Source of the DNA: Methanoculleus sp.
GTDB taxonomy: Archaea > Halobacteriota > Methanomicrobia > Methanomicrobiales > Methanomicrobiaceae
Direction of reading: 5' to 3'
DNA length: 49,069 bases
Assembly: GCA_011045995.1 (NCBI GenBank)
Contig: DSBQ01000043.1
Coordinates: forward strand, 1-49,069
The position numbers and the translations under genes are program-made. Position 1 is the first letter of the stretch; every line of letters starts with the position of its first letter. Below are positions 1 to 49,069 of the stretch, one piece after another. Under the pieces are notes generated by a model. The model had not been told where the DNA came from. It made no database searches and was given only the letters and a program-made list of their open reading frames with translations.

Positions 1-208
1 CCTTCAGGGCGTACTTCTCCCGCACCGCAATCCTGCGGCCATAGAGCGTGCAGAAGAGCCCCTCATCCGTACGGCGGGAATGGGAACAGTGATAACAGAG
101 CCTCCGGTAGCCGTTGAGTGCCGGCTGCCCGTTGCAGAGCGGTGCCCCGTCCTCTGCAAACGAGGGGAGGGCGAGCTGGAGGTCTTCGGGTGCTGCACGT
201 CGGCGCAT
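1..208 (-). CDS. Hypothetical Cys-containing protein, 3' end clipped by window edge
   Basis: An open frame starts at the ATG at 208 and runs leftward without a stop off the window edge, giving 69 codons. The translation begins MRRRAAPEDLQLALP and contains a spaced cysteine set: one Cys near residue 25, then LCYHCSH and LFCTLYGRR. This looks like a small metal-binding knuckle. I do not recognise the family and assign no function. The gene is divergent from the membrane protein that starts at 465. The 256 bases between them hold only a weak hairpin, GGCAC-N5-GTGCC near 309-323, and no clear promoter. The frame is short and GC-rich, so a chance open frame cannot be excluded. Confidence 0.45.
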   Translation of the reverse strand, partial: MRRRAAPEDLQLALPSFAEDGAPLCNGQPALNGYRRLCYHCSHSRRTDEGLFCTLYGRRIAVREKYALK

Positions 209-464
209 GACTGATACTTCCGGGTCTGTCTGGCACATACCTTGAATATTCAGGTCTGTGCAGGGTGAAACTGGCACACCGGTCCCTCGGATGAGCCTTC
301 GCTGCTGGAAAGGACGCGGGCACATGGCGTGCCGCCGTACAAAGCGGTCGAGGATCCCAACGAAAGCCGTCGGCAACGGGGTATGAATGGAAACACTCTG
401 TATTCGCCGTCATCCGCCTTCGTGCGCACAAAAAACTGCAAAAGGTATAATCATCAGGGGAAAT

Positions 465-1592
465 ATGTTCTACAGCGAACAGATCATCGCCGAAATTATG
501 GATGTTACCACCTACGGCAGGAGGCGGCACCAGCTGCTGACAGATGCAGCGAGCCGGATTGACGAGATTACAACCACCACTGCCGATATGCAGCGCCCCT
601 CCGGCCGTGAACATATAACCAGACTGATCTTTTTCGGGGTGGTTATCCTGAATCTGGCGTATGTGGCCGTCCGCCCGGATTATGCTCTCTACTGGGTGGT
701 GTCCTCATTCATCCTTCTGATGGTAAACCCCTTCATCCTGATGCTCCCGACGGAGAAAGAGAGTCTGGTCTTCCCTGATACAAAAAAGAAGGCGGATTTT
801 CGAAAACTCATCCGGGAGGCCGCGCTGAGTGCGGGCACCATCAGACGGGAACGGGCGTCGTATGCCCAGGCGATATGGGATTTTTTCTTCATGAACTGTC
901 AGCCCATCGCCCCTGGATTTATCATCCTCTTTGTTGTAAACATGATACTTGCCGCATCCGGTGCCTTCGTGACCGGCGGCTTTGCGCAGCGCACGGCGAT
1001 TTCAATCATCCTTCAGTCGCTTGCCATCATCGCCTTTTACGGGGGCATCCTGTATGTGCAGCCCTATTCCCCCGGATTTTTCACCTCAATCATCGGGGTG
1101 AAGACGGATCTGTCCGTGAAGATCCACACCAACTGGCAGGACGCGTTCAAACTGATCCTGATTGTGGCCTTCGGTGCGGCATTCACCGGCATCCTGTTCA
1201 TCGGTGCTCTTCTCTTTCCCGGACGCACCTTATTCAACATTATGGAGATGGAAAACTTTGTCGCTGCAACGAGCCTTGTGCCGCTGTTTCTGGTATTTCT
1301 CTCCCAGCTCGTAATTCTCCAGTATTTCCAGGGACAGTATTCCCGGACGCTTCTTCTCAGGATGTCGGGATACTGGAAGGAGTTTCTGGAAGAGAACATC
1401 CTCGCACATCTGCATAAACTCCCCGGAGAGCCGGAACCCGCTTCAGAGCGGGATCTCGAGAGCCTGGAGAAGGCCTTCATCCGGATACATATGTTCAAGA
1501 TAGATTACCAGGACTTTGCCGGGCTCTTTCCGGTCTGGATGATCGTCCCGAACCTGGATGTGTTGATTACGCATGAGAAAAAAGAGGATTGA
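465..1592 (+). CDS. Six-helix integral membrane protein of unknown function
   Basis: A 375-residue protein. Six hydrophobic segments are visible at roughly residues 51-70, 74-95, 150-170, 178-198, 228-251 and 264-285. A charged cytoplasmic-type loop (about 96-145, rich in Lys and Arg) separates the first pair from the rest, and a charged tail follows the last helix. I see no catalytic motif or signal peptide and do not recognise the family. The frame stays open upstream to 387. I chose the ATG at 465 because an AGGGG sequence lies 4 bases before it and because the upstream residues are Cys/Arg-rich and unlike a membrane N-terminus. The start remains uncertain. The 3' end faces the lipoprotein gene at 1615-2154 (convergent, 22 bases apart). 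Confidence 0.75.
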   Translation: MFYSEQIIAEIMDVTTYGRRRHQLLTDAASRIDEITTTTADMQRPSGREHITRLIFFGVVILNLAYVAVRPDYALYWVVSSFILLMVNPFILMLPTEKESLVFPDTKKKADFRKLIREAALSAGTIRRERASYAQAIWDFFFMNCQPIAPGFIILFVVNMILAASGAFVTGGFAQRTAISIILQSLAIIAFYGGILYVQPYSPGFFTSIIGVKTDLSVKIHTNWQDAFKLILIVAFGAAFTGILFIGALLFPGRTLFNIMEMENFVAATSLVPLFLVFLSQLVILQYFQGQYSRTLLLRMSGYWKEFLEENILAHLHKLPGEPEPASERDLESLEKAFIRIHMFKIDYQDFAGLFPVWMIVPNLDVLITHEKKED

Positions 1593-1614
1593 GGTTCCCG
1601 TTCGGGAGTGTATG

Positions 1615-2154
1615 TCAGCCTCTGCTGTTGAGGACGACGCCGTAGTTCCAGGGCTGTGATGGGTTTATCTCCGAGGTTCTCCCCTTTATCTGGATCACAT
1701 CCAGTGAGTAGGGTGGTTTTACATTACCGGGGTAGATACGGTCCGTCAGTGAGGTGTAGGGTATCCCGGCATCGATGATATCCTGGTAGGACTGCGGGTC
1801 GAAGTCATACGGGACGGATTCGTAATTATACGCAAATGCGGTCATGAGCATGTTCACCCCTTCGCTTCCGATGTTCGCGGAGTACCCCCCCGATGCATCG
1901 ATCAGAACGGTGACCCGCACCCCGGGGACGTTGGAGATTCCTCTCGCGCTGATCTCCACATGCACCGGGTCAAAGACGGGGTCCTGCCGGATGATGACGG
2001 GCTCGGTCACCCTCCAGGTCCCTTCGGTTGGCGTCGGCTGCAGCGTCGTGACCGGTGGTACGGGAGTATCATCCCCGCCAAGGCAGCCGGAGGCACAGGC
2101 GAGGGCGACGGTCATGACCCCCAGAAAATGGAGGAATATTTGTGTATTTTTCAT
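1615..2154 (-). CDS. Secreted lipoprotein, hypothetical
   Basis: A 179-residue protein with a signal peptide (MKN, then a hydrophobic run) ending in a lipobox, ASGC, with the Cys at about residue 24. A Pro/Thr-rich linker (DDTPVPPVTTLQPTPTEG) follows, as in many archaeal surface lipoproteins. The mature domain (VTEPVIIRQDPVFDPVHVEI onward) has beta-strand character and no motif I recognise, so it is probably anchored outside the membrane and of unknown function. The ATG at 2154 is supported by a TATA-like TATATA about 25 bases upstream, which implies a leaderless or nearly leaderless mRNA. An inverted repeat lies between that TATA and the start codon. The gene is divergent from nifB. Confidence 0.8.
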   Translation of the reverse strand: MKNTQIFLHFLGVMTVALACASGCLGGDDTPVPPVTTLQPTPTEGTWRVTEPVIIRQDPVFDPVHVEISARGISNVPGVRVTVLIDASGGYSANIGSEGVNMLMTAFAYNYESVPYDFDPQSYQDIIDAGIPYTSLTDRIYPGNVKPPYSLDVIQIKGRTSEINPSQPWNYGVVLNSRG

Positions 2155-2157
2155 GAC

Positions 2158-2176
2158 AGGAGATGCACCTTCTCCT
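2158..2176. repeat. Operator-like inverted repeat AGGAGA-N7-TCTCCT
   Basis: A perfect 6-base inverted repeat with a 7-base spacer lies between the candidate TATA box (2176-2181) and the start codon (2154) of the lipoprotein gene. It would overlap the transcription start region, which is where archaeal repressors commonly bind. The regulator is unknown. Confidence 0.45.
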
Positions 2177-2181
2177 ATATA
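2176..2181 (-). promoter_or_regulatory. Candidate TATA box for the lipoprotein gene
   Basis: TATATA is centred about 25 bases upstream of the ATG at 2154. Archaeal TATA boxes sit about 25-27 bases before the transcription start, so transcription would begin at or next to the start codon. Confidence 0.45.
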
Positions 2182-2256
2182 GTTACATGGCCATTCTTAA
2201 CAAATTGGCGACGTCAATACCTTTATCATCAATATTCCACAAATTTAGCTATTATC

Positions 2257-3171
2257 ATGACGTCCGGTGAATATCCAACGGCAAAGGTCAACGGGAAGGA
2301 CATTCCCTACGATCCTGAGGTGCTCAGAAAAGTAAAGGAGCATCCCTGCTACAGCGAAAAGGCATGCCACACCTTCGGCAGGATGCACCTTCCTGTAGCT
2401 CCGAAATGCAATATCCAGTGTAATTACTGTATCCGCGATTTTGACTGTGTCAACGAGAGCAGGCCCGGCGTCTGCAGTGAGGTACTCTCCCCGGAGCGGG
2501 CACTGGAAATGGTGAGACAGGTCCTCGCAAAGTACTCGTACATCAAGGTTATCGGGATTGCCGGCCCCGGCGAACCCCTTGCAAATGAGGAGACGTTCGA
2601 GACGCTGCGCCTCCTCAAAGAGGAGTTCCCGGTACCGATCAAGTGCCTCTCCACAAACGGGCTCGTGCTGCCGGAAAAAATCGACCTCCTCGAAGAATAT
2701 GATGTCGGGAACCTGACCGTCACCTTAAACGGGATCGACCCCGCCATCACGGAGAAGATCTACGAACACGTCACTTGGGAAGGGAAGAAGCTGCGTGGAC
2801 GCGAGGCCGCAGAAAAACTTCTCGAACAGCAGCTCAGGGGTATCGAGATGGCGGTAGAACGCAAGATGCTCGTGAAGATCAACACGGTCGTCATCCCCGG
2901 AGTAAATGAAGACCATGTCGTGGATATTGCAAAGAAGATGGGAGAGATGGGCGTCTATACCTACAACCTCATTCCCGTTATCCCGCAGTACAAGTTCGCG
3001 GACATCATCCCGCCGACGCTGGCCCGCAAGCGTGAACTGCATGATGCCTGTTCACCCTATATCCGCCAGATGAGGCACTGCGCCCGATGCCGGGCGGATG
3101 CCATCGGTCTTCTGGGAAAAGATGTACAGAACGAAATATACCGCAGCGGATGCGACGGCTGCAAAGAATAA
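2257..3171 (+). CDS. nifB: NifB, radical SAM FeS-cluster (NifB-co) synthase, stand-alone form
   Basis: A 304-residue radical SAM enzyme. The SAM-cluster motif CNIQCNYC is at residues 51-58, inside the NifB-typical stretch HLPVAPKCNIQCNYC. Further family hallmarks are HPCYSEKAC (Cys31, Cys37), NESRPGV, and near the C-terminus RHCARCRADAIGLLG followed by GCDGC (Cys299, Cys302). These cysteines are candidate ligands for the two accessory FeS clusters that NifB fuses. NifB joins two 4Fe-4S clusters with a SAM-derived carbide into the 8Fe-9S-C NifB-co (L-cluster). There is no NifX-like C-terminal domain, as is usual in archaea. No nifH, D, K, E or N is visible anywhere in the window. The ATG at 2257 fits the family N-terminus. 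There is no Shine-Dalgarno, so the mRNA is probably leaderless. A T-tract follows the stop. Confidence 0.93.
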   Translation: MTSGEYPTAKVNGKDIPYDPEVLRKVKEHPCYSEKACHTFGRMHLPVAPKCNIQCNYCIRDFDCVNESRPGVCSEVLSPERALEMVRQVLAKYSYIKVIGIAGPGEPLANEETFETLRLLKEEFPVPIKCLSTNGLVLPEKIDLLEEYDVGNLTVTLNGIDPAITEKIYEHVTWEGKKLRGREAAEKLLEQQLRGIEMAVERKMLVKINTVVIPGVNEDHVVDIAKKMGEMGVYTYNLIPVIPQYKFADIIPPTLARKRELHDACSPYIRQMRHCARCRADAIGLLGKDVQNEIYRSGCDGCKE

Positions 3172-3173
3172 TA

Positions 3174-3181
3174 TTTTTTTT
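3174..3181 (+). terminator. U-tract terminator after nifB
   Basis: A run of eight T begins three bases after the nifB stop codon, the usual form of an archaeal terminator. Confidence 0.6.
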
Positions 3182-3254
3182 GGACAGCGGGTTTCACCCT
3201 GATCAAGAAGGCCATACGTTTTTTCAATACACCCTTTACGATCGCGGACCCGGT

Positions 3255-3554
3255 TCACCGGCGAAAGGGACGCTGTCTGGTGTGATTGCCGGCTGGTTCC
3301 GTCTCGTCTTGTGGGCAGGAGTTCTCCTCCCTGTCCCCCTGAGCAGGAGCCGTGACGGCGTCTCCTGATGACCGTATCTCGTCTCTCACCCAGTCCCATT
3401 GGGATGCCGCCCCGAGGGCGGTGAGGATCACCGCCGCGGGGATGACGTACCGTCCTGATGCGGGAAAGGAGAGGACCAGCTGGAGGAGGAGTCCCATCCC
3501 GATGCCGATGGCAACGGCTGCAATGATGATGCGTATGAGCGTCCTGCCGTTCAT
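3255..3554 (-). CDS. Small two-helix membrane protein, hypothetical
   Basis: A 99-residue protein starting MNGRTLIRI at the ATG at 3554. The frame continues two codons further to TTG TTG, but the ATG is the better start. Two hydrophobic segments are visible, at about residues 7-30 and 37-54. A hydrophilic, probably cytoplasmic tail of about 45 residues follows, rich in charged and polar residues (EIRSSGDAVTAPAQGDREEN). I do not recognise a family. The gene lies alone between nifB (convergent) and the structured region at 3605-3683. Short length and absence of a ribosome binding site keep confidence moderate. Confidence 0.55.
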   Translation of the reverse strand: MNGRTLIRIIIAAVAIGIGMGLLLQLVLSFPASGRYVIPAAVILTALGAASQWDWVRDEIRSSGDAVTAPAQGDREENSCPQDETEPAGNHTRQRPFRR

Positions 3555-3604
3555 CAACAAAGTGTGGGAACCAAGAGCAAAGAAACCTTCTTTCGGGTGA
3601 TATC

Positions 3605-3683
3605 CCCGTCAGCAGACGGGTTACGTATCGTAACAGTGGCGGGGCCTCCTGTTACCCATTGTTACTGTGCCCGATCACGGCAC
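3605..3683. repeat. Tandem hairpins with phased GTTAC repeats
   Basis: Three perfect inverted repeats lie in 79 bases: CCCGTC-AGCA-GACGGG (3605-3620), GTTACG-TAT-CGTAAC (3620-3634) and GTGCC-N7-GGCAC (3667-3683). The pentamer GTTAC also recurs directly at 3651 and 3661, one helical turn apart, and as an inverted pair at 3620 and 3630. The block lies in the 213-base divergent region between the small membrane protein and the gene at 3768. A regulator-binding site or a structured leader is plausible. Neither is proven. Confidence 0.5.
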
Positions 3684-3767
3684 GGGAGCACAGGTGAGGG
3701 TGGAACGTGAGCACTTTCACCGTCCGTCCCCATCCCCTCATATTCCCGGACCTGCTACCGATCGTGT

Positions 3768-4298
3768 ATGGCACAGGACGTTGCATTCAGGCCGGCCGAG
3801 TATGTCGAGCGTGGCCTGTTCACGATGATTACGGCACCCCGTCCCCTGCTGGAGGAGACGCTCGAGGCGCTCCTGCTCCGGGTACGGGGGCAGGCGGTGG
3901 TAGTGGCTGGCTCGGGGCAGCCACGCGACCGGGTCTTTGCGGATATCGCTCGCCGCCATCCCGGCGTGCAGGTCCTCCGGGCGACGGCACCCTCCCAGAT
4001 CATCTCCCTTGCGGCCGGTTTTACAACCCCCCTCATCATTGTCATTCATGATCCGGAGATCTACGGCGGGGACGATGATGCTGCACGCCGTGTTGCCGCG
4101 ATGCTCAGGGAACACGCGTGGACTGCGGCAAACCGGATTGTTCTTATGGGGCGGCCTGGAGAGGGATTTTTGCATGAGATGTGGCCCGCTGCAGGGAAGT
4201 ACATGTACATCGAGCAGGACTGCGAATGGAAGAACGGACGGTTGGTCAGTGACCGGCAGATGACACTTGATGCGATCTGCGGCGGTACCTTCTCCTGA
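3768..4298 (+). CDS. Hypothetical protein, possible degenerate RecA/KaiC-fold NTPase
   Basis: A 176-residue soluble protein. The sequence alternates predicted strands and helices. AVVVAGSGQPRD near residue 43 sits where a Walker A would be but lacks the GK(T/S). TPLIIVIHDPEIYGG near residue 87 resembles a Walker B strand, and NRIVLMGRPGEGF a third core strand. This pattern suggests a P-loop-like fold that has lost nucleotide binding. That is inference from pattern only. The stop at 4298 is followed 9 bases later by the start of a membrane histidine kinase, so the two are probably cotranscribed and may act in one signalling path. A hairpin/GTTAC region lies upstream. I assign no function. Confidence 0.65.
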   Translation: MAQDVAFRPAEYVERGLFTMITAPRPLLEETLEALLLRVRGQAVVVAGSGQPRDRVFADIARRHPGVQVLRATAPSQIISLAAGFTTPLIIVIHDPEIYGGDDDAARRVAAMLREHAWTAANRIVLMGRPGEGFLHEMWPAAGKYMYIEQDCEWKNGRLVSDRQMTLDAICGGTFS

Positions 4299-4307
4299 CC
4301 GGATCGC

Positions 4308-5720
4308 ATGGCATCCGAAAGGGGGATACTCCCTCCCGATCCATTCTTTATCATGAGCAGCGCATTCCCCGTGCATGAGGAGCGGATCCTGTATCTCGTC
4401 AACATTCTCATCCTTGCAACAACAGCGCTCTCCTTTGCCGTGATTGCGCTTCTTACCGCAGGAATGCTGCCGATCATGTTCGTGAGTCTTGTGTATCTGC
4501 CGGGCCTTCTCCTGACATGGTATTACCGGGGAAAGGGATTTCTGGCTGCCACGGGTATCGGTGCTGCCATGCTGGTCATGGAGGTGCTCTCTTCCCCCAT
4601 GTCCGGCTCCCTCTTCCGGACTCCGGTCATTGTCCTGCTGCTGTTCATTGTCTACCTCGCGATCTGCGGCCTGATGGCGATTGTGTCGGCCCTCATCCAC
4701 CGTGAGCACCAGCGTGTCCAGGAGATCTCCGATTCGACGGGGACGGCCCTCATCATCACCGCCCCCGACCGCTCCGTGCGGGTGGTCAACAAGGAATTCG
4801 AGGCGCTCTTCGGGTATGGGGCAAAGGAGGTTGTCGGCGTACTGAGCGTGGACGCCTTCTTCAGCAACGAAGGGCGTGCCATGATCTCGCGTGCACTGAC
4901 CCGTGGTGCCGGCGACCATCCGTCCGTCTTTGAGACGAGAGGACGAACAAAGGACGGCGATGCACGAGATGTACTCGTGACGTTTACGATGTACCCTGCA
5001 GGCAGCGAGGCGATCATGTCGGTCATCGACATATCATCCCGTACCATGGCCCAGACATCGCTCGTCGAGGCGAACCGGAAGCTTGCGCTTCTTTCGGGGC
5101 TGACCAGACATGATGTGCACAACCAGCTGGCGGTCATTCTCTCCTCGGTCGATATCATGCAGGATGCCGGTTGTGGGAAAGGCGATCCCGTCTGCAGTGG
5201 TGCCATCTCCGCCATCGGGCGGGCTGCCGAGACCATCCGGCAGCAGGTCGCATTCATGAAGGATTACGAGGATATCGGGGTCCGGATTCCGCAGTGGCTG
5301 AATGTCCGGTCGGCATTCGATGCCGCAGCAAAGGACGTCCCGCTGAACCGCACTGGTGTAACGATAGATGCCGCCGGTGCGGATGTTGGCATCTATGCCG
5401 ACCCGATGCTTGCCCGCGTCGCTCTCAACCTCGTCGACAACTCGTTCCGGCATGGGGGAGACTACCTGTCCTGCATCACGGTACGGGCCGAACCGGCCGG
5501 CGACGGGACCCTCAGGATCACCTATGAAGATGACGGGGACGGTGTCCCTGCGGTTGACAAGGAGCGGGTCTTCGAGAAGGGAGTGGGAAGCAACACGGGC
5601 TACGGGCTCTTCCTTATCCGTGAAGTCCTCGGCATCACCGGGATTGCCATCCATGAGGCGGGCCCCCCCGGCGGCGGTGCCCGGTTCGAGCTCGTCGTCC
5701 CGGAAGGCAAATGGCGTTAA
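4308..5720 (+). CDS. Membrane PAS-domain sensor histidine kinase
   Basis: A 470-residue protein. Four transmembrane segments (about 27-50, 52-72, 78-95 and 105-128) are followed by a PAS domain (about 140-250, with TGTALIITAPDRSVRVVNKE), then a dimerisation/phosphoacceptor helix with HDVHNQL at 268-274 (candidate phospho-His268). The HATPase domain has an N-box with Asn374 and Asn378 (NLVDNSFRHGG), a G1 box DDGDGVP (408-414) and a G2 box GSNTGYGL (427-434). The HDxxNQL phosphoacceptor is typical of methanogen kinases. No response regulator gene is adjacent, so the partner is unknown. An alternative start at the ATG at 4353 would remove 15 residues. The short outer loops suggest the membrane region or the PAS domain does the sensing. 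Confidence 0.9.
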   Translation: MASERGILPPDPFFIMSSAFPVHEERILYLVNILILATTALSFAVIALLTAGMLPIMFVSLVYLPGLLLTWYYRGKGFLAATGIGAAMLVMEVLSSPMSGSLFRTPVIVLLLFIVYLAICGLMAIVSALIHREHQRVQEISDSTGTALIITAPDRSVRVVNKEFEALFGYGAKEVVGVLSVDAFFSNEGRAMISRALTRGAGDHPSVFETRGRTKDGDARDVLVTFTMYPAGSEAIMSVIDISSRTMAQTSLVEANRKLALLSGLTRHDVHNQLAVILSSVDIMQDAGCGKGDPVCSGAISAIGRAAETIRQQVAFMKDYEDIGVRIPQWLNVRSAFDAAAKDVPLNRTGVTIDAAGADVGIYADPMLARVALNLVDNSFRHGGDYLSCITVRAEPAGDGTLRITYEDDGDGVPAVDKERVFEKGVGSNTGYGLFLIREVLGITGIAIHEAGPPGGGARFELVVPEGKWR

Positions 5721-5829
5721 ATTACCATCTAAGCTGTTTTCAGCCGTTTCTGCACGGATTTTAGGGGTCAGGTAAAGCGGCAGAGACCCCTTCACAATAT
5801 CAATATACCCCTACATCCTATCTCTGGAC

Positions 5830-6393
5830 ATGAGTGCAGGACTTCTTCTCATAGATATCCAGAACGATTATTTCTCCGGGGGGCTGATGGAGCTGGAGGG
5901 GATGAAAGAAGCGGCCGCACGTGCTTCATCACTCCTGAGCGCATTCAGGGAGGAGGGCCTCCCGGTCATCCACGTTCAGCATCTCTCCACCAATCCGGAC
6001 GCAGGATTTTTCATTCCCGGGACCATCGGTGCGGAGATCCATCCCCTTGTTATGCCCTACCCCGAAGAGATCGTCATCGAAAAACATTTCCCAAACAGTT
6101 TTCACAATACAAAACTCGGTGAGGAACTTGCCTGGACCGGCGTCGAAAACCTCGTGGTCTGCGGTGCGATGACGCACATGTGCGTCGATGCCACCACCCG
6201 TGCCGCCCGTGACCTCGGGTACGACTGTACGGTGGTTGCGGATGCGTGTGCCACCTGCGATCTTGAATTCCGGGGGACGCAGGTGCCTGCGAGGATGGTG
6301 CAGGCGGCGTTTCTTGCGGCCATGGAGGTCTACGGTGAGGTATCGGACACGGCGACCATTCTCTACCGGCTGAGCGGGATCCAGAGAGGATGA
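5830..6393 (+). CDS. Isochorismatase-like cysteine hydrolase
   Basis: A 187-residue cytoplasmic hydrolase of the isochorismatase/nicotinamidase superfamily. The catalytic triad is visible as Asp9 (LLLIDIQNDYF), Lys85 (EKHFPNSFHNT) and Cys118 (GAMTHMCVDATTRAA), including the non-proline peptide region before the Cys. The family hydrolyses amide or vinyl-ether bonds through a Cys thioester. The substrate cannot be read from sequence, and nicotinamidase, N-carbamoylsarcosine amidase-like and other amidase activities are all possible. The TGA stop overlaps an ATG at 6390 (ATGA), so the following lipoprotein gene may be translationally coupled. Length is normal for the family. Confidence 0.88.
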   Translation: MSAGLLLIDIQNDYFSGGLMELEGMKEAAARASSLLSAFREEGLPVIHVQHLSTNPDAGFFIPGTIGAEIHPLVMPYPEEIVIEKHFPNSFHNTKLGEELAWTGVENLVVCGAMTHMCVDATTRAARDLGYDCTVVADACATCDLEFRGTQVPARMVQAAFLAAMEVYGEVSDTATILYRLSGIQRG

Positions 6394-6395
6394 CG

Positions 6396-6835
6396 ATGTC
6401 AGAACGACTGGTCACGCCTCTCCTCCTCTGCCTTGTGATTGCCGGAATTGCCGTATTCGGTGCGGGATGCCTGGAGGACGGAGACGACGAGGGAGCCGTA
6501 ACGGATCCAGGTATCGAGGCCTCGTATGCAATTGCGAGGCGGACGTGAGGCAGGCCTTGACGAAATCCATCGAAGAGGAGATCGGCGCCTCCCCCGCCCT
6601 TGCAGCGTATTCGGTCGAATATTTCTACGACAGTTCTCCGCTGACGATGGTGGGGGGTTCGGGGATGCATCCGGGGACGGAGGACGCCTACTATGTCTTC
6701 AATTTCCGGCATGAGATGCCGTCGTTAAAGGACCCGGAGAACGTCCGGGACGAGGTGACGATCACCATCGTCATGGAGGGTGGCGAGGTGACGAGCAGGA
6801 TGATTGCCATGGGCAGCGTCGACCAGACGGCATAA
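6396..6835 (+). pseudogene. Lipoprotein gene with a one-base frameshift
   Basis: From the ATG at 6396 the frame reads MSERLVTPLLLCLVIAGIAV and reaches a lipobox GAGC, then an acidic linker (EDGDDEG) and about 24 further residues before TGA near 6548. The adjacent frame then continues as a well-formed protein, from EADVRQALTKSIEEEIGAS through the stop at 6835 (TAA). Restoring one base near 6535 joins them smoothly (IEASYAIA into EADVRQAL), giving a lipoprotein of about 146 residues. So the sequence has lost one base there, through true inactivation, a sequencing or assembly error, or recoding. A ribosome binding sequence AGAGAGG lies 6 bases before the ATG. An in-frame ATG at 6390 overlaps the upstream stop. 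I do not recognise the mature domain. Confidence 0.7.
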
Positions 6836-7015
6836 ATGTCATATGAGTGAAGCGGGCGGTCTCCATCTCCGCAGACCTGCTGATCTCTGCAAAAAAGGAC
6901 ATCTGCCCTCCGTGTGAAATGCTGTTGTGGCCATACCCATGGTCCTGATGACAAATCCTGAAGAAAGTTACCATTTTTTAGCCATTCCTTTTGACGGCGA
7001 AATATACCGGGCGGA

Positions 7016-7034
7016 TGAAAAAAGAAAATAAATA
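7016..7034 (-). terminator. U-rich terminator after thrS
   Basis: On the minus strand, TATTTTCTTTTTTCATC lies just past the thrS stop codon. U-rich tracts of this kind end transcription in archaea. Confidence 0.5.
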
Positions 7035-7038
7035 TTTT

Positions 7039-8874
7039 TCAGATATACCGCGGCTTCATCGAAAGCTTCGTCGGGGTGTACATCTTCCGGTAGGGCATCC
7101 CGGCGATCTCTTCTCTCACGGTCTCGATGAGGTTGACGGTCGTCATGGTCTTCTTGAAGGGCTTTTTGGGTTCCGAGAGTGCACGGACCGTGACGGCCAG
7201 TTCCCCGGACTCGACTTCCGCATCACCGATGACGACGACGTACGGGACCCAGTCCATGCCGGCCTCGCGGACCTTCTTGCCGACGGACTCCTCCCGGTCG
7301 TCCCAGTCACAGCGGACGCCTGCGGCGTTCAGCGTGGCGCAGACATGCCCGGCGTACTCCTGGTGGCGCTCAGCCACCGGCAGGAGGCGGACCTGCGTCG
7401 GGGCAAGCCAGACGGGGAGCATCGGGACATCCATCGTCGCGGTCTTCTCCAGCAGGGCGCATATCACCCGCTCGACAGATCCGGTCGGTGAACAGTGGAG
7501 GATGGGCGGGAATACTGCGCCGCCTTCACCATCGTGGTATTTGATGTCAAAGCGGAGCGCCGACTCTACATCGATCTGCACGGTTGGGTTCTCGATGGGT
7601 CTCCCCTGCCCGTCGATCGCCGCAAGGTCTACCTTGGCGATCCAGTAGTGGACGCGGTCGGAGAGGATTTCGATGAGCATCGGGACGCCGGACCTCTTCA
7701 CGATGCCCTTTACCCATTCCTCGTGCTCCTCGTAGAAGTCCTCCGTGCAGCGGAATACGCCGGCAAACTCCGTCTCAAGGTCGCGGCCGGTCTGCCAGCC
7801 CATCATGAGCTGCTCCTCGAAGCAGGCGAGCGTCTGGTCCATATCCCGGCAGAGCGTGTGCATATCCGGCATCGTAAAGGCACGCAGGCGTTTTAAGCCG
7901 ATACACTCGCCCTTCTGCTCGTGGCGGAAGGAGTAGGTGGAGAGCTCGTACATCTTCATCGGCAGGGTGTTGGGGGAGATGTGCATGTCCCGCATGATGG
8001 AGAACATCCCGAAACAGGCGGCAAAACGGAGCATCATATTGCGGTTGCCGGACTTGAAGCGGTACTGTCGCTCGCCGAACTTGCCGGCATGCTCGTTGAT
8101 GGCGCCATCGCCGAGGTCGTACATCACCGGGGTCTCGACCGGCATGCCGCCATAGTCGAGCACCAGTCCCAGCACATAGTCGGAGAGGAGGTCACGCACG
8201 ATCTTGCCCCTGGGCATCCAGCGGTGGTGGCCGACATCGGAGAGCGGTTCGTAATCGACGAGCTCCTTTGAGCGCATCAGCTCGCAGTGCAGGGGCTCGC
8301 CGCCCTGTTCCACCCCGAGGCCGATCTCCTTTTTGATGAGTTTGCCGAGCGCCGAGTCATCTGCACAACCGGCAGCATCCTTCTGCTCGCCGTCCGGCGT
8401 CATTACAAAGAAGGTGTGCGTCACCGTCTTTTTTGCCGGCTTCTCGGCGGCATCTTCCGGGGTGATCGTACGGGAAAGCTCGGAGAGCGGATGTCCCTTG
8501 CAGGAGACCGTGAACGACTTGTACCAGCCGAAGGGAGCACGTTTCACGGTACACCCTTCCTGCTCACGGCACAGCTCCTCGATCCTGGTGAGCGCCTGCA
8601 CCGCAGCCTTGGGAGAGGAGAGGTCGTTTGACAGGTGCGCATAGGGGTAGATCATGATATTGGTCGTGCCCAGTTTGCCCGCAGTCTCGAGAATCTCTGC
8701 GGCGGTCTGTGCCGCAACAGCTTCGATATTGTCTTCGTCGGCTGTTTCTACAGCGCAGAATGCCGTCAGTGCCTCGTCGAGGGCGTCCTCTGGGATGATA
8801 TTCTCCTCGGCTACCGGGGTCTTTTTCTGAGCCTGGTATTGAATGTGATCTGAATGAATGAGCAGAAGTCGCAT
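7039..8874 (-). CDS. thrS: Threonyl-tRNA synthetase, archaeal type
   Basis: A 611-residue class II synthetase that charges tRNA-Thr. The N-terminus ([20 protein letters not shown]) and the first 140 or so residues are the archaeal editing domain, which resembles D-aminoacyl-tRNA deacylase and removes mischarged serine. It replaces the bacterial TGS/editing module. The catalytic core follows, with family features such as [18 protein letters not shown] and the [17 protein letters not shown] region. The C-terminus is an anticodon-binding domain ([20 protein letters not shown]). Length is normal. An AAGGAG lies 8 bases before the ATG at 8874, and a TATA-like GTATAAAA (8896-8903, plus strand) is about 26 bases upstream. 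Confidence 0.95.
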
Positions 8875-8895
8875 GGTGGTGCTCCTTATAAACGC

Positions 8896-8903
8896 GTATA
8901 AAA
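8896..8903 (-). promoter_or_regulatory. Candidate TATA box for thrS
   Basis: On the minus strand this reads TTTTATAC, centred about 26 bases before the thrS ATG. It would start the mRNA at the start codon, which conflicts with the good AAGGAG at 8882-8887. A second TATA-like element nearby blurs the assignment. Confidence 0.3.
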
Positions 8904-8957
8904 TTGGTGTTGGTTCGTAATTAGGGTATGGTTTGGATTCCCGTCACGGCAGACCGG

Positions 8958-9512
8958 TTACTGCCGTACGTTGCGGTGATACCGTGACAGGGTTGCCTGC
9001 CGCTGGTTGAGGTATTTCGCGTCCCCTTTTGATCCATAGGGTTTTTCCGCACGTTCGGTCGTGTAAAAGACCAGCTGACCGATAGGCATGCCAGAATAGA
9101 GCCGTACCGGGCGCTGGTTGGCATTGGATATCTCAAGCGTAATCGTCCCGCAGAATCCTGCGTCGATCCACCCTCCGGTCTGGTGGAGAGCGATACCGAG
9201 ACGGGCGATGGATGATTTGCCCTCGATCGTTGCTACGATATCGTCGGGGAGTGCGATGCACTCATGCGTCTCGGCAAGGAGAAACATCCCCGGCGGCACA
9301 TCGATGTACTCCGCATGGGTCTCATGCACATGCGAAGTGACGGTCTGCTGATCATACGGGTCGATCACGTCATCCGACTCCTCATACCAGACAAAGTGGT
9401 TCCCCAGGCGTATGTCGAGAGAATTGGGCTGAACGAATTGTACGTCGTAGGGGTCGATCTTTATATGGCCCCGTTCAATGCGGTTCTGGATCTGCCAGTC
9501 AACGAGAATCAT
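8958..9512 (-). CDS. dcd: dCTP deaminase
   Basis: A 184-residue enzyme of the dUTPase/dCTP deaminase fold. It deaminates dCTP to dUTP, and some archaeal members also hydrolyse dUTP to dUMP. Family signatures are [10 protein letters not shown] near residue 30, [12 protein letters not shown] (the phosphate-binding Ser and Arg), and [19 protein letters not shown], whose Glu is the catalytic proton shuttle. The C-terminal tail ([20 protein letters not shown]) closes over the active site. Length matches archaeal Dcd. The gene is separated from trmJ upstream by 84 bases containing a T-tract on the minus strand, so it probably has its own promoter. Whether it is mono- or bifunctional cannot be told by eye. 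Confidence 0.94.
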
Positions 9513-9537
9513 TCAGGTTTAGGTTGTCCGCACGGGT

Positions 9538-9543
9538 AAAAAA
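9538..9543 (-). terminator. Possible U-tract terminator downstream of the trmJ operon
   Basis: Six T on the minus strand lie 54 bases after the trmJ stop and before dcd. The tract is short, so termination may be partial. Confidence 0.35.
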
Positions 9544-9596
9544 GGGATTCTCTTTCTCGTCGGTATTGGTTCCCGGGGTTTTTGAATTTGAGAGAA

Positions 9597-10361
9597 TTAC
9601 CGGCCTTCCGGGTCGGAAGGCATGCCCTGGCCGCCAGCCTCCCGCCCCTCGTATTCACCGTGTTTCCATGGTTCGATCATCCATTCCGTTCTTCTGAGCA
9701 GCCCGTGCATGGTCGTCACCTCGCGTGGGGTCAGCATGGTCCTGCCGAAGATGCGCCGCATCATCGTCATCGTATTCGCCCGCTTGTATTCAAAGTGGTC
9801 GACCAGGTCGAGGAACCGGTCGATATGGTCGTAGAAGGCATCCATCTCCTGGCGTGACGCCAGATTATAGTCTCCCCTCGGGAGGTTGGCAAGCTCGTAG
9901 CAGACCACGCCGACCGCGTGGGATATGTTGAGGATGGGATAATCCGCCGAGGTGGGGATCGTGCAGATCACGTCGCACCGCCTCACCTCGTCGTTGCCAA
10001 GGCCCCTGTCCTCCCTGCCGAAGAGAATCGAAATGCGCCCATTTACCGGACTCAGCATCTCCCTGAGTTCGGCCGGGGTGTAGTAGGGCATCCTCATGGC
10101 GTGGGAGACGGTCTTTGAGAGCCCGCCGGTCGTTGCCACCAAAAGATTAGACTCCGTAATCACCTCATCAAGGGATGATGCTATCCTTGCTCCTTCGAGC
10201 ACTTCGCGGGCGTGGGATGCGCGGGCGGTGGCTTCGACCCCCCAGTCGGGAGGGTTGACCATCGTCAGCCGGGTAAACCCGAAATTCTTCATGACACGGG
10301 CGGCAAATCCGATGTTCCCCTCGTAGAGGGGTTCGACAAGAACGATTTCAATCTCAGCCAT
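9597..10361 (-). CDS. trmJ: TrmJ-like tRNA (Cm/Um) 2'-O-methyltransferase, SPOUT family
   Basis: A 254-residue SpoU/TrmH-class methyltransferase that uses SAM to methylate a ribose 2'-OH, probably of tRNA position 32 by analogy with TrmJ. Visible family motifs are VEPLYEGNIGFAARVMKNFG at the N-terminus (motif 1), SILFGREDRGLGNDE (motif 2) and ICTIPTSADYPILNISHAV (motif 3, part of the trefoil-knot SAM site). A helical C-terminal extension of about 80 residues (YDHIDRFLDLVDHFEYKRAN and onward) matches TrmJ rather than TrmH. It is the last gene of the tight minus-strand run that begins near 17.9 kb, 21 bases after GGGP synthase. The exact target nucleotide is inferred. Confidence 0.86.
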   Translation of the reverse strand: MAEIEIVLVEPLYEGNIGFAARVMKNFGFTRLTMVNPPDWGVEATARASHAREVLEGARIASSLDEVITESNLLVATTGGLSKTVSHAMRMPYYTPAELREMLSPVNGRISILFGREDRGLGNDEVRRCDVICTIPTSADYPILNISHAVGVVCYELANLPRGDYNLASRQEMDAFYDHIDRFLDLVDHFEYKRANTMTMMRRIFGRTMLTPREVTTMHGLLRRTEWMIEPWKHGEYEGREAGGQGMPSDPEGR

Positions 10362-10382
10362 GGCAAAAAAGATCCGGGAAGG

Positions 10383-11069
10383 TTATTTGACCGCCCTGAC
10401 CGTTGCCTTCAGAGCATTGACCCCATCGTCATAGACCGCGTTACCTACGACGATGGCGTCTGCATACTGCCCCATCTCGGCAGCTTTCTCTGCATTGTTG
10501 ATGCCGCCGCCATAGAAGAGGCGGCCTTCGGTAACGACCCCGGATACGGCGCTCACGATCTCCGGGTCACCGTAGATGCCGGAATACTCGATATACGTGA
10601 CCGGGAACCGGAAGTAATGGTCGGCAACCTCGGCGTATGCCACCACGTCCTCTGCGGGAAGATCACAGATGGCACGCGTCACCTTGCCGACCGAGGACGC
10701 CGGATTGAGCACGATGTAGGCCTCCGGTACAACCATATCCCAGTCTATGGTGTTGTGCTTGACCCAATACTGGTGTTTGCCGACCATCCAGATCATCTCA
10801 GGAGTGTTCAGGACCGACGGGACGAAGAGGCCGTCGACCCCCTCAAGGATCACGGCCTCGGGCCCGGCAGGTTCCACCACTACGGGAAGGTCGTATTCCC
10901 GCACTTGGGCGATAAGTTCACTCAGGTTTTCTTTCGTGACATTGAGTGTCCCCGAGAGCATCAGGGCATCTGTCCCGCTCGTAGCAATCTCCTCTGCTTC
11001 GGCAGAGTTTACGACCTTGTCCGGGTCGAGCTTGGTAACATGTCGCCATTTTTTCCAGTCAATCTTCAT
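10383..11069 (-). CDS. Geranylgeranylglyceryl phosphate synthase
   Basis: A 228-residue TIM-barrel prenyltransferase of the PcrB/GGGPS family. It joins geranylgeranyl diphosphate to sn-glycerol-1-phosphate, the first committed step of archaeal ether lipid synthesis. Family motifs are HVTKLDPDKV at residues 10-19, SGTDALMLSGTLNVT, VVEPAGPEAV, the YIEYSGIYGDP segment, and LFYGGGINNAEKA plus ADAIVVGNAVY, which form the phosphate-binding end of the barrel. The length and DPDKV start fit the shorter group I enzymes found in Methanomicrobiales and haloarchaea. It lies 15 bases downstream of topA in the same orientation and is probably cotranscribed with it. Confidence 0.93.
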   Translation of the reverse strand: MKIDWKKWRHVTKLDPDKVVNSAEAEEIATSGTDALMLSGTLNVTKENLSELIAQVREYDLPVVVEPAGPEAVILEGVDGLFVPSVLNTPEMIWMVGKHQYWVKHNTIDWDMVVPEAYIVLNPASSVGKVTRAICDLPAEDVVAYAEVADHYFRFPVTYIEYSGIYGDPEIVSAVSGVVTEGRLFYGGGINNAEKAAEMGQYADAIVVGNAVYDDGVNALKATVRAVK

Positions 11070-11084
11070 GGGTATCTTCCCTTA

Positions 11085-13880
11085 TCAGAGGGCTTTTTGA
11101 AACGCACGTATTTTCTCCGCCGGAATACCGGTCATCTGTTCGGTCTTCTCCGGGTCTGCGGCCGCAAGGCCCGCTGCATCATAGATACCTGCCATATAGA
11201 GGTGGAGAAGTGCCGATTCTCCAAGGCCGGGAATTGCGAGCAGTTCTTTCTTCCCTGCATCGACCATCTTCTGTGTCACTTTCTCGGGTTCTTCAACATC
11301 CATTGCGTTACAGACGGCGGCGGCGTGTTTTCGCGCCGTCTCCACCTTGATGCCGGAGGCGGCAGCGAGGTAGGCGGGATGCAGTGCGCTGAAATCTGCA
11401 GGCGAGGTGATCCCTGCTTCCATGTATTTCTTCAGGCTGACGGCAGGGACCCCGTATTCCCGCAGGAGTTTCGTGTTGTATTCCAAGCGGACATCTGCGA
11501 GAAGACCTTCCGCTTCAGCCTCGGAGAGGTGCATCCTTGCAAGAGCGGCCGCATCCATCTCCGCAAGGGCGCCGAGGTCATTGATTCCTGCCTTAATCAG
11601 GGCGGAGGATACCTTCGCGGGGCTCCTGCCGCGTCTCGGGACCACGTGTCTGCGGACGAACTTTTTCATCTCGGTACGGCGCCGCATCATCTCGAGGACA
11701 TCTTCTGCCTCTTCCTGGAGCGTTGCCGTTGTCCCGGCATCGGCCCCGAGCGCATCCGCGATATCTTCGGCAGGAGTGGTTGCCACGTCGTATACGCTGT
11801 AGATATGGGCGGCATGGAGTTTGTCTATCATCGCCGTGTCCATGGAGGGCATCATGTCGAGTCCCTCCCTGTTCGATTCGATATGGTTGCAGAGCGGGCA
11901 CCCGATCTCCCACGGGCGCGCCCCTTTCCGGATTAGCCTGATGTGGTGAAGGCCGTGGACCGGGCATATATCTTTTTCACGGATGGCCGTGCCCCAGTTT
12001 GCAGCAGGGAGGCCGATATTAAAGGTGCAGTCAGGATACCCGGTACATCCGATGAACTGGGACATGCCCTTCGTCTGCCGTATCATAAGACCTTTTCCAC
12101 AGACCGGGCAGGGACCGATGATCTTCTCCTCATCGGTCCGTTCCATGATCTCACCGCCGATGTCCTCCTCGTGTGCCTCGAGTCGGTCAAAGACGGTGTG
12201 GAGCATCTCCTTGGATTCGGCGATGACATCGCCGGGTGCACGTTTCGCCCCTTTGATGTCCTCCATGTGGTTTTCAAGGGTGCTCGTCATCTCCGGTTTG
12301 GTGATCATCGAGGCATAATGTCCAAGCGCTTCGGTAACACCGCGGCCCACGAGGGTGGGCCGGAGCGGGGCACCTTCGATATACCTTCTGCCGATGAGCT
12401 TTCCGATCACTTCGTGACGGGTTGATTTTGTCCCGAGCCCCAGCTCTTCCATCGTCTGGATAAGCTTCGCCTGGGAAAACCTGGGGGGGGGAGTCGTTTC
12501 CTTGCGCTCGTTAATCACCCCAAGGATCGGGAGGTGTTCGCCTTCTTCCAGTGGGGGAAGGATCGTCTCCTTTGCTTCGCTGTAGTGGTAGACATGCCGG
12601 TATCCTTCCTCGGCGAGCCTCGAGCCGGTGGCCGTGTACTCCTCTCCCCCTGCATCGAAGAGATATTTCAGTGTCGTCCACCGTGCGTCCGGCGAGAGCG
12701 TCCCAAGGAACCGGCGTACAATCAGCTCATAGACCTTCCACTGGTCAGCGGAGAGCGCACTCTCCTTCGCCGCACCGGTCGGGTGAATCGGCGGGTGGTC
12801 GGTGGAGGACTTTTTCCCCCTTGTCGGCTGCTGGCGTCGGTGTGCGATGGTCCATTCGACATCGCGGGAAAATGCCGTCTTCTTCAGCTCTTGTAGCACA
12901 CCGTCAAGGTCGAGGGATGCAGGATAAACCGTGTTGTCCGTTCTCGGGTACGAGATGTACCCGTTCATATAGAGGTCTTCTGCGATGCGCATTGCATTTG
13001 CCGCGGATATTCTCATCCGTGAGGCGGCGACGATGAACGATGTCGTATCAAACGGTGCGGGGGCACGGTCCGCCCTTGTCCCTTCCCTGACGCTGGTAAC
13101 CGTCAGGGGTTCCTTTGTCCGCTTCTCTGCCTCCTTTGCCTCTTCACTGCTCCAGAACTTGTCATGAGTGTGGCGTGCCTCAAAGGCGTACGTCGCCTTC
13201 TCGGTTTCGAGGGATATGAGCCAGTATGGTTCGGGGACAAAGGCCTCAATCTCCTTCTCCCGGTCGACGATCATGGCGAGCACCGGGCTCTGGACACGGC
13301 CCACGGAGAGGATGTTTGCACCGCCGCGTCTGGCGGCGATCGAGATGAACCGGGTCAGCGATGCACCCCATATCAGGTCGATCAGCTGACGGGTCTCTCC
13401 CGCCGCCGCAAGATCAAAATCGATCTCGGCGGGGCTCTCGAATGCCTGGTTGATCTCCTGTGGGGTAATTGCGGAAAAACGGGCCCGCTGGACCGGTACC
13501 TTCGGGTTTGCCCCGACGACAAGTTCATAGGCCTCTTTTCCGATGAGTTCCCCCTCACGGTCAAAATCAGTGGCAATCGTGACCCGTTCTGCCTGCCGGG
13601 CGAGTTTTTTTATGAGGGTTACGATCTTCCTCTCGGTGGGTTTTTTCACTGTTCCCGCATCGATGAGGGTGCGGGGGGTATGGACCTCGCTTCGCCAGTT
13701 GGTGTATCCGGGTTCGAAGTCGATCTCAACGACATGGCCGCGGAGTCCCAGGGCGACCGCATCGTCGAAGCGGTAGGTATTGACCCCGTTCTCTTTTCCG
13801 GATTTGACCTTCTCTTTTCCGGCAAGGATGGATGCAATTCTCTGTGCTGCGATATTCTTCTCTGCGATGATCAGATGCAT
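11085..13880 (-). CDS. topA: DNA topoisomerase I (type IA) with extended HhH tail
   Basis: A 931-residue type IA topoisomerase that relaxes negative supercoils by cutting one strand. The Toprim domain carries Glu7 (IIAEKN) and TDFDREGE at 104-111. The active-site tyrosine is Tyr311 in YISYPRTDNT. Two zinc-binding segments follow the core: GPCPVCGKG with GCTGYPDC, then CPVHG with GCPLCNH. From about residue 690 the protein is a long helical tail with recurring helix-hairpin-helix-like units (for example ALIKAGINDLGALAEMD, YMEAGITSPADFSALH and LLAIPGLGESALLHLY), likely non-specific DNA binding. The gene lies 6 bases after gatB, an unusual operon partner, so it is probably transcribed with tRNA amidation genes. 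Confidence 0.94.
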   Translation of the reverse strand: MHLIIAEKNIAAQRIASILAGKEKVKSGKENGVNTYRFDDAVALGLRGHVVEIDFEPGYTNWRSEVHTPRTLIDAGTVKKPTERKIVTLIKKLARQAERVTIATDFDREGELIGKEAYELVVGANPKVPVQRARFSAITPQEINQAFESPAEIDFDLAAAGETRQLIDLIWGASLTRFISIAARRGGANILSVGRVQSPVLAMIVDREKEIEAFVPEPYWLISLETEKATYAFEARHTHDKFWSSEEAKEAEKRTKEPLTVTSVREGTRADRAPAPFDTTSFIVAASRMRISAANAMRIAEDLYMNGYISYPRTDNTVYPASLDLDGVLQELKKTAFSRDVEWTIAHRRQQPTRGKKSSTDHPPIHPTGAAKESALSADQWKVYELIVRRFLGTLSPDARWTTLKYLFDAGGEEYTATGSRLAEEGYRHVYHYSEAKETILPPLEEGEHLPILGVINERKETTPPPRFSQAKLIQTMEELGLGTKSTRHEVIGKLIGRRYIEGAPLRPTLVGRGVTEALGHYASMITKPEMTSTLENHMEDIKGAKRAPGDVIAESKEMLHTVFDRLEAHEEDIGGEIMERTDEEKIIGPCPVCGKGLMIRQTKGMSQFIGCTGYPDCTFNIGLPAANWGTAIREKDICPVHGLHHIRLIRKGARPWEIGCPLCNHIESNREGLDMMPSMDTAMIDKLHAAHIYSVYDVATTPAEDIADALGADAGTTATLQEEAEDVLEMMRRRTEMKKFVRRHVVPRRGRSPAKVSSALIKAGINDLGALAEMDAAALARMHLSEAEAEGLLADVRLEYNTKLLREYGVPAVSLKKYMEAGITSPADFSALHPAYLAAASGIKVETARKHAAAVCNAMDVEEPEKVTQKMVDAGKKELLAIPGLGESALLHLYMAGIYDAAGLAAADPEKTEQMTGIPAEKIRAFQKAL

Positions 13881-13886
13881 GCGGAG

Positions 13887-15320
13887 TTACTCCTCCAGGG
13901 CGTCGAGGTACGTGCTCATCTGGGCATTGAGAACCTTCGGGTCCGCCCGGCCCCGCGTCTCCTTCATCACCTGTCCGACCAGGAAGTTGAGTGCCCCCTT
14001 CTTTCCGGCAAGGTAATCGCTGACCGCCTGGGGGTTTGCCTCCACCACCGATGCGATAACCGCATCAAACTCCCCGCCTTTGACCTTGCCAAGGCCTGCC
14101 TCTGCGACGATGTCGGCAGGCATCGGGCAGTCCTCCTTATTGAGACAATGGTCCAGCATCGTCCTGAGGACCTCAACACCTGACTTGTCCGTGATTGCAT
14201 CGTCACGGATGAGGGCGATGAGATCGCCGATATTTATCGCGGGGATCTCATCGATTTTCATGGAGCGGTAGTTGAGTTCGCCGAGGAGAATGTCGGCCAC
14301 CCACGTCGCTGCAAGGTTCGGGTCGACACCGGCAATCTGTTCGTAGAAATCTGCCACCTTCAGGTCACCCGTCAGGGTGCGGGCATGGTTGACCGAGATG
14401 CCGTAGTCCCGCATGAACCGGTCGCGCCGGGCGTCCGGGAGTTCCGGGAGCTCGACCCCGTCGAGCCAGCTCCTCACTCTCAGCGGCCGCAGGTCCGGTT
14501 CGGGGAAATAGCGGTAGTCGTTCTCCTCCTCCTTGCTCCTGGATGAGGTGGTAATGCCACGTCCTTCCATGAAATGACGCGTTTCGCGGGTAATGTACTG
14601 GCCGCGGCGTATCAGGTTTCTCTGGCGCGTGATCTCAAAATTGAGTGCCTTCTCCACCCCCTTATAGGAGGAGATATTCTTGCACTCCACCCGGTTGTGG
14701 CCCTTGATGGAGATGTTTGCATCCACACGAATGGCACCCTCCCGCTCCCCGTCGAAGACCTCAAGATATTCGAGCGTGGACCGGAGTTTGTTCAGGAACC
14801 GGCGTGCTTCTTTCGGGGAGCGGAGGTCAGGTTCGGTGACGATCTCGATGAGGGGTATGGAGCTCCGGTTATAGTCCACGAGAGAGTACCCCGCCCGGTC
14901 CCGTCCGGTCTTGTGCACGAGCCGCCCGGGATCCTCTTCGAGGTGAATGCGGGTGATCCTGACAACCTTGGTGTGCCCCTCGTCATTTTCGATCTCAAGA
15001 TAGCCCTTCTCGGCTATGGGCTTGTCATACTGGGAGATCTGGTAAGCCTTAGGGAGGTCAGGATAGAAGTAGTTCTTTCGCGAGAACTCGGAATACTCGG
15101 GCACCTCAAGGTTGAGTGCCTTTGCCACCTTCAGGGCATATATGACCGCCTGTTTGTTCAGGCGCGGCATGGCCCCCGGAAGGCCGAGACAGATGGGGCA
15201 GCAGTGGGTATTGGGGGGCGCCCCCTGGAATTCCGCCGAACACCCGCAGAAGAGCTTTGTCTTCGTGTTGAGCTGACAGTGTATCTCAAGGCCGATGATG
15301 ACCTGCTGGTCGGTGTCCAT
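13887..15320 (-). CDS. gatB: Asp/Glu-tRNA amidotransferase subunit B
   Basis: A 477-residue subunit of the GatCAB amidotransferase. GatB binds the misacylated tRNA and phosphorylates the Asp or Glu side chain before ammonia attack. Start motif MDTDQQVIIGLEIHCQLNT, then FCGCSAEF with CCPICLG (zinc-binding Cys pairs), SRKNYFYPDLPKAYQIS and DYNRSSIPLIEIVTEPD are all family signatures. The C-terminal YqeY-like tail (GQVMKETRGRADPKVLNAQM) contacts tRNA. I chose the ATG at 15320, one base past the gatA stop. The longer frame adds an Arg/Ser-rich stretch that is not GatB. In archaea, Gln-tRNA is made by GatDE, so this complex most likely makes Asn-tRNA-Asn. Confidence 0.95.
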   Translation of the reverse strand: MDTDQQVIIGLEIHCQLNTKTKLFCGCSAEFQGAPPNTHCCPICLGLPGAMPRLNKQAVIYALKVAKALNLEVPEYSEFSRKNYFYPDLPKAYQISQYDKPIAEKGYLEIENDEGHTKVVRITRIHLEEDPGRLVHKTGRDRAGYSLVDYNRSSIPLIEIVTEPDLRSPKEARRFLNKLRSTLEYLEVFDGEREGAIRVDANISIKGHNRVECKNISSYKGVEKALNFEITRQRNLIRRGQYITRETRHFMEGRGITTSSRSKEEENDYRYFPEPDLRPLRVRSWLDGVELPELPDARRDRFMRDYGISVNHARTLTGDLKVADFYEQIAGVDPNLAATWVADILLGELNYRSMKIDEIPAINIGDLIALIRDDAITDKSGVEVLRTMLDHCLNKEDCPMPADIVAEAGLGKVKGGEFDAVIASVVEANPQAVSDYLAGKKGALNFLVGQVMKETRGRADPKVLNAQMSTYLDALEE

Positions 15321-15321
15321 A

Positions 15322-16626
15322 TCACGCCACCTCCTGTTCAAAGGCAAAGGCAACATCCACGACCCGTTCGTCCGCAAAGTGCGGGCCGATGATCTGGAGC
15401 CCCACGGGCATCCTGTCGACCGTCCCGCAGGGGACGGATATCGCCGGGACACCCGCAAGGTTTGCCGGGACCGTCAAAATATCAGCAAGGTACATCGAGA
15501 GTGGGTCTGACTTTTCTCCGAGACAAAAGGCGATGGAGGGCATGGTAGGGCCGGCGATGACGTCGGCGTCCTTCAGCACCCGGATAAAATCCCTGCGGAC
15601 ATTTTCACGTGCCACCTGCGCCTTGGCATAGTATTTGCCGTAATATCCTGCAGAGAGGGCGAAGGTGCCGAGAAGAATCCGGCGCTGCACCTCCTTGCCG
15701 AAGAGTGCGCCGCGATGGTCCCTGAATTCGTCATGCCATGAACGGACGGTCTCCACCTTGGGGCCGTAGCGCACCCCGTCGAAGCGGGCAAGATTTGAGG
15801 AGGCCTCGCTGGTGCAGGTCACATAGTATGCCGCGAGTGCATAGGTCATCGACGGAATCGAGCATTCGACGGTCTCTGCGCCAAGCCCTTCGAGGGTCGC
15901 GATAGCGTCCTGCACCTTTGCCGCAACGGCCGGGTCCACCCCCTCACCGAAATACTCCTTCGGGACAGCGATGCGCAGCCCTTTTACATCCGAATTCGGA
16001 GTATGGTCATAGAGGCGGTCATAGGTCGTTGAGTCGCGGGCGTCGGGCCCTGCGATCACCGACATGAGCGTGTTTACATCCGTCACCGTCTTTCCAAGAG
16101 GGCCAATCTGTTCGAGCGAGTTGGAGTAGGCGATCAGGCCGTACCGGGAGACGCGGCCGAAGGTCGGCTTGAGCCCCACGACGCCGCAGAACGCCGCCGG
16201 ACAGCGGATGGACCCTCCGGTATCGCTGCCGAGCGCCAGATCGACCATGCCGGATGCGATCGCCGCTGCACTGCCGCCGGAGGACCCGCCGGGGACCCGT
16301 GCCGGGTCGACGGGGTTGGTGACCGGACCGAATGCACTGTTCTCCGTCGTCGTCCCCATCCCGAACTCGTCCATATTGGTCTTCCCGACGATTGCGGCAC
16401 CCGCCTTTCTTAGTAGTGCTACGACATGGGCATCATAGGGGGGCACATACCCTTCCAGGATGCGTGATCCACATGTCGTGGGTATCCCCACAGTGGTGAT
16501 ATTGTCCTTTACCGCCACGGGGATTCCTTCAAGCGGTCCGCCGTTCGGTTCGAAGAGGGCCAGGTCAAGGGTTGAGATGAAGGCGTTGTGCCGGTCTTTT
16601 TCATCAAAAATGTATCCGCCTTCCAC
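15322..16626 (-). CDS. gatA: Asp/Glu-tRNA amidotransferase subunit A
   Basis: A 434-residue amidase-signature protein that hydrolyses glutamine and channels ammonia to GatB. Catalytic Ser-cisSer-Lys elements are visible: Lys in PVAVKDNI, and the Ser pair in PGGSSGGSAAAIASG followed by ALGSDTGGSIRCPAA. The start is GTG at 16626, abutting the gatC stop codon. The protein begins close to the amidase core, so it is slightly shorter at the N-terminus than bacterial GatA (usually 460-490). The C-terminus reads VPCGTVDRMPVGLQIIGPHF, as expected. Order gatC-gatA-gatB with near-zero spacing indicates one mRNA. Confidence 0.95.
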   Translation of the reverse strand: MEGGYIFDEKDRHNAFISTLDLALFEPNGGPLEGIPVAVKDNITTVGIPTTCGSRILEGYVPPYDAHVVALLRKAGAAIVGKTNMDEFGMGTTTENSAFGPVTNPVDPARVPGGSSGGSAAAIASGMVDLALGSDTGGSIRCPAAFCGVVGLKPTFGRVSRYGLIAYSNSLEQIGPLGKTVTDVNTLMSVIAGPDARDSTTYDRLYDHTPNSDVKGLRIAVPKEYFGEGVDPAVAAKVQDAIATLEGLGAETVECSIPSMTYALAAYYVTCTSEASSNLARFDGVRYGPKVETVRSWHDEFRDHRGALFGKEVQRRILLGTFALSAGYYGKYYAKAQVARENVRRDFIRVLKDADVIAGPTMPSIAFCLGEKSDPLSMYLADILTVPANLAGVPAISVPCGTVDRMPVGLQIIGPHFADERVVDVAFAFEQEVA

Positions 16627-16896
16627 TCACATCACCCTGGGAGCCCTGATAAACCCATCCTCGGTTCCCCCGGCGTTTGCCGTGGCCTCTTCCTGTGAGA
16701 GCGACGGCGTCACCACGTCCTCGCGGAGCACATTCCCGAGGTCCGGCACCCCCTCCTCGCCGGGGGGGACCTGGTCCAGGATGTCAAAATATTCAAGAAT
16801 ATCGTTGAACCGGGAGGTAAATGCTCCAAGTTCCTCTTTTGATATGGATATATCTGCAAGTTTTGCAATTCCTTCAACGTCGCTCTCGTTTACCAT
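16627..16896 (-). CDS. gatC: Asp/Glu-tRNA amidotransferase subunit C
   Basis: An 89-residue small subunit that wraps around the GatA-GatB interface and stabilises the complex. The family pattern is plain: VNESDVEGIAKLADISISKE at the N-terminus, FNDILEYFDILDQV in the middle, and LREDVVTPSLSQEEATANA near the end. The start is ATG at 16896, four bases after the stop of the asparagine synthetase-like gene. The stop abuts the GTG of gatA. Confidence 0.92.
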   Translation of the reverse strand: MVNESDVEGIAKLADISISKEELGAFTSRFNDILEYFDILDQVPPGEEGVPDLGNVLREDVVTPSLSQEEATANAGGTEDGFIRAPRVM

Positions 16897-16900
16897 GTTC

Positions 16901-17896
16901 TCAGGCCCTGGATAATTGGTTTATGTACCCTTGCACGGAATTTTTATAACCATTGTTACGTGCGCACCTCTGGACGACCTTCCAGATGCCGCTGCCGTAC
17001 TGCATCGCCTTCTTCTCGTAACAGGCAATTTCTGCGGGCAGGTACCGGAGTGCAACCCTACGCAGCGGGCGTTTTCTCACCCCTCCGGATACCCGTTCGG
17101 CTGAAGGGATGGCGCCTGCGGCGCGCACAACCCGGGAGTCGAGGTACGGGCAGGACAGAGTGCATCCGAAGAGGCCGGCAACCGACTGGTCGCGGGCACT
17201 TTGGATGCGCAGCCCTTCAAAGTCCTCCCTGAAGAGCCCCTCCATATCGTCCGTCTCGAGGTAGCGGGCATATCCCCCGAAGAGTTCATCCGCCCCCTGT
17301 CCGGCAAGGATGCGCCGGTGGCCGTTCTCCCCTGCCCAGCGTGCCGCGAAGAAGAGGGTGGCGGCGATGGAGGCATCGACGGGGGTTCTTCTTGGTATGA
17401 CCTGCATGACGCCTCTCAGGGCCGTTTTGACCTCATCCGGCTGTACTATGACATAGGTGTGATCGAGGCCGATTTCCTCCGCCACCCGTGCTGCATGCAT
17501 GAGGTCGTGCGATCCTTCGATACCGACCGTAACACAGGGCAGGTCGGCAATGGCCGCGATAAGCGCAGAATCCACCCCGCCGGAGAAGGCAACGACTCCT
17601 TCACTGTTGCGCAGGCGGACTGCCGTTTCGATGGCATCTGCAAGGGGCTGTGACGGAGGTTCCGGTGAAACCCTCCCGATCACCGCTCCGTCAACGATAA
17701 TCTCGCCCGGTCCGCATCCGCCCTGCACGATGCCCATGCTGTCACGGGCACAGCCGCCATCCCATGCTAGGAAGAACTCTCCCCCGCATGATTTGAGCCA
17801 TCCATACCCTTCGCTGAGAGCTTCAGCAATATCCGCTCTTCTCAGAACTCTGCCGTCCTGTTCAATCCAGCCGGTTAGAGAGATGTCATCTGTCAT
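16901..17896 (-). CDS. Asparagine synthetase-like protein lacking a working glutaminase domain
   Basis: A 331-residue protein. The C-terminal two thirds is an asparagine-synthetase ATP-pyrophosphatase domain with the PP-loop SGGVDS at 105-110, RILAGQGADELFGGY, and RKRPLRRVALRYLP. The N-terminal 80 residues keep only a fragment of the AsnB glutaminase fold (GGEFFLAWD, then an ARD-type segment), and the catalytic N-terminal Cys2 is absent (the protein begins MTDD). It cannot release ammonia from glutamine by itself. It is the first gene of the run leading into gatCAB, 4 bases before gatC. Either it uses free ammonia, borrows a glutaminase, or adenylates another substrate. Calling it AsnB outright would go beyond the evidence. 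Confidence 0.8.
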   Translation of the reverse strand: MTDDISLTGWIEQDGRVLRRADIAEALSEGYGWLKSCGGEFFLAWDGGCARDSMGIVQGGCGPGEIIVDGAVIGRVSPEPPSQPLADAIETAVRLRNSEGVVAFSGGVDSALIAAIADLPCVTVGIEGSHDLMHAARVAEEIGLDHTYVIVQPDEVKTALRGVMQVIPRRTPVDASIAATLFFAARWAGENGHRRILAGQGADELFGGYARYLETDDMEGLFREDFEGLRIQSARDQSVAGLFGCTLSCPYLDSRVVRAAGAIPSAERVSGGVRKRPLRRVALRYLPAEIACYEKKAMQYGSGIWKVVQRCARNNGYKNSVQGYINQLSRA

Positions 17897-18083
17897 GGAT
17901 ATTCAGAAATCCGCACAGGGATCTTCCTGTCTACCATAGGTTGCCGCCGGATACAGAAAAAGAGTGTGGAGTGTACTATTCGTTGTCTCCGTCTTGTTGC
18001 CCCTTATCGTTCAGGAGGCGGGGCTTTTTCCCCCCTGCCCGTGCGGATGGCGAACAATGACATGTCCCGCCGGTAGACGAGCT

Positions 18084-18111
18084 AAAAAAATGGTGCGGGG
18101 ATGCCCCATCC
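18084..18111 (-). terminator. Hairpin plus U-tract terminator after purB
   Basis: On the minus strand, GGATG-GGG-CATCC lies 5 bases after the purB stop and is followed 8 bases on by seven T. It looks like an intrinsic terminator. Confidence 0.55.
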
Positions 18112-18116
18112 GGGAT

Positions 18117-19460
18117 CTATTCTGTGGTGAGGGGGCGAAGTTTTGCCTCGAGCCGCTCGACCTGCACTACTGCGGTCCCGATGTAGTTGTCCGGGTTGAG
18201 GAGGGCGAGGATCTCGTCTGTGGTGAGAAGGGCCGCCACGTCCTCGTCCCCGGCAAAGACTTCTGCTACCGGGCGGTTTTCCTCGAGGGCGGTCATGGAG
18301 CCGATCCTGACCCGTTCGTGGGCGTCCTGGCGGTCCATGCCGCGCCGGGTAAGTTCGATCATCACCGACTCGGCCATATTGACCCCGTGGAGGAGGTTCA
18401 GGTTTCTGCGGATATTCTCCTCGCGGATGTTCAGGCCCGTCAGCACCTTCGTCATCACGGTAAGGATGTGGTCGCAGAGGATGGACGCCTCGGGAAAGGT
18501 CACCCGCTCGCAGGAGGAGTTGGTGAGATCCCGCTCGTCCCAGAGGGTGTTGTTCTGGAGTGCCGGTTCGACCATCGCACGCACGATTCGGGCAAGCCCG
18601 CAGACCTGTTCGGATTTGATCGGGTTTCTCTTGTGGGGCATCGTTGACGAGCCTACCTGTTTCGAACCGAATGCCTCTTCCAGCTCACCGATCTCCGAGC
18701 GCTGCATCATGCGGATCTCCACGCCGATCTTATCCAGCGTCGTCGCAAGGTTTGCAAGAAACATGAAATACTCGGCAAACCGGTCGCGCTGGATGATCTG
18801 GTTGGAGACGTCCACGGGGGTAAGGTCGAGGTACTTCATCATCTCGGCCATCACCAGATCCCCCTTGTCGCCGAGGGAGGCCTGTGTCCCCACCGCCCCG
18901 GTCATCTGGCCGACGGCGACGCGGGGGCGCATCTGTTCCAGGCGCTCGAGGTGACGGGCGACTTCAGATGCCCAGATGGCAAACCGGAGGCCGTAGGTTG
19001 TCGGCACACCGATCTGGCCATGGGTGCGCCCCGCGCAGATCACCAGTTTCGTCTCGATGCTGCGGTCCAGGAGCACACCAAGGAGGACTTTTATCTTCTT
19101 CTCGAGGATGGCCAAACTGTCTTTGAGCTGGAGGCCCGTTGCGGTATCGAGGATGTCGTTTGAGGTCGCACCGTAATGGACCCAGCGGCCTGCGTCACCA
19201 CAGACCTCGGTCATTGCCCGGACCACTGCCATCATATCGTGGTTGATCTCTTCCTCGATTGCCTTGGCGCGTTCAAGCGAGGCATCACGGGCACGTGCTT
19301 CAATTGCCGCCGCGTCTGCCTCAGGGATGATGCCGGTCCTCGCCTCGGCGACCGCAAGGGCGACCTCCGCACGGATAACTGACCTGAAACGATTCTCCTC
19401 GTCCCAGACAGCCCGCATCTCCGGCGTCCCGTACCGGAAGTCAATGGGGTGAATTGCCAT
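18117..19460 (-). CDS. purB: Adenylosuccinate lyase
   Basis: A 447-residue fumarase/aspartase-superfamily lyase. It cleaves SAICAR to AICAR and adenylosuccinate to AMP, both with release of fumarate, in purine synthesis. The superfamily signature GSSTMPHKRNP is clear in the second half. The N-terminus MAIHPIDFRYGTPEMRAVW, HYGATSNDILDTAT (catalytic His region) and GRTHGQIGVPTTYG are typical of PurB. Length is normal for archaea. The gene stands alone, with a terminator behind it and the PspC gene 50 bases upstream in the same orientation. Confidence 0.95.
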   Translation of the reverse strand: MAIHPIDFRYGTPEMRAVWDEENRFRSVIRAEVALAVAEARTGIIPEADAAAIEARARDASLERAKAIEEEINHDMMAVVRAMTEVCGDAGRWVHYGATSNDILDTATGLQLKDSLAILEKKIKVLLGVLLDRSIETKLVICAGRTHGQIGVPTTYGLRFAIWASEVARHLERLEQMRPRVAVGQMTGAVGTQASLGDKGDLVMAEMMKYLDLTPVDVSNQIIQRDRFAEYFMFLANLATTLDKIGVEIRMMQRSEIGELEEAFGSKQVGSSTMPHKRNPIKSEQVCGLARIVRAMVEPALQNNTLWDERDLTNSSCERVTFPEASILCDHILTVMTKVLTGLNIREENIRRNLNLLHGVNMAESVMIELTRRGMDRQDAHERVRIGSMTALEENRPVAEVFAGDEDVAALLTTDEILALLNPDNYIGTAVVQVERLEAKLRPLTTE

Positions 19461-19510
19461 AGTACCCCAGTATTGGTGCGGGGGAGGTAAAATTGGTTTG
19501 GCGTCCGGGT

Positions 19511-19750
19511 CTATTCCCTGACCTGGTATTCTGCCTCGATGACGTCCTCGTCCTTTTCCTGTTCGGGGATAAGGAGTGCGGCGATGATATAGAGGACAAT
19601 ACCCAGAATAAATCCGGTAACTATAGTGAATGCAGCCCAGACAAGGCGCACGATGTTCGGGTCGATATCAAGGGCCTCTCCCATACCTCCGCAAAATCCC
19701 GAGACGATCTTGTTTTTACGCGACAATCTCAATTCTTTCGTTGGAATCAC
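19511..19750 (-). CDS. PspC-domain small membrane protein
   Basis: A protein of about 79 residues with the PspC hallmark KIVSGFCGGMGEALDIDPNIV followed by a transmembrane segment (WAAFTIVTGFILGIVLYIIAAL) and an acidic tail (EQEKDEDVIEAEYQVRE). In bacteria PspC is a membrane component of the phage-shock stress response; in archaea the role is not established. I chose the GTG at 19750 because homologous sequence begins just after it and a TATA-like element sits about 28 bases upstream. The frame itself runs on to 19858, but those residues look non-coding. AGGAG lies only one base before the GTG, so a leaderless start is as likely. Confidence 0.8.
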   Translation of the reverse strand: MIPTKELRLSRKNKIVSGFCGGMGEALDIDPNIVRLVWAAFTIVTGFILGIVLYIIAALLIPEQEKDEDVIEAEYQVRE

Positions 19751-19775
19751 TCTCCTGTATGAGAGTGGGTGTTCA

Positions 19776-19782
19776 TATTTAT
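19776..19782 (-). promoter_or_regulatory. Candidate TATA box for the PspC gene
   Basis: On the minus strand this is TAAATAT within CACATAAATATG, about 28 bases before the GTG at 19750. It predicts a transcript starting almost at the codon. Confidence 0.4.
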
Positions 19783-19788
19783 GTGTTT

Positions 19789-19807
19789 TACCACACCCGT
19801 GGTGGTA
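19789..19807. repeat. 19-base interrupted palindrome in the pspC-helicase divergent region
   Basis: TACCAC and GTGGTA form a 6-base inverted repeat around a 7-base centre, with one further matched pair inside. It lies immediately upstream of the pspC TATA element, where an activator or repressor could bind. It is the only strong symmetry in the 100 bases between the divergent genes. Confidence 0.4.
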
Positions 19808-19850
19808 TCCAATAGTACAAGTGGCAGGAATACCAAATACCTGAAGAGCA

Positions 19851-21854
19851 ATGGGCACCCTTGATGATTTCTTTCCCTACCCCGCATATCGGCCGCACCA
19901 GCAGGAGATGCTTGCCACTGTTGCGCGTGTCGCACGTGAAGGCGGCATCGGCATGATTGACGCCCCTACGGGAAGCGGCAAATCGAGCGTAATCGCCTCA
20001 CTCCTCTCCGAAGCGAACGGCAGAAAGGTTGTGGTGGCCGTGCGGACCAAATCCCAGCTCACCACATTTATCCGGGAACTTGAACTCATACGAAAAAAGC
20101 AGCCCGGCCTCCGGTATGCCTATCTGATCGGCAAGCGCCAGATGTGCCCGGCCGTCGGCGAAGGGGACACCTACCGTGTCTGCGAAGGACTCAAGTCGTT
20201 TTCAACCGCGCTTCTGCGCGACCGGGCAAAGGCGGGGTCGCTCATCCCCGCAAAGGACCGGGTAATTGAGGAGCAGTTGCGCAGGCAGGATTCCGAACAT
20301 CCCCTTCTCTGTCCGTATTTCATTAAAAGCAGAGTATTCGTGGATTCAGGCGAAGGTCTGCGGATGGTGCCGTCGGCTTCGCTCCGGACCCGTGCTGAAC
20401 AGGTCTCCAGACAGAGAATCTCCCCGGATAAGCTCCATGAATTCTGCGGGGGCCTTTGCCCGTACGAGGTGATGATGCAGGCCGCGCGGGATGCCGATGT
20501 TCTTCTTCTCAATTTCCATCATCTCTTCAACGATGATATCCGCGACCAGCTCTATCAGTCGCTATCCATCGAACCCGAGCAGACGTTGCTTCTTGTTGAT
20601 GAAGCCCATAACTGCGGCGATACCGTAGAGGACATCCAGAGCGTGACGATCGCCAGGGCAACGATGGATCAGGCCATGAATGAACTCGGGCGCATGCGGG
20701 GAAAGACGCAGGGGGTGGATGCACTCATCCATCTCTCTCCGCGGGTGATGAGTTTCATGGATTCCCTCTCGCGTTCGTTTAAGGAGGAGGACTGGTTCGA
20801 TCCCAAGAACTTCGAACGGTTCATCCTCAATGGGACGCTCTATTCCCGGGTGGACGATATCGTCGACGATCTCCTGCGTGTCGATGAGGCGCACCGCGAG
20901 GCGCAGATTCAGGCGGGAGATTTCAAAGAGAGCGCCATCGAACGGCTGACCGAATTTTTTTACCGTATCATGCGGGCGAAGGACGACCCTGCCTTCCTGA
21001 CGGTATACCGGAAGCGGGACGGCGAGGTGTCACTGCAGGTGCGCAGCATCGACCCCTCGTCCACCCTCTGTGACATCGCCTCGTTTCACGCATGTGCGAT
21101 ATTTATCAGCGGCACCCTCTCGCCGCTGGAGAGTTACCGGCGCCTCTACTTCGAGGACCTCCCGGTCACCACTCTCTCCCTCCCGAATTCGTTTCCCGCA
21201 AAAAACCGCCGCCTCTTCTGTGCGGAGGATATCACGTCCGTCTACAGCATGCGGCGCGATCGTGAGCATACCGAACTCGTGGACGGCTATATTCGCGCAT
21301 TTGCCCGCCTCCCCGGTAACCTGGCGGTCTATTTCCCCTCCTATGATCTCATGCACCGGTTTACCGGAGACCTCCCCTCCCGCCTGAACGGGAAAGAGGT
21401 ATTTATCGAACCGAATTCGGCATCCGATGCAGATGCGGCCCTGAAGAGGTTCGTCTCCCTCCCGTCTGCCGGAAAAGAGGGCATCATCTTTGGGGTATGC
21501 GGGGGAAAATGGTCGGAAGGGCTTGACTACCGGGGGGATCAGCTTTCCGGTGCCTTTGTCTTCGGTCTTCCCCTTGCGCCCTTTAACGACGTGAGAAAGA
21601 TGGTCATCCAGTATTTCAGGAACAAGTTCGGGCCGGAAGGAGAGTTCATCAGTTATACCCTGCCGGCGGTCAACCGGGTGCTGCAGGCACTCGGCCGTGT
21701 CCTGAGGACGCCGGAGGATCGGGGAGTCCTCGTCATCGGGGAGTCCCGTTTTCTGGAAAAAGGGGTACGGCCCGGTCTGCCGCAATGGATGACCGATGAA
21801 ATGGAGGTCTGCACTTTCCCGGTGTTTCGGAATGAGGTGCAGAAATGGCGCTGA
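19851..21854 (+). CDS. XPD/Rad3-type FeS DNA helicase
   Basis: A 667-residue superfamily 2 helicase that unwinds DNA 5' to 3', implicated in repair. Walker A is APTGSGKS at 38-45 and the DEAH box is at 250-253 (LLLVDEAHN). Between them are candidate ligands of the XPD 4Fe-4S cluster: Cys99 (GKRQMCP), Cys111, Cys154 (LLCPYF) and Cys199 or Cys203 (FCGGLCPYE). The C-terminal helicase motifs include GVCGGKWSEGLDYRG and LQALGRVLRTPEDRG (motif VI arginines). The start ATG at 19851 gives the expected N-terminus (DDFFPYPAYRPHQQEM). The 3' end overlaps ogt by 10 bases, a repair-gene pair. Confidence 0.92.
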   Translation: MGTLDDFFPYPAYRPHQQEMLATVARVAREGGIGMIDAPTGSGKSSVIASLLSEANGRKVVVAVRTKSQLTTFIRELELIRKKQPGLRYAYLIGKRQMCPAVGEGDTYRVCEGLKSFSTALLRDRAKAGSLIPAKDRVIEEQLRRQDSEHPLLCPYFIKSRVFVDSGEGLRMVPSASLRTRAEQVSRQRISPDKLHEFCGGLCPYEVMMQAARDADVLLLNFHHLFNDDIRDQLYQSLSIEPEQTLLLVDEAHNCGDTVEDIQSVTIARATMDQAMNELGRMRGKTQGVDALIHLSPRVMSFMDSLSRSFKEEDWFDPKNFERFILNGTLYSRVDDIVDDLLRVDEAHREAQIQAGDFKESAIERLTEFFYRIMRAKDDPAFLTVYRKRDGEVSLQVRSIDPSSTLCDIASFHACAIFISGTLSPLESYRRLYFEDLPVTTLSLPNSFPAKNRRLFCAEDITSVYSMRRDREHTELVDGYIRAFARLPGNLAVYFPSYDLMHRFTGDLPSRLNGKEVFIEPNSASDADAALKRFVSLPSAGKEGIIFGVCGGKWSEGLDYRGDQLSGAFVFGLPLAPFNDVRKMVIQYFRNKFGPEGEFISYTLPAVNRVLQALGRVLRTPEDRGVLVIGESRFLEKGVRPGLPQWMTDEMEVCTFPVFRNEVQKWR

Positions 21855-22288
21855 GGGAAGGTGCCTGCCGCTTTGGTCTCTGGTGGGTGCATGTCGTATG
21901 GTCGAAAGAAACGGTATATTCACTCAGGTTCGCACGTGAAGGCATCGAGGGGGAGGTCCCGGCACAGGTGCTCTCATTCCTGAATGGCAGATCCTGCCGC
22001 CTCGGGGACCTTTCCAGCGTGGCAACGGTCGACGGGGCACCGTACGCCGCAATATACCGGGCGGTCCGTACGATCCCCTGTGGTGAGACACGGACCTATG
22101 CCGAGGTGGGGTCGCAGGCCGGTACCAGCCCGCGTGTGGTGGGAATCGCCATGCGCAGGAATCCCACGCCCCTTGTCATACCCTGCCACCGGGTGGTGGC
22201 AGCAAACGGCATCGGGGGGTTCACCCCGGATATTTCTCTCAAAACGGACCTCCTTGAGCTCGAAAAAAATATTCTGTCGCATATTTAA
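21845..22288 (+). CDS. ogt: Methylated-DNA--protein-cysteine methyltransferase
   Basis: A 147-residue suicide repair protein that transfers alkyl groups from O6-alkylguanine to its own Cys. The active site PCHRVVAANGIGGF is intact near residue 115, and the DNA-binding helix-turn-helix region (IPCGETRTYAEVG, then AMRRNP with the arginine finger) precedes it. The N-terminal ribonuclease-like domain is shorter than in bacterial Ada/Ogt. The ATG at 21845 overlaps the helicase gene and is preceded by GAGGTG 6-8 bases upstream, so translation may be coupled. Confidence 0.94.
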   Translation: MALREGACRFGLWWVHVVWSKETVYSLRFAREGIEGEVPAQVLSFLNGRSCRLGDLSSVATVDGAPYAAIYRAVRTIPCGETRTYAEVGSQAGTSPRVVGIAMRRNPTPLVIPCHRVVAANGIGGFTPDISLKTDLLELEKNILSHI

Positions 22289-22323
22289 GGCAGGAATACC
22301 CATATGTTCCAAAGAGGTTTCGT

Positions 22324-23238
22324 ATGAAGATTGCAGTTCTCGGCGCTGGTGCAGTTGGTCTCTCGATCGCTGCCAGACTCTCCACACTCTGTGATGTCTA
22401 TGCGGTCGCCCGGCAACGGCATGTGTCTGCCATTGAGAGAGGTGGCCTGCGTCTCACCGGGCTCTGGGGGGATGATCTGTACCACTTTCCCTGCGGACCA
22501 GATCTTCCCACTGACGACTATGACTATATCCTGATCACTTCAAAGTCAATTGCCACCCGATCTATCTGCGAGGAGTTTGGTGAGAGGTTTGGCGATGCTG
22601 AGGTGGTCTCCATCCAGAACGGAATAGGAAACGAGGAGATCATCCGCGAGTTCACTCCGCATGTCATAGGCGGGATGATCATCACCGGATTCGAATGGCG
22701 GGGGGATGCCGATGTGCATGTCTCGGTCATCGGCGGTACTGCAAACTTCGGCCGGTTCCCCGAGGGTATGGATGAACCGGTACGGCGTCTGGCCGCACTC
22801 TTTGAAGAGGCGGGCATGGGGGCAGAGGCGAACCCGCTGATACGTTCGGCGCTATGGGGTAAGACGCTGTATAATGCCGCCCTCAATCCTCTTGGCGCGA
22901 TTATGAACGTACCCTATGGTTCCCTGAAGGAGGAGCACGCGTGGCAGATCATCCAACAGGTTGTAAAGGAAGGGTTTGCCGCCGCAACGGCGGATGGGGT
23001 AACACTGGAGTGGAAAACGGCTGAAGAATACCTCGGGCACCTGGCAGACATTCAGATTCCCGCAACGGCGCAGCACAGGTCCTCCATGCTCCAGGACATC
23101 AGCGCCGGCAGGGTCACCGAGATCGATTTCATCAATGGCGCTATCGTGCGCATCGGCAAAGCACATATTATTCCCATGACAGTGAACACCGTCATCTGTG
23201 ACCTGATTCACTTCAGGGAATCGATGGTGAAGCGATAA
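22324..23238 (+). CDS. panE: 2-dehydropantoate 2-reductase
   Basis: A 304-residue NAD(P)H-dependent ketopantoate reductase for coenzyme A synthesis. The N-terminal Rossmann motif LGAGAVGLSIAARL is followed by the conserved catalytic Lys (ALWGKTLYNAALNPLGAI) and by SSMLQDISAGRVTEIDFING near the C-terminus, whose Glu and Asn bind substrate. A ribosome binding site (AGAGG) lies about 6 bases upstream. The gene is 35 bases after ogt and 22 before mobA on the same strand, so a run of five genes (helicase, ogt, panE, mobA, rlmH) may share transcripts. Confidence 0.93.
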   Translation: MKIAVLGAGAVGLSIAARLSTLCDVYAVARQRHVSAIERGGLRLTGLWGDDLYHFPCGPDLPTDDYDYILITSKSIATRSICEEFGERFGDAEVVSIQNGIGNEEIIREFTPHVIGGMIITGFEWRGDADVHVSVIGGTANFGRFPEGMDEPVRRLAALFEEAGMGAEANPLIRSALWGKTLYNAALNPLGAIMNVPYGSLKEEHAWQIIQQVVKEGFAAATADGVTLEWKTAEEYLGHLADIQIPATAQHRSSMLQDISAGRVTEIDFINGAIVRIGKAHIIPMTVNTVICDLIHFRESMVKR

Positions 23239-23260
23239 GACAAAAGGGAAGGACTTCGTG

Positions 23261-23872
23261 ATGCGGTCGGCGATTATTCTTGTCGGAGGAGAGGCACGGC
23301 GTGCAGGTGGGCGGGAGAAGTACCGGTTCATGTATGAGGGGGAAACGTTTCTTTCGCGCCTCATCGACACGCTGGACGAAGTGGTCGATGAGATACTGAT
23401 CGTTGCCCGTGATACCGAACAATGCGCACGCGTAGCGGAAATGACGCATGTGAGGATTGTTCCCGACCGTCACAGGGGCATTGGCCCGGCAGGCGGCCTG
23501 CAGGCAGGTGCACTGGAGGCTCGAAGTGACCTCGTCTTTGGCGTGGCCTGTGACATGCCGTGTGTCAATGCCCGGGTGGTAGACCGTCTCTTCCGGCTCA
23601 TCGACGGGTATGATGCGGTCATTCCATGCTGGGGGGACGAGAAGATGCTCGAGCCCCTGCATGCCGTCTACCGGCCCCGGGCTCTCCTCTCTGCCTATGA
23701 AGCATCCCCATCGCACTCTCTTCGAAGCCTGACACGCCATCTGAATGTCCGGTATGTCGATGTGGAGACCTTGCGGGATATCGATCCGGAACTGCGGACC
23801 TTTACCAACATCAACCGTCTTGAGGACCTGGAGGAGATTAAGGCCTGTCTGGAGGATGCTGACTGCCGATGA
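23261..23872 (+). CDS. mobA: MobA-like molybdenum cofactor nucleotidyltransferase
   Basis: A 203-residue nucleotidyltransferase-fold protein. MobA adds GMP to molybdopterin, making the guanine dinucleotide cofactor that formate and formylmethanofuran dehydrogenases use. Visible elements are IILVGGEARRAGGREKYRF (the nucleotide loop, normally LAGGxSxRMGxxK, so slightly divergent), GIGPAGGLQAGALEA and VACDMPCVN (the metal-binding Asp). The start is ATG at 23261 with AAGGA 8 bases upstream; a GTG lies just before it. CobY-like or other NTP transferases are possible because of the divergent loop. The TGA stop overlaps the rlmH ATG. Confidence 0.78.
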   Translation: MRSAIILVGGEARRAGGREKYRFMYEGETFLSRLIDTLDEVVDEILIVARDTEQCARVAEMTHVRIVPDRHRGIGPAGGLQAGALEARSDLVFGVACDMPCVNARVVDRLFRLIDGYDAVIPCWGDEKMLEPLHAVYRPRALLSAYEASPSHSLRSLTRHLNVRYVDVETLRDIDPELRTFTNINRLEDLEEIKACLEDADCR

Positions 23873-24351
23873 TGCAGGTGAGGATCATCGCCGTGGGGAA
23901 GGCAAAGGAACCGTTTTACCGGGAAGGTGTCGCAGAGTATGCCAAACGTCTGACCGGTATGGCGAAGATCGGGTTCGTCGAACTCCCGGATGAACCGACG
24001 CCCGCCGGGGCATCTGCTGCAGAGAAGGCAAAGGTGCTCGATGCCGAAGGGCTCCGCATTTTAAAGACCCTGCATCCGGGGGAATACTGCGTTCTCCTTG
24101 ACCTCAGCGGGGATATGATGACTTCAGAAGCATTTGCACGAAAGATTGAGGAGCTTACACTTGGCGGGACTTCCAAATTCGCCTGCGTAATAGGAGGGAG
24201 CCTCGGGGTATCGGATGATGTGAGGCGGCGTGCCGACCTCCGTTTGTCTCTCGGCCCGATGACCTATCCGCACCAGATGGTCCGGCTCGTTATTGTCGAA
24301 CAGCTCTATCGGGCCTGCATGATTGGCAAGGGTGCAAACTACCACAAATAA
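23869..24351 (+). CDS. rlmH: RlmH-type 23S rRNA pseudouridine methyltransferase
   Basis: A 160-residue SPOUT methyltransferase. In bacteria RlmH methylates N3 of pseudouridine 1915 in helix 69 of the large-subunit rRNA. Family sequence is clear throughout: VRIIAVGKAKEPFYREGVAEYAKR at the start (in two parts), EYCVLLDLSGDMMTSEAFA, FACVIGGSLGVSDDVRRRAD (SAM knot) and MTYPHQMVRLVIVEQLYRA at the end. The ATG at 23869 overlaps the mobA stop in an ATGA. The next codon is also ATG. Confidence 0.92.
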   Translation: MMQVRIIAVGKAKEPFYREGVAEYAKRLTGMAKIGFVELPDEPTPAGASAAEKAKVLDAEGLRILKTLHPGEYCVLLDLSGDMMTSEAFARKIEELTLGGTSKFACVIGGSLGVSDDVRRRADLRLSLGPMTYPHQMVRLVIVEQLYRACMIGKGANYHK

Positions 24352-24366
24352 CCGGACGCTACAACC

Positions 24367-24615
24367 ATGCACACTATTTTCTCAGTCACGATCCCGTATG
24401 ACGGCAACGGATGTGCCATCCAATTATTGCAAGGTTCTTCAGCCGGAACCATCTTTGTTTTCCCGAATCTTTCACGATGCAGGGAGAATGCAGATGGTGT
24501 GGTGTCCAATGACGATGCGGTCATGTATGCACATATCTCCGTTCCTTTCGTTTGCGTGCATGATGAGGGAGCAATGAAAATTATCTTAAAAAGTGTGGAA
24601 AAGAAGGGGGGCTAA
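24367..24615 (+). CDS. Candidate small protein, unrecognised
   Basis: An 82-residue open frame in the otherwise empty 279 bases between rlmH and the convergent pyrK. The translation looks protein-like, with hydrophobic strands (HTIFSVTIPYDGNG, GTIFVFPNLSRC, VMYAHISVPFVCVHDEG) and a charged end, and it lies 15 bases after rlmH. There is no ribosome binding site, no family I recognise, and the codon choice is not strongly like its neighbours. It may be a real short gene, a remnant, or chance. Confidence 0.3.
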   Translation: MHTIFSVTIPYDGNGCAIQLLQGSSAGTIFVFPNLSRCRENADGVVSNDDAVMYAHISVPFVCVHDEGAMKIILKSVEKKGG

Positions 24616-24630
24616 CTACCGGAAGCCTGC

Positions 24631-25404
24631 TTAGAACGGGATTCGTCTCCCGGCTGCATCCCTGCTGTACCTGCCAAACTCACTGCTCCGGAGCAGAACA
24701 TCACCGGTGAACACCGGCCCGTCCCTGCAGACCCTGAGACCGGAGGAGTCAAAGCAGCATGACCCGCAGATACCGACACCACACTTCATGTACCTGTGCA
24801 GAGAGAACTGCCCGCGGTCGGCAACGCCGTGGGCATCGAGGATGCCCAGGACCGCCTTCATCATCATCTCGGGTCCGCAGACACATATGGTGTCATAGGA
24901 GGCCGGGTCCGCCTCTTCCAGAAGTGCCGTGACAAACCCGTGATGCCCCCGTGTGCCGTCATCCGTCGCAATTCTGAGATCCTCCGCCTTTCCCGCAAGT
25001 TCGCCTGCATAGAGCAGTTCCTCTGCCGTCCGTGCACCGAGAATGAAAGTATCTGCCTGGCCGTATGTCACCAGTGGCCGCAGAGGTGCGGCACCGACGC
25101 CTCCGGCGACGGCAAGGACCCGTCCTTCCGGGGAAAATCCATTGCCCAGCGGCCCCTTGATGCCGATCACATCACCCTCGGTAAGGGAGAAGAGCGCGCC
25201 GGTTGCTTCGCCGACCTTCTGGACGGTGATGGCGTTTCCCGCGGAGAAGGCCATGGGTATCTCATCGACTCCCGGCACCCAGACCATGCAGAACTGCCCT
25301 GCCTGTGCCTCGAAGCGCCTTGAGAACTCAAAGGTCCTGATGGACGGCGTTTCGTGGATGATATGGGTGATGACGACCGGTTCGGAGGGAATTTCTTCAA
25401 TCAT
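24631..25404 (-). CDS. pyrK: Dihydroorotate dehydrogenase electron-transfer subunit
   Basis: A 257-residue ferredoxin-reductase-type flavoprotein that passes electrons from PyrD to NAD(P) or another acceptor. The FAD-binding start is TPSIRTFEFSRRFEAQAGQF, the NAD-type domain contains LAVAGGVGAAPLRPLV, and a C-terminal 2Fe-2S site is visible in KCGVGICGSCCFD plus a later Cys (LRVCRDG). The start is ATG at 25404 (MIEEIPSEP); the longer frame upstream lies inside pyrD. The 8-base overlap with pyrD indicates one operon making the pyrimidine pathway enzyme pair. Confidence 0.94.
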   Translation of the reverse strand: MIEEIPSEPVVITHIIHETPSIRTFEFSRRFEAQAGQFCMVWVPGVDEIPMAFSAGNAITVQKVGEATGALFSLTEGDVIGIKGPLGNGFSPEGRVLAVAGGVGAAPLRPLVTYGQADTFILGARTAEELLYAGELAGKAEDLRIATDDGTRGHHGFVTALLEEADPASYDTICVCGPEMMMKAVLGILDAHGVADRGQFSLHRYMKCGVGICGSCCFDSSGLRVCRDGPVFTGDVLLRSSEFGRYSRDAAGRRIPF

Positions 25405-26287
25405 GGGCGCACCCCACGATGGTGCATGGATCTTCGCCCCCGTCCAGACGGTACAGCTGCTGTGCAATCGATGAAAATACGGTTTCTGATTCGATGAGGG
25501 CGCTTCCTATCTCAACGGCGGATGCCCCGGCCATCATCAGCTCTACGGCATTGTCGGCCGTCGCCACCCCGCCACACCCGATGACAGGTATGCTGCATGC
25601 CTCATAGAGTTCCCAGACGCAGCGAACGGCAATGGGGAAGATTGCAGGGCCTGAGAGTCCTCCCATTCCATGTCCAAGGACCGGGCGCCGCATTGCAGTG
25701 GAGATGCGCATCGCCTTGACGGTATTGATTGCAACGACGGCATCGGCACCGCCTTCCTGCGCGGCGACACCGAACTCTGCAATCGAGCAGACATTCGGGG
25801 TGAGCTTCACCCAGACCGGAAGTCCGGCGCGTTTGGCGGCACGTGTGCATTCCCTGACCATATCCGGGTCCGAGCCCAATGCCGCCCCGTATCCTTCCGC
25901 GTGCGGGCAGGAGAGGTTGAGTTCGAGTCCCTGCACCCTGCCTGCAAACCAGGATGCGACTTCGCCGAATTCTTCGGGCGTTGCACCGAAAATGCTTGCT
26001 ATGACCGGCTCGTTGGTAAGGCGGTCAAGCTCACCGATAAAATCCCTGGACGGGTTGGGTAGTCCCATTGCATTCAGGATTGCTCCGTCGAGAACGGCAA
26101 CACAGGGGCCGGCATGGCCTGTTTTTGGTTCAGGACCAATAGACTTGGTTACGACTCCTCCCGCACCGAGTGAAAGCATCCTGGCAAGCGATGCCCCCGT
26201 CGTTCCCAGCACCCCAGCAGCCAGAATGAGGTGATTGTTAAGCCGGACACCGGCGATATCCACCGGTCCGGGACATAAGGCGACCAT
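25397..26287 (-). CDS. pyrD: Dihydroorotate dehydrogenase catalytic subunit (class 1B type)
   Basis: A 296-residue FMN TIM-barrel enzyme oxidising dihydroorotate to orotate in pyrimidine synthesis. Family motifs: NHLILAAGVLGTTG near the N-terminus, GGVVTKSIGPEPKTGH, the NLSCPHAEGYGAALGSDPD loop with the Cys base, WVKLTPNV, and VIGCGGVATADNAVELMMAG (FMN phosphate site). Pairing with pyrK marks the class 1B heterotetramer. The ATG at 26287 has no ribosome binding site, and an A/T-rich TATA-like block sits about 24 bases upstream, so the mRNA is probably leaderless. The gene is divergent from the malate dehydrogenase gene. Confidence 0.95.
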   Translation of the reverse strand: MVALCPGPVDIAGVRLNNHLILAAGVLGTTGASLARMLSLGAGGVVTKSIGPEPKTGHAGPCVAVLDGAILNAMGLPNPSRDFIGELDRLTNEPVIASIFGATPEEFGEVASWFAGRVQGLELNLSCPHAEGYGAALGSDPDMVRECTRAAKRAGLPVWVKLTPNVCSIAEFGVAAQEGGADAVVAINTVKAMRISTAMRRPVLGHGMGGLSGPAIFPIAVRCVWELYEACSIPVIGCGGVATADNAVELMMAGASAVEIGSALIESETVFSSIAQQLYRLDGGEDPCTIVGCAHD

Positions 26288-26304
26288 CTGGTAAAAAATT
26301 GTAG

Positions 26305-26317
26305 TTATTTATTATTA
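26305..26317. promoter_or_regulatory. Shared A/T block acting as TATA for both pyrD and mdh
   Basis: TTATTTATTATTA is centred 24 bases from the pyrD ATG (minus) and 26 bases from the mdh ATG (plus). It reads as a TATA-like element in both directions, and both mRNAs would be leaderless. Confidence 0.45.
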
Positions 26318-26336
26318 GCATACCCATACTTGATCC

Positions 26337-27203
26337 ATGACCAGCCTTGCGGTGATGGGGGCAGGACGGATCGGCGGCGAGATGGCATTTCTCGCAACCG
26401 TGCTCGGGCTTGCTGATGAGATCACCCTGTATGATATCAATCGTCCTCTGCTTGAGGCACAGATTCTGGAGCTCTCCCACACGGGGCTGGATGTCCGTCT
26501 CTCAACGGATCCCGCAGCTATTGCCGGCGCTGACATTGCGGTCTTTGCAGCCGGTTCACCCAGAAATCCCGGGATACGGACACGTGCTGATCTTCTGGGT
26601 GTGAACCTCCCGGTTGCTGACCATTGCTGCCGGCTGCTCCGGGGATTTGACGGTGTGCTGGTTACCATAACAAACCCCATGGACGCAAATAATTACTACC
26701 TGTGGAAGACTCTCGGCCTTCCTCGGGAACGTTGTATCGGGTTTGGCGGTCAGCTTGACTCGGCGCGGTTCAGGATATTCATGAAGGAATGCGGGATGGA
26801 TGGGCCTGCATGGGTCCTTGGTGAACACGGGGAGCACCAGGTGCCTCTCTTCTCCCATCTTGGCAGGGAAGTGCCGGTTGAGGAGCGCGATGCAATACTT
26901 GCCCGGATGCGGGGTTCAAGCATGCCGGTGATAAAAGGGAAAGGTGGGACCGTCTTTGGGCCGGCCTGGCATATATTCAACCTTTTGAAATGCATCGCCC
27001 TCAATGGGAGGCAGGTAGTCCCGGTCTCATGCATCCTCGACGGTGAGTACGGGGTGCAAACCTGTTCCCTCGGTGTCCCGGCACGAATCGGCCGAAACGG
27101 CATAGAGGAGATCTACGAATGGACGCTCGATGATTGGGAGGAGGCCCGTTTCCGTGACGCAGCAGAGTCTTCATGTGTTCTGTGCCGACGATCCGACGCC
27201 TGA
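26337..27203 (+). CDS. mdh: Malate/lactate dehydrogenase family protein
   Basis: A 288-residue NAD(P)-dependent 2-hydroxyacid dehydrogenase. The Rossmann motif is VMGAGRIGGEMAF, followed by DINRPLLEAQILEL (Asp suggests NAD preference), SPRNPGIRTRADLL (substrate-binding arginines as in malate dehydrogenase), ITNPMDANNYYL, and the catalytic LGEHGEHQVPLFS His. Malate dehydrogenase is the likely activity, supplying oxaloacetate/malate in the partial TCA pathway. It is short for the family (usually 305-330), mainly at the C-terminus. Its last 50 bases overlap the polB coding region, so polB expression probably depends on this promoter. Confidence 0.88.
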   Translation: MTSLAVMGAGRIGGEMAFLATVLGLADEITLYDINRPLLEAQILELSHTGLDVRLSTDPAAIAGADIAVFAAGSPRNPGIRTRADLLGVNLPVADHCCRLLRGFDGVLVTITNPMDANNYYLWKTLGLPRERCIGFGGQLDSARFRIFMKECGMDGPAWVLGEHGEHQVPLFSHLGREVPVEERDAILARMRGSSMPVIKGKGGTVFGPAWHIFNLLKCIALNGRQVVPVSCILDGEYGVQTCSLGVPARIGRNGIEEIYEWTLDDWEEARFRDAAESSCVLCRRSDA

Positions 27204-29577
27204 GGACGTTGGCCTTCGCCTCGCCATCAACCAGGTGGAGTATTCAAATAGTCCCGACGGTCCGGTCATCCACATCTTCGGGCGGGATGCGGCAGGAACC
27301 GCAGCCCATGTCCGGGTGACCGGTTTTAAGCCGTATTTTTATGCAACGGCCGAACGGGCGGATCTCCTCCCTCCTCACCCGAAGACTGAAGTGGACCACA
27401 CCACCGGGTACCGGTCAATCCGCGGGGAGCTGCTTCGAAGGATTTACACCCTCACGCCAGGAGACGTACGTGAGGTAAGGGATTATTATTCCCCGCACTT
27501 TGAGGCGGACATTCCGTTTGCAACCCGGTACCTCATCGACCTGGGACTCACGGGCGGTATTGAAGTCCCCCGGTGCGAAACGGATTTCTCCGAAGTTGTG
27601 CCCGCGGAGGTTCAGGCCCCGGCACGCGTCTGCATGATGGATATTGAGTGTGAGGATGAACGGGGATTTCCTGATGCAGACCGTGACCGGATCATCTGTA
27701 TTACCTGCTGGGACTCGTTCGACGATGCCTACGTCACGTTCTACGCGCATCCCCCCGAACAGAAGGGAGCAGATCCCCTGCCGGTGCGGGACAACCATGT
27801 GGTGGAGATATGTTCCAACGAATCTGCGCTTCTGGAGAGTCTTACGGCATATGTCGCCGACCGTGATCCCGACATTCTCTCCGGCTGGAACTTCGTCGAC
27901 TTCGATATCCCGTATATCATCCGGCGCATGGAGGTGCTCGGTCTTGCACCTGATGCCCTTTCACGCATTCCTGGGCTTGGTGCCAGAAATGCACTTCGGG
28001 GGCGGGCGCTGTTCGACCTGCTGACCGCCTATAAGAAGATGCAGGGGGCCAGAAAAGAGTCATATCGCCTCGATGCCGTCGCCGAGGATGAGCTTGGCGA
28101 GGGAAAGGTGCGCTACACAGGGACCCTGAGCGACCTGTGGAGAAGTGATCCCGGACTCCTCGTAGAGTACAATCTCAAGGATGTCGAACTGTGTGTGGGC
28201 ATTGACACCAAGAACGAGATTATCGGGTTTTACCGGGAAATCGCAAGGTATGTCGGCTGTCCGCTTGACCGGACACTCAATTCGTCCAATGTGATTGACA
28301 TCTTCGTTCTCAGAAAAGCATTCGGGAGGTACATCCTTCCTTCAAAGGGATTTGCCGAGGGCGATGAGTTTGAGGGGGCGACGGTCTTCGAACCGTCCCT
28401 TGGTGTGCGGGAAAATGTGGTGGTGCTGGATTTAAAATCCCTCTATCCCATGTGCATGATGACCATCAATGCATCGATGGAGACAAAAGATCCACAAGGT
28501 GAACTCCGGGCCCCCAATGGGATCCGCTTCAAAAAATCTCCCGACGGTCTTACCCGGAGCATTATCGCCGACCTCCTGAATGAGCGTGATGAAAAGAAGG
28601 CACTACGCGACCGGTATTCGTATGGTTCGCCGGATTACAAGCTCTATGACATCCAGCAGAATGTCCTGAAGGTCATCATGAACACCTATTATGGAGTGTC
28701 CGGGTATGCACGCTTCCGTCTCTATGACCGGGAAATTGGTTCTGCAGTAACCTCAGTAGGGCGTGCCATCATCGCCCACACCCGTGATGTTATCACCGGA
28801 ATGGGGTACTCCGTCATCTATGGCGATACCGATTCATGCATGGTGCAACTGCCGGCGTCATCCCTCGATGCAACGATTGCCGGCGCACGGACGATTGAGG
28901 CAAAGGTGAACGAGAGTTATGCACCCTTTGCCCGAGAAACGCTGGGTGCCGATACGCATTACTTCTCCATCAAATTCGAGAAGGTCTACCGACGGTTCTT
29001 CCAGGCAGGCAAAAAAAAGCGATATGCGGGACATCTGGTCTGGAAAGAGGGGAAGGATGTGGACCAGATCGATATCGTCGGGTTCGAGATGAAACGAAGC
29101 GATTCCCCCCACATCACCAAGGAAGTCCAGAAACATGTGATGGAGCTGATCCTCATGGGCGCAGGAAAAGAAGAGGTGAAGTCCTACCTCGGCAGGGTGA
29201 TAACGAACTTCCGTGCAGGGAAATATTCCCTCGATGAGATCGGCATCCCCGGGGGCATCGGCAAATCCCTGGAGAGCTATAAGACCAAGGATGCACAGGT
29301 GCGGGGTGCTATCTATTCAAATACCTATCTGGGAACGGATTTCAAGTCGGGAAGCAAGCCCAAGCGCGTCTATATACGGAAGGTGAAGGCAAAGTATCCC
29401 CAGACGGATGTCCTCTGCTTTGAGTATGAGGATCAGGTCCCCCCCGAATTTGAAGTGGATCTCACCCGTATGCTTGACCGGGCGATTCAGCAGCCGATAA
29501 GCCGCATTATTGAGGCGGTGGGCTGGAAATGGTCGGACATGGACCCGACGCATACCACTCTTGCCGACTTCTTTTAA
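27154..29577 (+). CDS. polB: Family B DNA polymerase
   Basis: An 807-residue replicative/repair polymerase with 3'-5' proofreading. Exonuclease motifs: MMDIECED (Exo I), GWNFVDFDIPYI (Exo II), and YNLKDVELC (Exo III). Polymerase motifs: LDLKSLYPMCMM (motif A), KVIMNTYYGVSGY (motif B) and YGDTDSC (motif C with the catalytic aspartates), then KKRYAG in the thumb. I chose GTG at 27154 because a strong GGGAGGAGG lies 9 bases upstream and the protein then begins in normal register. An ATG at 27130 in the same frame would place that sequence inside the gene. The end contains WSDMDPTHTTLADFF, without an obvious PIP box. Confidence 0.95.
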   Translation: MTQQSLHVFCADDPTPEDVGLRLAINQVEYSNSPDGPVIHIFGRDAAGTAAHVRVTGFKPYFYATAERADLLPPHPKTEVDHTTGYRSIRGELLRRIYTLTPGDVREVRDYYSPHFEADIPFATRYLIDLGLTGGIEVPRCETDFSEVVPAEVQAPARVCMMDIECEDERGFPDADRDRIICITCWDSFDDAYVTFYAHPPEQKGADPLPVRDNHVVEICSNESALLESLTAYVADRDPDILSGWNFVDFDIPYIIRRMEVLGLAPDALSRIPGLGARNALRGRALFDLLTAYKKMQGARKESYRLDAVAEDELGEGKVRYTGTLSDLWRSDPGLLVEYNLKDVELCVGIDTKNEIIGFYREIARYVGCPLDRTLNSSNVIDIFVLRKAFGRYILPSKGFAEGDEFEGATVFEPSLGVRENVVVLDLKSLYPMCMMTINASMETKDPQGELRAPNGIRFKKSPDGLTRSIIADLLNERDEKKALRDRYSYGSPDYKLYDIQQNVLKVIMNTYYGVSGYARFRLYDREIGSAVTSVGRAIIAHTRDVITGMGYSVIYGDTDSCMVQLPASSLDATIAGARTIEAKVNESYAPFARETLGADTHYFSIKFEKVYRRFFQAGKKKRYAGHLVWKEGKDVDQIDIVGFEMKRSDSPHITKEVQKHVMELILMGAGKEEVKSYLGRVITNFRAGKYSLDEIGIPGGIGKSLESYKTKDAQVRGAIYSNTYLGTDFKSGSKPKRVYIRKVKAKYPQTDVLCFEYEDQVPPEFEVDLTRMLDRAIQQPISRIIEAVGWKWSDMDPTHTTLADFF

Positions 29578-29584
29578 GGGTGTG

Positions 29585-29734
29585 GTGGCGTGGTCTTTGA
29601 CCGGGCGCCACAACCCACATGTCCTTTTACCCGCTGGAATGCGTGACCGGTTTTCCCCGGTATCCTGATGAATGATTTTTTCGGAGATGATGCCATGAGC
29701 TTTCCATGGCTACGAATGGCCCGGGTGCCCGGGC
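29585..29734. repeat. Four tandem hairpins between convergent polB and flavodoxin genes
   Basis: Four inverted repeats lie in 150 bases: GTGGCG/CGCCAC with an inner GGTC-TTT-GACC (29585-29611); ACCGG/CCGGT (29646-29661); GCCATG/CATGGC (29692-29710); and GCCCGGG-TG-CCCGGGC (29719-29734). None has a long T-tract behind it. They may terminate transcription from both sides or fold as a small RNA. Apart from these I see no gene in the 179-base interval. Confidence 0.5.
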
Positions 29735-29756
29735 GGTCCGGTGCGGGTACAGGAGA

Positions 29757-30272
29757 TCAGAGATCGGTAACAGTTTGTACAATCCCCTTTGCCCACGCCC
29801 TGAGGTCATCCATATTCAGGTAATCGCCTTCCCGCGCTCCTGCTATGGTAGCAAGCTGCATGTCTGCTTCACTGAGCCCCTTCATGGAAAGCCTTCCGCC
29901 GAAGATGGCCTTTTCTGCAATGCTGACGTAGGGGGCCATTGCATCAATGGCTGCAAGCATGGGTGGTTCAGTGTCTGTACCCTGGCTGCACAGGGAGATG
30001 CCATTGACAAAAACTGCAATCCATTTTCCCTCCAGATATGGTTTGTATTGCTCACAGAACTCCCGTGCCTCAACGAGAATTTTGCCCATGTAGAGGGGGC
30101 TTCCAATCACAACAGCGTCGTATGCATCGATCCCTGCGACTTCCATCACCGGAATGATATCGGTATCCAGTCCTGCACCGGTGAGAACGGCACCGATCTC
30201 TTCTGCGATTTCACCTGTTGTTCCATATCGGGTAGCGTAGGTAACAAGTACCTTTTTTGCAGACATATGCAT
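29757..30272 (-). CDS. Flavodoxin-domain protein
   Basis: A 171-residue flavodoxin-fold electron carrier. The FMN phosphate loop is visible in VLVTYATRYGTTGEIAEEIG, and further FMN contacts in VVIGSPLYMGKILVEAREF and IAVFVNGISL. The overall pattern matches the HemG/protoporphyrinogen-oxidase-type flavodoxins of archaea more than classic flavodoxin. The start may be ATG at 30272 or the in-frame ATG at 30266. It lies 103 bases downstream of the AhpD-like gene and the MCR-activation cluster on the same strand, which makes a redox role for it there possible but unproven. Confidence 0.85.
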   Translation of the reverse strand: MHMSAKKVLVTYATRYGTTGEIAEEIGAVLTGAGLDTDIIPVMEVAGIDAYDAVVIGSPLYMGKILVEAREFCEQYKPYLEGKWIAVFVNGISLCSQGTDTEPPMLAAIDAMAPYVSIAEKAIFGGRLSMKGLSEADMQLATIAGAREGDYLNMDDLRAWAKGIVQTVTDL

Positions 30273-30359
30273 CCCGGTATCCGGTTAAAATGTGTTAAAC
30301 ATTGTGTAATGGTCGAATCATCGGGGTGATGATCTTGACCGCCGGGGTTTGTACGGCGA

Positions 30360-30374
30360 TAAAAAAATAAAAAG
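30360..30374 (-). terminator. U-rich terminator after the AhpD-like gene
   Basis: On the minus strand, TCTTTTTATTTTTTTATCG starts two bases after the stop codon. It would separate the AhpD-like gene from the flavodoxin gene. Confidence 0.5.
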
Positions 30375-30375
30375 A

Positions 30376-30855
30376 TTATTCTGATTTTTTTAGGCTTACG
30401 CCCTTCAGATCACAGGAATTTTGACAGCTTTTTTCATCCCCGTTTCCATCGCCATTCCCGTTTCCATTCCCCGCATCGATGACCCGGTAGGCATCGGCGA
30501 GTACGGCTGCCTGGGCCAGTGATCCGGCGAGGAGCACTACTTCGAGTATCTCTTCCTTGGTTGCCCCTTTCTTTATGGCTCCGTTCATATGGTATTCAAT
30601 GCAGTGGCGGCAATTAAGTGCCGCTCCAACCGCAAGTGAGATCAGTTCGACCATCTTCGGTTCGAGACTGGAAGTTTTTGCAATTGCCTCTTTAAAGAGC
30701 AGATGCGAAAGAAGTACTTCCGGTTTTTTTGCCATCTTCTTATAAATCAGGGGTACGGCACCGTATTCCTCTTTGATGACATCAAGCCACTCTGCAGATG
30801 CACCGGCTGTTCCCCGGTCGATAATTTCCTGTAACGTTTCTTCGTAGTTCAACAT
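30376..30855 (-). CDS. AhpD-like carboxymuconolactone decarboxylase family protein
   Basis: A 159-residue helical protein of the CMD/AhpD superfamily. The redox motif is Cys82-x-x-Cys85 with His89 (LNCRHCIEYHMNGA), the same arrangement that gives AhpD its peroxidase-linked thiol activity. GATKEEILEVVLLAG follows as expected. The C-terminus is unusual: an alternating Gly/Asn/Asp tract (GNGNGNGDGNGD), then KSCQNSC, a second Cys pair, and a Lys-rich end. The function is probably thiol-based redox. The partner is unknown. It lies 58 bases downstream of mmp7, with a 7-base U-tract between them, so cotranscription with the MCR-activation genes is uncertain. Confidence 0.85.
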   Translation of the reverse strand: MLNYEETLQEIIDRGTAGASAEWLDVIKEEYGAVPLIYKKMAKKPEVLLSHLLFKEAIAKTSSLEPKMVELISLAVGAALNCRHCIEYHMNGAIKKGATKEEILEVVLLAGSLAQAAVLADAYRVIDAGNGNGNGDGNGDEKSCQNSCDLKGVSLKKSE

Positions 30856-30913
30856 GCACCATTCCAGTCGTAAAAAAAGGTTTTTTGTAATCGGTGAAAT
30901 AGCTGCTTATTCG

Positions 30914-31858
30914 TCACACCATAATCTTTGTTTCAGAGAACGGCCTGATGCGCACGAGGATGTAATTGCGCATACGGGAGGGGAAAAATTCGGCGACATC
31001 ACCGATTTGTACTCCGTTTTCGATCTCGATCTCTTTCATCAGTGCTGCATAAGGGTCATAGGGGACCTTCACCCGGAGACCGGCAATCTGTACCGTTATC
31101 GGCGTTGGGTGGGTGGAGCCGGCGGTGATGTCCATCGCATCGTCGATGACGGTCATCAGGCGGGCGGGACTGACAGAGGGGCTGTCTTTTGCCACCTCTT
31201 CCCGCCGTATGGTGAGCACCCTGGCAACTTCGTCCACCAGCGCGTCCAGGCGGTCAATCTCTCCCACCTGTTGACGCATGCGGTGGCCGATTCTGCCAAT
31301 CCCCCCGACATACCCTTCGACCGGTGGGTCAATGATCCTTCTCAGGGCCTCGGTGTCAGGGCGTCCGGTCAGGATAATCGGCACCTTAATTCCCCTTCTG
31401 AGGGCCGGCATCTTATATTCGATACATGATTCGAAGTTTCCCAGTAGGATTACGGCACAATCGTGCTCATTGATAATGTCACGTTCTTCAATGTTGAGAT
31501 TGGCAATGCGCTTTCCAAATCCGCGGGCAAGTCCTACCATATTTGTCTTCGCGCCAGCCTGGCGGAGGTACTCAGCTACATCGCAGGAGGAGTGGGGGAG
31601 ATGGTGAATTTCGAGGCTGGGAGAGACGACAGCAATCTCTGTCCCCACCAGGGGCGATTCGATAACCTCCCCCCCGAGCGGCCTGCTGATCCTTCTGATC
31701 AACTCAATGTCATCCTTTGGTACGAGTGACTGGAGGACGATATCCTGTGCAATCATGTGTTTCTGTACGATGTAGCCGCCGAGGTCGTCGATCAGGTCGA
31801 TGATAATATCATGTTTGAATACCCCGCCTTTGTAGGTGATGGGGACAAGTGTAGTCAT
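30914..31858 (-). CDS. mmp7: Methanogenesis marker protein 7
   Basis: A 314-residue protein that I recognise as methanogenesis marker 7, found only in methanogens and other organisms with MCR. It begins MTTLVPITYKGGVFKHDI. Conserved cysteines are visible in HLPHSSCDVAEY and LLGNFESCIEYKMP. Biochemical work on MCR activation placed this protein in the complex with component A2 and McrC. The ATG at 31858 overlaps the mmp17 stop by 4 bases. It is the last of the seven tightly packed cluster genes. It has no classical CxxC ferredoxin motif. Confidence 0.9.
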   Translation of the reverse strand: MTTLVPITYKGGVFKHDIIIDLIDDLGGYIVQKHMIAQDIVLQSLVPKDDIELIRRISRPLGGEVIESPLVGTEIAVVSPSLEIHHLPHSSCDVAEYLRQAGAKTNMVGLARGFGKRIANLNIEERDIINEHDCAVILLGNFESCIEYKMPALRRGIKVPIILTGRPDTEALRRIIDPPVEGYVGGIGRIGHRMRQQVGEIDRLDALVDEVARVLTIRREEVAKDSPSVSPARLMTVIDDAMDITAGSTHPTPITVQIAGLRVKVPYDPYAALMKEIEIENGVQIGDVAEFFPSRMRNYILVRIRPFSETKIMV

Positions 31859-32439
31859 TCTGCCTCCTCCATAAGACGGAATTTTTCTGCTACAAGCGTA
31901 TCGATGAGATCCTCTTCAAGGGTATTTTCCGACGCAAGATAGAAGAATCGCCCCTCGCTGATCGATTCCCGCCGCACCTTGAATCCTTCGGGAGCGATCC
32001 ACTGGAGTGCATAAATGATGTCCCTGTAGAGGCCTGCGGAAGGGTCCACAACTTCGATATTTTCAATATCCCTGGGATTTAAGTCGGGTACACGGATAAA
32101 GACGGTAAACCTGTCCGGCTGGTCGATCAGGTCTCTCCCGAACCTGTCCCAGAGCACGGTGAGCATCTGTGAAAGGTAGGTCTCTTCGCCGATATCGAGG
32201 ACAACACCATCCTCTTTTTTTAGGGCACTTGAGAAATCCCCAATCCTTACTGTCCCCGGAATCTGCTTGATGAGGCCGACGGCAAGAAAGAGCGGTGTCC
32301 CGGGATCGATAAAGATATGGAGTCTTCCGATGGACTGGCTCAGGTTAAGGTCTTTCAGGATGTTATCGGCAATCTGCTGATAGGTCTGCCGTCCTGCTTC
32401 TTCGACGCATTCCACTTCGAAGTACTCAAGTGCCTCCAT
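31855..32439 (-). CDS. mmp17: Methanogenesis marker protein 17
   Basis: A 194-residue methanogen-specific protein, recognised as marker 17 from its sequence (EALEYFEVECVEEAGRQTYQ, then GRLHIFIDPGTPLFLAVGL) and its place between markers 15 and 7. It has been reported as part of the MCR activation complex. I set the start at the ATG at 32439, preceded by GGGGAGAG about 8 bases upstream. The frame stays open further, but those residues fall inside mmp15. The stop overlaps mmp7. The sequence is mixed alpha/beta with a single visible Cys, so any cluster ligand role is limited. Confidence 0.88.
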   Translation of the reverse strand: MEALEYFEVECVEEAGRQTYQQIADNILKDLNLSQSIGRLHIFIDPGTPLFLAVGLIKQIPGTVRIGDFSSALKKEDGVVLDIGEETYLSQMLTVLWDRFGRDLIDQPDRFTVFIRVPDLNPRDIENIEVVDPSAGLYRDIIYALQWIAPEGFKVRRESISEGRFFYLASENTLEEDLIDTLVAEKFRLMEEAE

Positions 32440-32443
32440 CTCT

Positions 32444-33685
32444 CTACTCTCCCCTGATAAAGCCGGATGAGAGGAGAGCCGATCCGACTGCCCCGATGTA
32501 CTGGGCATGGTGCGGTACCACAATGTCGGTCTGAAGAAGGAGCCCCATCTCCTTTACCAGACCCTCGATAAGAGACGTCCCGCCGACCATGATGACCGGC
32601 TCTTTGATGTCGACCTCCTGCAACTGCTGCTCAAAGACCTGTTCTGCAACGCTGCGGCATGCCGCTGCTGCGACATCTTCCCGGCTGTGTCCCTCTGCAA
32701 GCGCATTTACCAGGCTCTGCGTTCCGAAGACGATACAGTATGAATTCATCGGGACCTCTTTGGAGCTCCCTTTCATGGCAATCGGTCCCAGTTCGGTGAT
32801 GTCAACGCCGATGCGCTTGGCGGTCATCTCCAGGAATCGTCCCGATGCCCCGGCACAGATGCCACCCATCGTGAATGTCCCCGGAATACCGTCCTGAACG
32901 GATATCGCCTTGTTGTCCATGCCCCCGATATCGATAACAGTGGCTTCGCCATGCTGCTTGTCTGCGAGATAGACAGCCCCTTTTGAATTGACGGTAAGCT
33001 CCTCCTGAATAAGATCGGCGCCGATATGTCTTCCGACAAGGAATCTGCCGTACCCGGTAGCGCCAATGGCTTCGACTTCATCAATTTTGAGCCCGGCTTC
33101 CGAAAAAGCACTCTCCATAGCTGTCTCTGCGCTTTTCAGAACCTCGGTTGTTGGAGTCCATCCGGTGCCGATGATCTTGTTGTCCTGCATAACGACGGCC
33201 TTTGTCGTGGACGATCCTGAATCAACCCCGAGTGTGATCCCCACCTGTTGCTCACGGGCAAGAAGTGCCCGCCGCCGTGCGATGGTGGTCAGGGCTTCCA
33301 TACGCGTGAGGAGCGTTCCTGACGTGGTCCGTTCGGTAAATGAGTAACTTACCACGGGCAGGTTGGAATTCTCATGAATATAACGGCGCAGTTCATTTCG
33401 CACGATTGCCGCTTCCGAGCACCTGAAGCAGGTGGCAATGAAGACGGCATCTGCCTCCACTGCTCCTTCCACCAGTGCCATCGCACGCGCGATGGCAAGT
33501 TTCAGGTCGCCTGAACGGGCTTCCAGACCAAACGCATCATAAGAGCGACGGATGTCTGCCAGTGTCACATCCGGGAAGAACATCTCCGCATTGACCATCG
33601 CGGCTGCATCGTAGATCTCTTTTTGTACGCCACTGTGTTCGGGGCCACAGGAGAGCTGGGCAACCCGCACCGGCTGTTCATTCAT
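32444..33685 (-). CDS. mmp15: Methanogenesis marker protein 15, activase-type ATPase
   Basis: A 413-residue two-part protein. Residues 148-413 are an ASKHA ATPase like the activator of 2-hydroxyacyl-CoA dehydratase: phosphate loop [29 protein letters not shown], Cys277 in [20 protein letters not shown] and Cys317 in [12 protein letters not shown]. These two Cys match the activator's ligands for a 4Fe-4S cluster shared by a dimer. Residues 1-147 resemble the dehydratase partner subunit ([19 protein letters not shown]) and add Cys13, Cys86 and Cys89 (ATCFRCS). By analogy it couples ATP hydrolysis to low-potential electron delivery, which fits reduction of MCR nickel. Start and stop overlap mmp5 and nearly abut mmp17. 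Confidence 0.9.
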
Positions 33686-34137
33686 GCATCGTCACCTCCT
33701 CCAAGGGCGGCTAAAAACTCCTTGATAGAGGCAACAAATGCAATCCCCTCCTCTTCACAGGTGGGATATTTGATATCGAGGAGAGGAATATCCTTACGCT
33801 TTCTCAGCAGGTACATCACCAGCTCGTTGGTGCGTGAGCACCCCATGCACCCAAAGGAAAGGTCGGCGTCGTTGATGATGATTGCCGCATCGGCCTCTTC
33901 AATCATCGGGCCGTAGAGGGCCATTCTGCCCCTCACTCCTGCGGGAACCTCCACTGCCGCCCAACGAAGCCCTTTTTTGGGGTCTTCAGGGGTCATCTGA
34001 AGGGGAGGGGAATCAAGGCTGGCCGTCTGAATCCGTTCTCTGATGGCTATCGCGGCACCCAGGGGTTCGTGGCCCCAACGCTCTACCATATCGGAGAGCA
34101 CCAGGCTTGTGGCAGGATATATGAACACTTTTGCCAT
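33682..34137 (-). CDS. mmp5: Methanogenesis marker protein 5
   Basis: A 151-residue methanogen-specific protein, recognised as marker 5 from [21 protein letters not shown] and its cluster position. A CxxC is visible in [17 protein letters not shown], and another Cys in YPTCEEEG. Together these could bind a metal or FeS cluster. The function is unknown. It is consistently grouped with markers 3, 6, 7, 15 and 17 and so is inferred to serve MCR maturation or activation. Its stop overlaps the mmp15 ATG by 4 bases. Confidence 0.87.
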
Positions 34138-34143
34138 AATGAA

Positions 34144-34608
34144 TCAGTCTTCCTCATTTTCGATGATTTCCAGGAGCTTTTCCACCGGCAGCTTCCCTTC
34201 ATCCAATTTTTTCTTCTCAAATTTTTTTACCGAAACAGGTCCTGAGGCCGTTTCTTCCAGACCGCGTGATATGTAGCGGAGAATGCCACTTTCAAACTCA
34301 TGCCCGTAATAGCCGGGACGGGCTCCACCAAGGTTTGCACGGCAGCGCCGCGGATCACCGGGGGGAAAGCCGCGATCTTTAACAAAAATATGCGCAGGGT
34401 CAACCTTACGGAGTTCGCGGATGAGCATCTTCACCTCATCGGGCTTTCCCGTGACCTGGAGGCCGAAACAGGTCTCTTTGATCATCACCCCATCGGATAT
34501 CTCATAGGCACGGATTGCAAGCGTCTGGGGACTAACATTGGGGGAATCGATGAAGACATATTTTGTCACGGTCCCGACGTATGAAGGGGCGTACATCTTC
34601 TGCGTCAC
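34144..34608 (-). CDS. mmp6: Methanogenesis marker protein 6
   Basis: A 154-residue methanogen-specific protein, recognised as marker 6 by context and sequence (TKYVFIDSPNVSPQTLAIRA, then DRGFPPGDPRRCRANLGGAR and YYGHEFESGILRYIS). Two conserved-looking Cys are present (ETCFGLQVTG and RRCRAN). The C-terminus is Lys/Glu-rich (KKFEKKKLDEGKL). The role is unknown. Its ATG overlaps the mmp3 stop by 4 bases, and mmp5 follows after 6 bases, so the three are translationally linked. Confidence 0.87.
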   Translation of the reverse strand: MTQKMYAPSYVGTVTKYVFIDSPNVSPQTLAIRAYEISDGVMIKETCFGLQVTGKPDEVKMLIRELRKVDPAHIFVKDRGFPPGDPRRCRANLGGARPGYYGHEFESGILRYISRGLEETASGPVSVKKFEKKKLDEGKLPVEKLLEIIENEED

Positions 34609-36161
34609 CGCTTCACCTCCCTGAGATATACCGTTGTTCCTTCCTTTAAACCCTCGAGCTTCTCCGGTTCAAGGACTTTTCCGATGATATTGGTACTCTC
34701 CAGCGGTTCTGAAGTTGGACCAAATTCAGAGGAGGAAACAGTGCGGACTCCCACAAGACCCGCCGCCTTTCTTGAATCATTGGTCATTGCAAGCAGGTAG
34801 GCGGAAACCTCACCCTCGGGGAGGTTCTCCCTGTGGATATTGGTCTTTTTCGATACTTCCGGCTGGAAGAGATAGACATCTTCAAATTTCATCAGGAGCG
34901 GCATCTCGCCGATGTCATGCCACCTGAGTCCCGTAACCGACCTGAAGATGTGGCAGGTTTTCGGGGCCTCGTCATCGAAGAGTTCGATGGTTATGACCTG
35001 GCTCAGCGGGACGGTCGTAATAGCAACCTTTCCTTCGGCGAGGATTTCAAGCGTAGTTGTCGGTTTCTGTGAAAAGACAACGCTCTTTTTCTCCTCGGTG
35101 TCCGATTCCGGCGTTATCCCGCGTTCAGCAGCTAGCTCCAGTGCTTCCCCGAGCTCCATTCCCCTGAAATCGAGCTGTTTTGGCTCGACTCGCATGATAA
35201 ACGTCTCGTCATCCTGAGCAAGAATCGGAAGTTCAATCCCCTGCTCGACCTGGCCGACGACCGTATGATGGGCACTTCCGGGGATGTCTTCGGTATAGAT
35301 ATACATCGAACCCCGGTTTTTCCCATCAACGCGGGTGGTAATGGTCCCTTCAAACCGTGAATGAGGTTCACCCTCATATTCTACAATACTCTCCTTCATC
35401 CGGTCGTCCCTGATGTGGGTACTGGATGCCAGGCTGACGGTCATTCTTTCACCCGCCATGGTCCTGAGGAGATGTTCGACACTTGCTGCCCGTGTTGTAT
35501 CAATGGCGTCCTTCCGGTATCCGGCTGCCGATGCAAGGACATGGCTGAAGATCTGCATCCCATCCGTTACGGGTGTTGACATATCAGTCGTGGTAAAGGC
35601 GGTGGATGTATCAGCACGACTCATGAGCCGTTCCATTCGCAGGATCCTGTCGCCCTTGCTCCATGCTTCCAGGACTGCCATCCCCGAGACAACCCGTGCG
35701 ACAATGCCGCCGTCAGCCTGCCCACCATGATCGGCGATATGAGGGATCCGTGAAAAAATAAGATATGAAGTCCTTGAATCATACCCTCCACAGCCAAGGA
35801 TAACATCCCCCCGTGCATAGCGATGCTGACGCCGGTCAGGATTGATGTCCGTTGAAAATGGGCCGAATGCCACAGACTGGCGGTCAGTCCATTTGACTGA
35901 GAGTTCTTCAGGTTCGCTTTCGGCACTCACGTATTCGGCAATGAAGCCCTCTGAGAAGAATGCTGCTGCCTCTTCCAGGATCTCGATAACAACCTCGCCG
36001 GCACTTGTAAGAAGTCTGATATTGCGCGTAAGTGCTGCCTGTGCCTCTGCCGGAGGAATGACTGCAACACTACAGGAAGAAGGGTGCCCGGGGAGAAGAT
36101 CCCCAAGGGTTGCACTATCGTCTATCTCCAGCCTCGTTCCATCGAGGCGGATTTCCAACAT
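34605..36161 (-). CDS. mmp3: Methanogenesis marker protein 3
   Basis: A 518-residue methanogen-specific protein, reported as a component of the MCR activation complex with A2, McrC and markers 7 and 17. I recognise it from its length, position and sequence. GDVILGCGGYDSRTSYLIF and the region IARVVSGMAVLEAW resemble a cyclophilin-type prolyl isomerase fold, as does a repeated segment later (ITIELFDDEAPKTCHIFRSV). Two such beta-barrel units may be present. Catalytic activity is not assured. It follows atwA by 15 bases and overlaps mmp6 by 4. Confidence 0.9.
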   Translation of the reverse strand: MLEIRLDGTRLEIDDSATLGDLLPGHPSSCSVAVIPPAEAQAALTRNIRLLTSAGEVVIEILEEAAAFFSEGFIAEYVSAESEPEELSVKWTDRQSVAFGPFSTDINPDRRQHRYARGDVILGCGGYDSRTSYLIFSRIPHIADHGGQADGGIVARVVSGMAVLEAWSKGDRILRMERLMSRADTSTAFTTTDMSTPVTDGMQIFSHVLASAAGYRKDAIDTTRAASVEHLLRTMAGERMTVSLASSTHIRDDRMKESIVEYEGEPHSRFEGTITTRVDGKNRGSMYIYTEDIPGSAHHTVVGQVEQGIELPILAQDDETFIMRVEPKQLDFRGMELGEALELAAERGITPESDTEEKKSVVFSQKPTTTLEILAEGKVAITTVPLSQVITIELFDDEAPKTCHIFRSVTGLRWHDIGEMPLLMKFEDVYLFQPEVSKKTNIHRENLPEGEVSAYLLAMTNDSRKAAGLVGVRTVSSSEFGPTSEPLESTNIIGKVLEPEKLEGLKEGTTVYLREVKR

Positions 36162-36176
36162 ATTCTGATTACCCCA

Positions 36177-37787
36177 CTAGACATTTGTCATTATCTGGCG
36201 CTCCTGTTCCGAGAGTTCCTTAAGAACTTCCGCTGTGGGGCCCATCTTTACAATTTTTCCGCCCCTCATGAGGATACAGCGGTCACAGATGTCGCGCACA
36301 AATTCCATGTCGTGGGAAACTACAATAAATGTTTCATCTATCTCTTCACGGGCCGTCATAATCGAGTGTTTCACATCGATCTTCGTGATCGGGTCCATCG
36401 TACCCGTCGGCTCGTCGAGGAGAACAATTCTCGGCTCCTTAATCAGTACCTGGGCGAGGGCTACACGGTGCTTTTCGCCCTCTGAAAGCTGGTCTGGTCG
36501 CCTGGTGAGTATTTTGTTCGCCTTCTCCTCAGTAAACCCTGCCATTTTGAGGGTGATGATCGCCTTTCGCATCGCCAGCTCTTTGGGAAATTCCAGGCCT
36601 ATTGAGTCGGTCAGGTTGTCAAGAACATTCCGGTGAGGATAGAGATCATACTCCTGGTGCAGCAGACCGATATACTTTTTTGCCCGTCCGCGCTGATTGA
36701 TCCCCGGCTTTGTCATGTCCACGCAGTCTTCACCGATGCGAACGTTCAGTTCACCGTCCGTTGGCTCGAGGACTCCTGCAATCATCTTGGAGAGTGTCGT
36801 TTTGCCGGCACCGGATATGCCGATTATCCCAAATATCTCCCGTTCCGCAACGGTAAATGTGACCTTGTCGACCGCCTTAATCATTCCACGGTCGACGGAT
36901 ACGTACCGCTTTGCCACATCGCGCGCCTGCAGGATCTGCTGGCCAAGTTTGGCTTTATGCTGCCCGTAGGCCATTTCGTCCTTTCCGTTGGCCAGGAACG
37001 TATCAATGATCGTTCGCGGATCACCTATCGCCTCAATAGTCCCGTCAACAAGAAGGATTGCCCGGTTACAGGTGTCGGTGATGACCTCAGGAAAGTGTGA
37101 GGAGATAACCATGGCCATATTATTGTTATTGGCGGCTTCGGAGAGCATTTCGTGGACAATCGCCGCGGTACGCGGATCGAGTGTACCCGTTGGTTCATCG
37201 GCACAGAGAAGGAACGGTTCCTTTGCAAGCTGTCGTGCCAGCACCACACGCTGTTTCTCACCACCGGAGAGATCACGTGCAATATGCATCATACGGTGAG
37301 ACAGCCGGACTTCATCGAGAAGGTCCGCCGCCCTGTTGATTGCCTTTTCACCCGGATAGCCTATATCGGCAAGGGCATGAAGAACATTTTCAATGACACG
37401 GTCATCGCCATATAATGCAAATGTTCGCTGGAACATGATTGCAGATCTGACCATGATCTGTCGTTTCTTATGCGCATTTTCTTCAGCCCAGAAATTCACG
37501 TCTTCTGAAACGAGTTTTTTGCCGCATTTCGGACATGCGTCTCCAGATTTGCTGGGGAGATCGACATAGCCGCACCCTTCACATGCAGAGATATGGTAGA
37601 TGATCTTTCCGCTGGTTGGAGGCTGATCCACCCCACGGAGAAGGTGCATGAGCACCGTCTTGCCAGCACCACTCCGGCCAATGATGCCCATAATCTCACC
37701 CTCTGCTATTTCAAAATTGATATTGTTGAGAACGACATTTCCACTGAATTCCATGGAAAGATTTTGAACAGTAAGTAGAGGCGCCAT
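36177..37787 (-). CDS. atwA: Methyl-coenzyme M reductase activation component A2 (ABC ATPase)
   Basis: A 536-residue soluble ABC protein with two nucleotide-binding domains and no membrane segment. Domain 1: Walker A GIIGRSGAGKTVL (about 34-46), signature LSGGEKQRVVLARQL, Walker B LLCADEPTGTLD. A zinc-ribbon insert with Cys69/Cys72 and Cys85/Cys88 (ACEGCG, ACPKCG) follows the first Walker A. Domain 2: GIIGISGAGKTTL, LSEGEKHRVALAQVL and IVLLDEPTGTMD. This is component A2, which provides the ATP-dependent step that reduces the nickel of cofactor F430 in MCR. It is the first gene of the marker cluster. An A/T-rich promoter lies upstream. Confidence 0.94.
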   Translation of the reverse strand: MAPLLTVQNLSMEFSGNVVLNNINFEIAEGEIMGIIGRSGAGKTVLMHLLRGVDQPPTSGKIIYHISACEGCGYVDLPSKSGDACPKCGKKLVSEDVNFWAEENAHKKRQIMVRSAIMFQRTFALYGDDRVIENVLHALADIGYPGEKAINRAADLLDEVRLSHRMMHIARDLSGGEKQRVVLARQLAKEPFLLCADEPTGTLDPRTAAIVHEMLSEAANNNNMAMVISSHFPEVITDTCNRAILLVDGTIEAIGDPRTIIDTFLANGKDEMAYGQHKAKLGQQILQARDVAKRYVSVDRGMIKAVDKVTFTVAEREIFGIIGISGAGKTTLSKMIAGVLEPTDGELNVRIGEDCVDMTKPGINQRGRAKKYIGLLHQEYDLYPHRNVLDNLTDSIGLEFPKELAMRKAIITLKMAGFTEEKANKILTRRPDQLSEGEKHRVALAQVLIKEPRIVLLDEPTGTMDPITKIDVKHSIMTAREEIDETFIVVSHDMEFVRDICDRCILMRGGKIVKMGPTAEVLKELSEQERQIMTNV

Positions 37788-37821
37788 CTTTATTCCGATT
37801 AGCTTTTCATTCTATGCTTGT

Positions 37822-37838
37822 TTAAAGCTTATTATTCG
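37822..37838 (-). promoter_or_regulatory. Candidate promoter of the atwA-mmp cluster
   Basis: On the minus strand, AATAATAAG followed by CTTTAAAC gives two overlapping TATA-like elements. Transcription would start about 12-20 bases before the atwA ATG at 37787. The surrounding 80 bases are markedly A/T-rich. Confidence 0.4.
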
Positions 37839-37866
37839 ATCATAAAATTGCGCTTATGGGTAATAA

Positions 37867-38676
37867 TCAGGTGAGTGATCGGACAATATCGACCACATCA
37901 CGCACCGATTCTATTACATAATCGGCAGTTTTGAAGAGAGGGGCCGGTTTATCGCGGGTTTGCTGGAGCGAAAGAACCGCAAAGTCCGCGCGCTTCATGG
38001 CCCGGAGGTCATTGATCCCGTCACCGACCATTATTACCGTGTCAAACTGCCGTCGCAATTCATCAACGACCTGCTCTTTTATGGCCGGTGTCGCGAGGCC
38101 ATAGACGTTGTCCTGAGGGACGCCGAGATAATCGGCCATCTTCAGGAGTTTATTTGTCCGGTCGCCGGAGGCAATATATGTGGCCGCCCCCATCTTCTGG
38201 AGGTCACGTATGGTTGAACGTGCGCCGGTAAATGGTCTGCCGCCGGAGGTGACAACAAATTCAATTCCCCCGATATCCCGGTTTATGACAACGCCCGAGT
38301 TGAGAGCGACAATCGACTCGGTTTTACATGCCTCCCAGACCTTTCGGATGCAGACCTGCAGGTCCCCGACCGTAGCCCGGCGATCATTGTGCAACAGGTC
38401 CTGTATCTCCTGCGCCGTGACTGCTTTGCATGCGCAGGCAATGCCGAATCCTGTCATGTGTTCGCGCAGGAAATCCGAGAGCAGTTTTTCAGGCCTTTCC
38501 CTGACAATCTCCATAGAATGGAGGTACAGGACCACGAGGGCCCGCTCTTCGCACGAAAAAGTGAGGGTAATTGTCTCCACCCCTTCTGCGACGGTGCCAT
38601 GGGTTACGTCCTTTGTAACCCTGAACGTCCTGAGAAGTGTTCCTGCACTGTCAAAAACAACGGCGATGCTCACCAT
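37867..38676 (-). CDS. HAD-superfamily soluble P-type-ATPase-like phosphatase
   Basis: A 269-residue cytoplasmic HAD hydrolase. Motif I is VVFDSAGTLLRTF: the nucleophile Asp9 is followed by SAGT, not xDGT, as in P-type ATPases (DKTGT) that keep a phospho-Asp. Motif II lies in TYIASGDRTNKLLKMADYLG, and motif IV in VIMVGDGINDLRAMKRAD, also P-type-like. A middle cap has several Cys (GIACACKAVT, QVCIRK, EACKTE). The substrate is unknown. It lies 79 bases upstream of atwA in the same orientation, which suggests but does not prove a link to MCR activation. The start ATG is about 24 bases from a TATATA, so the mRNA is probably leaderless. Confidence 0.82.
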   Translation of the reverse strand: MVSIAVVFDSAGTLLRTFRVTKDVTHGTVAEGVETITLTFSCEERALVVLYLHSMEIVRERPEKLLSDFLREHMTGFGIACACKAVTAQEIQDLLHNDRRATVGDLQVCIRKVWEACKTESIVALNSGVVINRDIGGIEFVVTSGGRPFTGARSTIRDLQKMGAATYIASGDRTNKLLKMADYLGVPQDNVYGLATPAIKEQVVDELRRQFDTVIMVGDGINDLRAMKRADFAVLSLQQTRDKPAPLFKTADYVIESVRDVVDIVRSLT

Positions 38677-38697
38677 AATCGTCCCCGGGGCAGATCG

Positions 38698-38703
38698 TAT
38701 ATA
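38698..38703. promoter_or_regulatory. Palindromic TATA box between the HAD and ribose-bisphosphate isomerase genes
   Basis: TATATA reads the same on both strands. It is centred about 24 bases from the HAD start (38676, minus) and about 33 from the isomerase start (38734, plus), so it can serve both promoters. A CCCCGGGG palindrome at 38683-38690 lies on the HAD side. Confidence 0.5.
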
Positions 38704-38733
38704 GAGCCTTGTTGTCTATTGTAATGAAATAAT

Positions 38734-39690
38734 ATGGTACTTGAAGAAACGGCCAGACGGATCAGGATGATGGAGATCCGCGGCGCCGGAAGGATTGCGC
38801 GAACGGCTGCCGCAGAACTGCGCGAGCACGGGTCGTCACTCCGGTACACGACTTTGGAAGACTTTCGGCGGGAGATGCACCGCGCGGCGGCTGTGCTGAC
38901 GGAGACACGTCCTACGGCGGTCTCGCTGCCGAATGCTGTAAGATTCGTCATCAGCCGGATAGATGCGTCTGAATCGCTTGAAGAAGCGCAGGCGGCACTT
39001 GTGGAGAGTGCCGATGATTTTATTGCGCGCTCACGTCAGGCCGTGGAGATGATTGCCGAGTTCGGCTCACGGGCAATTCCGGAGGATTCAGTCATCATGA
39101 CCCATTGCAATTCGGAAGTTGCGGTGGCGACCACGATAAAAGCCTGGGAGAAGGGACGTGTGCGCGAGGCCTTCGTAACCGAGGTCCGGCCACGGAACCA
39201 GGGATATATTACGGCAAAAGCACTCAGCGATGCCGGAATTCCAACAAATTTTATCGTAGATTCTGCCGCGCGGTATTTTATGCGCGACATAGATGCGGTC
39301 ATTACCGGGGCAGATGCTGTTACGGCAGGTGGAGCGGTTGTCAATAAGATCGGCACCTCGCAGATTGCTCTTGCAGCGCATGAAGCGCGTGTTCCCTTTA
39401 TCGTGACCACCGAGACCTACAAATTCGCCCCCGGAACCCTCCTTGGCGAACGCATCCCTATAGAGGAGCGTGCCCCCCAGGAAGTCGTGGATGATGAAAT
39501 TGCCGGCATGATGCCGAATGTCCGGGTCAGAAATCCGGCGTTTGATGTAACCCCCGCAGCCTATATCGATATGATTGTGACCGAGGCAGGTGGCATTCCA
39601 CCGGGAATGGCCTATGTGATCATCCGTGATTATCTGGGATGGAACTGCGGTGAATGGCAAAAGAATTTTTTAATTGATCACCAAGAGTGA
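38734..39690 (+). CDS. Ribose-1,5-bisphosphate isomerase
   Basis: A 318-residue member of the eIF2B-alpha/aminotransferase-like isomerase family. It converts ribose 1,5-bisphosphate to ribulose 1,5-bisphosphate, the RuBisCO substrate, in the archaeal AMP (nucleoside) pathway. The N-terminus EIRGAGRIARTAAAEL forms the phosphate-binding cap. Catalytic residues are Cys125 (MTHCNSEVA) and Asp194 (VITGADAVTAGGAVVNKIGT), both intact. Length is normal. RuBisCO starts 3 bases after its stop, strong support for this assignment over the related methylthioribose-1-phosphate isomerase or eIF2B subunits. Confidence 0.93.
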   Translation: MVLEETARRIRMMEIRGAGRIARTAAAELREHGSSLRYTTLEDFRREMHRAAAVLTETRPTAVSLPNAVRFVISRIDASESLEEAQAALVESADDFIARSRQAVEMIAEFGSRAIPEDSVIMTHCNSEVAVATTIKAWEKGRVREAFVTEVRPRNQGYITAKALSDAGIPTNFIVDSAARYFMRDIDAVITGADAVTAGGAVVNKIGTSQIALAAHEARVPFIVTTETYKFAPGTLLGERIPIEERAPQEVVDDEIAGMMPNVRVRNPAFDVTPAAYIDMIVTEAGGIPPGMAYVIIRDYLGWNCGEWQKNFLIDHQE

Positions 39691-39693
39691 ATC

Positions 39694-40893
39694 ATGCCAG
39701 ATGTCAAAGCGACTTATTTCTTCCGTCCTGACAGCCGTACCACTCCGGCGGAAGCGGCACAGGCAATCGCAGAGGAAGAAACCACAGGAACCTGGACCCG
39801 GCTGACAACCAGGCAGGACTATATCCGCAGACTGGACGGGGAAGTCCTCGAGGTTGAGGCTTCAGGTGGCGGGTATGTGACTGTCATACGCTATCCTGCT
39901 GATATTTTTGAGCCCGGAAACGTCCCACAATATCTCTCTGTGGTCGCGGGCAACCTCTTTGGTCTGGGACGCCTGGAGGCAGTGCGTCTTCTGGATGTGG
40001 AGTTTCCCGAGACACTTGTTAGTTTCCATGGCCCGAATTTTGGCATTGATGGTATGCGACACCTCATTGGCAGCCGGGACCGGCCTCATGTGGGGACAAT
40101 AATCAAACCAAAGGTGGGGCTTTCACCGGAAGATACTGCTCTGGTTGCCTACCAGGCAGCATCGGGCGGGGTTGACTTCATCAAGGATGACGAAACCCTG
40201 ACCGACCAGGCATTCTGTCCCATGGAGGACCGTGTCGAGGCGGTAATGGCGCGTCTTGATGAGGCAAAGGATGAAACCGGACGACTGGTCCTGTATGCGG
40301 TTAATGTGTCCGACCGGGCCGACAGGATTGTTGAGCGGGCAGAACGGGCTATAGAACGGGGAGCAAATACCATTATGGTGGATGTTATCACCTGCGGTTT
40401 TTCAGCCCTGCAGGCACTGTCTGAGGCACCTTCGATATCAGTGCCTATCCATGTTCACAGGACCATGCACGGGGCAATGACACGCAATCCCGAGCATGGT
40501 ATCGCAATGCGCCCGATTGCCCGTCTGGTAAGAATGATGGGTGGGGACCAGCTGCATACCGGCACTGTGTCCGGGAAAATGGGTCAGAATACTGACGAGA
40601 TACTTGGCGATAACGCTGCCCTCACTCACCCCTATTTTGGGTTCAGGGAGGTTTTTCCGGTTGCAAGCGGGGGACTTCATCCCGGGAAGGTGCATGCGGA
40701 ACTCGCCACACTGGGGACGGACATCGTTCTCCAGGCAGGTGGCGGCATCCACGGGCACCCCGACGGAACGGCGGCGGGCGCACGGGCGATGCGACAGGCG
40801 GTTGATGCGTTCCTGGAGGGGATGTCTGCAGAGGAATATGCAGAGGATCATGTTGAATTACGCCGTGCGATAGCATTATGGGGTGCGGCGTAA
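39694..40893 (+). CDS. rbcL: RuBisCO large subunit, form III
   Basis: A 399-residue archaeal RuBisCO that carboxylates ribulose 1,5-bisphosphate to two 3-phosphoglycerates. All catalytic residues I checked are present: Glu28, Asn87 (GNLFG), Lys138 and Lys140 (IIKPKVGLSP), the carbamylated Lys164 with Asp166 and Glu167 (GGVDFIKDDE), His255 and Arg256, His288, loop-6 Lys295 (GTVSGKMG), Ser325 (SGGLHPG), and Gly349/Gly350 (QAGGGIHGHPDG). It is therefore a true RuBisCO and not a RuBisCO-like protein. It is short for form III (often 420-445). Loop 6 reads GKMGQN, without the Glu usual after Met. No phosphoribulokinase is in the window. Confidence 0.95.
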   Translation: MPDVKATYFFRPDSRTTPAEAAQAIAEEETTGTWTRLTTRQDYIRRLDGEVLEVEASGGGYVTVIRYPADIFEPGNVPQYLSVVAGNLFGLGRLEAVRLLDVEFPETLVSFHGPNFGIDGMRHLIGSRDRPHVGTIIKPKVGLSPEDTALVAYQAASGGVDFIKDDETLTDQAFCPMEDRVEAVMARLDEAKDETGRLVLYAVNVSDRADRIVERAERAIERGANTIMVDVITCGFSALQALSEAPSISVPIHVHRTMHGAMTRNPEHGIAMRPIARLVRMMGGDQLHTGTVSGKMGQNTDEILGDNAALTHPYFGFREVFPVASGGLHPGKVHAELATLGTDIVLQAGGGIHGHPDGTAAGARAMRQAVDAFLEGMSAEEYAEDHVELRRAIALWGAA

Positions 40894-40920
40894 CAGAATT
40901 CTGCGAAGGGAAAGAACCCC

Positions 40921-40926
40921 TTTTTT
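40921..40926 (+). terminator. U-tract terminator after rbcL
   Basis: Six T after CCCC, 28 bases past the RuBisCO stop. A moderate archaeal terminator. Confidence 0.45.
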
Positions 40927-40950
40927 ACCCGGACGACATAACTCGTATTG

Positions 40951-41043
40951 ATGTATTACTCCCTTTGCCCAACCTGCGGGATTCTTCCGCCGCAGGTGCA
41001 GATGGACCGGGATTGCGGGAAGATTTCCGAGAGGAGGAAGGAT
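40951..41043 (+). other. In-frame 31-codon leader ahead of dapF with a zinc-knuckle-like CPTCG
   Basis: From the ATG at 40951 the frame is open directly into dapF. It reads MYYSLCPTCGILPP, then DRDCGK, a plausible small metal knuckle, and ends over the purine-rich ribosome binding site of dapF. DapF itself begins at 41044, so this is either an untranslated leader that happens to be open, or an N-terminal extension in some transcripts. Confidence 0.25.
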
Positions 41044-41865
41044 ATGGAAATTCCATTTGTTAAATTGCACGGGAACGGAAATGATTTCATACTTGTAGAT
41101 GAGATCGGGTTGTCAATCATTCCGGAAGAGATGAAGGGTGATTTCGCCCGTCTTTTCTGTGACCGCAGGTTTGGAATCGGAGCGGATGGCGTATTGTTCC
41201 TGGTGAATGCAGAAGAGGCGGATTACGGGATGCGGCTGTTCCAGCCGGATGCAAGTGAGGCGGAGATGTGCGGAAACGGCATACGCTGTCTGGCAAAATA
41301 TGCTTTCGACCTTGAATATGTCACGGAAATATGCACGATCCAGACGCTCGCAGGAATTATGGAAGTCACGATGGGCTATGATGATGAGGGCGTATTTTCC
41401 GCTGCCATCGATATGGGTGAGATGGTCTTTGACGGTGCCGGCATCCCTGCCCTAAGTGAAGGAGAATATCAAAAGGAGATTGAAGGATACACAGTCTATG
41501 CCGTCAATCCGGGTGTCCCTCATGCAGTAGTGTTCGTCGAAGACCTGGAATCCGTTCCCCTGATGGATATTGCGCCCAAAATCCGCTTTGATGCATCCTT
41601 CCCTCAAGGGGCAAATGTCAATTTTGTCCAGATCCGCAGTGACGGCGTTCTCGCTATCCGGACGTACGAGCGGGGAGTCGAGGAGGAGACCTGGTCCTGC
41701 GGAACGGGTGCGACGGCGAGTGCAGCGGTGGCGCATCACCTCGGGAAGACGGGAAATGAAGTCACTGTTGAGACAAAAGGCGGCCCGCTGATCATCCATC
41801 TCGATGATCATGCCACAATGGAAGGACCGGCCGAAACAGTATTTGAGGGAAGGATTGTCTTTTAG
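41044..41865 (+). CDS. dapF: Diaminopimelate epimerase
   Basis: A 273-residue PLP-independent racemase. It converts LL- to meso-diaminopimelate for lysine synthesis, using two Cys as acid and base. The first Cys is in EAEMCGNGIRCLAKYA and the second in ETWSCGTGATASAAVAHH, both intact. The N-terminus IPFVKLHGNGNDFIL is the classic family start. I chose the ATG at 41044 because it restores that start and is preceded by a strong purine-rich ribosome binding site (GAGGAGGAAGG). The stop codon overlaps that of the convergent radB gene by 3 bases. Confidence 0.95.
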   Translation: MEIPFVKLHGNGNDFILVDEIGLSIIPEEMKGDFARLFCDRRFGIGADGVLFLVNAEEADYGMRLFQPDASEAEMCGNGIRCLAKYAFDLEYVTEICTIQTLAGIMEVTMGYDDEGVFSAAIDMGEMVFDGAGIPALSEGEYQKEIEGYTVYAVNPGVPHAVVFVEDLESVPLMDIAPKIRFDASFPQGANVNFVQIRSDGVLAIRTYERGVEEETWSCGTGATASAAVAHHLGKTGNEVTVETKGGPLIIHLDDHATMEGPAETVFEGRIVF

Positions 41866-42530
41866 ACCTCTTTCATCCCGTCTTCTGTAATAATAAACGA
41901 AAAGGAACATCCTTCAGGGCGTGACCGGTGCTTTTCGAGAACTGCACGTCTTGTGGCCCCCTTTTTTTCAAAACGAACGATTACCTTGGAGAGATGTGAA
42001 AGGACCGTACCTCCGAGTCCACGAAGTACCCCCGTCTCGACATCCATGAAGACCTGGTTTGTCACGACGACAGGGATCGCATAGCGTCTTGCATATCCCA
42101 GCAATAGTATCATCTGGCGTGACAGACGCTTCTGGGGTTCGCCGGAAGGCCCCCCTTCTGCCCGGTAGAGGCCGGTGAAGGAATCAACGACAATAAGGCT
42201 GACATCCCTGTTCTGTTTCAGGATGCGTGCACACTCTGCAATCGCCATCTCCTGTTCCGCAAAGTCGGCAGGTTCGTATATCATCAGGTTTGCAGCCAGA
42301 TCCTCTGCATCGTCCCCTGCAATTTGCCGGAACCGTTCCGTGGAAAACCCTTCTGTGTCGATATAGATGACCTCTCCTCCGGCCCTGAGTGCAGCGACCG
42401 CACAGGCAATCGCGGCGGTACTCTTGCCGCCTGCCGGTTCCCCGTACAACTGCGTGACGGTTTTTGGGGCAAGCCCCCCTCCAATCAGGGAATCGAGAGG
42501 GGGAATACCGGTGGAGATGAATTTGGTCAA
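41862..42530 (-). CDS. radB: RadB recombinase paralogue
   Basis: A 222-residue RecA-family protein. Euryarchaeal RadB lacks the N-terminal DNA-binding domain of RadA and acts as an accessory or mediator in recombination. Walker A is QLYGEPAGGKSTAAIA and Walker B VSLIVVDSFTGLYRAE. The protein begins with the core (STGIPPLDSLIGGGL), as RadB does. The start is TTG at 42530, overlapping the larC stop, with GAGGGGG 5-6 bases upstream in larC, so translation is probably coupled. There is no ATG nearby that preserves the core. Confidence 0.92.
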   Translation of the reverse strand: MTKFISTGIPPLDSLIGGGLAPKTVTQLYGEPAGGKSTAAIACAVAALRAGGEVIYIDTEGFSTERFRQIAGDDAEDLAANLMIYEPADFAEQEMAIAECARILKQNRDVSLIVVDSFTGLYRAEGGPSGEPQKRLSRQMILLLGYARRYAIPVVVTNQVFMDVETGVLRGLGGTVLSHLSKVIVRFEKKGATRRAVLEKHRSRPEGCSFSFIITEDGMKEV

Positions 42531-43708
42531 AGGGTCCCCCTCTGGATCTTCTGCCGCACAGCATCTTCCGCCTTTCGTGCAATATCGCGGTACCGTGTCC
42601 CTGTCGTCTCTGCAAACCGGCGTGTATCCTCATACTCCGCTTTTATAGAGATGGCAGCACCGTCCTTCCACCCGATCTTCACGGGTATCATGCATTTCTG
42701 CTCTGCTATGACGACCTCAGCATGTGTAATGGAACGTTCTATGGCAGATCTATGAACTCCCGGGATGGACCTTACGCCCAGGGTGCCCAGTTCTTCAAAG
42801 AGTATGGCACAGAAACGGTCGCTATCCCCATGGCTGCAGATGACGCGTATCATCGTTCCGGGTCGCCCTTTCTTCATGATGAGGGGGCTTGCCGTTGCAT
42901 CCCGTGCCCCTTCCTGCATGAGGCGCTCAAGCGTGTAGGCAATCACTTCACCGGTAGCATCGTCCACATTGGTCTCAAGGATGTCAAGTGTGGTGTCCTC
43001 GGCCGGTTTACCTTTACACAGGAGAGCCCGCAGTACATTCGGTGCATCTTCCGGGTTTCTTTTCCCTGCACCGTACCCTATTGAAAGAATAGTGCCATCC
43101 ATATCCATGCCCTGTTTGTGGGATGCAAACTCCGCAAGTAGAGCCGCACCAGTCGGCGTGCAGAGTTCATGGTTTGCATCGGTAAACCTGACCGGAATGC
43201 CCCCTTCACTCAGAATTGCAACCGTTGCCGGGGAGGGGATCGGATACTTTCCATGGGTACCGGTGAGGGTGCCCCGGCCAAGGTGCACCGGCCGGAGAAT
43301 GACGTTGCCGACGTCAAGTGAACAGAATGCAGTACAGGCACCTACGACATCGGCAATGGCATCATCCGCGCCAACTTCATGGAAATGGACATGGCGTCCG
43401 TGAACGGTTGATTCTCCCGCATGGATTCTTCGAAAGACCTGTTCAGCCATCGAGAGCGCTTCGGGTGGTGCATCGGCCTCACAAAGCCTCTCAAGGACAT
43501 CTTCCAGGGTGGCCCTTCTTTCCCCTGCACCCGTCTCCACCCGAACAGCTTTGATGCCGCACCGGTCTACGGTCGTTATGGCAGGGGTGCCGACTACCGA
43601 AGCCATCGCTGCCTTAACTGCCGGAATGTCCGCCCCGCATCCCAGAAGCGCCCCAATTATCATATCGCCCGCCGCCCCAGAAAACGGGTCAAGAAGAAGA
43701 GTCTTCAT
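42527..43708 (-). CDS. larC: LarC-like nickel-pincer cofactor protein
   Basis: A 393-residue protein of the LarC (formerly UPF0272) family. Bacterial LarC inserts nickel into the pincer nucleotide cofactor of lactate racemase through a CTP-dependent cyclometallation. The start KTLLLDPFSGAAGDMIIGAL, then HGRHVHFHEVGADDAIAD (His-rich metal site), TDANHELCTPTGAALLAEF and ILETNVDDATGEV, are all family signatures. No larA, larB or larE is visible here, so the use of the cofactor in this organism is unclear. I set the ATG at 43708; another in-frame ATG lies 15 bases upstream. It overlaps radB and is divergent from cdc48. Confidence 0.9.
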   Translation of the reverse strand: MKTLLLDPFSGAAGDMIIGALLGCGADIPAVKAAMASVVGTPAITTVDRCGIKAVRVETGAGERRATLEDVLERLCEADAPPEALSMAEQVFRRIHAGESTVHGRHVHFHEVGADDAIADVVGACTAFCSLDVGNVILRPVHLGRGTLTGTHGKYPIPSPATVAILSEGGIPVRFTDANHELCTPTGAALLAEFASHKQGMDMDGTILSIGYGAGKRNPEDAPNVLRALLCKGKPAEDTTLDILETNVDDATGEVIAYTLERLMQEGARDATASPLIMKKGRPGTMIRVICSHGDSDRFCAILFEELGTLGVRSIPGVHRSAIERSITHAEVVIAEQKCMIPVKIGWKDGAAISIKAEYEDTRRFAETTGTRYRDIARKAEDAVRQKIQRGTL

Positions 43709-43720
43709 GCAATACCAGTA

Positions 43721-43743
43721 CATATAATCAAAGGCATTAATAA
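43721..43743. promoter_or_regulatory. Divergent larC-cdc48 promoter region
   Basis: CATATAATC (43721-43729, plus) would start cdc48 mRNA about 16 bases before its ATG, leaving room for the AGGTGA ribosome binding sequence. TTATTAATG on the minus strand (near 43734-43742) would start larC mRNA a few bases before its ATG at 43708. Confidence 0.4.
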
Positions 43744-43766
43744 GAAGGTAAGGTGACGGCGAGACA

Positions 43767-46313
43767 ATGTATCTGAAAGTAGATAGTGCGTACCCCGAGG
43801 ATCATGGCACGGGGAGATGCCGGCTGGATCCTACGACCATGCAAGAGCTGCGTCTGGTTCCGGGAGACCTGGTCTATCTCGAAGGCCAGCGCAAAACCGT
43901 GGCGAAAGTCTGGAGGATGCAGTCCCGTGACTGGGGTCATGAAAAGATCAGAATCGACAATTTCATCCGGCTCAATGCCGGGGTGAGCATTGGGGACAGC
44001 ATTCTGATCCGGCCGGTGGAAGATGACGTTGAGGCTCAGCGTGTCCTCATTGCGCCTCCGGAGGACCTGACACGGCAGATGCCGATAAATTATAATCAGG
44101 CGTCTCTCAAACTCATCGGATTTCCTGCCGTGAAAAACGATACCGTCCCCATAGTCTCAGGTCTTCCATTTATGCAGCAGCAGCTGGTTTCCTTCAAGGT
44201 CGTAGATATTGAGCCCGCTGAAGCGGTGATCATCACTGCGGAAACTGAAATAGAATTCTCAGATAAGCCTGCCGAAGGCTTCGAAGGGGTCCGTAAGATA
44301 TCATATGAGGATATCGGTGGACTGAAAGGGGAACTGCAGAATGTGCGGGAGACGATTGAGCTTCCCATGCGTCATCCTGAACTCTTCCGCAAACTCGGGA
44401 TCGAACCTCCCAAGGGGGTACTCCTCTACGGGCCTCCGGGAACAGGAAAAACGCTGATCGCAAAGGCGGTAGCAAACGAAAGCGGGGCCCATTTCATATC
44501 CATTGCCGGCCCGGAGGTCATATCAAAATATTATGGCGAATCCGAACAGCGCCTTCGCGAGATCTTCGAGGAAGCTGAGGAGAATGCACCTGCGATCATC
44601 TTCATCGACGAACTTGACTCGATTACACCGAAACGCGAGGATGTCACCGGCGAGGTTGAACGAAGGGTTGTGGCCCAGCTTCTTACCATGATGGATGGTC
44701 TGGAGGAACGCGGCCAGGTACTGGTCATTGGTGCCACGAATCGCCTTGATGCAATCGACCAGGCACTCCGGCGTCCCGGGCGTTTTGATCGTGAGATCGA
44801 GATTGGTGTACCGGATGAACATGATCGTCTTGAAATCCTGAAGATACATACGCGGGGCATGCCACTCGAGGGAGAGGTACGTCTGATACGGGAAAGAAAC
44901 GAAGAGGAAGGGGCTGATGAGGAGAAACGTGAAGAAATTTCTCAGAGACTGAGTGCGGTTGAAGATGAGATCAAGGGAAATCAGCAACGACTGCTTGAAT
45001 TCCTGGCTTCCAAAACACACGGATTTGTCGGGGCGGATATTCAGGCCCTGGCACGCGAGGCCGCGATGCGGTCCCTGAGGAGATATCTTCCACAGATTGA
45101 CCTCGATAATGATGAGATCCCCGAAGAGATTATGGCGTCACTTGAAGTGACCACGCGTGATTTCCGTGACGCACTCCGTGATGTCAGCCCGAGTGCGATG
45201 CGTGAAGTGCTCATCGAAGTGCCGAATATCAAGTGGGCCGATATCGGCGGACTTGATCAGGAGAAGGAAGAGGTTCGCGAAGCGGTTGAGTATCCCCTGA
45301 CGCAGCCGGAACGATTTGAAAACCTCGGAATAGAACCGCCTCACGGTGTCCTTCTCTATGGCCCGCCAGGAACCGGGAAAACCCTCATCGCAAAGGCGGT
45401 TGCGACAGAAAGCGGTGCGAATTTCATCCCTGTCCGCGGACCCCAGCTTCTGTCTAAGTGGGTGGGGGAGAGCGAGCGGGCCGTCAGGGAAATATTCAAG
45501 AAGGCACGCCAGGTTGCCCCCTCCATCATCTTCTTTGACGAACTCGATGCCATCGCCCCCGCACGCGGCGGAGGATCGGACAGCCATGTCATCGAGAGCG
45601 TGGTCAACCAGATCCTGACCGAATTTGACGGGATAGATGAGACAAGGGGGGTCGTGATTGTCGCTGCAACCAACCGTCCGGACATCATCGATCCGGCCCT
45701 TCTTCGTGCCGGCCGCTTTGATCGTCTGGTCGCCATAAATGAGCCCCAGGAAGCAGCGCGGCGTGAGATCCTTGCCATCCATACCAGATACATCCCCCTG
45801 GAAGGTTCCGCCATGGAATCCCTCGTTGAAGAGACGAAGGAATTCGATGAAGCGGGCCTTGATTTGCTCTTTGAAGGGCTGGCAAAAGAGAGAGCGGGAA
45901 AGGAAGGACCATCGCGTATTGTCGTCGAAGAGCTTCTTGCCTGCCGGGTTGATGAAACGAGCATTACCGGGGACCTTCTCAGCAGGAGCAGGCGCCGTCG
46001 TCTCCTGCGAAGTCTTCTTGATACTCATGCATTTATCCTCGACGATCCGGTACGCGAGGGTATCCTTTCGGATATTGCATCTCGTACGTCGTCCTATGTC
46101 GGGTCGGATCTGGATCTGCTCTGTCGTGAGGCAGCCATGATTTCTATGCGTTCAGGAAGGGATTTCGTGACGGTGGAGGACTTTGAGCAGGCACTCAACA
46201 AAGTGCGGCCAATGATGAATGAACGTGTCCGCGAACAGTATAGCCGCATCCAGCAGTATTTCAAAGGAGGTCTTCCATCACAGATGCAGGTAAACCTCCC
46301 CGAATACCAGTAA
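43767..46313 (+). CDS. cdc48: CDC48/VCP-type AAA ATPase with two unusual insertions
   Basis: An 848-residue hexameric unfoldase that pulls proteins apart, probably feeding the proteasome. The N-domain (about 1-190, double-psi barrel) is followed by D1: Walker A GPPGTGKT, Walker [11 protein letters not shown], arginine-finger region [14 protein letters not shown]2 has [20 protein letters not shown] and [10 protein letters not shown]. Two insertions depart from the family. One of about 40 charged, coiled-coil-like residues is in the D1 C-domain ([20 protein letters not shown] onward). One of about 80 residues, including [12 protein letters not shown], is in the D2 C-domain. The C-terminus ends PEYQ, not a clear HbYX. 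A T-tract follows. Confidence 0.94.
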
Positions 46314-46321
46314 TTTTTTTT
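46314..46321 (+). terminator. U-tract terminator after cdc48
   Basis: Eight T follow directly after the cdc48 stop codon, like the nifB terminator. Confidence 0.6.
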
Positions 46322-46390
46322 CTCGTGCCCTTCCAAATGATTATTCGTTAATGCACACAAAACTACATTCAGGAGTGACAAACTGCCTCT

Positions 46391-47932
46391 ATGTCTAACT
46401 GTACGGCCTTTCTTGACGTCAATGCGCGACTGGGCGATAAACCGGCGCTGATATTTCCTACCAACAACGAGGTAGTCAGTTTCCGGGGACTTCTTGAAGA
46501 AACCTGCAGGATTGCAGGATCTCTCCAGCAACGTGGGATTGTCCCGGGAGACAGAGTCTGTCTCTATCTCGCACCAGGACCACGGTATGTTCTCTGGTAC
46601 TTTGCCATCTGGAGAATCGGTGCGGTGGCGGTACCCCTTAACAATGTCCTGAGGGCCGACGAGGTGGTCAGCATGCTCGATGATTCGGGTTCGGTGGTGC
46701 TCGTAACGGACACTCCGGGATATGCAGAAACAGCACAGGGTCTTGAGAGCTCATCCTTCCCTGTTCATGTCATCCTCGACGATTCGAATGAGTGGAAGGG
46801 CGAGTGCAGGCGGCAGCCCCCATTCCTGCGGCCCGTTCACTGTTCATGCGATCAGCTCTGCCAGCTGCAGTACACTTCTGGGACGACCGGGAAGCAGAAG
46901 GGGGCAATGCTGACGCACGGGAACTGGATGGCAGCCCTGGATGCGGAGGTGGATCTGCTGGCCATGCGGGAAGAGGACGTATATCTTGGCATCTATCCGA
47001 TGGCGCATGTCGGGGTTTCCTGGAGCATTTCCGCCCTCAAAGCGGGGGCAACGTGGGTGATTCTGGAGCGGTTTGATCTCGAACGGTACATATCGCTGAC
47101 AGAGAAATACCGGGTCACGGTCATCGCAGGAATGCCACCGGTGATTCATTCACTGATCAAGACCCCGGAAGGGACGGAAAAAAGGATGTGTTCGGCACGG
47201 GAGATGATCTCAGGTGGCGGGCCGCTTCTGCCAAGCGTCTGGAAGGAGTTCCACCGTCGTTTTGCCATTCCCGTAATAAATGCCTACGGGTTGTCCGAGA
47301 CCATTGTTGTCGGGACCGGTACGGCGATCCGCCCGGAGGATTATGCCACTGCCACTGAATTCCAGAGTGTCGGAATGCCGGTCGGGTACAGCGAAGTGAA
47401 GATTGTCGATACGAATGACCCCTCAAGGGAAATGCCGGTCGGCGGCACCGGCGAGATCGCCCTGCGTGGGCCTGGTGTTGCATGCGGATACTGGGATATG
47501 CCGGAGGAGAGTGCCGAGGTCTTCCTCCAAGACGGCTGGTTCCTGACGGGAGACATCGGCCATCTCCATGAGAACGGGATGTTGTCGATAACGGACAGGA
47601 AGAAGGATATGATTGTAATGTCCGGGTGGAAAATATACCCGACCGAAGTGGAAAAGGCGCTTATCGACCATCCGGGCGTTGATGATATAGCAATCTTCGG
47701 TGTTCCCGATGATCATCGCGGGGAGATCCCGTTTGCTGCGGTGGTGAAAAAGGCGGGGGCGTCCATAACCCTTGAAGATCTCCAGGCTTATAGCAGGAAC
47801 CGTCTTGCCGGATACAAGGTTCCGAGAAAGATGGTGGTGGTTTCCGAACTGCCGCGTCTGGGCGGCTGGAAACTCCTTCGCAGGGAACTGAGGGAACGGT
47901 ATCTGGACGGTACTCTTATTCAGGAATCCTGA
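46391..47932 (+). CDS. AMP-forming acyl-CoA synthetase
   Basis: A 513-residue ANL-superfamily adenylate-forming ligase that activates a carboxylic acid with ATP and joins it to CoA. Core motifs are LQYTSGTTGKQKGAMLTHGN (A3), NAYGLSETIVVG (A5), GWFLTGDIGHLHENGMLSI (A7) and RKKDMIVMSGWKIYPTEVE (A8 hinge). The C-terminal catalytic Lys is in LGGWKLLRREL, where most relatives have GKxLRRxL: the Lys is kept but Gly is replaced by Trp. The acid substrate is not readable; medium- or long-chain acids are likely. AGGAGTGA lies 12 bases before the ATG. No metabolic neighbour clarifies its role. Confidence 0.92.
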   Translation: MSNCTAFLDVNARLGDKPALIFPTNNEVVSFRGLLEETCRIAGSLQQRGIVPGDRVCLYLAPGPRYVLWYFAIWRIGAVAVPLNNVLRADEVVSMLDDSGSVVLVTDTPGYAETAQGLESSSFPVHVILDDSNEWKGECRRQPPFLRPVHCSCDQLCQLQYTSGTTGKQKGAMLTHGNWMAALDAEVDLLAMREEDVYLGIYPMAHVGVSWSISALKAGATWVILERFDLERYISLTEKYRVTVIAGMPPVIHSLIKTPEGTEKRMCSAREMISGGGPLLPSVWKEFHRRFAIPVINAYGLSETIVVGTGTAIRPEDYATATEFQSVGMPVGYSEVKIVDTNDPSREMPVGGTGEIALRGPGVACGYWDMPEESAEVFLQDGWFLTGDIGHLHENGMLSITDRKKDMIVMSGWKIYPTEVEKALIDHPGVDDIAIFGVPDDHRGEIPFAAVVKKAGASITLEDLQAYSRNRLAGYKVPRKMVVVSELPRLGGWKLLRRELRERYLDGTLIQES

Positions 47933-48019
47933 CACATCGGCGCAGAGGAGTCGACAGGGACAAAATTCCCGGGCCGGTGAGAGAAACTATTTACCCTTTC
48001 TTTTAATACATATACCCGG

Positions 48020-48637
48020 ATGAGTCCCGGTGTTGAGAATATCCAGATAAAAAAAGCCAATAAGGTATCGACTGGAATTGCCGGTCTTGATTTTCAGCTT
48101 GGTGGGGGGTATCCGGCAGGCTCGATTATCGTCCTTCACGGTTCTCCCCTTTCAGGCATCGAGAAGATGGCAGTCCAGTTCTGGAAAGCACCTGGAGAGG
48201 GGGCCCACTATTACCTTATGATCGATGGTCTGGTAGAGGAAGGAATGGTAAAGGTGTCGACAGCAGATGTTGAAGAAGCTGTCAATGCCTGCAGCGCCTC
48301 CAAACGCGTTGTGGTGGATTCCCTGTCCAGTGTCATCCTGAAGGAGGGAATTGACGAAGCCCTTCGTCTCATGAAAGAAACTTCACGGTCGATTTTGGAC
48401 CACGGCGGGAATACCTTTTTTATATTATATTCCGGTGTTCATCCGGATATCGAGGAGATGAGGATTGCCCGCCATGCGGATGTGTTTGTGACCCTTCTGG
48501 AAGAGATGCATGGGAGTGAGGTCGAAAGAAAACTTATGATTCGAAAACTCAAAGATGCTGATGTCCCGAACAGGATGTATCCCTACAATATTGCCACAGA
48601 AGGAATTGATCTCTCAACGACCGCCAGGGTCGTCTGA
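48020..48637 (+). CDS. KaiC-like RecA-fold protein with a broken Walker A
   Basis: A 205-residue single-domain protein resembling archaeal KaiC/RadA-type ATPases. VSTGIAGLDFQLGGGYPAGS is the typical KaiC start and VVVDSLSSVILKE a good Walker B. Walker A, however, reads HGSPLSGIEKMAVQF, so the GK(T/S) is lost (IEK) and ATP binding is doubtful. A later RIARHADVFVTLLEEM and KLKDADVPNRMYPYNI keep the family pattern. Such proteins in methanogens are often regulators without known targets. TATA-like A/T-rich sequence lies 25-30 bases upstream of the ATG, suggesting a leaderless mRNA. The gene converges on the MetE-like gene with a 5-base gap. Confidence 0.8.
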   Translation: MSPGVENIQIKKANKVSTGIAGLDFQLGGGYPAGSIIVLHGSPLSGIEKMAVQFWKAPGEGAHYYLMIDGLVEEGMVKVSTADVEEAVNACSASKRVVVDSLSSVILKEGIDEALRLMKETSRSILDHGGNTFFILYSGVHPDIEEMRIARHADVFVTLLEEMHGSEVERKLMIRKLKDADVPNRMYPYNIATEGIDLSTTARVV

Positions 48638-48642
48638 AAAAT

Positions 48643-49069
48643 TCAGAGTTCGTTGCGGCAGCCGGCTGCCGCCCGGACCATATGATCCAGTTTTTTATAT
48701 GCCACTTCACGCACATGCATGCGAAGCCCGCAGTCCGGATCAATGAGGAGCGGTTCAACGCCAAATACCTCGATGCCCTTTTCAATTCTGGACTGTATTA
48801 CATCAGTACTCTCGACATCGGTACTGGATGAGTCAACAACGCCATATCCGAGTTTTCTTCCTTTCAGATCTCTCCCGGTGAAGAGTTCCAGATTCTGTGG
48901 GTTGTTGGCAAACTCGAAATCCAGAATGTCCACGGGAAAGGCAAGAATATCATCAATGACTGAACTGAGATCCCCGCAGACATGCATGCAGGCAGGGGTC
49001 CTGACAACAGGGGTGATGATGCCGACTGCCTCGCGGGCAATGTGGAGGTCAGCCGCTCCGGTCGAGAGA
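48643..49069 (-). CDS. MetE-type (cobalamin-independent) methionine synthase, N-terminal part clipped
   Basis: The 3' part, 141 codons, of a gene running off the right edge on the minus strand. The visible sequence is the C-terminal zinc domain of the archaeal core MetE family. The His-x-Cys ligand pair is in ACMHVCGDLSSV, the Glu region in LDFEFANNPQNLEL, and the distal Cys ligand in LLIDPDCGLRM. This domain holds zinc that activates the homocysteine thiol. Archaeal core MetE proteins may take the methyl group from a cobalamin protein instead of methyltetrahydrofolate. The frame is open from the window edge. Confidence 0.87.
   Translation of the reverse strand, partial: LSTGAADLHIAREAVGIITPVVRTPACMHVCGDLSSVIDDILAFPVDILDFEFANNPQNLELFTGRDLKGRKLGYGVVDSSSTDVESTDVIQSRIEKGIEVFGVEPLLIDPDCGLRMHVREVAYKKLDHMVRAAAGCRNEL

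Follow-up and report, generated by a model that had tools for sequence, protein, structure and literature searches.

A stand-alone nifB in a Methanoculleus genome without detected nitrogenase probably serves the MCR activation complex

Introduction

What does a methanogen in whose genome no nitrogenase is detected do with NifB? The question is raised by a stretch of 49,069 nucleotides of Methanoculleus DNA (hereafter the window), which is contig C7 of a fragmented MAG of 66 contigs and 82% completeness. A sequence-only reading of this DNA had proposed that its NifB is a maturation factor for the MCR activation complex, and had suggested a genome-wide search for nifHDKEN and a survey of the co-occurrence of nifB with mmp genes.

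NifB is described as essential in methanogens, including those without nitrogenase genes, and as probably helping to form the clusters of MCR activation (PMC12176620, Nature 2025); the essentiality claim rests there largely on a 2023 preprint by Saini et al. The gene lies directly 3' of mmp genes in M. marburgensis (PMC12176620). A second paper mentions that NifB of a diazotroph may have a further function and says no more (PMC8809328). Since a role of NifB in MCR activation is stated in PMC12176620, and was thus already proposed in 2025, we regard the finding as correct yet not new, and the comparative data presented here support it. If MCR activation needs NifB, a 'nitrogenase' cofactor enzyme would underlie nearly all biological methane, and methane chemistry rather than nitrogen fixation may have been where the cluster was first used, as argued in PMC12176620. 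What is added here is quantitative co-occurrence, a presence/absence contrast within one genus, the conservation of acceptor ligands in a non-diazotroph and a case against the one nitrogenase-like pair of the genome as an alternative client of NifB.

Results and discussion

An intact and conserved NifB

The nifB gene of the window is an intact, single-copy reading frame of the methanogen type. Its product passed the NifB equivalog model TIGR01290 with 347.8 bits (cutoff 343.65), and its closest solved relative is 6y1x (E 8.5e-129). The start codon is backed by the congeners, of which one (G046) has a stop two codons 5' of the equivalent ATG. Every ligand published for methanogen NifB is present: the radical-SAM CX3CX2C motif (C51/C55/C58); the K1 ligands C31, C130 and H44, equivalent to C29, C128 and H42 of 6y1x; the gating-loop residues C64 and E67, equivalent to C62 and E65 of 6y1x; and the K2 ligands C265, C275 and C278, equivalent to C264, C274 and C277 of MaNifB. 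The earlier description of an intact NifB with radical-SAM and accessory cysteine sites is thereby confirmed. Compared with the enzymes from Methanothrix thermoacetophila (6y1x) and Methanosarcina acetivorans, the protein falls into the same length class, likewise without a NifX domain, and has identical radical-SAM, K1 and K2 ligands; it differs from them at the sequence level only, and in that its host has no detected nitrogenase.

Comparison with the two congeners, G046 and G108, yielded dN of ~0.03 and dS of ~0.6–1.1 (dN/dS ~0.03–0.06), which indicates that the protein is kept by strong purifying selection in a genus without nitrogenase. In a tree of 44 NifB sequences it groups with the copies of its congeners, of Methanogenium and of further Methanomicrobiaceae, indicating vertical inheritance. 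Tandem duplicates of nifB occur in some relatives (G101:C2:2001453-2003513; G077:C42; G109:C35).

Features of the window, with coordinates, strand and basis of assignment
Feature	Position	Strand	Basis
Putative core promoter element of nifB (CCTTTATC, TATA-like)	2220..2227	+	Shared by both congeners and, in part, by Methanogenium
nifB, radical-SAM L-cluster synthase, 304 aa, without NifX domain	2257..3171	+	TIGR01290, PDB 6y1x, ligands, dN/dS
T8 tract, putative archaeal terminator	3174..3181	+	T-tract directly 3' of the nifB stop codon, here as in both congeners
mmp7, proposed L-cluster acceptor	30914..31858	-	TIGR03274, 396.3 bits; alignment to 8s7v_H
mmp17	31855..32523	-	TIGR03291, 170.4 bits
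mmp15	32444..33685	-	TIGR03286, 734.9 bits
mmp5	33682..34137	-	TIGR03271, 226.6 bits
mmp6	34144..34608	-	TIGR03272, 143.6 bits
mmp3	34605..36161	-	TIGR03268, 453.6 bits
Component A2, ATP-binding subunit of the MCR activation complex	36177..37787	-	TIGR03269, 856.6 bits (cutoff 517.1)

A stand-alone transcription unit

The gene 5' of nifB points away from it, and a CCTTTATC-type box lies ~30 nt before the ATG. Given this arrangement, together with the box and the T-tract shared by both congeners, nifB is likely to be transcribed alone, apparently as a monocistronic unit, as had been suggested earlier. The own terminator claimed for the gene corresponds to a putative archaeal-type poly-T terminator that follows the stop codon; a search for a hairpin 3' of nifB found none. 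No match to an NrpR-type operator (GGAAN6TTCC or GGTAN6TACC) is present anywhere in the window; with the stand-alone position of the gene, this suggests constitutive rather than nitrogen-regulated expression.

No nitrogenase in the genome or its congeners

Searching the host genome with PF00142 and PF00148 revealed one NifH relative, CfbD and a divergent NifDE-like/NifK-like pair; CfbD is encoded on contig C13, whereas the NifH relative and the pair lie at the ends of C34 and C4, respectively. As all these matches sit on other contigs, the window itself contains no nitrogenase-family gene, which agrees with the sequence-only reading. NifDKEN was found neither in the 82%-complete host genome nor in the two congeners (G046, 96% complete in 2 contigs; G108, 91% complete). 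The C34 NifH relative was considered as a nitrogenase NifH and rejected: at 422 bits it clears the CfbC cutoff of 402 and narrowly misses that of NifH, and in the congeners its copies lie directly 5' of the NifDE/NifK-like pair.

NifB might nonetheless serve a nifHDKEN cluster hidden in the unassembled 18% of this fragmented genome, the more so as a curated nitrogenase alpha subunit is found in 27 of the 149 genomes of the order Methanomicrobiales. We consider this very improbable, because neither congener has a NifD or NifH over the cutoff, the window lacks the NrpR-type operator, and NifB is retained in ~120 of the 122 members of the order without NifD.

The divergent pair is present in the host and in most of the order, and a CfbC-type gene stands immediately 5' of it in four relatives (G046, G108, G007 and G045; L034:5508-7896 in G046). 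In the host, CfbC and the pair lie at the ends of C34 and C4 (L001, L007:9157-11275); these ends are probably adjacent in the genome, since the congeners join CfbC to the pair and the orientations match. Like CfbC and CfbD of F430 biosynthesis, the pair has by sequence a nitrogenase-superfamily fold with interface cysteines. In an alignment with true NifD, NifE, NifK and NifN from G009, a diazotrophic relative, the interface cysteines of the D-like protein are kept, while the equivalent of NifD Cys275 is missing (LVQC is replaced by NVxRx), as is the whole C-terminal segment bearing His442; Cys275 and His442 are the cofactor ligands of NifD. The 82%-complete genome yielded no NifDK or NifEN with both residues, and the congeners gave the same result.

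Could this pair be the client of NifB? Its wide distribution would allow it, and methylthio-alkane reductase, another nitrogenase-like enzyme, uses NifB-derived clusters (PMC12552129). The pair differs from nitrogenase, however, in the absence of the cofactor ligands, so that nitrogenase-like binding of L- or M-type clusters is not expected and the pair is an unlikely recipient; moreover, NifB is kept where the pair is missing, as in the 99%-complete genome G044, which has NifB, Mmp7, McrA and McrC, with CfbD only and no divergent pair. Supply of the pair by NifB thus appears most unlikely. CfbD itself is stated to be free of an [8Fe-9S-C] cluster (PMC12176620). The role of the pair is perhaps tetrapyrrole-related. 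Two genomes of family f9 that gave no match to NifB contain nitrogenase-alpha-like matches with broken frames (G228:C57 and G236:C11), which may be nif genes in decay.

Acceptor sites for the cluster

The MCR activation genes that had been noted in the window of nifB were identified with TIGR models at 30914-37787, in the order A2-mmp3-6-5-15-17-7. They form one operon with adjacent A2, whereas the mmp genes are dispersed in M. maripaludis (PMC12176620). The operon lies ~28 kb from nifB, and in other Methanomicrobiales no linkage of nifB with mmp genes within 10 kb was found.

The solved activation complex of Methanococcus maripaludis contains three [8Fe-9S-C]-type clusters, held by H49, H118, C55 and C12 of McrC together with C143, H84 and possibly C90 of Mmp7; according to the structure paper, the carbide awaits spectroscopic confirmation (PMC12176620). 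Nitrogenase-precursor-type clusters in such a structure had also been named in the sequence-only reading. Of that complex, the window encodes A2, Mmp3, Mmp7 and Mmp17, and another contig, C38, encodes McrC, so that the host possesses these components. Alignment with 8s7v_H places H86, C92 and C145 of the window Mmp7 at H84, C90 and C143 of the solved protein, and alignment with 8s7v_I, from which the McrC positions were counted, shows the equivalents of C12, H49, C55 and H118 all kept. Hence seven of the seven residues holding the three L-type clusters are conserved in the host proteins. With NifB and the acceptor sites present and no nitrogenase found, the organism has the synthase and the acceptors, and no detected nitrogenase-type client.

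From the ligands that it conserves, and by analogy with NifB proteins studied elsewhere, NifB would use SAM to fuse two [4Fe-4S] units into [8Fe-9S-C]. Delivered to the three McrC and Mmp7 sites, the clusters would form an electron path that reduces the Ni of F430 during ATP-driven activation of MCR.

NifB follows Mmp7 across genomes

As tallies at E<=0.001 also catch other radical-SAM proteins, weak matches (G089, G145) were left out of the NifB count. With these discounted, NifB is present in 146 of the 149 genomes of the order. A phylum-wide sample of 147 genomes yielded Mmp7 in 88; nifB occurs in 87 of these irrespective of nifD, which is present in 20. Among the 59 genomes without mmp7, nifB or a NifB-like gene is found in eight, one of which has a nitrogenase alpha over the cutoff (G196) and another a split one (G204). 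The association of nifB with mmp7 is strong (Fisher p ~1e-29, a value that ignores shared ancestry). NifB persists in the Mmp7-positive genomes without a nitrogenase alpha over the cutoff (67 of 68) and in those without any NifD relative beyond CfbD (37 of 38), in keeping with the earlier statement that NifB occurs in methanogens beyond those shown to fix nitrogen. In the sole Mmp7-positive genome without an intact NifB (G189), a fragment comprising 70 C-terminal residues is encoded at a distance of 11 kb from mmp7 (L059:5000-5600); it represents either a pseudogene or an assembly break.

More telling than the Fisher value is genus g44, whose family, f9, we take to be Archaeoglobi-like from its set of genomes. 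Three genomes of the genus (G192, G212 and G239) have Mmp7, with nifB ~9 kb from mmp7; among them, McrA was checked, and found, in G192. There, nifB is placed between mmp14 and mtrH-mtrA-mtrC-mtrD-mtrE-mmp7-17-15-5-6-3, and A2 and mcrA lie within ~30 kb. A fourth genome, G159, lacks mcrA, mmp7 and nifB together. The MCR island of the genus (L143:3715-19381 and L144 in G192; also L058, L145) comprises mmp8, an A2-like gene, mmp14, nifB, TfrB-like and GlcD-like genes, mtrHACDE, mmp7-17-15-5-6-3, A2 and the mcr genes, and is missing from G159.

Taken together, the co-occurrence of nifB with mmp7 rather than nifD, the conserved acceptor ligands, the g44 island and its absence from G159 make the sequence-only proposal of a maturation factor, supported also by the lack of a detected NifDKEN, the best explanation. 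We judge it roughly 85% probable that NifB is a housekeeping L-cluster synthase of this non-diazotrophic Methanomicrobiaceae methanogen that would supply the MCR activation complex.

NifB-like proteins in archaea without MCR

NifB could instead fill some other housekeeping role, its link to MCR reflecting mere shared ancestry. This possibility draws on a NifB-like protein encoded in six genomes of families f11, f16 and f19 that lack mcrA, mmp7, CfbD and any nitrogenase relative (L052, L053, L054, L055 and L056 in G153, G161, G169, G175 and G185; also G180); a further copy is found in G266, which was checked for NifB only. All five f16 genomes examined carry it, and the copies of the lineages compared are 64–86% identical to that of G161. 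NifB-type proteins are therefore not bound to MCR alone. In the tree of 44 sequences, however, these proteins form one well-supported clade, the position of which calls for caution because of long branches, and this separate branch lacks the C64/E67 loop (C62/E65 in 6y1x numbering): the radical-SAM cysteines, C31, H44, C130, C275 and C278 are kept, E67 and C265 are gone and C64 is mostly gone. As canonical NifB is, in addition, tied to MCR gene content by the g44 contrast and by the mcr/mtr/mmp island, we hold a different housekeeping role to be highly unlikely and favour supply of the MCR activation complex.

The neighbours of the NifB-like genes, namely HerA/NurA/Mre11/Rad50 genes and SufB/D in f16 and PyrBI and HMG-CoA reductase in f11, offer no hint of their function. 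If functional, the clade might conceivably feed a third kind of enzyme with [8Fe-9S-C] or a related cluster, neither nitrogenase-like nor an MCR activation complex, a suggestion that we put forward tentatively and with some doubt. The occurrence of this clade may be newer than the link between NifB and MCR.
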